Below are positions 1 to 37,171 of a stretch of DNA of 37,171 bases, one piece after another (within the stretch, counting starts at the first letter, position 1; each line of letters opens with the position of its first letter). The notes beneath the pieces were generated by a model. It was not told the DNA's origin. It saw only the letters and a list, made by a program, of their open reading frames with translations, and did no database searches. Location of the stretch: assembly GCA_003212335.1 (NCBI GenBank), contig QCQA01000012.1, positions 1 to 37,171 on the forward strand, written 5' to 3'. Source of the stretch: SAR86 cluster bacterium AG-447-A08 (GTDB taxonomy: Bacteria; Pseudomonadota; Gammaproteobacteria; Magnimaribacterales; Magnimaribacteraceae). The translations under genes were made by a program, and so were the position numbers.

Positions 1-59
1 AATGCGCCTTAAACCCAGATACTTACTGGAAAAAGGCCCCTCCAACAAAACGAGCGGTG

Positions 60-88
60 ATTCTAGTTTTGTGACTGCATTGTGTCAA
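60..88 (-). promoter_or_regulatory. Sigma70-type promoter after fusA, probably for the S10 operon
   Basis: On the minus strand the -35 TTGACA (83-88) and -10 TAGAAT (60-65) are separated by exactly 17 nt. A CACCGCTCG stretch follows the -10, and T-rich DNA lies upstream. It reads out of the window past position 1. In many gammaproteobacteria fusA is followed by tuf and/or rpsJ. Because tuf lies elsewhere here, I infer that rpsJ and the S10 operon are the target, but that gene is not in view. Confidence 0.72.
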
Positions 89-94
89 CTAAAA

Positions 95-125
95 AGTAGA
101 AAAAACCTATATAAAAAAGGGTTTT
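95..125 (-). terminator. Possible weak terminator after fusA
   Basis: About 23 nt past the fusA stop, the minus strand can pair AAAACC with GGTTTT (6 bp, 12-nt loop), and the 3' arm runs into a T-rich stretch. The stem is short and AT-rich, so termination would be partial at best. It sits just ahead of the promoter at 60-88, which would suit a boundary between the str and S10 units. Confidence 0.3.
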
Positions 126-147
126 GCTCTATTTTGCTTAAAAAAAA

Positions 148-2253
148 CTAGTCGTTCTTGCTAATGATCGCTTCTGCTACATTTGAAGGTACTTCTGAGT
201 ACTTTAAAGGCTCCATGGTAAAGGTTGCTCTACCTTGAGAAGCAGACCTTATATCAGTAGCATAGCCAAACATTTCTGCAAGAGGAACTTCACCTGAAAC
301 TACTTTTCCAGAAGGTCCATCTTCCATTCCATGGATTACACCTCTTCTTCTACTCAAATCACCTACAATATCACCCATATATTCTTCAGGAGTAACTACC
401 TCTATACTCATAATTGGCTCTAAAATTACTGGGTCAGCCTTTTGGGCTCCCTCTTTCAGAGCCATTGAAGCCGCAACCTTGAAGGCGACCTCACTAGAAT
501 CTACATCGTGAAAAGAGCCATCGTAGAGAGAAATTTTGACATTAACTAGAGGATAACCGGCTATCACACCTGCTTCCATTTGTTCTTTACAACCTTTATC
601 TACAGCTGGGATAAATTCTCGAGGTATAGCTCCACCTACGATTTCATTAACAAATTCATAGGTCTCTTCTGACTCTTCATCATTAACTAAAGGTTCTATT
701 CGTAGATATACATGTCCATATTGACCTCTACCCCCTGACTGTCTAACAAATTTTGATTCCTGTTCGACTTGTTTTTTTATGGTTTCTCTATAAGCCACCT
801 GTGGTTTACCCATGTTAGCTTCTACATTGAATTCTCTTCTCATACGGTCTACTAAAACATCCAAATGAAGCTCGCCCATACCTGAAATGATGGTTTGTCC
901 TGATTCTTCATCTGTTCTTAGTCTAAAAGATGGATCTTCTTGAGCAAGTCTACCTAAAGCTATACCCATTTTTTCTTGATCCTCTTTTGTTTTTGGCTCA
1001 ACCGCAACAGAAATTACAGGTTCTGGGAAATTCATTGATTCAAGGGTTATCTTGTTTTTTTCATCACATAGGGTTTCACCTGTAATGGCCTCTTTTAAGC
1101 CTATAACAGCACATATATCACCTGCTCTAGCTTCTGAGATCTCATCTCTTTTATTAGAATGCATCTGCAGCATTCGACCAATTCTTTCTTTTTTACCTTT
1201 AATTGGAAGATAAACTGAATCACCAGTATTCAATACTCCGGAATAGACCCTGACAAAGGTAAGAGAACCTACAAATGGGTCAGTTGCAATTTTGAATGCT
1301 ATTCCTGCAAAGGGCTCATCGTCATCAGATTTTCTACTTCCTTCTTGCTCATCTTCTAACATTCCAGTTATAGCCTTTACTTCATTTGGTGCAGGCAAGA
1401 AATCAACAACTGCATCCAGCATAGTTTGAACACCTTTATTCTTAAAAGCAGAACCACAAAGGCAAGGTACTATTTCATTTGCTAATGTACGAATTCTTAA
1501 GCCTGTCTTGATGTCTTCTTCAGATAATTCACCTTCTTCCAGATACTTATCCATCAACTCTTCATTTGCTTCTGCAGCAGATTCGATCATCTTTTCTCTC
1601 CACTCATCAGCCAAACCTGCAAGCTCTTCAGGTATATCTTCTTCAGTAAAAGTGGTTCCCATGTCGTCGCCGTTCCAATAAATGGCTTTCATTTTTACTA
1701 GGTCTATAACACCTTTAAATTCATCCTCAGCTCCAATAGCTAGTTGAATTGGAACAGCGTTAGCGCCAAGTCTCTTTTGCATTTGATCAATAACTTTTAA
1801 GAAGTCAGCACCTGCTCTGTCCATTTTGTTAATAAAAGCAATTCTTGGCACTTCGTATCTGTTAGCTTGTCTCCAAACTGTTTCAGATTGCGGCTCTACA
1901 CCTGAGCTACCGCAAAAGACAACTACCGCACCATCTAACACTCTAAGAGAACGCTCAACTTCAATGGTGAAATCAACGTGGCCAGGTGTATCAATAATAT
2001 TAAATCTATGTTGTTTGAATTGCTTAGCAGTTCCCTCCCAGAAACAAGTAGTTGCAGCTGATGTAATGGTTATACCTCTTTCTTGCTCCTGCTCCATCCA
2101 ATCCATGACAGCAGCCCCATCGTGTACCTCACCAATCTTATGAGATATACCTGTATAAAATAAAACTCTTTCTGTTGTAGTTGTTTTTCCTGCGTCTACG
2201 TGAGCACAAATACCAATATTCCTATACAGTTCTAACGGTGTAGTTCTGGCCAT
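148..2253 (-). CDS. fusA: Elongation factor G
   Basis: EF-G is the ribosomal GTPase that drives translocation of tRNA and mRNA, and with RRF it recycles ribosomes. The 701-aa product is of usual length and collinear with the family. GTPase motifs are intact: P-loop AHVDAGKT (17-24), DTPGH (88-92) and NKMD (142-145). The conserved GMGELHLD segment of domain III and the GRGQYGH segment of domain IV are also present. Start ATG at 2253 lies 20 nt after the rpsG stop, making it the last gene of the rpsL-rpsG-fusA (str) unit. In E. coli tufA follows; here it does not within the visible 147 nt, and the only tuf in the window is at 14696-15880. No odd substitutions noticed. Confidence 0.98.
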
Positions 2254-2273
2254 AATTATCTATAGTTAAATGA

Positions 2274-2744
2274 TTAAAATCTAAAATGTGAGAAGGCTCT
2301 ATTTGCTTCAGCCATTCTGTGAGTATCTTCTTTTTTCTTAACTGCTTCGCCTCTTCCTTCACAGGCATCTAGCAGCTCGTTAGCTAGTCTTAGAGTCATA
2401 TTCTTTTCAGATCTAGATCTGGCATAAGTTGCAATCCAACGCATAGCTAAAGCACTTCGTCTTGCAGGTCTAACTTCCATAGGGATTTGGTAGGTTGCTC
2501 CACCTACTCTTCTAGCTTTAACTTCAACCATAGGCCCTACTTCTTCAAGGGCTTTCTCAAAAACTTCTACAGGTTCTTTGTCTGATTTTTTTGAAATCTC
2601 ATCAAAAGCTCCATAGATTATTTTTTCTGCTACAGACTTTTTTCCATCCGTCATGATTTGATTCATAAATTTAGCAACTTTTAAGTTACCGAATTTAGGA
2701 TCAGGTAAAATTTTCCTTTTTGGTGCGGCTTTTCTTCTAGACAT
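2274..2744 (-). CDS. rpsG: 30S ribosomal protein S7
   Basis: S7 is a primary 16S rRNA-binding protein that nucleates assembly of the 30S head and contacts E-site tRNA. The product is 156 aa, the standard bacterial short form. It begins [10 protein letters not shown] and carries the conserved [13 protein letters not shown] segment and the helix ending in [16 protein letters not shown] at 2744 is 2 nt after the rpsL stop, so the two are almost certainly translationally coupled. In E. coli S7 represses the str operon through the rpsL-rpsG intercistronic region. The 2-nt gap here leaves no room for that structure between the genes, so any S7 feedback must use a different site. Confidence 0.98.
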
Positions 2745-2746
2745 AA

Positions 2747-3118
2747 TTACTTAGGTTTTTTAGCTCCATATTTAGAGCGACGTTGTTTTCTATCATCAAC
2801 ACCAGCTGTATCCAATGTACCTCTCACAGTGTGATATCTTACACCTGGGAGATCTTTAACCCTTCCGCCTCTTATCAAAACAACAGAGTGTTCTTGAAGA
2901 TTGTGACCTTCTCCTCCTATATAAGATATGACTTCAAATCCAGATGTAAGTCTTACCTTACAAACCTTTCTTAAAGCAGAATTAGGTTTTTTTGGTGTTG
3001 TTGTATATACCCTTGTACATACACCTCTTCTTTGGGGAGATCCCTTTAGAGCAGGTACATCTGTTTTAGATACTTTTCTCTTGCGAGGTTTTCTTACTAA
3101 TTGATTAACTGTTGCCAT
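2747..3118 (-). CDS. rpsL: 30S ribosomal protein S12
   Basis: S12 sits at the decoding centre and helps control accuracy. The 123-aa product begins [10 protein letters not shown]. The KKPNSALRK loop is intact with Lys43, and GGRVKDLPG carries Lys88 and Asp89, the residue commonly beta-methylthiolated. Both lysines match the streptomycin-sensitive wild type. First gene of the str unit, with its own promoter at 3143-3171. ATG at 3118 lies roughly 20 nt downstream of the predicted transcription start, so the leader is short. Confidence 0.98.
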
Positions 3119-3142
3119 ATTTATTTCTTATAAAGGTCGCGA

Positions 3143-3171
3143 ATTGTAAAGAGAGCCATCATCCACGTCAA
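3143..3171 (-). promoter_or_regulatory. Promoter of the rpsL-rpsG-fusA operon
   Basis: In the 57-nt gap between rpoC and rpsL the minus strand reads TTGACG (3166-3171), a 17-nt spacer, and TACAAT (3143-3148). A TCGCGACC stretch follows. The -35 starts 4 nt after the rpoC stop codon. The GC-rich discriminator is what ppGpp-controlled translation-machinery promoters usually have; that regulation is inferred. Readthrough from rpoBC may add transcription, since I see no terminator in the gap. Confidence 0.75.
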
Positions 3172-3175
3172 CGAA

Positions 3176-6100
3176 TTACTCAGCTTCATTCAAAGCCTCA
3201 CTTAGAGCTTTTTCAAGATCTATCTCGAACTCTTCTTCAACGTTTTCAACTTCAGAGTTGAGTTTAGCTAAGCCAGATCCTGCAGGTATTAATCTACCCA
3301 CAACAACATTTTCTTTAAGACCTCTTAAGTGGTCAACTCTTCCTGTAGTTGCGGCCTCTGTGAGAACTCTTGTTGTTTCTTGGAAAGATGCAGCAGAAAT
3401 GAAGGACTCTGTGGCCAGTGAAGCTTTTGTAATACCTAATAGAATTCTGTCATATTCTATTTCAGCCTTTTTAGCTTCTCTTAAGGCAAAATTAGCCTCT
3501 CTGACTTTCGAATACTCAGCCTGCTCACCAATGATAAACTCCGAATCACCAGGTTCTGTAATAACAACCTTTCTTAGCATTTGATTTAGGATAACTTCAA
3601 TATGCTTATCATTGATACTTACACCCTGAAGTCTGTAAACTTCTTGAATACCGTCAACAATGTATTCAGTTAATTCCTCTAGACCTCTAAGAGCTAGAAT
3701 ATCGTGAGGACTCATCGCTCCATCAGAAACTATATCTCCTTTCTCAACTCTCTCGCCTTCAAAGACGTTTATATGTCTCGTTTTGGGAATTAACGTAGCA
3801 TTCTCATTACCTTCTTCATCAGTAATGATGAGTCTCTCTTTGCCTTTAGTAGGTTTGCCCCACGAAACAATTCCAGATTCTTGAGCTAAGATTGCTTGTT
3901 CTTTTGGTTTTCTTGCTTCAAAAAGATCAGCAACCCTTGGCAGACCACCTGTAATATCTTTAGTTTTAGCCGATTCCTGAGATATCCTTGCAATTACTCC
4001 ACCTACTTCAATATCTTGACCGTCGGTAAGTTGTAAAAAAGCATTTCCAGGAAGTGTATATACAGCGGGTGCTTCAGAATCAGGTAGAGTTTTTTCCTTT
4101 CCTCTTCCATCGACTATATGAATAGCTGGACGTTTATCTTGAGCTTCACCTTTAGGTCTCTCAGTAACATCAATAATTTCAATATTACTCAACCCAGTCA
4201 GTTCGTCTTGCTTAACTCTTGCAGTAATCCCATCTTCTATGTCAACAAACTTGGCTTTACCTGCTACTTCTGCCACGACCGGTCTAGTTAAAGGATCCCA
4301 CTTGGCCAGTATATCTCCTGCTTCCACTTTGCTGTCAGTGGAGAAGTTCAATACAGTTCCGTAGGGAACTTTATGACTTTCTACAACCATACCCCTATCA
4401 TCTATAACATTTATTTGAGAAGACTGAGCTAAGGTAATGAAAGTTCCGTCTTTTTTCTTGACAGTACGTGCATTATAAACAACCTTGCCGGGGAAATTGG
4501 TCTCAATATTATCTTCAGCGGAGGTACCGGATGCGGCTCCACCAATATGGAAGGTTCTCATTGTAAGCTGTGTTCCGGGCTCACCTATAGATTGTGCAGC
4601 GACAATTCCTACAGATTCACCTATATCAACCTTATGACCTCTACCAAGGTCTCTACCGTAACAGTTTGAACATATTCCATGAATTGTTTCACAGTGAATG
4701 GCTGATCTTACCTTGATTTCGTAGATATTCTTTTCATCAAGAGTATCTACTATATCTTCGTCTATCAATGTTCCTTTCTTAAGTAAAACTTCTTTTCCGT
4801 CTTGAGAAGTTACATCTACAGCAACTGTCCTACCTAAAACTCTATCTCCCAACGGTACAAGCACTTGACCTCCATCAATGATAGGTCTCATCAAAATACC
4901 GTTTTCTGTACCGCAGTCTTCTTCGCTAACGACCATATCCTGAGCTACATCAACCAATCTTCTAGTTAGATATCCAGAGTTGGCAGTTTTTAGAGCAGTA
5001 TCCGCAAGTCCCTTTCTGGCTCCGTGAGTTGATATGAAATATTCTTGAGCTGTAAGTCCCTCTCTAAAATTAGAAGTTACAGGTGTTTCAATAATTGATC
5101 CGTCTGGTTTGGCCAATAGTCCTCTCATTCCAGCTAATTGTCTGATTTGAGCTGGAGAACCTCTAGACCCGGAATCTGCATACATAAATACAGAATTAAA
5201 TGAATCTGAAAGTATCTTTGTTCCATCAGAATCTTCAACTTCCTCTTGAGATATGTTATCCATCATAGACTTTGCAATCATTTCGTTTGCTCTTGTCCAT
5301 ATATCAATAGCCTTATTGTATTTCTCACCTTTTGTTACTAATCCTGAAGCAAATTGGGATTCGATATCCTTAACTTCTTGTTCAGCTTCACTAACGATTC
5401 TTTGTTTGTCATCAGGAATAACAAAATCGTCAATGCCAATAGATGAACCGGACTTAGTAGAGAATTCATAACCTAGATACATCAGTCTATCTGCAAAAAT
5501 CACTGTTCTCTTAAGGCCAGCTTTTCTATAAACAAAATCTATAAGAGAAGAAATTTGTTTACTATCCAAGGTTTTATTAACCAGATCAAAGGGCATGCCT
5601 TCAGGTAAAAGTTCATAAAGAAGAGTTCTTCCTGTGGTGGTTTCAACAATCTGAGTGGGTTCGTCGTCTAATTTATTAGGTTTTAATCTAACCTTAATTT
5701 TGGCTTGTAGACCGACCGTACCGGAGTAATAGGCTCTATTAACCTCGTCCGGTGACGACATTATTCTTCCTTCTCCCAGATCATTAATTTTTTCTCTAGA
5801 CATGTAATAGAGTCCTAAGACAACATCCTGTGAAGGGTCAATAATCGGCTTACCATTTGAAGGCGATAGAATATTATTTGTAGCCATCATCAAAGCTCTA
5901 CACTCTAGTTGAGCTTCCAAAGTCAAAGGTACATGAACTGCCATCTGATCTCCATCAAAGTCTGCGTTATAAGCTTTACAAACTAGAGGATGCAATTGAA
6001 TAGCTTTACCTTCAACCAAAACAGGCTCGAATGCCTGAATACCTAATCTATGAAGTGTTGGTGCACGGTTTAGCATGACAGGATGTTCTCTAATTACCTC

Positions 6101-7339
6101 ATCAAGGATATCCCAAACTTCAGGTTCTTCTCTATCAACCATCCTCTTTGCAAGTTTTATGGTATTAGCTAATTCAAGTTGCTGAAGTCTACCAAAAACA
6201 AATGGCTTGAATAATTCCAAAGCCATCTTTTTAGGAAGACCACATTGATGTAATTTAAGAGTTGGTCCGACAACTATGACTGAACGTCCTGAGTAATCTA
6301 CCCTCTTACCGAGAAGATTTTGTCTAAATCTACCTTGCTTACCTTTAATCATGTCTGCAAGAGACTTGAGAGGTCGCTTATTAGAACCTGTTACAGCTCT
6401 TCCTCTTCTCCCGTTATCTAAAAGGGCATCAACAGACTCCTGTAGCATCCTTTTTTCATTACGCGTAATAATATCCGGTGCATTAAGATCTAATAATCTT
6501 TTAAGCCTATTGTTTCTGTTAATAACTCTTCTGTATAAATCATTCAAATCTGAAGTAGCAAATCTTCCTCCCTCTAAAGGGACAAGAGGTCTTAAATCTG
6601 GTGGCAAAATTGGTAAAACTTCGAGTACCATCCATTCTGGTCTATTTCCTGACTCATTGAATGACTTGAGCAATTTCAATCTTTTGGCATATTTTTTAAG
6701 TTTTGCTTCTGATTTAGTAAGGGGCATTTCCTCTTGGATATCTCTGATTGCTGCCTCTAAATCCAATTCTTTTAGAAGAGTTTGGATGGACTCAGCTCCC
6801 ATTCCTGCTTCAAACTCGTCTCCCCAAGTTTCTAAAGCCTCATAATATTCTTCGTCAGTTAATAACTGGCCGACTTCTAAATCTGTCATACCAGGTTCAA
6901 TGACGATAAAAGATTCAAAATAAAGAACTCTTTCAAGATCTTTTAAAGTAAGGTCTAGAGCAAGAGCTAACCTAGATGGTAAAGATTTCAAGAACCAGAT
7001 ATGAGCTACTGGTGCAGCAAGCTCGATATGGCCCATTCTTTCTCTTCTAACCTTTGAGAGTGTTACTTCAACGCCACATTTCTCACAGACCACACCTCTG
7101 TGTTTCATTCTTTTGTATTTACCGCATATGCACTCATAGTCCTTTATTGGACCAAATATTTTGGAGCAGAAAAGGCCATCTCTTTCTGGCTTAAATGTCC
7201 TGTAATTTATAGTTTCTGGCTTCTTAACTTCACCATAAGACCAAGATCTTATTTGCTGAGGAGAAGCTAAACCTGCCCTTATTGAATTATATTCAACTCC
7301 GTGACCTTGCGTTTTTAATAAATCTACTAAATCTTTCAA
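3176..7339 (-). CDS. rpoC: RNA polymerase beta' subunit
   Basis: Catalytic-core subunit of RNA polymerase, forming the active-centre cleft with RpoB. The product is 1387 aa, close to E. coli (1407). The first zinc site uses Cys70, Cys72, Cys85 and Cys88. The metal-chelating NADFDGDQ motif lies near residue 460, and the second zinc cluster (CGTENG ... [11 protein letters not shown]) is in the middle. The bridge-helix/trigger-loop regions read normally, including [16 protein letters not shown]. The start is TTG at 7339 rather than ATG: AGGAG overlaps the rpoB stop and sits 6 nt upstream, and translation from there gives the normal N-terminus [11 protein letters not shown]. coli rpoC also uses a non-ATG start. 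It follows rpoB after 9 nt. Confidence 0.98.
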
Positions 7340-7348
7340 GTTTATCTC

Positions 7349-10300
7349 CTAGTCAATCTGTTCTAAATCTATATCAATTCCCAATGATCTAATTTCTTTA
7401 GTAAGAACATTAAATGATTCAGGAACACCTGTTTCCATTTCAAAATTGCCATCAACTAAGTTTTTATAAACCTTAGTTCTTCCTGCAACGTCATCTGACT
7501 TCACTGTCAACATCTCTTGAAGTGTATGCGCTGCTCCATATGCCTCTAAAGCCCATACCTCCATCTCTCCAAATCTTTGACCACCAAATTGAGCCTTACC
7601 GCCAAGTGGTTGTTGAGTTACTAAGCTATAACTGCCCGTTGATCTGGCATGCATTTTGTCTTCAATTAAATGATTTAGTTTAAGAATATACATATAACCT
7701 AAAGTGGTCTTACGATCGAATTTTTCACCGGTTCTTCCATCATAAAGTTGTGTTTGACCGCTGGTAGGTAATCCAGCCAATTCAAGCATAGCCTTCACTT
7801 CAGATTCTTTTGCTCCATCGAATACAGGAGTAGCCATTGGAACACCTTCTCTAAGATTCTCAGCAAGTTCTAGAATTTCTTTATCTTTTAGAGAGCTTAA
7901 ATCCTGAGATCCGTCTTTTTCATAGATTTCTGAAAGGAAAGATCTAATTTCTGCTGCCTTAACTTCAGTATCTATCATCTCACCTATCTTGGTCCCTAAT
8001 TCTTTTGCAGCCCATCCAAGATGGGTTTCAAGAACCTGACCAACATTCATCCTAGAAGGAACGCCGAGTGGATTAAGAACTATATCTACAGGCTGTCCAT
8101 TTTCATCGAATGGCATATCTTCTTCAGGCATAATAACTGAAATAACACCCTTATTTCCGTGTCTTCCAGCTAATTTATCTCCTGGCTGAATTCTCCTTTT
8201 AATAGCTAGATAGACTTTTACGATTTTTAATACCCCTGGGGCTAAATCATCACCATCAGTTACTTTGGATTTCCTTTTTCCAAAGGCAACGTCTAAGTCA
8301 TCTTTATATTCTTTTAGACTTTTTGAAATGTTTTCAATCTGTTTATTGGCGCTTTCATTATCTAATCTAATCTTGAACCAATCATCTTTGTTAATTTCTT
8401 CAAGATCAGCTGCTTGAATGGTTGATCCTTTTTTAAGACCTTTACCTGAAGCTACTTTCTTTCCTACTAACAGGCTTTCTAATCTTGAGAAGGCTGCTTG
8501 CTCTAGTATTTTTAATTCATCATCAATATCTTTTTGAATTTCTGCTAGTTGAGATTCCTCAATAGACTCTGCTCTTCCATCTTTTTCTATTCCATCTCTA
8601 GTGAAAACGTGAACATCAATAACTGTTCCATCTGCACCTGATGAAACTCTTAGCGAGCTATCTTTAACATCCGAAGCTTTTTCTCCGAATATAGCTCTTA
8701 GAAGTTTTTCTTCTGGACTGAGCTGAGTCTCTCCTTTAGGAGTTACTTTTCCTACCAAAATGTCACCTGCTTTTACCTCAGCACCGATATGAACGATACC
8801 GAATTCATCTAACTTAGAAAGAGCGTTATCTCCAACGTTAGGGATATCCGCAGATATTTCTTCCGGCCCAAGCTTGGTGTCCCTTGCAACACAGGTTAAT
8901 TCTTGTATATGAATACTGGTAAATTTATCGTCTCTGACTAGCTTGTCTGAAATCAAAATTGAATCTTCAAAGTTATATCCATGCCAAGGCATAAATGCAA
9001 TCCTTACATTTTGACCCAAAGACAGTTCTCCTAGATCTATAGAAGGTCCATCCGCCAAGATGTCATGCTTGCTGATTTTATCCCCTATCGAAACGATGGG
9101 TCTTTGATTGATACATGTATTCTGATTGGAACGTGTGTACTTGATTAGGTTATATATATCGACACCAGAATCGCCTGCTTGTATCTCTTTCTCATTAACC
9201 CTTACAACTATCCTACTAGCATCTATACTTTCAATTGTTCCTCCTCTAGAAGCAGTAACACAGGAGCCAGAGTCTCTTGCGATCAACCTTTCAACGCCAG
9301 TACCTACCAAGGGTTTTTCTGCTTGAAGAGTAGGTACAGCTTGTTTCATCATATTAGAGCCCATTAATGCCCGGTTGGCATCGTCATGTTCTAAAAATGG
9401 AATTAAGGAAGCACCTACTGAGAAAGCCTGCTGAGGGGAGACATCCATGAAATCTACTCTTTCAGGAGGCATAAAAGAAAATTCATTTTTATATCTGACT
9501 GGAACCAATTCTTCAGTAAATTTATTATTTGAATCTAGTAAAGCGCTCGCTTGTGCTATTACGTAGTCACCTTCTTCAATTGCTGATAAATAGTGAAAGC
9601 TATCTGATACCTTACCATTTTCAGCTTTCCTAAATGGACTTTCTAAGAAGCCATATTCATTTGTTCTGGCATATGCCGCTAGATTATTGATGAGACCAAT
9701 GTTTGGTCCTTCTGGAGTTTCTATTGGGCAAACTCTTCCATAATGGGTTGGGTGAACATCTCGAACTTCAAATCCAGCTCTCTCTCTTGTTAAACCACCT
9801 GGTCCTAATGCTGAAATCCTTCTTTTATGACTGACTTCAGAAAGAGGATTATTTTGATCCATGAACTGAGATAACTGACTAGATCCAAAAAATTCCTTAA
9901 CTGCCGCAGAAACCGGTTTAGCATTTATTAGATCTTGAGGACCTAAATCATCTGCTTCTGCAGTTGCAAGTCTCTCTCTGACTGCTCTCTCAACTCTGAC
10001 TAAACCAATTCTATATTGGTTCGAAACCATTTCGCCAACCGATCTTATCCTTCGATTGCCTAGGTGATCTATATCATCAACATTCCCTTGACCATTTCTA
10101 ATTGCAACTAATGTTTTAAGGGTATTTAGAATATCTTGATCACTTAGAATACTGTCCCCTTCAAGCTCTTCTATGCCGAGTCTTTTATTAAATTTCATTC
10201 TTCCTACTGCAGACAGATCGTATCTTTCAGCATTGAAGAAAAGATTATTAAATAAAGTTGTTGCTGCTTCCTTTGTTGGAGGCTCGCCAGGTCTCATCAT

Positions 10301-11413
10301 CCTGTAGATCTCGACTAAAGCCTCAACTTCGTTCGTTGTAGAGTCTGCTCTTAAGGTATCTGCAATATAAGGACCTGATTCAATATCATTAATGTAAAGA
10401 GTTTCAATTTCAGCTAAGTTTAGCTCTTCCAAAATCGGTAAAGATTCTTCATCAATTACGGTATTAGCTTCTAGAACTATTTCTCCAGTAGTTTTGTCCA
10501 AGATATCTTTTGCTATGACTTGACCATAAAGAGCTTCTTTTGGCATATCGAGTAATTTAAGTTTTGCACCTTCAATTTTTCTAATATGTCTAGCACTGAT
10601 TCTGTCCCCTTTCTTGACAATAGACTCGCCTTTGATTTCTATATCTACTGGGGAAACTCGACCCATCAACCGCCTAGGAATTACCTGAAGTTGGTAGATA
10701 TCATTCTTTTTGTTTTTGTAAATTTCAGTTTCGTAGAACTTCTCAAGAATCTCTTGATTAGTTAATTTTAAAGCCTTCAAAAGTATTGTTGCTAAAAGTT
10801 TTCTTCTTCTATCTATTCGAACATAAACAAGATCCTTAGCATCGAATTCAAAGTCTAACCATGAGCCCCTGTAAGGAATAACTCTTGCGCCGTACAAAAC
10901 TTTTCCTGAAGAATGGCCTTTGCCTTTGTCATGATCAAAAAATAGACCAGGAGATCTATGCAACTGAGAAACCACAACCCTTTCAGTGCCATTGATAATA
11001 AAAGTGCCATGGTCTGTCATTAAAGGAACAGTTCCCATATAAACACTTTGAGATTTACCTTCTTTTAGCTTTCCCGAATCTTTATCAATAAAGAAGAGGT
11101 CACAATTTATATGAAGAGAAATTTCATAGGTTATACCTTTTAATTTACATTCTCTTTCATCAAAAATGGGTTCACCTAAAGTAAAACCAGAGTATTCCAT
11201 TCTTGCAAAACCATTATGACTTTCGATAGGGAAGATAGAATTAAGAACTTGCTCAAGTCCTGCATTAAGTCTTTTATCGGAATCAACATATCTTTGCAGG
11301 AAAGCATCATAAGACTGAACTTGAGTTGCAAGTAGATTCGGAAGCTCCATTACACTGGAGATTTTTTCAAAACTCCTTCTAACTCTTTTTTTCTCAGTAT
11401 ATGAAAAACTCAT
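7349..11413 (-). CDS. rpoB: RNA polymerase beta subunit
   Basis: Beta subunit of RNA polymerase, 1354 aa (E. coli 1342). The rifampicin-binding region is wild type ([17 protein letters not shown], then [12 protein letters not shown]). Further marks are [17 protein letters not shown], the catalytic lysine regions near [12 protein letters not shown], and the C-terminal [19 protein letters not shown]. Start ATG at 11413, 44 nt after the rplL stop. In E. coli a longer rplL-rpoB spacer carries an attenuator and an RNase III site. This 44-nt T-rich gap shows no comparable hairpin, so ribosomal protein and polymerase levels may be balanced differently here. Confidence 0.98.
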
Positions 11414-11457
11414 AAAGACCTCTTTTTATTGATTATTTGTTTATTTTTTAAAGTTTG

Positions 11458-11844
11458 TTATTTAAGCTCAGCAGTTGCTCCAGCATCTTGCAATGCTTTA
11501 GCATGCTCGTCAGCCTCAGCCTTATTAACACCTTCTTTGATCACTGAAGGAGCTTCATCTACTAAAGCTTTAGCGTCTTTAAGTCCGAGACCAGTTATTG
11601 CTCTAACAGCTTTAATTACGTCTACTTTCTTATCACCTACTTCTGTAAGGTGGATATCAACGGGCGCATCATCTGCTTCAGCTTCACCACCAGCATCTCT
11701 GGCAGCGGCTACAGGTGCAGCAGCAGCCACAGGTGCAGCAGCAGATACACCAAATTTTTCTTCCATTGCCTCAATAAGATCAACAATGTCTATGACGCTC
11801 ATTTCAGCTATAGCGTCTAATATTTCTTCTTTGCTTAGTGCCAT
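11458..11844 (-). CDS. rplL: 50S ribosomal protein L7/L12
   Basis: Stalk protein that recruits and activates translational GTPases; its dimers bind L10. The product is 128 aa from ATG 11844, chosen over an upstream in-frame start (11856) because GGAGA sits about 8 nt before it and because [12 protein letters not shown] matches the usual N-terminus. The layout is the standard N-terminal dimerisation domain, an Ala-rich hinge ([14 protein letters not shown]-like), and the C-terminal factor-binding domain with [12 protein letters not shown]. It lies 30 nt after rplJ. The hinge contains an unusual acidic stretch, EAEADDAP, where many gammaproteobacteria have more Ala/Val/Glu. Confidence 0.97.
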
Positions 11845-11874
11845 TTTTTTCTCCAAATGTTATTTAATTAAAGG

Positions 11875-12402
11875 TTAAGCCGATTCTTTTTGTTCTTTCA
11901 CAGCCTGAAGTGTTCTGACAAGCTTAGAGGGAACCTGATTAAGAATATTTACGAATTGGTTCATAGGTGCATTCAATAATCCTGCTAGCTGGCTCAACGC
12001 CTGCTCTCTGGATGGCATGTTTGCGATTGCAGAAAGTTTTGAGAGTTCCAGTAAGGAATCTCCTAAAGATATTCCTTTGACTGCAAATTTACTATTTACC
12101 TTTGAGAAGTCATTTACAAGTTTAGCCGCACTAGTAGGATCCTCTAAAGAGAAAGCTAACATAGTTGGTCCAACAAGTAAGTCTTCAAAACAAGAAAATT
12201 TAGTATCGGTGAGTGCTTTTTTAGCAAGAGTATTTCTAATAACCTTCAGATGTACTGATGTATCGCGAGCATCCTTTCTGAGTTTTGTTAACTCAGTAAC
12301 AGAAGCACCGTGATAGTCTGCAGCCACAGCTGAAGTTGCCTTATTAGCAATATCTTTAAGCTCTTCGATAGCAACTTTCTTGTCGTCAATGCGCATTGGC
12401 AT
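11875..12402 (-). CDS. rplJ: 50S ribosomal protein L10
   Basis: L10 anchors L7/L12 dimers to the ribosome and, as the L10-L12 complex, usually represses its own mRNA. ATG 12402 (MPMRIDDKKV) gives 175 aa, and GGAGG at 12411-12415 is 8 nt upstream. An upstream in-frame TTG (12417) would place this Shine-Dalgarno inside the gene, so I reject it. Family segments include the RNA-binding HLKVIRNTLAKKAL region and VGPTMLAFS. The C-terminal helix that carries L12 ends in SKLVRTLQAVKEQKESA. A long structured leader precedes it (see L10 leader). Confidence 0.96.
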   Translation of the reverse strand: MPMRIDDKKVAIEELKDIANKATSAVAADYHGASVTELTKLRKDARDTSVHLKVIRNTLAKKALTDTKFSCFEDLLVGPTMLAFSLEDPTSAAKLVNDFSKVNSKFAVKGISLGDSLLELSKLSAIANMPSREQALSQLAGLLNAPMNQFVNILNQVPSKLVRTLQAVKEQKESA

Positions 12403-12560
12403 CTTCCTATCCTCCAAATACCAATAATTGGTATTATCTTTTGGTCATAACTGCAAGCAGTTATATACCATCTGCGTAGGTCAAAATAATTAAGCAAGGA
12501 ACCCATTCCTCGCACCTACGGTCTTCGATGGGCGATTAATCGCACCATACTGAAGAAACC
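12403..12560 (-). ncRNA. L10 (rplJ) mRNA leader, autoregulatory element
   Basis: This rplA-rplJ gap has the hallmarks of the gammaproteobacterial L10 leader. CCGTAGGTGCG pairs through CGTAGGT (plus-strand 12514-12520) with ACCTACG (12475-12481). The paired arm continues into the typical ACCTACGCAGATGGT sequence. An inner hairpin AGGAA-TGGG-TTCCT lies within. Two more hairpins follow, one around 12447-12464 and an 8-bp stem with a 3-nt loop at 12417-12435 directly upstream of the GGAGG. In known systems L10-L12 binding to such a leader represses rplJL translation. The match is by recalled consensus and visible pairing, not by a covariance search. Confidence 0.68.
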
Positions 12561-12577
12561 TCTACCTAGCTTTAGTA

Positions 12578-13264
12578 TTAAAAAACTAAAGAAGATAAAT
12601 CTATCTCAACCCCAGCTCCCATCGTGGAAGATAGAGTTGCTTTTTTTATAAAAACACCTTTAGCTGAAGGAGGTTTATTTCTCTTCAAATCGTCTAATAA
12701 TGTCTCTAAATTCTGTTTAATTTGATCAGGTGTATAACTTATATCTCCTATTCTTCCGTGAATAATTGCACCTTTATCAGTTCTGTATCGTATCTGCCCG
12801 GCTTTAGCGTTTTTTACCGCCGACGCTACATCTTTTGTAACGGTTCCAGTTTTTGGATTAGGCATAGTTCCTTTTGGGCCTAAAACCTTGCCGAGAGGAC
12901 TAACAATTTTCATAGTATCTGGAGTGGCAATTATGACATCATAATCAACCTCTCCTTTTTTGATTTCTTCAGCAAGATCTTCCATGCCAACTGCATCGGC
13001 ACCTGCTTCCTTCGCTGCATTAGCTTGATCACCTTCAACAAAAACTGCTACCTTGCATGGTTTTCCAGAACCAGCGGGCAGAGTTGTTGCTCCTCTAACA
13101 TTCTGATCAGATTTAGTAGGATCAACTCCAAGATTTATTGCTACATCTATTGATTCGTTAAACTTAACTTTTGGAGAAGCTTGAATAAATTCCATTGCTT
13201 CAGCGACGTTATATTTTTTATCTTCTAACGTGCTGATGTACTGTTTTCTTTTGCTCTGACTCAT
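12578..13264 (-). CDS. rplA: 50S ribosomal protein L1
   Basis: L1 forms the mobile stalk near the E site and, in E. coli, represses the L11 operon. The product is 228 aa, normal length. Conserved segments include the [20 protein letters not shown] region and [11 protein letters not shown] at the C-terminus. ATG 13264 begins 3 nt after the rplK stop. A 7-bp inverted repeat (12570-12591) straddles the stop codon but has no T-tract, so it is not a convincing terminator. Confidence 0.98.
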
Positions 13265-13267
13265 TGT

Positions 13268-13696
13268 TTAACCTTCTACCTCTATTCCTGCGCTTCTTGC
13301 GCTGCCAGATAAAGTTCTCACTGCTGCATCCATATCTGCGGCAGTTAAATCTGGATCTTTGATCTTAGCTATTTCCTCTAACTGAGCTCTCGTAACTTTT
13401 CCGACTTTGACACTATTTGGAGTTCCACTACCTGACTTTATACCTGCTGCTTTTTTGATTAAGACTGAAGCGGGGGTTGTTTTAATAATAAAATCAAAGC
13501 TTTTATCTTCATAAACTGTTATTACAACAGGACAAGGTAATCCAGGCTCAAGCTCTTTAGTTCTTGCGTTGAAAGCATTACAAAAGTCCATCAAAGGAAG
13601 ACCATGCTGACCTAATGCTGGTCCTACGGGTGGACTTGGAGAAGCTTGTCCTGCAGGTACTTGAAGTTTTACGTAAGTTTCTATTTCTTTCGCCAT
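13268..13696 (-). CDS. rplK: 50S ribosomal protein L11
   Basis: L11 binds the GTPase-associated centre of 23S rRNA and is needed for RelA activation in well-studied bacteria. The product is 142 aa, with the N-terminal Pro-rich [19 protein letters not shown] and the C-terminal rRNA-binding domain containing [15 protein letters not shown]. Its ATG overlaps the nusG stop by one base (TAATG at 13694-13698), so it is translationally coupled to nusG. Confidence 0.98.
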
Positions 13697-14229
13697 TATC
13701 CTTTCTCTATTTGATTAAATTGCAATTCAACAGGAGTTGATCGTCCAAAAATTAATACAGCTACCCTGACTTTACTTTTTTCATAATTTACCTCTTCAAC
13801 AACTCCGCTGAAGTCATTAAATGGTCCATCAACTACTCGAACCATTTCGCCCGGCTCAAAAGATACTTTTGGTTTAGTGATGTCAGATCCTTGTTCTAAT
13901 TGCTGCATGATCCCTTGAGCTTCAACATTTGAAAGAGGTGAAGGTTTATCTTTTGTACCTCCAATGAACCCCATGACTCTCGGTGTATCTTTAACTAGAT
14001 GCCAACTATCATCATTCAGTTCCATATTTACAAGAACGTAACCTGGAAAGAATTTCCTTTGAGTTTTTCTTTCTTGTCCGCCTTTCATTTCAACAACTTC
14101 TTCGGAAGGGACCATAATCTCTCCAAAAAATTCATCCATTCCAAGTCTTTCAATTCTTTCTATTAAGGCCTCTCTAACTTTGGTCTCATATCCAGAGTAA
14201 GCATGTATTACGTACCATTGTTTATCCAT
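13696..14229 (-). CDS. nusG: Transcription termination/antitermination factor NusG
   Basis: NusG binds RNA polymerase through its N-terminal NGN domain and links it to Rho or to S10 on the ribosome through its KOW domain. The product is 177 aa. The NGN domain starts [11 protein letters not shown]; the [11 protein letters not shown] segment and the GFIGGT loop are present. The KOW domain is seen at [17 protein letters not shown]. It lies 2 nt after secE and overlaps rplK by one base. No insertions or unusual features. Confidence 0.98.
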
Positions 14230-14231
14230 AT

Positions 14232-14591
14232 CTACCCCAGTAATGCTGCAGTTGCCCAGCCAAACAAAGAATCAAGACCCCATAAAATTAAAGCCGCAAT
14301 TGTAATAGCTACCAAAACAATAAGAGTTGTCTGAGTTGTTTCTGTTCTGGTTGGCCATACCACTCTTCTAATTTCTGTTCTAGAATCGATAACTGTCTTT
14401 AAAGCCTCTTTACCCTCTTGGGTTGTAGTTAAGATAAAGAGGCCCAAACCAGAAATAATAATTACACCAATAACTCTATAGAGAAGTGGTTCTTGATAGT
14501 AATAAGAATTACCGTATACAGCAGCACCCACAATAGCGAGTCCCACAATCCAACGGATATAATTTTGCATACTTAAAGTAATGTTTCCCAT
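14232..14591 (-). CDS. secE: Preprotein translocase subunit SecE
   Basis: SecE clamps the SecY channel in the inner membrane. From ATG 14591 the product is 119 aa. It has three hydrophobic segments (roughly residues 8-25, 35-53 and 88-110) as in the E. coli three-helix form, with the conserved amphipathic stretch ending [15 protein letters not shown] before the last helix. Reading further upstream would run into the tRNA-Trp gene and give an atypical N-terminus, so I reject that. A second ATG at 14570 (MQNYIRW) is also possible, as neither has a strong Shine-Dalgarno. It is followed by nusG after 2 nt. Confidence 0.95.
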
Positions 14592-14618
14592 TATTAAGGC
14601 TAGTCTTTGTTGGCGGAG

Positions 14619-14694
14619 TGGCAGGCCAGGAGGGAATCGAACCCCCAACCTACGGTTTTGGAGACCGTCGCTCTGCCAATTGAGCTACTGGCCT
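14619..14694 (-). tRNA. tRNA-Trp (anticodon CCA)
   Basis: A 76-nt cloverleaf with acceptor AGGCCAG paired to CTGGCCT, discriminator G and an encoded CCA (14619-14621). The anticodon loop CTCCAAA gives CCA. It begins one base after the tuf stop codon and ends 27 nt before secE, so it must be cut out of the tuf-secE transcript. The tuf-tRNA-Trp-secE order is common in gammaproteobacteria. Confidence 0.97.
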
Positions 14695-14695
14695 A

Positions 14696-15880
14696 CTAAT
14701 CTATAATTTTAGTTACTACTCCAGAACCAACTGTTCTTCCACCTTCTCTTATAGCGAAGTTCATTCCATCTTCCATCGCAATAGGAGAAATAAGCTCGAC
14801 AGTCATATCAATGTTGTCTCCAGGCATAACCATCTCAACACCTTCAGGAAGCTCAACTGCGCCTGTTACGTCAGTAGTTCTGACATAAAACTGTGGTCTA
14901 TATCCTTTAAAGAATGGTGTATGTCTTCCACCTTCTTCTTTTGATAAAACGTAAACGGTCGCTTCAAACTTTGTGTGTGGAGTAATGGCTCCAGGCTTTG
15001 TGAGAACTTGTCCTCTTTCTACAGCATCTCTTTCAGTACCTCTAAGAAGAATACCTACATTCTCTCCCGCCTTGCCTTCGTCTAGAAGTTTTCTGAACAT
15101 CTCTACACCTGTACATACAGTTTTTTGAGTTTCTCTGATACCGACGATTTCTATCTCTTCGTTAACTTTGATTTCACCTCTTTCAATTCTTCCCGTAACA
15201 ACAGTTCCTCTACCTTGAATGGTGAAAATGTCTTCAATAGGCATTAAGAAAGGTTTATCAGTGTCTCTAGTAGGTTCAGGTACAAATTCATCAAGAGCTT
15301 TTACAAGTTCCTGAATTTTTCCTGCATATTCAGCATCACCTTCAAGGGCTTTAAGAGCTGAACCAACAATCACAGGAGTATCATCTCCTGGGAAGTCATA
15401 TTCAGTAAGAAGTTCTCTAACTTCCATTTCAACTAGTTCTATAAGCTCAGGATCATCTACCATATCTGCTTTGTTTAGAAATACAACAATGTGAGGTACA
15501 CCAACCTGTCTGGCTAAAAGTATGTGCTCTCGAGTTTGAGGCATGGGTCCATCTGCTGCATTTACAACAAGAATTGCGCCATCCATTTGAGCAGCACCAG
15601 TAATCATGTTCTTGATATAGTCTGCGTGACCAGGGCAATCTACGTGTGCGTAGTGTCTAGATTCAGAATCATATTCAACGTGTGAAGTTGAGATGGTAAT
15701 ACCACGCTCTTTTTCTTCAGGTGCATTGTCAATCCCATCAAAAGCTATAGCTTCTCCACCTAAAGACTCTGCTTGAACTTTTGTTATAGCAGCCGTTAGA
15801 GTTGTTTTACCATGATCAACGTGTCCAATAGTTCCTACGTTGACATGGGGTTTGGTTCTTTCAAATTTTTCTTTAGCCAT
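14696..15880 (-). CDS. tuf: Elongation factor Tu
   Basis: EF-Tu delivers aminoacyl-tRNA to the ribosome as a GTP complex. The product is 394 aa, the usual length. GHVDHGKT (19-26), DCPGH (81-85, with the catalytic His85), NKAD (136-139) and the SALK segment are all present. Domains II and III read normally, ending in [14 protein letters not shown] 15880 follows tRNA-Thr(GGU) by 30 nt, so gene and tRNAs share a transcript from the promoter at 16280-16308. This is the only tuf in the window. Confidence 0.98.
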
Positions 15881-15910
15881 TTTTTTTCCTAAATTTAAAT
15901 TATTATTACC

Positions 15911-15986
<76 letters not shown>

Positions 15987-16166
15987 AAAAATCTATATTT
16001 TTGCTGCTTTTTTAGAGTGTAGAAAATTTTTCTGATTAACTCAGAAGATAAATAATCGTTAAAATATTTAGCGAATAAACCTACAACCCAAAGCTCGGAG
16101 CGCTTTTATAGTATTTTTAGGGCTTCAATGCAAGTAATTTCGCATCTTTTAGACAGTTTTTTTCAG

Positions 16167-16251
<85 letters not shown>

Positions 16252-16279
16252 TAAAATAAAGGTCAAAAAACAGCGCGCA

Positions 16280-16308
16280 ATTCTGTAACTGCAAGCTTAT
16301 TATGTCAA
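16280..16308 (-). promoter_or_regulatory. Promoter of the tRNA-Tyr/tRNA-Thr/tuf operon
   Basis: The minus strand reads TTGACA (16303-16308), a 17-nt spacer, and CAGAAT (16280-16285). TGCGCGC follows at once, and an A/T-only-like stretch lies upstream where an UP element would sit. The perfect -35, imperfect -10 and GC-rich discriminator are typical of strong growth-rate-controlled stable RNA promoters; control by ppGpp is inferred. No other comparably good promoter was found before rpsL, so much of the 13-kb run may depend on it. Confidence 0.75.
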
Positions 16309-16339
16309 CTTAAATTATTTATATTTGCTTAAATTCTAG

Positions 16340-17146
16340 ATGATAAATGAAACTTTTCTTCCTTTAGAAGCAGAAAGGATAAAAAATAATCTCAAAAAAG
16401 ATATTTTAGAATATTTACCTGAGATATTTATTTCAGAAAAGACAGCTTCGACTAATGATGATGCAAAAGTATGTTTACCAAATCAGTTCTCTGAATTTTC
16501 AATACATCTAACAGAGCAGCAAGAAGCAGGAAAAGGAAGAAATGGGAAAAAATGGGTAAGTCCTAAGGGAAAGAATATATACTTATCATTAGGATGGAAA
16601 TCTCCACTCCAGTATTCAGAATTAGACGGTTTAAGCTTATCAGTAGGCTGTGTTGTGGCAAATGTTCTAAATTCACCAGCAAATGATCAGATATATATTA
16701 AGTGGCCTAACGACTTATTAATCAATCAAAGGAAAATGTCAGGGATACTAATTGAGACCCTGGATCTGGAAGGACAGGTAGGAATAGTCATAGGAGTGGG
16801 AATAAATGTTCATATGTCTAAAGAAGATGGGAAGGATATTGATCAGTCTTGGGTTTCTCTAGACGAAATATCAGAGAAGACCAATGATAGAAATGAGTTA
16901 ATTGCAAATTTACTCAATGAACTATTTGTGCTGACCAAAGTTTTTCCTGTAGAGGGCTTTAAGGCCTATAAATCCAATTTTGATAAACTGGATCTATTAA
17001 ACGGGAAAGTTTGTAAAGTAATTTCCAACAATTCAGAAAAAGTTGTGGAGGTATTAGGCGTAAATGATCAAGGAGAGCTTTTGGTTAAAGAAAATTTAGA
17101 ATATCTTACTCTTCGTTATGGCGAAGTTTCTATAAGAGAACTATAA
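16340..17146 (+). CDS. birA: Biotin--[acetyl-CoA-carboxylase] ligase without HTH domain
   Basis: Activates biotin as biotinyl-AMP and attaches it to the biotin carboxyl carrier protein, supporting fatty acid synthesis. The product is 268 aa. The biotin/ATP loop GKGRNGKKW is at 64-72, KWPNDLL at 121-127, and K132 then SGIL (134-137) supply the remaining ligase motifs. A short C-terminal SH3-like domain follows. The roughly 60-residue winged helix of E. coli BirA is missing; only about 30 residues precede the catalytic domain. This is therefore a monofunctional (class I) ligase and should not repress bio genes. It is transcribed divergently from tRNA-Tyr and followed by tRNA-Thr after 10 nt. 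Confidence 0.93.
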   Translation: MINETFLPLEAERIKNNLKKDILEYLPEIFISEKTASTNDDAKVCLPNQFSEFSIHLTEQQEAGKGRNGKKWVSPKGKNIYLSLGWKSPLQYSELDGLSLSVGCVVANVLNSPANDQIYIKWPNDLLINQRKMSGILIETLDLEGQVGIVIGVGINVHMSKEDGKDIDQSWVSLDEISEKTNDRNELIANLLNELFVLTKVFPVEGFKAYKSNFDKLDLLNGKVCKVISNNSEKVVEVLGVNDQGELLVKENLEYLTLRYGEVSIREL

Positions 17147-17156
17147 TGCCCATCGC

Positions 17157-17232
17157 GCTGGCGTAGCTCAGTTGGTAGAGCAGCTGATTTGTAATCAGCA
17201 GGTCGTAGGTTCAAATCCTATCGCCAGCTCCA
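17157..17232 (+). tRNA. tRNA-Thr (anticodon TGT)
   Basis: A 76-nt cloverleaf with acceptor GCTGGCG paired to CGCCAGC, discriminator T and an encoded CCA (17230-17232). Anticodon stem GCTGA/TCAGC encloses TTTGTAA, so the anticodon is TGT. It starts 10 nt after the birA stop and has no obvious promoter of its own, so it may be cut from the birA transcript. It corresponds to E. coli thrU, which is also near birA but there leads into tyrU-glyT-thrT-tufB on the same strand. Confidence 0.96.
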
Positions 17233-17258
17233 TTTTGGTACTTTTGAAATTCAATAGC

Positions 17259-17274
17259 GATAAGAAATCTTATC
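17259..17274 (+). repeat. Small inverted repeat between convergent genes
   Basis: GATAAG-AAAT-CTTATC forms a 6-bp stem with a 4-nt loop between tRNA-Thr (plus) and the lipoprotein gene (minus). There is no T-tract on either side, so I do not call it an intrinsic terminator. It is the only hairpin of note in this 85-nt convergent gap. Confidence 0.4.
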
Positions 17275-17317
17275 CAGAGAAAATGCAGGAAGGCAAAGCA
17301 GAATTTAGAAGGAAAAT

Positions 17318-17776
17318 TTAATTATCTTTCTCTAATTCTTCCAGTCGTTGCTTAAGTTCAGAAATTTCGTCATTCCTGGTATTTGAGCTTTGAGAACTTT
17401 CTCTGCAATCCAAGGGATGAGAAATCAAACCAGGATACTTATAAGCAGCTCCAGTGGCCATATCAACTCCACCTCCTATGATGCCTCCAATAAGTATGTT
17501 GCCCCAAGCCATGTTTTCTACGCTTGAAGAAGATGAAGATACAGACCGAGCATCACCTTTATAACACTCAACACTCAACTGCGATCCTGATTTATTTATG
17601 GTAACAGTTCCGGGAGTTTGGTTGATGTAGTAAGTTCCGTCTTTGTTTGTTAATTTGCACTGAGCTCCTGGACAATTCGGCGTATCAACAGTGACTATCT
17701 GATCTGATCCTTGAGTTATCGAAGCACAATTATATAAAAAGAGAGTGAGTAAAGTTATTATTATTGATCTATGCAT
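17318..17776 (-). CDS. Small lipoprotein of unknown function
   Basis: The predicted product is 152 aa from ATG 17776; an in-frame ATG at 17788 is less likely. A short signal peptide leads to a lipobox-like LYNC, followed by ASITQGSDQ. The next ~60 residues resemble small PEGA-like lipoproteins that start CAS(I)T(Q/R)G with short beta strands and four further Cys. Then comes a Ser run, a Gly-rich hydrophobic patch GNILIGGIIGGGVD followed by TGAAYKYP, and an acidic/basic C-terminal helix (ELKQRLEELEKDN). The start overlaps the 3' end of the upstream lipoprotein gene by 8 nt, so the pair is coupled. It probably resides in the envelope. I do not recognise a specific function. Confidence 0.8.
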   Translation of the reverse strand: MHRSIIITLLTLFLYNCASITQGSDQIVTVDTPNCPGAQCKLTNKDGTYYINQTPGTVTINKSGSQLSVECYKGDARSVSSSSSSVENMAWGNILIGGIIGGGVDMATGAAYKYPGLISHPLDCRESSQSSNTRNDEISELKQRLEELEKDN

Positions 17777-18215
17777 TATCCATACCATTATCTAATTTGC
17801 AGGCCTGTATTTCTTGTTGGCCTTTCGATGAGTCTACAACTTCAGGAATAATTCTTCCTGTCATGAGCCCCATTCTTGTTTTAAGTTGAACATAGACTGA
17901 TTGACCTCGTTTTAAGTTTATACCCACAACTTTTTCTTGAAGATCAGACTTTACACTTACGTTGTAGAGTCCCTCTGGCCTATCAACATAGAAAAAACCA
18001 CCTGATATCGCTCTGCCTACTGTTATACCATCTATATTGATTGGTGGTCTAATTCCACTTCCAAAACCACCAGCCTTATTCCTGTAGAAATAGATTCTTC
18101 CATCGGCAGAAGACAGATCTTTAAAAGTAACGTCTTGGTAAAGTTGACCAGTAGCGCAACTAGTGATCAAAAAAACAAAAGGTAATATAAATTTTATTTT
18201 GGTTGATTTCAGCAT
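17769..18215 (-). CDS. DUF2846-like lipoprotein
   Basis: From ATG 18215 the product is 148 aa; AAGGTG lies about 7 nt upstream. An earlier in-frame start at 18251 would sit within the palindrome at 18251-18266 and is unlikely. The signal peptide ends in a lipobox (LITSC). The domain reads GRIYFYRNKAGGFGSG, then INIDG and a FFYVDRPEGLYNVSV segment, which is the pattern I recall for DUF2846: a small beta domain on lipoproteins of unknown role. It overlaps the next lipoprotein gene by 8 nt. Family assignment is by pattern only. Confidence 0.78.
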   Translation of the reverse strand: MLKSTKIKFILPFVFLITSCATGQLYQDVTFKDLSSADGRIYFYRNKAGGFGSGIRPPINIDGITVGRAISGGFFYVDRPEGLYNVSVKSDLQEKVVGINLKRGQSVYVQLKTRMGLMTGRIIPEVVDSSKGQQEIQACKLDNGMDNA

Positions 18216-18250
18216 AATAGACACCTTGGCAGCTAAAATTGAAGATGTCA

Positions 18251-18266
18251 ATATTTGTACAAATAT
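18251..18266. promoter_or_regulatory. Perfect 16-bp palindrome, possible MarR operator
   Basis: ATATTTGTACAAATAT is a perfect 16-bp inverted repeat, 35 nt upstream of the lipoprotein pair and 60 nt beyond the marR-like stop. It overlaps a plausible minus-strand -10 (TATATT), though the -35 is poor. MarR proteins bind palindromes of this size, often with TTG...CAA halves as here. The link to the neighbouring regulator is inference. Confidence 0.4.
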
Positions 18267-18325
18267 ATAATTTAGAGATTAGATGAAACATACGATCATT
18301 GGAAAGACCTATACTCCTATTGATC

Positions 18326-18817
18326 TCAGGATTCTTCAGGTGCTTCGTTCAATTCACCATAGTCTAAAATTGGTGCGGCATCTATTTCTTCAGCTCCTAT
18401 GAATTGAGCCACTCTTTGCAAGCAAGAGACTATCATGCTTTGCTCCCAATCATTTAAATTAGAGAACTGTTCTTTAAATTTATCTTGTAAAACGTCGGGT
18501 GAAGATTCAAGAATTTTAAAACCTTTTTCAGTAATATTTAGATATTGAATTCTTTTATCATTTATACCTCTTTCTCTTGTTATCAAATCATTTGAGAGCA
18601 ATTTATTTATTACAGTAGCGATAGTTGTATGTCTAAGAGTTGTTATATAAGAGATATGACTCGGTGTAGTATGTTTTTTATTTGCGATAATCTGCAGAAC
18701 AATATGTTGTGTTGGTGTGAGTTGGGATTTCTTTGCTAAGGATAGAGAATTAATCTCAGTAGCCCTCATGACTCTTCTGATTGCAATTAAAGCCTCCTCT
18801 AGATGATTATCTTCCAT
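18326..18817 (-). CDS. MarR-family transcriptional regulator
   Basis: A winged-helix dimeric repressor or activator of the MarR type. ATG 18817 gives 163 aa; GGAAG lies 7 nt upstream, so I prefer it over the in-frame ATG at 18844. The wHTH runs from LTPTQHIVLQII through SHISYITTLRHTTIATVINKLLSNDLI, with the wing TRERGINDKRIQYLNITEKG carrying the conserved D-x-R. Helices for dimerisation flank it, and an acidic tail ends the protein. Its start overlaps the end of the BCCT transporter gene by 11 nt, so it is co-translated with it and may sense that transporter's substrate. The ligand is not evident. Confidence 0.9.
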   Translation of the reverse strand: MEDNHLEEALIAIRRVMRATEINSLSLAKKSQLTPTQHIVLQIIANKKHTTPSHISYITTLRHTTIATVINKLLSNDLITRERGINDKRIQYLNITEKGFKILESSPDVLQDKFKEQFSNLNDWEQSMIVSCLQRVAQFIGAEEIDAAPILDYGELNEAPEES

Positions 18818-20390
18818 GTGTATCTTCCATTTTGTGCGGATCATATACTTCTATATATACTCCTCGCAATAGGCTGAACATTGCTGCGATTAAGATAAAA
18901 ATAAAAGGTAAAGCCATTGATATGGCCCCTGATTGAATTGCTGAAAGTGCGTAAGAGCCACCTCCTACAAGCAGAACAACCGCAATTAAGCCTTGAATGA
19001 TTGCCCAGATTACTCTTTGAATTCTAGGTGTATTGTCTTTTCCTCCCGAAGTAATCGTATTGATTACCAGTGACCCAGAATCTGAGGAAGTAACGAAAAA
19101 TAGCACCAACATAAATAAGGCAAACAAACTAGTAAAAGTCGGGAATAAAAGATTATCTAGCATATAAAAAAGTACTAGAGAAATATCAGTCACAGGTTCG
19201 CTTAACTTGCCTATTCCTTCTTGAAATTGAAAAATTGCAGCTTCTCCAAAAGAAGAAAACCATATTAAACAAAATAAAAGTGGTGCAAACATAACGACTG
19301 TTAGAAACTCTCTTATTGTTCTGCCTTTCGAAATACGTGCTATGAACATTCCAACAAAAGGAGACCAAGAAATCCACCAAGCCCAATAGAAAATAGTCCA
19401 ATCGCGATACCATTGTTGATCGTCTGACCTATTCCAATTACTTAGTTCAGTTAAGTCCTGAAAATATGAAACTAAATTTCCTCCATAAGTAGAGATAATT
19501 TTATAAGTTGGACCAGCTATCACCACAAAAGTTAATAAAAGCAGAGCCAATCCAATATTGATATTGCTCAAGACTTTTACGCCTTTGTCTAAACCTCTGA
19601 AGACAGAAAATATAGCTACTGCAGTAATGAAAATAATAACTAAAGATTGACTTAACAAAGTGTTAGGAATTCCAAATAGGTAATACAGACCAGATGATGC
19701 CTGTTGAGCTCCTAGCCCAAGAGAAGTTGCTAAACCAAATAAAGTTGCAAGTACGGCAATTATGTCAATTAAGTCGCCCTGCCACCCCCAAATCTTGTCA
19801 CCCAATAAAGGATAAAATATTGATCGAATAGTCAAAGGCAGTTTCCAGTTATAACTGAAGAATGCCAAGGATAATCCTATGACCGCATAAACAGACCACG
19901 CATTGATTCCCCAATGAAAAATAGTTGCACTAAAGGCTAATCGATAAGCTTCTTCAGATTGAGGTATTACGTTTAAGGGTGTTCCAAAAACCCCTGTGTA
20001 ATATGAAAGAGGTTCTGCAGCACCATAGAAAGTCATGCCTATCCCTACACCTGCAGCAAATAACATGCATACCCATGAAAGAAATCCGAACTCTGGGGAA
20101 GAGTCCTTACCTCCAAGAGTAATCTTTCCAAAAGGAGAAATAATCAAAAAGAAAATAATTAGGGTGAATGCTGACATGCATAAAGTAAATAAAGTATCAA
20201 AACGGGAGACAACAAAATTTCTTGAATCAGATAGCAATTGGTTAGAAGCTTCCGGATAAACGAGTACCAAACAAGAAAAGATTATTGCGAGTCCGGAACT
20301 AGTAAAAAAGACTGAAGAGTTAATATCTAAACCCAGAAATTGAATATTCTTTCTAGGTTTAGATTCAATTGTGCTGTTGAAATTATTCAT
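18807..20390 (-). CDS. BCCT-family transporter (betaine/choline/carnitine type)
   Basis: A secondary transporter for trimethylammonium or related zwitterions (glycine betaine, choline, carnitine or DMSP), in the inner membrane. The protein is about 527 aa with some 12 hydrophobic segments. Numbering from the ATG six bases upstream, the signature DWTIFYWAWW is at 332-341, and GVGIG (116-120) replaces the GMGIG of BetP. The aromatic box that holds the quaternary ammonium in BetP is retained: W162, W167 and Y170, plus W340, W341 and W344. ATG 20390 is preferred because AGGA lies 5 nt ahead; ATG 20396 has no spacing. It begins directly after the sulfotransferase stop. The short C-terminal tail lacks the long regulatory helix of BetP. 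Exact substrate unknown. Confidence 0.93.
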   Translation of the reverse strand: MNNFNSTIESKPRKNIQFLGLDINSSVFFTSSGLAIIFSCLVLVYPEASNQLLSDSRNFVVSRFDTLFTLCMSAFTLIIFFLIISPFGKITLGGKDSSPEFGFLSWVCMLFAAGVGIGMTFYGAAEPLSYYTGVFGTPLNVIPQSEEAYRLAFSATIFHWGINAWSVYAVIGLSLAFFSYNWKLPLTIRSIFYPLLGDKIWGWQGDLIDIIAVLATLFGLATSLGLGAQQASSGLYYLFGIPNTLLSQSLVIIFITAVAIFSVFRGLDKGVKVLSNINIGLALLLLTFVVIAGPTYKIISTYGGNLVSYFQDLTELSNWNRSDDQQWYRDWTIFYWAWWISWSPFVGMFIARISKGRTIREFLTVVMFAPLLFCLIWFSSFGEAAIFQFQEGIGKLSEPVTDISLVLFYMLDNLLFPTFTSLFALFMLVLFFVTSSDSGSLVINTITSGGKDNTPRIQRVIWAIIQGLIAVVLLVGGGSYALSAIQSGAISMALPFIFILIAAMFSLLRGVYIEVYDPHKMEDTHGR

Positions 20391-20397
20391 TAGCATC

Positions 20398-22428
20398 CTA
20401 CTTGTTGATATAAGCTATGTCTTCTGGTTTTATAAGATCTGTATCCAGGGCATTAAGTAGAGGTTTTAAATTTTTAGCATAAGGTTTCCATCTTTCCATG
20501 CCCTCTTTATTTATTGGCTTTCTTACTTGTTCTGAGCTAGCAGTTCTAACAGACCTTTCTGTTTCATGAAATGAGATACAGCTTTCCTCAAAAGGTAGCT
20601 CCAAAAATTCAAGCATTCTTCTAACTTGTCCTTCTAAATCTTCAATGACATCTTCATTATTAACTCTCAGGATCTTATTAGGTAAAACTCGATTCCAGTG
20701 ATCCATTAGTTTTACGTAACTTTTGTAATAGCTTCCTGCCTCAGCTAAACCATAAGAGAACTCTTGCCCTTGGGCAAAAAGTTGCTTGAACATACTAAAA
20801 CAGCAGTCCAAAGGATATCTTCTAGCATCGATGATCTTAGCGTTGGGCATTATTAGATGAATTAAGCCAATATGCCTGAAGTTATTCGGCATCTTATCTG
20901 TAAACATCGGGGCTTCTTTTCTGTGCATTTGAGTATCTTCAATATAGGCCTTACCTAGACTTTCTCTTTGTTCAGGAGTTAATGACTCCATACTTTTAGG
21001 ATAATTTCCTAATTTACCGTAAATGTCATCTCCTCTTAAACTTTGTGCAGTAGAGAGTATATTAGGAAGTTCTAAAGTCCCATCTATCTTAGAATGAGAC
21101 GCTAAAATCTGTTCAATGAGTGTTGAACCTGCTCTTGGTAAACCTAAAATAAATATGGGGTCTTTGGTGTTATAACCTCCGGTGCCTAAATCTCTAAAGA
21201 AAATTTCATCACAAATATCTATTTGAGCTTGCAATTCCTTTTCCATCCTCTCAATGGAATACTGGCTTTGATCATTCTTAATTTTATTTCCTTTTTCTAA
21301 ATGAAAAAATGCCTCGTCATATTCACCTTTTGCTTCACAGCCTTGGGCAAGAGCAAAATGAAAGTACGCTTTATCTCTAAGCGATAAATCAATTCTCTCG
21401 ACTTGTTTTCGCATACTTTCTAATTCATTGTTGGTAAAAGAGTAGGTTTTTAAATTAGCTAATGAAAAGAAAGCCTCTCCATGGTCAGGTTTAATTTTAT
21501 AAGCTGATTGATAACTTTTAATAGCTTCATTCGTCCTACCTAAAGTCTTTTGTGCATGTCCTTTTGAAGTGAGCGTACTGAAGTTATATGGGTTTTTAGC
21601 TAGAATATCATCTAATATAGAAATAGCTTCTTCATGGTCCCCATTTTGCATAATTTCACTGGCCTTTTGTGCTTGATAATTTAGATTTTCAGGATATTTG
21701 TCGCACAATATATTTACTTGCTCCATTGTTTTTGCAAATTTTTGTTTTTTTCTGAGAATAGAAGCGTATTTCATTCTTAGATCACCGTCATCTGGCTGAA
21801 ATTCAACAGCTTTTTCAAGCAGAAACTCAGCATCATCAAAATATCCTAATCGGTTGGCAATTTCTGAAAGTAAAGACATTGCATAAGTATGTGTAGGATT
21901 TTCTTTAAGGAAAGCTCTGCACTTTGCTTCCGCCATGCCCAACCTACCTTCGTTCAAAATTTGATCAATATATAGAAGAACGCTCGGTAATGATTTTAAT
22001 TTATTAATTTGCTCAAAGGCATGTTCTGCTGCTGGTTTATTATTATTTTTTAAGAAGTATTGGTATAGAAAATTCCAACCCGCTATAAGAGCAGGATTAA
22101 GTTCGCAAGCTTGTCTATAATGCACCACAGCTTGTTCTTCATCCCCCATATCTCTATTTAAGTGACCCAATTCTTGATAAGCTCTTCCCATATCTGGGAC
22201 AGTTATCAATAATCTTTCTATGTAATTTTTTGATGCCTCAAATTTCTTCAAGTATCTTGATGAAACTGCAGCAAGATAAAGACTGTCTATATGATCGGGA
22301 TGCTCTTTAAGAATAATCTTTAATAAGGAAAGGGCATGCTCAAAACTACCATTTTTAACTGCATCTGTAGCTTCGCTTAAATCAACTGCAAGTGTAGTTT
22401 CTTCTATATTTAATTTATCCTTTTCCAT
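20398..22428 (-). CDS. TPR-repeat sulfotransferase
   Basis: A two-part protein of about 676 aa. Residues ~15-380 are tetratricopeptide repeats, recognisable by motifs such as GRAYQELGHLNRDMGDEEQA and ALAQGCEAKGEYDEAFFHLE. The C-terminal part is a PAPS-dependent sulfotransferase fold. The 5'-phosphosulfate loop is PIFILGLPRAGSTLIEQIL (about 426-444) and the 3'-phosphate segment is DARRYPLDCCFSMF (about 535-548). It would transfer sulfate to an unknown acceptor. Such fusions are frequent in marine gammaproteobacteria (recalled). The first in-frame start is a TTG at 22434, but ATG 22428 is more likely; no Shine-Dalgarno is visible. Its promoter candidate is at 22447-22475. The BCCT gene follows with no gap. 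Confidence 0.9.
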   Translation of the reverse strand: MEKDKLNIEETTLAVDLSEATDAVKNGSFEHALSLLKIILKEHPDHIDSLYLAAVSSRYLKKFEASKNYIERLLITVPDMGRAYQELGHLNRDMGDEEQAVVHYRQACELNPALIAGWNFLYQYFLKNNNKPAAEHAFEQINKLKSLPSVLLYIDQILNEGRLGMAEAKCRAFLKENPTHTYAMSLLSEIANRLGYFDDAEFLLEKAVEFQPDDGDLRMKYASILRKKQKFAKTMEQVNILCDKYPENLNYQAQKASEIMQNGDHEEAISILDDILAKNPYNFSTLTSKGHAQKTLGRTNEAIKSYQSAYKIKPDHGEAFFSLANLKTYSFTNNELESMRKQVERIDLSLRDKAYFHFALAQGCEAKGEYDEAFFHLEKGNKIKNDQSQYSIERMEKELQAQIDICDEIFFRDLGTGGYNTKDPIFILGLPRAGSTLIEQILASHSKIDGTLELPNILSTAQSLRGDDIYGKLGNYPKSMESLTPEQRESLGKAYIEDTQMHRKEAPMFTDKMPNNFRHIGLIHLIMPNAKIIDARRYPLDCCFSMFKQLFAQGQEFSYGLAEAGSYYKSYVKLMDHWNRVLPNKILRVNNEDVIEDLEGQVRRMLEFLELPFEESCISFHETERSVRTASSEQVRKPINKEGMERWKPYAKNLKPLLNALDTDLIKPEDIAYINK

Positions 22429-22446
22429 GTGCAAATAATTTTAATA

Positions 22447-22475
22447 AATATAATAATGTCGCATTTCTTAGTAAA
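22447..22475 (-). promoter_or_regulatory. Candidate promoter of the sulfotransferase-BCCT-marR unit
   Basis: On the minus strand TTTACT (22470-22475), 17 nt and TATATT (22447-22452) match the consensus at 4/6 and 5/6. It sits immediately after the terminator of the TonB-receptor gene and about 20 nt before the sulfotransferase ATG, which would make a very short leader. The AT-rich setting makes chance matches likely, so confidence is moderate. Confidence 0.45.
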
Positions 22476-22478
22476 TTA

Positions 22479-22502
22479 AAAAGGGAGCCTCAGCTCCCTT
22501 TT
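22479..22502 (-). terminator. Rho-independent terminator of the TonB-receptor gene
   Basis: A 10-bp perfect stem AAAAGGGAGC/GCTCCCTTTT with a 4-nt loop, followed on the minus strand by T-rich sequence (TTAATTT). It begins 19 nt past the TonB-receptor stop. It is the clearest intrinsic terminator in the window and separates the receptor's transcript from the sulfotransferase unit. Confidence 0.9.
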
Positions 22503-22521
22503 AATGTTTTTCTGCAACAAC

Positions 22522-25056
22522 TTAAAACTTTAATTTATATCTGAGTCCAACGGTCAATGGTCTGATAACGGCTATACGTTGTCTATCAAAGACGAATGTA
22601 TTGCTTATTTCAGCTCTCTCGTCAGTAACGTTATCTATATACATTTCTGCTGTCCATTCATCATTAGTCATGCCAGCCCTAATATTGGTTAAATTATAAC
22701 TGTCCTGCTTAGCTCTGTTAGGTTGCATGATGTCTGAATAGCTTTTATCAGACATGTTGAATTGAATTTGCCAGAATCCAGTATTACCGCCTTCCATGGT
22801 CCATTCTTTTCTTCCACTCAAGTTAGCCTGAAATCCAGGCGCAAAAGCTAATTCCTGACCTACAATAATGTCACCGGTTGGAATTAAGCTCTTGGTGATT
22901 TCAGTATCTAGAAGTGAAAATGCACCTGATAGTATTAAGCCGCCATCAGTATAGTAAATAAAGTCACCTTCAACTCCTTTAATTTCTGCATCAGCCGCAT
23001 TATCAGAGAAGAACAAGTTAACAATACTAGGATCAAATATAGTACTTTGAAGTCCACTTACGTCTACCCAGAAGATACTACCATTAAACCTAAGTCGACC
23101 ATCTTGAAGAATATTTTTCCAACCAAATTCGTAATTTGTTATCTCGTCAGAGTCAATAGCTGCTGGAATCGTATATGAACCATCTGAATTAGTCCGACCT
23201 GCAGGTCGATTCAACAAGCCTGGCCTAAAGCCTTCTGACCAAGTTAGGTAATACATAGAATCATCATTCGGCTTCCATGAGTACGTAACTTTTCCAATGA
23301 CTCCGTCTGTTTCAGCTTTATCGGGATATCCGTTGGAATTTCCTGGAGCATATTGAGCTGATAGATTCGATCCATATTTTTGCTGGTCGGTATTTCCAAA
23401 ACCATTCCCAAATGAGGAGTTGGCACTGCCCTCAAAATCAACTTGAATATCATACCAACGTGCTCCAATTGAAAGTTCAGTTGTATCGCTCGTTGCAAAA
23501 CTTATTTCTCCAAATACTCCTCTTTGTTCATCAGTACGCTTTATGTCGTTAAAAAAGATAACAGGTTCAGAAAAAGGACCTGCTGAATACCAACCAGGAC
23601 TTGCATTATTGATTGAACCTGTAACTGAAGTATCAGTTAAAGCATAGTTTGCAGCATAAGTGATGTCATTATCCACTGAGGTTGGATACGTAAATAAGTT
23701 TAACTCTGTAAGCTCGGTATCACTCATAAATACACCTGCAGTAAGTGAAGTAGTATCATTTAAATCTGCATTTAATCTGAATTCATGAGATGTAACCTCT
23801 AACTCTGTAGTAGAGTTAACTAATAGGTTAGGAGCACCACAAGTTCCAGTAGGTACGTTGCCTGGTGCAAATTTAGTATACGTTACGTAGTAATCACAAA
23901 TGTAGTAAGGAAGATACTGACCAACAAACAAGTAATCAGTATAGTCAACCATCTGCTCTGTTGTTCTGTCTGTATATGCTCCTGCATAAACTACTTCAAG
24001 ATCTCCTATTGAACCTTCAAGAGTCAAGCTCATGTTGTCGTATTCATCATCAATCTTGTCTTCTGTATATCTTTGGATTTCTAAATCACCTAAATTTGGA
24101 TCAACAAAAAACACACCATCAGCCTCAATAGTTTGCTGCGCTACACTAGCTAGCGCATCCCAACTTTCATTAATTTCATGAGCAACACTTGCTCTGAAGC
24201 CTTGATAAGTTAACTCATTAGCATCGTCTTTAATGATCGCACCAGCTGGTTTTAAAGTAGCTCCGGAAAGATCAGCTCCAGCTTGGAATCCACCTCTCGA
24301 TGAATTTACGGCAAGACCGTTCTGTCTGATTGTGCCTGCTGGCCTGAAACGAGCAGAACCACTTACGTCAAGAAGTCCGGCCACTTGATCAATGTACCCA
24401 CCTTTTGTGTCTCTATAAGCAACAACTCTAGCTGCAGTTGAATCTCCTAGAGGAAAATTTCCTACAAGTTCTACTTTTGCTCCCGTATCTCCTTCAGGCA
24501 TCACCCTAGATTCGACTTCTGCTTTGCCGGATGATTCGCCTATGACCGGTTTATTAGTAATCATTCTGACCACACCTGCTTGTGAGCTAGCGCCAAAAAG
24601 GGTTCCTTGAGGGCCTGCAAGAACCTCAATTCGTTGCATATCAGCAGCGTAAACGTCTAAGTTTCTTCCAGGTTGTGCTAAAGGCTGCTCATCTAAATAA
24701 AATGAAACATTTGGAGCTAAACCGGCTACACCGGCAGTGGTAAGATTAGGTGTAGTAGAAGCAAGACCTCTAATATAAATAGTACTCGTTCCAGGTCCAT
24801 TACCGCCAGAAGTTACACTAGGGAGTTGTAATAAGTAATCTTCAAATACATTTACTCCTTTCTCGTCCAGATCACTTTCTCTTAGTGCGGAAACTGATAA
24901 AGGAACGTCTTGCAGACTTTCTGCTTTCTTTCTTGCTGTTACTACAACTTCTTCAACTGTATCTTGTGAAAGAATATATCCACTGAATGCAGAAGCATTA
25001 AGCAGAAAGAAAGTTGAAAGGTAGAAAGATATCTTTTCTCGAATTTTTCCAAACAT
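22522..25056 (-). CDS. TonB-dependent outer-membrane receptor
   Basis: An outer-membrane active transporter of 844 aa, powered by TonB-ExbBD. A signal peptide covers about residues 1-30. A TonB box follows (EEVVVTAR, about 35-42), then the plug domain with RIEVLAGPQGTLFG and the SQAGVVRMITNKP segment. The remainder is the 22-strand barrel, ending with the typical RPLTVGLRYKLKF and a terminal Phe. ATG 25056 has AGGGGAG about 10 nt upstream. The subfamily is the broad type found in multiple copies in marine bacteria and sphingomonads, with substrates not predictable from sequence. It follows the catabolic gene cluster on the same strand after a 156-nt gap with two inverted repeats, so uptake of that pathway's substrate is a reasonable inference. 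Confidence 0.95.
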   Translation of the reverse strand: MFGKIREKISFYLSTFFLLNASAFSGYILSQDTVEEVVVTARKKAESLQDVPLSVSALRESDLDEKGVNVFEDYLLQLPSVTSGGNGPGTSTIYIRGLASTTPNLTTAGVAGLAPNVSFYLDEQPLAQPGRNLDVYAADMQRIEVLAGPQGTLFGASSQAGVVRMITNKPVIGESSGKAEVESRVMPEGDTGAKVELVGNFPLGDSTAARVVAYRDTKGGYIDQVAGLLDVSGSARFRPAGTIRQNGLAVNSSRGGFQAGADLSGATLKPAGAIIKDDANELTYQGFRASVAHEINESWDALASVAQQTIEADGVFFVDPNLGDLEIQRYTEDKIDDEYDNMSLTLEGSIGDLEVVYAGAYTDRTTEQMVDYTDYLFVGQYLPYYICDYYVTYTKFAPGNVPTGTCGAPNLLVNSTTELEVTSHEFRLNADLNDTTSLTAGVFMSDTELTELNLFTYPTSVDNDITYAANYALTDTSVTGSINNASPGWYSAGPFSEPVIFFNDIKRTDEQRGVFGEISFATSDTTELSIGARWYDIQVDFEGSANSSFGNGFGNTDQQKYGSNLSAQYAPGNSNGYPDKAETDGVIGKVTYSWKPNDDSMYYLTWSEGFRPGLLNRPAGRTNSDGSYTIPAAIDSDEITNYEFGWKNILQDGRLRFNGSIFWVDVSGLQSTIFDPSIVNLFFSDNAADAEIKGVEGDFIYYTDGGLILSGAFSLLDTEITKSLIPTGDIIVGQELAFAPGFQANLSGRKEWTMEGGNTGFWQIQFNMSDKSYSDIMQPNRAKQDSYNLTNIRAGMTNDEWTAEMYIDNVTDERAEISNTFVFDRQRIAVIRPLTVGLRYKLKF

Positions 25057-25212
25057 ATTTTGTGTCTCCCCTTATAGCATTAGCTATATATTAGATTACT
25101 ACGTAAAGTGTAGTATATGGACAGAAATAATCAAGTTACGGCTTATTAATTTGAATCTTGAAACTAACTTTTGGTTGATTTTACGTAATGATGCCGTTCA
25201 AGCCTATGTTCA
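25057..25212 (-). promoter_or_regulatory. Leader/control region of the TonB-receptor gene with two inverted repeats
   Basis: Two inverted repeats lie just upstream of the receptor gene. TATAGC-ATTA-GCTATA (25073-25088) is immediately before the Shine-Dalgarno, and TACTAC-N7-GTAGTA (25097-25115) is 8 nt further upstream. I find no convincing -35/-10 pair with normal spacing; a TATACT element is present without a good -35. The repeats could be operators or RNA hairpins. The remaining ~95 bp shows nothing else. Confidence 0.4.
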
Positions 25213-25347
25213 TTAATAAAAAACGAGAACCAATAAAGGAATTATTAAAAGTCCACTGAAGATTGTTACAAACTTGTTAGGCTTTAGAACAACTAAAAGA
25301 CATAAAAGGAATATAAAAATTGCAGCTAAGAATGAAGTTAATTCCAT
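25213..25347 (-). CDS. Putative 44-aa two-helix membrane protein
   Basis: A short reading frame starts 5 nt after the stop of the VOC gene. The predicted peptide runs from MELTSFLAAI to LLVLVFY. It has two hydrophobic stretches (about 3-21 and 27-44) separated by a polar KPNK turn, a hairpin-type inner-membrane protein. Shine-Dalgarno support is weak (AAGTGA about 5 nt upstream). Evidence that it is real: tight placement in the operon, a clean two-helix pattern, and Phe/Leu/Ile composition with a charged turn. I do not recognise the family. Confidence 0.5.
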   Translation of the reverse strand: MELTSFLAAIFIFLLCLLVVLKPNKFVTIFSGLLIIPLLVLVFY

Positions 25348-25352
25348 AGAAA

Positions 25353-26270
25353 TCACTTTTGAATAAGTCTTGTAAGAATATTACCTTTAAGTCCTGATTG
25401 TATAGTTGCCATCTTATCAGTGTCAGATACTATTAAAATTTGGGTACCTTTAGCATTCAGCATATCAATCTCGTTCTGAATATCTGAGACTTCAAATATG
25501 ATCTCAGCTACACCCTCTCCACGTTGCTTTATTGAGTCTGAATATATACTTACCTCTTCTGGCTTCATGAGTTCAAAAAGGATTCCACCTAGAGAGTATT
25601 CTATGGAGTCGGTTTTCCATTCTTTTCTATAAAATCTATCTTTTGATTTTGTAAAGCCCATACTTGAATAATATCCGGATGCGGATTCAAGGTCATCAAC
25701 ACATAAACCTAGTCCCATAAATCTCCATTGGTTAACTAAAGGGTGAGATTCATTATTATTGCGCCAAGATTTTTCCCAATCATCTGCGGGAGGTCTCAAC
25801 GAAATCATCAAGTCTCCATGCCGTCTCGTATCAATATAATTTTCAATCGTTTTACCGTTTGTTGTTACATTAAAAACCAGATCACAGCCGCGATCTAAAA
25901 AATACTGGGTGTCATTTTCAATATCGTTAGTATTGAAAGCTATGTGGTTAATACCATTGCCCTTTTTTTCTAAATAACGGCTTATAAACATTCCGGGACC
26001 GGGTTTCATAGGGTAAATTTCGAGCTGACAGTTTCCAATCTGAGATTGGCCATCTCTAAAATGATGAGCTCCACCAGTTTGATATTTATGAGAAACAGGA
26101 TCTCCATCGAGCTCTCTAAAGAAAGTTATTTCTCCTTCTCCTGCGATAAAGGGTTGTAATGGTTGAGGTCCTACACTTACACCTAAGCCTATTGATTGAT
26201 AATATTCTAAAACCTCATCACGATCGGTAACCATCATGCCCAGGTGATTAAACGACCAATTAAATTTCAT
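25353..26270 (-). CDS. Two-domain VOC (glyoxalase/dioxygenase fold) protein
   Basis: A 305-aa protein with two vicinal-oxygen-chelate modules. Module 1 (about 5-160) starts FNHLGMMVTD with His9, then CQLEIYPM (Q82/E84) and INHIAF (His109) in metal-ligand positions. The last ligand position, usually Glu, reads LMISL, so metal binding may be altered. Module 2 (about 180-300) starts FMGLGLCVDD, has FELMKP, and lacks the histidines. Relatives include extradiol dioxygenases and methylmalonyl-CoA epimerase-like enzymes, so the reaction could be ring cleavage, isomerisation or epimerisation. Its ATG overlaps the SDR stop (ATGA), showing coupling. It is probably a pathway enzyme of the cluster, reaction unknown. 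Confidence 0.85.
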   Translation of the reverse strand: MKFNWSFNHLGMMVTDRDEVLEYYQSIGLGVSVGPQPLQPFIAGEGEITFFRELDGDPVSHKYQTGGAHHFRDGQSQIGNCQLEIYPMKPGPGMFISRYLEKKGNGINHIAFNTNDIENDTQYFLDRGCDLVFNVTTNGKTIENYIDTRRHGDLMISLRPPADDWEKSWRNNNESHPLVNQWRFMGLGLCVDDLESASGYYSSMGFTKSKDRFYRKEWKTDSIEYSLGGILFELMKPEEVSIYSDSIKQRGEGVAEIIFEVSDIQNEIDMLNAKGTQILIVSDTDKMATIQSGLKGNILTRLIQK

Positions 26271-27097
26271 GCCATGTAACCGCCATCTACGTTCAAAATT
26301 GTACCGTTTATATAGCTTGATGCATCAGAAGCAAGAAAAACTGCCGCATTAGCCATTTCATTGAAAGTAGCAACTCTGCCTAAGGGTATATTTTCTGGAC
26401 CAGTTGACCAAGCTTCAAATTTTTCTTGATCAGATACTTCTTTTTTTTCTTCCTCAATATTTGTTCTTTTCTTTTTGATATTTTCTTGTCCTGGAAATTC
26501 TTCCCACTCTACTAAGGAAGGGGCTATAGCATTCACTCTTATGTTGTGAGGTCCTAAATATCTAGCATACTGTCTGGTCATCATAGCGATACCAGATTTA
26601 ACAATTGCATAGTTACCCATAGCCTTGTCAGCATGAGCTTTTAGGCCCCCTCGCGATGTTAAATTAATAATGCTGCCACTGCCTTGCTTCTTCATTATTG
26701 GAGATACTTCTTGAATTGTGAGCCAGTAACCCTTCAAGTTAACATTACTGAGTTGTTCCCAACTTTCTTCATCTAAATCAACAACAGATTTCATGTGATA
26801 CATCACTGCCACATTCATCAAGATATCAATACCACCAAATTCAAGCATCACCTTATCAACCATTTTTTTTACTTCCTCTTGAGAAGATATGTCGGTTTTG
26901 AGAAAAATAGACTTTCTTCCCATTGCCTCAATTTCTTCACTTACTGCCTTAAGTTGACCAGATTCAATATTAATATCAGTAACAGCGACATCAGCTCCAG
27001 CTTCAGCAAGACCTAAAGCAAAACCCTTACCCATATTTCTTCTTGCACCGACAACCAAAGCTTTCTTACCGCTTAATGAAAATTCTGAAAGTGACAT
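26267..27097 (-). CDS. SDR-family dehydrogenase/reductase with variant cofactor motif
   Basis: A short-chain dehydrogenase of 276 aa that probably oxidises or reduces a pathway alcohol/ketone with NAD(P). The Rossmann start is LVVGARRNMGKG: the usual TGxxxGxG has Val16 for Thr and Asn21 for the middle Gly. An Asp at the end of the second strand (VTDIN, D41) favours NAD. Catalytic Ser148 (NLTS), Tyr163 and Lys167 (NYAIVK) are present, and NVA replaces the NAG motif. A charged ~30-residue insertion (about 205-232) in the substrate loop is longer than usual. The C-terminal end INGTILNVDGGYMA is typical. It follows the Ldi-like gene after 55 nt and overlaps the VOC gene. Confidence 0.92.
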   Translation of the reverse strand: MSLSEFSLSGKKALVVGARRNMGKGFALGLAEAGADVAVTDINIESGQLKAVSEEIEAMGRKSIFLKTDISSQEEVKKMVDKVMLEFGGIDILMNVAVMYHMKSVVDLDEESWEQLSNVNLKGYWLTIQEVSPIMKKQGSGSIINLTSRGGLKAHADKAMGNYAIVKSGIAMMTRQYARYLGPHNIRVNAIAPSLVEWEEFPGQENIKKKRTNIEEEKKEVSDQEKFEAWSTGPENIPLGRVATFNEMANAAVFLASDASSYINGTILNVDGGYMA

Positions 27098-27152
27098 AAA
27101 ACCAATAATTAAAATTAATAAATATTTACATTAGGTTCTTTTAAGAAAAGGA

Positions 27153-28814
27153 TCAACAACAACTGCACTTATTAAGACTGGAGGGTAGTACTAATCGCGA
27201 AGTTGAACCCGAAGAATGTTTTGACCTAGAAATGTCTCCGCCTTTTGTTTCTTTAAGTTTTTTATTGAAAACCTGTTCTTCTTGCTCGGATAAATAGTAC
27301 CCGGTATCAATTTCGAAACTGTGTTTTCTTACCTGAGTATTTATGGAAATTCTCGAATTATCTAAGATTTTATATTCATTAAATTTTTTTCCATCACATA
27401 AGACTGTTATCTCCTTGGCATCGGGCAGATTAAATACTTCAATGTTTGTCTTTCTATTTGTCTTTGTTTTATCACCATCAGAAATACTAAAGTGTAATTT
27501 TCCCTTTCGGTCATCATGAAATGCTTTCTCAATAGATACTGAAGGAAAATCAACGCCTTCAATACTGGGAGAATAGAACTTAGTTAGATTAGGTTTATTA
27601 AAGAGACTCTCCCAAGCTTCAGGTTCGCAAACTTCAGCGCACATTGCTAAAGCAGAAAGCTGTCCTCTGGGCCATTTTTCACCAAGATTAAACCAAAATC
27701 CAAATTGACTGTCGTTGACGCCAAAGAATTGAGGTTCAAAGTTTTCTTCGGCATATTTTCTTAACCTTTCGTGGGTTATCTGATCATCAAATTCCTTAGA
27801 CATAGTTAATCCAAGAGCAAACATTCTTGGGTCTGGCATAAATTCGTTTGTAATTGGAATAGAAGGATTATCCCATCCCAAGAAGTTGATAGCTCCTCGA
27901 TAGAGAAGTTCTGCAAATTGCGGGTCTTGGGGCTTTGCGTAAAATGACACTGCAAGTCCATGAGTCGGTACTGTTCTGTGATGGTGATCATTGATCTCAT
28001 CAAAATACATGGTTACCCATTCTAAAGATCCATTCTTGTTGAACCCATAGTATTTATCTTTAGTAAAAGATAACCAATTTGAATAAGAACTATGAAAATT
28101 ATTATCAAAAATTTTATCGTACATCATCAAACCCAGTCCTGCGGCTGATAAACAAAAAGGCCATGCTTTGGTATTTTCACAATGTGGGCCCATTGGGGTC
28201 TTTGCCCACTGTTGATGTAAGTGGTCAGCTAGTTGGTGCTGAGTCCATTCAAATCTGGAATTGTAAGCTCCTGCTACACTAAAAGGTGAAGACCACTTAT
28301 CGTAACCACTGACATATGTATGCATTGACTGAGTCAAATTCAGCCAGCCCTTAAAAAATAAATTCCCATCGGCACCTATTGGATCAGCGTGAAATCCCCA
28401 TGGGGCGACACCATTTGCTGTCCAGCCAGGTGCATCATATTCTCCCCAAAATTCTTCGGGTATAAGCGTACCTCTCCATACCTCTGGATAATTTTTTCTA
28501 TCAGGATCATGACCAAATTGTGTTAGCCAGTCTACGGCCGCCCAATAAGTGATAGAGCGTTCAGCTATTTCATCTAATATCTCAGAGTAGATTTCCCTCC
28601 AGGCTGGAGTTCTATCAGCCATTAAACCAATAGCATATGTTGATTCTTGAAGATCAAAACGAGGGAAAGCGCACATCGGTGCTGTTGAAATTTGGTCCCA
28701 CCATTCATTTGGAGACCCATCTTCGGACCAATCATCTGGTGTAGTAGCCTTTTGATAAAGAAAATTTAACCATCCTTGAGCTCTAACATTTAGTTCTGGA
28801 TGATAGGTTGGCAT
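27153..28814 (-). CDS. Putative linalool dehydratase/isomerase (Ldi)-family enzyme
   Basis: A 553-aa protein, rich in Trp and aromatic residues, without a signal peptide or membrane segment. I read it as Ldi-like, an (alpha,alpha)6-barrel fold. In Castellaniella defragrans Ldi the active site uses D39, Y45, H129, C171 and C180 (recalled). Here D54-x5-Y60 and C212-x8-C221 keep both spacings, and the segments RFDLQESTYA, HCENTKAWPFCLSAAGLGL and GADGNLFFKGWLNL sit in the expected order. The position I would align to H129 is Trp157, so the reaction may differ. Residues ~430-500 may form a beta-rich extension, and the chain ends KCSCC. ATG 28814 lies 8 nt after the GST stop. A different alpha/alpha-barrel enzyme is the main alternative. 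Confidence 0.6.
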   Translation of the reverse strand: MPTYHPELNVRAQGWLNFLYQKATTPDDWSEDGSPNEWWDQISTAPMCAFPRFDLQESTYAIGLMADRTPAWREIYSEILDEIAERSITYWAAVDWLTQFGHDPDRKNYPEVWRGTLIPEEFWGEYDAPGWTANGVAPWGFHADPIGADGNLFFKGWLNLTQSMHTYVSGYDKWSSPFSVAGAYNSRFEWTQHQLADHLHQQWAKTPMGPHCENTKAWPFCLSAAGLGLMMYDKIFDNNFHSSYSNWLSFTKDKYYGFNKNGSLEWVTMYFDEINDHHHRTVPTHGLAVSFYAKPQDPQFAELLYRGAINFLGWDNPSIPITNEFMPDPRMFALGLTMSKEFDDQITHERLRKYAEENFEPQFFGVNDSQFGFWFNLGEKWPRGQLSALAMCAEVCEPEAWESLFNKPNLTKFYSPSIEGVDFPSVSIEKAFHDDRKGKLHFSISDGDKTKTNRKTNIEVFNLPDAKEITVLCDGKKFNEYKILDNSRISINTQVRKHSFEIDTGYYLSEQEEQVFNKKLKETKGGDISRSKHSSGSTSRLVLPSSLNKCSCC

Positions 28815-28822
28815 ATCGATAA

Positions 28823-29440
28823 TTAAACTTTAGAGCTTGGTCTAGATAGGATTTGTTTATGCCATCTGGATAGATTTTCTAACCCTTCATCTGGTTTTAG
28901 ATCAACCATGCTAGAAGCAAAATCTATTGCAGACAAAAGGGTGATATCGGCAACGGTGAACTTATCTCCCGCTACGTATTCAGAGCTAGAAAATTCTGAA
29001 TCCAATCTTGCATAGTAGGCTACAACATTCTTATCACTCGCTTTCTTAGCATCTGGAATTTGTTTAAATAAACCCATTGAACCAACAATTGGACCATTGA
29101 CCCAGGAAGTACCAATTTGTGTCCATAGCTCCAACTCAATGTGTCTATTTCTGCTCTCTATAAAAGATATCTCAAAAGCATCCTCACCAAATAAATTGGG
29201 GTCAGGTACTAAATTCTCCAAGTATCTACAAATAGGTATTGACTCAGAAATGCATCTTCCGTCATCTAACTCTAAGACAGGAATTTTGCCGCTTGGATTT
29301 TTTTTCAGGAACTCTGGAGATTTGTGCTCTCTCTTTGTCATATCACAGTTAATTAACTCTAAAGTGATATTCTTTTCTTCTGCAAAAATCTTTACTCTTC
29401 TAGGATTAGGAGCACCAGGAAAGTCGTAGAGTTTCATCAT
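28823..29440 (-). CDS. Glutathione S-transferase family protein
   Basis: A cytosolic GST-fold protein of 205 aa. The N-terminal thioredoxin-like domain starts KLYDFPGAPNPRRV, with the cis-Pro at KIPVLEL (P54) and the glutathione-binding SESIP (65-69). The all-helical C-terminal domain includes the N-capping motif FTVADITLLSAID. The catalytic residue is uncertain because Ser/Cys is absent at the usual site in GAPNP. Its start (ATGATG) overlaps the acyl-CoA synthetase stop. In such clusters GSTs carry out ring opening, ether cleavage, isomerisation or detoxification of reactive intermediates, and which applies here cannot be told. Confidence 0.9.
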   Translation of the reverse strand: MMKLYDFPGAPNPRRVKIFAEEKNITLELINCDMTKREHKSPEFLKKNPSGKIPVLELDDGRCISESIPICRYLENLVPDPNLFGEDAFEISFIESRNRHIELELWTQIGTSWVNGPIVGSMGLFKQIPDAKKASDKNVVAYYARLDSEFSSSEYVAGDKFTVADITLLSAIDFASSMVDLKPDEGLENLSRWHKQILSRPSSKV

Positions 29441-30981
29441 GAGATAGCTGGGGCATCTGAACCTAATAAATCTTCTCTTAAATTTCTTTTCAGGACTTTA
29501 CCGGTAGCATTACGAGGTAAAGCATCTATAAATTTAACGGAACTAGGAACCTTAAATTTAGCAAGGTTGTTTATGCAGTGTTGAATGATGTCTTTTTCTT
29601 CAATCTTCTCATCGGCCTTTAGACTAATAAAGGCCACTCCAGTTTCTCCCCACCTCTCATCAGGAACACCAAGAATTGCAGCTTCGGCGATCTGAGGTAG
29701 CTGATAGAGAACATTTTCTACTTCAGCGGGATATACATTCTCTCCACCCGATATGTACATATCTTTCCAGCGGTCGACTATATACACAAAACCTTCGTCA
29801 TCAAATCTGGCAGCATCCCCTGTTTTAAGCCAACCATCATCAAAAGAATTTGCAGTAGCTTCAGGGTTATTCCAGTAACCAGGTGTGATGTTAGGCCCTT
29901 TAATATATAACTCCCCTACTTCTCCCCAAGGTAGCTCCTTACCATCGTCATCCACTACTTTAACTTCTGTATGCAGAAGAGGCTTGCCAGCTGATCCTAA
30001 TTTACGTTCTGCGTCTTCTGCAGGAAGCCCTATACCTCCAGGACTAGTCTCTGTCATACCCCAACCCTGAATCATTGCAACTCCTCTGTCAGACCAAGTC
30101 TTAAGAATGGCTTCTGCACAAGGAGCTCCTCCAATGCCTGCTATTCTTAGATTAGATAAATCAGTTTTATCGAAATCAGGGTGATTCATCATAAATTGAT
30201 AAGGGGCAGGAACTGCAAAGAAGTGAGAAACTTTATATTGGGAGTCTCCCAAAATCGATAAAGCCAAACCAGGATCAAAATCTCTGATTAAAATTAATTC
30301 ACCTCCGGCATGCAAAACAGGATTAGCATAACAATTCATGCCTCCAGTATGAAAAAGAGGAAGCACGACTAACTGAACGGTATCAGTAGCAACAAATGCT
30401 GGAGAGGCAAGATTAATGACATTATAGAGCTGCATCTGATGATTGATCATTGCACCCTTTGGATGACCAGTTGTTCCGGAGGTATACATGATCATAATTA
30501 GATCATCTTGATTTATATCCGGTTTAACAAAATCTGAACTACTATCTTGTAGCGTAGCTTCGTATTGACTGACAGGATCGCCTTTATCGATTTCTAACGA
30601 ATCAGAAATATTACAATCCTTGATTAAGTCATTTGATATTTCAGAAAATGATTGGTCATAAATTATTACCTTTGGAGTACTGTCTTTGAGAATATATTCA
30701 AGTTCAGGTTTGGTCAGTCGCCAATTGAGAGGGAGTTCTATTGCTCCGATCTTTGCACAGGCAAACTCAAGTTCGAAGAACTCTGCACAATTTTGGGATA
30801 ATATTGCTACCCGATCGCCCTTCTCAAGGCCAACTTTTTGTAACCAGTTAGCAAGCAGACATGCCCTATCATCAAGCTCTTTGTATGTTAAAGATTGATT
30901 AGCACTTAAATCTCTAATTGCAATCTTGTTGGGCCTCACATAGGAATGATAAGCAGACCAATCGTAATGTTTAACTGTCAT
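29437..30981 (-). CDS. Acyl-CoA synthetase (AMP-forming)
   Basis: An ATP-dependent CoA ligase of 514 aa that activates a carboxylic acid through an acyl-AMP. The P-loop YTSGTTGHPKGAM is at 166-178, followed by GWGMTETSPGG. GDAARFDDEGFVYIVDRWKDM and ISGGENVYPAEVE carry the A8/A9-type motifs, and the C-terminal catalytic lysine is in NATGKVLKRNLRE (about K494). It most resembles fatty/aromatic acid ligases of catabolic clusters; substrate unknown. ATG 30981 has AAGGGG about 6 nt upstream. It starts 12 nt after the 52-aa membrane ORF and overlaps the GST gene, making it the first large gene of the operon. Confidence 0.93.
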   Translation of the reverse strand: MTVKHYDWSAYHSYVRPNKIAIRDLSANQSLTYKELDDRACLLANWLQKVGLEKGDRVAILSQNCAEFFELEFACAKIGAIELPLNWRLTKPELEYILKDSTPKVIIYDQSFSEISNDLIKDCNISDSLEIDKGDPVSQYEATLQDSSSDFVKPDINQDDLIMIMYTSGTTGHPKGAMINHQMQLYNVINLASPAFVATDTVQLVVLPLFHTGGMNCYANPVLHAGGELILIRDFDPGLALSILGDSQYKVSHFFAVPAPYQFMMNHPDFDKTDLSNLRIAGIGGAPCAEAILKTWSDRGVAMIQGWGMTETSPGGIGLPAEDAERKLGSAGKPLLHTEVKVVDDDGKELPWGEVGELYIKGPNITPGYWNNPEATANSFDDGWLKTGDAARFDDEGFVYIVDRWKDMYISGGENVYPAEVENVLYQLPQIAEAAILGVPDERWGETGVAFISLKADEKIEEKDIIQHCINNLAKFKVPSSVKFIDALPRNATGKVLKRNLREDLLGSDAPAIS

Positions 30982-30993
30982 AGGACACCCCTT

Positions 30994-31152
30994 TTAAAAG
31001 AAAACGATCATGAATAAATAAAAAACTATTACTGCACCCCATATATTCAACAAAAATCCAATTCTTCTTCCAACTTGTTCTCCTTTGGAGTACTGCCAAA
31101 GAAAGAACAATAAGCTTATGAAAATAAGGGAGATAATAATTCCAATATGCAT
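30994..31152 (-). CDS. Putative 52-aa two-helix membrane protein
   Basis: A short reading frame 12 nt upstream of the acyl-CoA synthetase gene. The predicted peptide runs from MHIGIIISLI to YLFMIVFF, with two hydrophobic helices (about 3-18 and 32-52) joined by a basic loop YSKGEQVGRR. An in-frame stop upstream fixes the possible N-terminus within a few codons, and no clear Shine-Dalgarno precedes the ATG. Support comes from operon position, helix-loop-helix pattern and resemblance in architecture, not sequence, to the 44-aa ORF at the other end of the cluster. Family not recognised. Confidence 0.52.
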   Translation of the reverse strand: MHIGIIISLIFISLLFFLWQYSKGEQVGRRIGFLLNIWGAVIVFYLFMIVFF

Positions 31153-31278
31153 GCCAACAACTGTAATAGTTAACTAAAAAGCAAGCAACACTTCCTCAAG
31201 ACAAAATTAACTTTAAATCAGGTTAATGATTTAAAATGAGATAAGAGCTCAACTCTAAAATTCATAAAAAAGTATCTT
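31153..31278. other. Divergent intergenic region between the catabolic cluster and rnr
   Basis: This AT-rich 126-bp gap should hold the start signals of both the minus-strand cluster and the plus-strand rnr. I find no promoter pair of good quality on either strand. On the minus strand a GAGGAAG-like stretch is too far from the small-ORF ATG to serve it as a Shine-Dalgarno. No inverted repeat stands out. Confidence 0.4.
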
Positions 31279-33216
31279 TTGAAAAAATCATCAAAACAAA
31301 CATCCAGAACCTTAAGAGGTATTGTTAGAAAATCTAATAAATCCAGAGGATTCTATGTTGATGACCTGAAATATGATGCTCAGTTTAAACTTGGCAAGAA
31401 GGAACTGTATAAAGCTATGCCCGGAGACCTGGTTCAATTTTCTCTCACCCAAAGAGGATGGGCAAAAATCCAAAGGGTAATTGAAGAAAATACAACTGAG
31501 TTTGTTGGCAGGATCTTCAAGAGGGGCAAAAGACTCTATACCAGTCCAGTAGGATACGAAAACGAACTTAGAGTTTTGATCAACGAACCTTTTCCTAAAG
31601 ACATAAAAGGCGGAGGTATTGGAAAATTCGCCATGCATAGGCAACCCACAGAAAATTCTCTTCCAGAAGCTAAGCTATTATTCGTTTTTGATCTAGAGAA
31701 TGAATTTGGCTTGGCTTACGAAATGGCAGTCACTAACCACAACTTAAAAAGAGAATGGCCTAAAACTGTTATTAATGAATCCAGGAAGCTTAAACATAAG
31801 AATTTTGGCATAGATAAAGTTGAGGACCTAAGAGATAAAGTCTTTGTAACAATTGATGGAAAAAATGCTAAAGACTTTGACGATGCTGTATTAGGCGAAA
31901 AAGATGAAGAAGGAAATTTAATACTTTATGTAGCAATAGCTGATGTTGGCCGTTACATAGATATAGGGAGTAATCTAGACCAAGAAGCCTATGAAAGAGG
32001 CACATCAGTTTATTTTTCTCAAAAGGTTATTCCCATGTTACCTGAAGAACTTAGCAATGATCTTTGCTCATTAAAACCGAATGAGGATAGATTTTGTCTA
32101 GTATGCAGAACAAAAATAGATGTTGAAGGCAATCTGTCTGATACATCTTTCTTTGAGGCATTAATTAACTCTAAATCTAGACTTACTTATTCAACTGTTA
32201 CAAGAGAAATTGAAAGGCAACAATTTAAGAGACCCTATGCCAACTCGCTTAAAGTGCTACTGGAGATTTACAGGAGATTAAAAAGAAACAGGGTAGCTAG
32301 AGGTTCTTTAGAATTGGAAGTTCCAACTTATATACCTAAAGTTAGCAATCAAAAGATTTTAAAATTTGAAGATTCTCCGAGAGAGATTTCCCATATGATG
32401 ATTGAAGAGTTTATGCTTGCAGCAAATATTTCTGCAGCTCAATTATGCTTAAATCAAAAAATTCCCTCGGTGTACAGAGTCCATCCAAAACCAGATATCT
32501 TAAAAATAAAAGTATTAGAAAAATTTTTAAGAAGCAGAAAAATAAATGCAGTTTTGGACGATGGTAGCGATATCAAACGTTTGACTGCGCTAGTGGAATT
32601 AGCCAAAGACAGAAAAGATAAAAATATCATTCATTCACAGATCCTATACTCGATGAGTTTAGCCACTTACGAAGCCGATGTTTCTATGCATTTTGCTCTT
32701 AATTATCCCTCCTATTCGCATTTCACATCTCCTATCAGAAGATATCCTGACTTGCTTGTGCATAGAGTGATTAAGGCTTTGATAAAAGAAAATGGAGGTA
32801 GGATAAAAGTATCGGCCAAGCCTATTCAAAAAAAATTGATTTATAACTACGATGAGTTGGCTGAGGCCTCTAAAGATTGCTCAACGAAGGAAAGAATAGC
32901 TGAGAAGGCTGAAAGAGAAGCATTGAATCATCTTAAATGTGCGTTTGCTGCAGAAAACATTGGCAATACCTACAAAGGACAAATCATTGGGGTAACTAAT
33001 TTTGGTTTGTTTATCCATTTAAAAGAAATAAATATTGAAGGCCTTTGCCACATTAAATATCTTCCCCGTAATGAGTATTATGTTTTCGATGAAGACAGTA
33101 AAATGCTTCAAAGTAATAGCTCCAGACATTCTTACTCCTTGGGAGATGAAGTAGAAGCTGTAATAGAAAAAGTTGAGGTATTTTCTCAAAAAATAGATCT
33201 TAGGCTTTTGAAATGA
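31279..33216 (+). CDS. rnr: RNase R, short form without N-terminal HTH
   Basis: A 3'-5' exoribonuclease of the RNB family that degrades structured RNA. The product is 645 aa, against 813 in E. coli. It opens straight into a cold-shock-like domain, lacking the HTH region and the Lys-rich C-terminal tail. The RNB domain keeps four active-site aspartates (D193, D199, D201, D202 in TIDGKNAKDFDDAV), and VIPMLPEELSNDLCSL and HFTSPIRRYPDLLVHR are diagnostic for RNase R rather than RNase II. An S1 domain ends the protein. The first possible start is TTG at 31279, 14 codons after an in-frame stop; the first ATG is at residue 47, inside the domain. No strong Shine-Dalgarno is seen. The rnr-rlmB pairing supports the identity. 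Confidence 0.9.
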   Translation: MKKSSKQTSRTLRGIVRKSNKSRGFYVDDLKYDAQFKLGKKELYKAMPGDLVQFSLTQRGWAKIQRVIEENTTEFVGRIFKRGKRLYTSPVGYENELRVLINEPFPKDIKGGGIGKFAMHRQPTENSLPEAKLLFVFDLENEFGLAYEMAVTNHNLKREWPKTVINESRKLKHKNFGIDKVEDLRDKVFVTIDGKNAKDFDDAVLGEKDEEGNLILYVAIADVGRYIDIGSNLDQEAYERGTSVYFSQKVIPMLPEELSNDLCSLKPNEDRFCLVCRTKIDVEGNLSDTSFFEALINSKSRLTYSTVTREIERQQFKRPYANSLKVLLEIYRRLKRNRVARGSLELEVPTYIPKVSNQKILKFEDSPREISHMMIEEFMLAANISAAQLCLNQKIPSVYRVHPKPDILKIKVLEKFLRSRKINAVLDDGSDIKRLTALVELAKDRKDKNIIHSQILYSMSLATYEADVSMHFALNYPSYSHFTSPIRRYPDLLVHRVIKALIKENGGRIKVSAKPIQKKLIYNYDELAEASKDCSTKERIAEKAEREALNHLKCAFAAENIGNTYKGQIIGVTNFGLFIHLKEINIEGLCHIKYLPRNEYYVFDEDSKMLQSNSSRHSYSLGDEVEAVIEKVEVFSQKIDLRLLK

Positions 33217-33965
33217 AAACTGATTCAAATGAAGAAATGATTTGTGGCTTAAATGCAATATCGCAAATTATAAAAACTAGACCTAAATCGGTAAAAGCTC
33301 TTTTTGTCATAAATTCCCCTAACGAGAGACTCAAAGAATTAATTCAATTAACCGAAGATCAAAACATAAAGGTAGAAAAACATGATGTCTCTTTTTTTGA
33401 TAAAAATTTTGAGGGAATCAATCATCAAAATGTTGCTCTAAGATGCAACAAAAGGTCAGAAGAAACTGAAGATTATCTTGAGCTTATTCTGGACAAAGAG
33501 GAAGTTAAACTTCTTATATTAGACGGTCTAACAGACCCACATAATGTTGGGGCCTGTCTTAGAAGTGCTGCAGCTGCAAAGGTAGATGCTGTAATAGTTC
33601 CTAAAAATCGTGCTTGTCACCTTACTTCCACAGTTAGAAAAATATCATGTGGTGCTTCTGAACTTATTCCATTCATTATTGTCACAAACTTAGTAAGGAC
33701 TATCTCGCTAATTAAGGAGAAAGGAATATTGGTTTATGGAAGTGATCTACAAGCTACAAAATTCTATGATGAGGTGGTTTACAGCAATAGGAATGCAATA
33801 ATAGTTGGTTCAGAAGATAAGGGAATTAGAAGGTTAACCAGAGAAAATTGTGATGAGCTTATCAAGATTGATATGTCAGATAATATGGACAGCCTTAATG
33901 CATCTGTAAGCACCGGTATTTTGCTATTTGAGATAAACAGACAAAATAAAATTAAGTCAAATTAA
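33213..33965 (+). CDS. rlmB: 23S rRNA 2'-O-methyltransferase RlmB
   Basis: A SPOUT/TrmH-family enzyme that methylates G2251 of 23S rRNA with S-adenosylmethionine. The product is 250 aa. A substrate-binding N-terminal domain (about 1-85) precedes the knotted domain. Motif 1 is DGLTDPHNVGACLRSA, motif 2 IIVGSEDKGIRRLTRENCD, and motif 3 MDSLNASVSTGILLFE. The SLNASVS form replaces the more common SLNVSVA. ATG overlaps the rnr stop (ATGA), so it is coupled to rnr, the usual gammaproteobacterial order. G2251 specificity is inferred from synteny and family. Confidence 0.93.
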   Translation: MKTDSNEEMICGLNAISQIIKTRPKSVKALFVINSPNERLKELIQLTEDQNIKVEKHDVSFFDKNFEGINHQNVALRCNKRSEETEDYLELILDKEEVKLLILDGLTDPHNVGACLRSAAAAKVDAVIVPKNRACHLTSTVRKISCGASELIPFIIVTNLVRTISLIKEKGILVYGSDLQATKFYDEVVYSNRNAIIVGSEDKGIRRLTRENCDELIKIDMSDNMDSLNASVSTGILLFEINRQNKIKSN

Positions 33966-33982
33966 TATAGTAAAATACAAAG

Positions 33983-34903
33983 ATGCTTGCCCAAAGAACT
34001 CTGTCTAACTCTATCAAAGCTTTTGGTATTGGTCTTCATAGTGGAGAACCAATCATGCTGAAGCTTATGCCTGCTCCTCCCGATACGGGGATAATATTTA
34101 GAAGAGTTGATCTTAATCCTGTTGTAGAGATCAAAGCAAGGGCAGAAAATGTAGGTGATACCACTATGTCCACTTCATTGACATGGAAGGATGTAAAAAT
34201 TTCTACCGTAGAACATTTATTATCTGCCATGGCCGGGCTAGGAATAGATAATGCTTATGTTGAAGTGAATGCTGCAGAAATTCCTATCATGGATGGCAGT
34301 GCAGGCCAATTTGTGTTTTTAATTCAGTCTGCAGGACTGCATGAACAAGAAGTACCAAAGAAATTTATAAGGATAAAGGAGAAAGTCAGGGTTCCATTTA
34401 ATGATGCTTGGGCTCAAGTATCTCCATTTGAAGGTTTCAAAGTAGCTTTTACGGGAGTTTGGGATCACCCGGTACTTAAAAAGCACGGTACTAAAGCTTC
34501 TATTAACTTTAACAGTACCTCTTTTGTTAAGGAGGTTAGTCGAGCCAGAACTTTCGGTTTTATGAGCGATCTAGAAGCTTTAAAGGAAAATAATTTAGCA
34601 CTGGGTGGTAGCGAGAAGAATGCAATAGCCATTGGTGAAGAAGATATTCTCAATGAAGATGGTCTTAGACTGGAGAATGAGATGATTAAGCATAAGATTC
34701 TAGATGCCATAGGGGATTTATACCTTCTTGGGCATAATCTAGTTGGATCTTTTGAAGGTTATAAATCAGGTCATACCGTGAATAATGCTCTTTTAAGAGA
34801 ATTAATTGCAAGACCTGATACCTGGGAAGTCGTTACGTATGACGATCCAAATAACTCTCCAATTACCTATTTAGATCCAATTATTGATCCTAGTTCAGGA
34901 TAA
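33983..34903 (+). CDS. lpxC: UDP-3-O-acyl-N-acetylglucosamine deacetylase
   Basis: Catalyses the committed step of lipid A synthesis, a zinc-dependent deacetylation in the cytosol. The product is 306 aa (E. coli 305). Zinc ligands are His78 (STVEHLLSA), His237 and Asp241 ([16 protein letters not shown]); Glu77 is the general base and His264 (SGHTVNN) completes the site. The two-domain layout is intact. ATG 33983 lies 17 nt after rlmB, and secA follows, as in the lpxC-secA order of E. coli. Its presence shows that the organism makes lipid A. Confidence 0.97.
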
Positions 34904-34917
34904 TTTTTATAAGATAT

Positions 34918-34955
34918 CTGTTAGCAACTGTTAGAATTGCGTCTAACAAATTTGT
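34918..34955 (+). promoter_or_regulatory. lpxC-secA spacer with alternative hairpins, no secM
   Basis: The 52-nt gap has two copies of CTGTTAG (34918-34924 and 34928-34934). Either can pair with TCTAACA (34942-34948); the second gives a 7-bp stem with a 6-nt loop ending 7 nt before the secA ATG. No Shine-Dalgarno is visible and there is no T-tract. The gap is too small for a secM gene. Confidence 0.4.
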
Positions 34956-37171
34956 ATGGGTCTATTAGATAAAATATTTGGTTCAAAAAACCAAAAAGTA
35001 TTAAAAAAAATTCAACCTCTAGTGAATTCAATCAATTCATTGGAAGAGGAGTATTCTTTACTCAGTGATTTAGATCTGAGAAGTAAAAGAGAAGACTTTA
35101 TCAATCGTCATAAAAATGGTGAATCTCTTGATGGACTTCTTCCTGAGGCATTCGCTACTGTAAGAGAAGTAAGCAAAAGACAGCTTGGGTTAAGGCACTA
35201 TGACTGTCAGCTAATTGGCGGAATAGCCCTACATAATTGTCAAATTGCTGAAATGGCTACTGGTGAAGGTAAAACGCTCGTTGCCACCCTACCCTCATAC
35301 TTGAACTCACTCACAGAAAGAAAAGTTGTCCTAGTTACAGTGAATGACTATCTTGCAAAAAGAGATGCGGAGTGGATGGCTCCGATTTATGAAAATTTAG
35401 GCATGTCTGTTTCATTTATTATTCCTGGTCAACAACTAGATGAAAGAAAAAAAGCTTATGAAGCAAATGTGATATACGCCACCAATAATGAGCTAGGTTT
35501 TGATTTCCTCAGAAACAATATGGTCGTAAATACCAATGACAGAATGATGAACGACTATTACTTCGCCATTATTGATGAAGTTGATTCCATATTAATTGAT
35601 GAAGCAAGGACACCACTCGTCATATCAGGGCCTGCAGAGAATACAGCACAAATTTATCAAAAAATTAGCAAGTTCGTTCCCAAGCTCAAAGAACAATTTA
35701 TTGAACCTGACGAAGATCCCGAACAAGAAAATAAAAAGGAAGACACAGGGCACTTTATTGTAGATGAGAAATCAAAACAGGTAGAGCTCACTGATTTAGG
35801 TCATGATTTTATTGAGAAGCTGCTGAAAGATGAAAATCTTTTAGAAGAAGATCAAAGCTTATATTCATCAGGAAATTTACGACTTCTTCACTACATTCAA
35901 TCTTCATTAAGAGCTCACTTTCTTTTTAATAAAGATGTGGACTATATGGTACAAGACAAACAAGTTGTTCTAATTGATGAAAATACTGGAAGAGCAATGC
36001 CCGGTAGGAGATTGGCAGATGGATTGCACCAAGCAATAGAACAGAAAGAAAATGTACCCATACAAATGGAAAGTCAAACACTCGCTTCATGTACTTTCCA
36101 AAATTATTTTAGACAATATGAAAAATTGTCTGGCATGACGGGCACAGCATCTACTGAAGCTGAAGAGTTTGCTGAAATTTATGGATTAAATGTTCTTGAG
36201 GTTCCTACAAATGAACCCATGATTAGAGATGATAAAAATGATCTCGTTTATCTCACTCAGGCAGAGAAATACAAAGCTGTTATTGAAGAAATTAAAGAAT
36301 TTAAGCAAAAAGGAAATCCAATTCTTGTAGGTACAGCTTCTCTAGAAAGCTCCGAGTTACTCTCTAATCTACTTAAAAAGGAAAATATTGAGCATCAAGT
36401 TTTAAATGCTAAGAATCATGCAAAAGAAGCAGAGATTATTTCTCAAGCTGGTAAACCTGGCGTTATAACAATAGCTACTAATATGGCCGGCAGAGGAACC
36501 GATATTGTTTTAGGAGGTAATTGGGAAGCCGAGTACGAAAAATTAAATCAAGATGATTCTACAAAAAGAGAGGAATTAAGAACAAAGTGGGAAAAGCTTA
36601 ATTCGGAAGTTTTGACCTCTGGAGGACTGCACGTAATTGGCACTGAAAGAAACGAATCCAGAAGAATGGATAATCAGTTAAGAGGTCGCTCAGGAAGACA
36701 AGGTGATCCAGGTTCATCAAGATTTTATATATCGCTGGAAGATAACTTAATGAGAATCTTTGCATCGGATCAATTCAAGAACATTATGCAAAGAGTTGGT
36801 TTGGAAGATGGCGAATCTATTGAACATAGAATGCTAAGTGGAGCCATTGAAAGAGCCCAAAAGAGAGTAGAAGGAAGAAACTTTGATATCAGAAAGATGC
36901 TACTTGAGTACGATGATATGGCAAATGAACAAAGGCAAATCATATATTCACAAAGAAATAATATCTTAGAGGCAGATGTAATTACTGATCTTCTTGATTC
37001 AATGAGAGAAACCGTAATTGCAGATGAAATTGATTCAGTATCGTTCGGCGATTTGGAGCCACATGAGTGGAACCTAGATATTCTAGAAAGCTCCCTATCA
37101 AACGTATTTGGTCTACAAATTCCTATCAAGCAATGGATTAGTGAAAAAAATAATATAACTCGTGAAACTAT
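34956..37171 (+). CDS. secA: Preprotein translocase ATPase SecA (3' end beyond window)
   Basis: The motor ATPase that pushes unfolded preproteins through SecYEG. About 738 residues are visible of an expected ~900; the reading frame is still open at the last base. It starts MGLLDKIFGS. Walker A is GEGKT (103-107), the DEVDSILIDEARTPLVISG segment carries the DEAD-like motif, and the second motor domain shows NMAGRGTDIVLGG and GRSGRQGDPGSSRFYISLED. The preprotein cross-linking domain lies between about 225 and 370. The helical scaffold is present up to the cut; the C-terminal linker and zinc domain are out of view. ATG 34956 follows lpxC after 52 nt. No damage noticed. Confidence 0.97.
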   Translation, partial: MGLLDKIFGSKNQKVLKKIQPLVNSINSLEEEYSLLSDLDLRSKREDFINRHKNGESLDGLLPEAFATVREVSKRQLGLRHYDCQLIGGIALHNCQIAEMATGEGKTLVATLPSYLNSLTERKVVLVTVNDYLAKRDAEWMAPIYENLGMSVSFIIPGQQLDERKKAYEANVIYATNNELGFDFLRNNMVVNTNDRMMNDYYFAIIDEVDSILIDEARTPLVISGPAENTAQIYQKISKFVPKLKEQFIEPDEDPEQENKKEDTGHFIVDEKSKQVELTDLGHDFIEKLLKDENLLEEDQSLYSSGNLRLLHYIQSSLRAHFLFNKDVDYMVQDKQVVLIDENTGRAMPGRRLADGLHQAIEQKENVPIQMESQTLASCTFQNYFRQYEKLSGMTGTASTEAEEFAEIYGLNVLEVPTNEPMIRDDKNDLVYLTQAEKYKAVIEEIKEFKQKGNPILVGTASLESSELLSNLLKKENIEHQVLNAKNHAKEAEIISQAGKPGVITIATNMAGRGTDIVLGGNWEAEYEKLNQDDSTKREELRTKWEKLNSEVLTSGGLHVIGTERNESRRMDNQLRGRSGRQGDPGSSRFYISLEDNLMRIFASDQFKNIMQRVGLEDGESIEHRMLSGAIERAQKRVEGRNFDIRKMLLEYDDMANEQRQIIYSQRNNILEADVITDLLDSMRETVIADEIDSVSFGDLEPHEWNLDILESSLSNVFGLQIPIKQWISEKNNITRET

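Follow-up and report, generated by a model that had tools for sequence, protein, structure and literature searches.

A modular SAR86 locus with an Ldi-like enzyme and a possible role in the catabolism of isoprenoid-type alcohols

What does a compact gene cluster built around a divergent enzyme of the linalool dehydratase-isomerase (Ldi) type do in a bacterium of the surface ocean? According to a section of PMC11582366, SAR86 accounts for as much as 6% of the microbes living in the surface ocean. Its carbon sources have been inferred from genomes. A conserved and exchangeable locus of the Ldi type would add a concrete, testable substrate class. The locus discussed here lies on a 37,171-nucleotide stretch of DNA from SAR86 cluster bacterium AG-447-A08 (contig QCQA01000012.1), which was analyzed as a whole and is referred to as the window.

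Between rnr and birA/tufA the window holds a block of seven minus-strand genes, all present as listed in a preliminary description with respect to spacing, Pfam assignment and relatives. By rising coordinate these are a 44-residue membrane-like ORF (25213–25347 with an ATG start, or up to 25356 with a GTG start), a two-domain VOC protein (25353–26270), a short-chain dehydrogenase/reductase (SDR, 26267–27097), the Ldi-like enzyme of 553 residues (27153–28814), a glutathione transferase (GST, 28823–29440) whose closest solved chain is yeast Gtt2, an AMP-forming acyl-CoA synthetase (ACS, 29437–30981) closest to the solved chains of fatty-acyl/feruloyl-CoA synthetases and FadD13, and a 52-residue membrane-like ORF (30994–31152). 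Successive spacings in this order are 5 nt, a 4-nt overlap, 55 nt, 8 nt, a 4-nt overlap and 12 nt, confirming the compact packing described before. A TonB-dependent receptor, also on the minus strand (22522–25056), starts 156 nt beyond the cluster. Pfam is consistent with the five enzyme calls and the receptor and assigns no family to the two small ORFs. Since tblastn homologues occupy the same place in relatives, with 44–98% identity for the 52-residue ORF, 47–75% for the 44-residue ORF and 53–99% for the five enzymes, we regard all seven ORFs as genes that recur within the lineage. Scans for promoters and terminators gave no more signals than in shuffles, and a repeat scan revealed nothing of note.

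How firmly can the central enzyme be placed? The PF18566 (Ldi) profile scores 47.7 bits over residues 143–310, where 26.1 would suffice. In an AF2 monomer prediction from 16 diverse rows (pLDDT 76, pTM 0.82; 11 SAR86-only sequences gave pLDDT 51) the protein consists of an (α/α)6 barrel at about 1–410, a β domain at about 417–503, a low-confidence linker and a C-terminal CSCC. When this model is compared with the PDB by Foldseek, ranks 1–27 consist solely of Ldi structures (E 2e-9 to 4e-8, TM 0.65–0.72 by target). C212, E213 and C221 do not vary in any of the 16 homologues aligned, the most distant of which has 31% identity, and the two cysteines align with C170/C179 of Ldi (C171/C180 in other numbering), a pair whose catalytic roles are treated in part of PMC6600392. 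The predicted fold and this cysteine pair thus uphold the Ldi-type identity proposed earlier. The window protein shares with Ldi/LinD from Castellaniella defragrans (PDB 5hlr, 5g1u, 5i3t) the fold, the catalytic pair with its adjacent Glu and a DPI..N..KG motif, but only 15–16% identity in the Foldseek alignment, and with 553 instead of about 370 residues it adds the β domain and a C-x-C-C tail. Its gene also differs in having a GST and a CoA ligase as neighbors. The tail is found in 17 of 18 distinct SAR86 sequences and in four of eight full-length relatives elsewhere.

Whether the chemistry has been conserved along with the fold is a different question. Position H129 of Ldi, which, like the D39/Y45 pair, we take to be functional in that enzyme, is W157 in the window protein and W, F or Y across the clade. 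The cysteines of the Ldi cap disulphide C48–C101 are missing: the window protein has no Cys between 49 and 211, and its own C48 does not line up with that of Ldi in a weak N-terminal alignment. No Asp is aligned opposite D39, at low alignment confidence. In view of these three differences the protein may not carry out the Ldi reaction, and the loss of H129 and of the cap is what motivates the idea that the same fold performs another, non-dehydrating chemistry, as in an epimerase, a lyase or a cyclase. This would suit the appearance of other (α/α)6 enzymes, for example GlcNAc 2-epimerase and GH127, among the later Foldseek matches, as well as the situation in SAR86 genera g2, g3 and g5, in which the Ldi-like gene adjoins an amidase, a cyclase-family protein or a sulfatase. 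We nevertheless judge it unlikely, given that the cysteine pair and its neighboring Glu never vary in the alignment and that non-Ldi matches among the best 50 listed are poorer (TM by target 0.17–0.53, E above 1e-5). A GH127-type glycosidase was rejected for its poor TM.

A further difference may concern the cellular location. Ldi (EC 4.2.1.127 / 5.4.4.4), which eliminates or shifts the hydroxyl of alcohols known as plant scents, is a periplasmic homopentamer with a signal peptide and an active site at the subunit interface, and its substrates are linalool, geraniol or myrcene. In the 553-residue protein no N-terminal hydrophobic stretch that could serve as a signal peptide was seen by eye. 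Another long Ldi relative, compared by description only, is the linalool isomerase Lis from Thauera linaloolentis, whose catalytic part is predicted to be cytoplasmic and which was assayed with reducing agents, according to sections of PMC4791888; these also describe four N-terminal transmembrane helices, none of which is evident in the window protein.

Do the seven genes form one unit? The preliminary description had envisaged a single pathway next to a TonB receptor and had proposed to look for co-occurrence of the set in relatives. In 21 genomes with a scorable rnr locus, the window included, the genes do co-occur, but as modules instead of a seven-gene set. SDR and VOC are both present or both absent at every one of the 21 loci, GST and the Ldi-like gene agree at 19, and the two pairs have been gained or lost separately. 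Nine loci hold the complete enzyme set; the others carry ACS with SDR and VOC (five), ACS with GST and Ldi (two), ACS with GST (two), SDR with VOC (one) or none (two). Some genomes of the genus carry the TonB receptor here, including ones that lack GST-Ldi, and neither its presence nor that of the two small genes tracks the Ldi-like gene: the 44-residue gene is retained in genomes that lost GST-Ldi, and the 52-residue gene persists beside rnr in a genome whose locus holds no enzyme of the cluster. A linear seven-gene pathway supplied through the neighboring TonB receptor, although in keeping with the overlapping genes and the nine complete sets, therefore appears highly improbable to us, as its modules are lost separately and the Ldi-like gene and VOC show no association (p = 0.18). 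The locus instead behaves as a set of independent parts, retained in some SAR86 genomes and missing or exchanged in others. The natural presence and absence of two modules in related genomes offers a ready-made comparison for metatranscriptomes.

The swapping is visible in the window itself. A 3.9-kb tract over GST-Ldi-SDR (25834..29718) is 96.9% identical at the nucleotide level to that of another SAR86 genome, while nearby genes share 73–79%. This contrast leads us to read the near-identical tract, common to two species, as the result of recombination or exchange.

Across genomes the Ldi-like gene is accompanied by the GST. An orthologue is present in 20 of 21 genomes with the Ldi-like gene, including three (G025, G030, G031) that have the two genes on separate contigs, compared to four of 14 without it; missing genes were sought elsewhere in the genome for GST and VOC, and the genomes are incomplete. 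That the GST occurs without Ldi in four genomes indicates a role of its own. Could the pair simply clear a toxic hydrophobic electrophile or alcohol, with ligase and SDR belonging to other routes? GST-Ldi behaves nearly as one inherited unit, jointly absent from six of 18 other genomes of the genus, and a passage of PMC6013536 suggests a detoxifying role against monoterpene alcohols for Ldi itself. But the GST and ACS genes overlap by 4 nt and ACS-GST is kept together in genus g5, which favors carbon use, and we consider detoxification distinctly unlikely.

Which carbon source might be used? Relatives outside SAR86 provide hints. The Pfam Ldi model matches six of 369 class genomes and three of 398 phylum genomes (window included in both), and a SAR86-only profile found the window alone among the latter. 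A long relative was matched in six of 36 genomes of family f94. The nearest relative found, with 50–52% identity, belongs to a genome that stands alone in its order (G105), so that its operon has no comparison in kin. On one strand this operon reads Ldi, P450 (after a 21-nt gap), NAD epimerase/3β-HSD-like protein, Zn-ADH and TonB receptor. The best PDB match of the P450 is P450terp (431 bits, E 5e-128); since 3tkt (421 bits) and p450tol (347 bits) also match well, activity on terpineol does not follow. In family f94 an FMO/BVMO-type protein lies 1.1–3.1 kb from the Ldi-like gene in all three loci of the CxCC clade; the one BVMO examined is closest to OTEMO of camphor breakdown, and one locus has a limonene-epoxide-hydrolase (LEH) homologue nearby. 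Non-self P450 or BVMO matches occur in four of four of these loci outside SAR86, compared to P450 and LEH matches in one of 40 control regions taken from these genomes, with query families picked after the loci were seen, three of the four loci from one family and self-matches excluded. These neighbors support the terpenoid substrate suggested beforehand, but not its description as acyclic, since they are of the types known for cyclic monoterpenoids such as terpineol (P450terp, CYP108A1) and camphor. The window cluster itself has no P450 (the best match in its genome to the G105 enzyme is 33% identical) and no OTEMO-type enzyme, a whole pathway was not found, and when ten window proteins were scanned against Pfam and NCBIfam, no named enzyme of a known monoterpenoid route was above cut-off.

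The substrate can also be interpreted differently. An Ldi-like enzyme has been proposed for 25-OH to 26-OH steroid isomerization (in part of PMC3691188), steroid side-chain degradation is reported for SAR86 genomes in sections of PMC11582366, and one protein of the G105 operon also matches 3Beta_HSD. The window enzyme would then act on a sterol side chain or another large isoprenoid, for example by shifting a tertiary C25 hydroxyl, and not on monoterpenoids. We hold this to be improbable: no steroid-specific family reached cut-off in the ten window proteins scanned, and the G105 P450, although it resembles CYP125/142/124, does so at about 192–205 bits for the natural enzymes and 277 for an ancestral CYP125, far from its P450terp score.

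The first VOC domain is similar to methylmalonyl-CoA epimerase, though its score stays under the cut-off of that family, with H9, E84 and H109 invariant in six of six aligned sequences. An extradiol dioxygenase was rejected, as this domain keeps H, E and H but has Ser at what we presume to be the fourth-ligand position, and the second domain lacks them. No VOC relatives were found at E 1e-15 in the other 368 genomes of the class, leaving it without outside context, nor on plasmids by tblastn, where the SDR gave one distant record. The GST scores 16.8 bits against the isoprene-epoxide GST IsoI, far below the cut-off of 300.

Taken together, we tentatively favor, at slightly less than an even chance, an enzyme with the Ldi fold that works aerobically in the cytosol and takes part in the catabolism of isoprenoid alcohols, encoded in a modular SAR86 locus and perhaps with redox support from the GST. 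The locus would serve to break down a hydrophobic isoprenoid-type alcohol or acid. C212 and C221 would act as acid and base, most likely in the dehydration or isomerization of a tertiary or allylic alcohol group, and the ACS would convert a carboxylate form to the CoA ester for β-oxidation. The GST might perform thiol chemistry on the substrate or keep the enzyme's cysteines, including those of the tail, reduced in the aerobic cytosol. SDR-VOC would be a second, separately inherited module combining a dehydrogenase with an epimerase-like step at the CoA level; the previously suggested route from alcohol via SDR to ligase finds no support. More speculatively, and with a rather small chance of being right, the long Ldi-like enzymes could be aerobic (de)hydratases of terpenoid alcohols that form a branch of their own. 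Their flexible C-terminal CxCC arm would extend to the active-site cysteines, which are sensitive to oxygen, or would hold a terpenyl intermediate bound to a thiol, and it would be recharged by glutathione via the partner GST. SAR86, one of the most abundant ocean lineages, would then consume algal terpenoids with such an enzyme. With the CxCC-tailed branch, an enzyme family already in industrial use would gain members that are aerobic and cytosolic.

In the literature, sections of PMC11582366 depict SAR86 as rich in GSTs and TonB receptors for the catabolism of hydrophobic compounds, with lipid and steroid gene sets, and its main text contains no words beginning with 'linalool', 'P450' or 'terpen'. 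Among the texts returned by a full-text search we found no report of an Ldi-type locus in SAR86 and none that joins SAR86 with monoterpenes; in one SAR86 paper, as far as the retrieved passage goes, 'linalool' refers to Prokka annotations in another clade. Among viral contigs, 23 pattern matches included no Ldi-like relative. On plasmids, tblastn found a 39% identical relative in two Streptomyces records; a 205-residue neighbor considered as a GST showed no similarity, and the surrounding genes are catabolic, with little information on the substrate.

The seven-gene block delineated in the preliminary description stands on the minus strand at 25213-31152, flanked by a TonB receptor and rnr, with neighbouring genes overlapping by 4 nt or standing 5 to 55 nt apart. 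A Pfam scan of the window proteins backs each enzyme assignment: acyl-CoA synthetase (ACS), GST, an enzyme resembling linalool dehydratase-isomerase (Ldi), SDR and VOC. PF18566, the Pfam family of Ldi, has a single match in the 1.54-Mb assembly (88% complete) that contains the window. The locus is real and conserved, yet modular. Next to the TonB receptor, on its far side, lies the gene for a TPR protein that carries a sulfotransferase domain at its C-terminus (20398-22434), an adjacency repeated in several relatives.

A sequence search with the 553-aa Ldi-like protein (27153-28814) reaches Ldi marginally (E 0.005). A structure model built from 16 diverse homologues (pLDDT 76, pTM 0.82) has Ldi as its 27 best PDB matches without exception, and a profile comparison of the protein with five relatives, which include one plainly homologous to Ldi (E 4e-69 to 5i3t), yields a probability of 99.7%. 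The catalytic cysteines of Ldi have counterparts in C212 and C221, which like E213 are invariant in all 16 aligned homologues. Predicted fold and cysteine pair uphold the Ldi-type identity. The window protein differs from Ldi in having W157 in place of H129, in lacking the cap-disulphide cysteines and any evident signal peptide, and in adding a β domain (417-503) after the barrel.

Behind a variable, low-confidence linker the protein ends in C-x-C-C. Among 11 SAR86 proteins the three cysteines are the only invariant positions in the last 49 residues; 17 of 18 distinct full-length SAR86 sequences end in CxCC and one in RGCC. Outside SAR86, three of eight full-length relatives end in CxCC, one has CACC 15 residues from its end and four are without it (two incomplete relatives, L060 and L063, were excluded). 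Within the collected loci the ending occurs in 49 of 791 ORFs, a set containing the same Ldi-like gene many times over, and all 49 are that gene or a piece of it. By its predicted model, the enzyme belongs to a diverged subfamily of the Ldi fold whose conserved tail is unusual and whose chemistry is putative.

How far do the genes travel together? The sample comprised 61 genomes, 60 from relatives in addition to that of the window. Of these, 21 encode the Ldi-like protein, every one from the window's family (three matches, in G013, G022 and G026, are fragments of 46-109 residues); none of the 26 genomes from the order's other families does. Rnr was detected in 55 of the 61 (E 1e-50). We read 22 rnr loci and scored 21, excluding G007, whose locus runs to the contig edge; G014 and G034, with the full set but a broken rnr, were also left out. 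The complete ACS-GST-Ldi-SDR-VOC set occurs at nine loci, ACS with SDR-VOC but no GST-Ldi at five (G031 among them), ACS-GST-Ldi without SDR-VOC at two, ACS-GST alone at two, SDR-VOC alone at one and no cluster enzyme at two. Mapped onto a tree built from 22 Rnr proteins, these patterns call for a minimum of 3 to 5 changes in each gene at the locus, so GST-Ldi and SDR-VOC turn over separately. The preliminary description had envisaged one seven-gene cluster and named co-occurrence in relatives as its check: SDR and VOC do go together (concordant at 21/21 loci), as do GST and Ldi (19/21), but each pair comes and goes on its own.

Several loci have peculiarities of their own. In G031 four genes separate SDR from ACS (L051:1862-5580), sulfotransferase-like, aminotransferase-like and GNAT-like by eye and a luciferase-like monooxygenase by Pfam. 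In genus g5 a NIPSNAP-type protein, assigned by a weak Pfam match of the L049 copy, follows ACS-GST where the Ldi-like gene would stand (L049:8123-8473, L050:12274-12624). The contig with the G034 locus (L040, contig C14) also has a second, inverted copy of it, which probably arose in assembly.

The GST-Ldi link was also examined in 35 genomes (the window's, 18 of the same genus and 16 of the same family), most of them incomplete assemblies, with the GSTs of G007 and G022 partial. A GST orthologue (at least 70% identity) accompanies 20 of 21 Ldi-positive and 4 of 14 Ldi-negative genomes (Fisher p = 5e-5), and within the genus 12 of 12 and 1 of 7 (p = 3e-4), kinship being ignored in both tests. 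Since Ldi and GST lie on separate contigs in G025, G030 and G031, the association is more than mere adjacency. For VOC, found in 13/21 Ldi-positive and 5/14 Ldi-negative genomes of the same sample, association with Ldi was not significant (p = 0.18, kinship ignored).

The TonB receptor and the 44-aa gene are retained in four genomes that lack GST-Ldi (G005, G009, G011, G015), and the receptor is absent beside Ldi in three (G003, G006, G021); its presence is thus poor evidence that the Ldi substrate is imported. The 52-aa gene likewise stays next to rnr in G019, whose locus has no cluster enzyme. In G006 a 77-aa ORF (L037:8460-8693) resembles the 44-aa protein at its start and the C-terminus of the BCCT transporter at its end, as if the receptor-to-BCCT stretch in between had been lost.

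The window was compared at the nucleotide level with the SAR86 relative G008. Across 25834-29718, spanning part of VOC, SDR, Ldi, GST and the end of ACS, nucleotide identity is 96.9%, against 80.9% for ACS over its whole length, 78.5% for the 44-aa gene, 75.3% for the TPR-sulfotransferase gene, 74.1% for rnr and 73.5% for the TonB receptor (2097 alignable bases). We read this identity pattern as a recent exchange of the enzyme cassette between two species by homologous recombination. A second G008-like stretch lies at 18326-20396 (MarR 95.8%, BCCT transporter 90.6%), adjoining the TPR-sulfotransferase gene at about 75%.

In SAR86 genera g2, g3 and g5 the Ldi-like gene is sited away from rnr. 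In one setting it adjoins an amidase gene, with a CYP153-like P450 and a ferredoxin on the opposite strand at a distance of 1.5 to 1.8 kb; in the others it adjoins a cyclase-family protein or overlaps a sulfatase. In G030 (L034:1544-5018) the sulfatase gene end and the Ldi-like ORF as called share 29 nt. The closest relative found outside SAR86 (G105, 50-52%) is followed on one strand, in this order, by a P450 21 nt on, an NAD-epimerase/3β-HSD-like gene, a Zn-ADH and a TonB receptor, with DUF1330 about 1 kb beyond. The best solved relative of this P450 is P450terp, 3tkt being nearly as good, then p450tol; P450terp hydroxylates α-terpineol according to PMC7794910. In three genomes from a different family, f94, an FMO/Baeyer-Villiger-type monooxygenase (BVMO) lies 1.1 to 3.1 kb from the CxCC-type gene, the one checked (L075) being closest to OTEMO of camphor breakdown, and at one f94 locus a limonene-epoxide-hydrolase (LEH) homologue lies at a distance of about 0.9 kb. 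With self-hits removed, all four of these loci have P450 or BVMO relatives; among 40 control regions from the same four genomes (602 kb, 32 of at least 12 kb) one had hits, to P450 and LEH, and none to BVMO. This enrichment is a lead and not proof, as the query families were picked after inspecting the loci, three of the loci belong to a single family, and gene calling in this GC-rich DNA relied on codon-position composition.

From Ldi ancestry and these neighbours outside SAR86 we propose isoprenoid alcohols as the candidate substrate class; sterols are a serious rival. The ACS, as a ligase, would suit carboxylate products, and SDR-VOC could serve a later branched-CoA step, or another substrate; the first VOC domain resembles methylmalonyl-CoA epimerase, scoring under the family cut-off. 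Because SAR86 lives in the surface ocean, a cytosolic Ldi working aerobically would need its cysteine pair kept reduced, which we infer the flexible CxCC arm and a partner GST could do. According to PMC6600392 and PMC6013536, Ldi itself depends on C170/C179 being reduced and on a mild reducing agent.

A protein of about 200 residues with no Pfam family is encoded immediately upstream of the long Ldi-like gene both on a Streptomyces plasmid (L064:13336-13953) and in two gammaproteobacteria (L075:4756-5367, L074:8536-9123); the Streptomyces and L075 copies share 37% identity, and the L074 copy is similar by eye.
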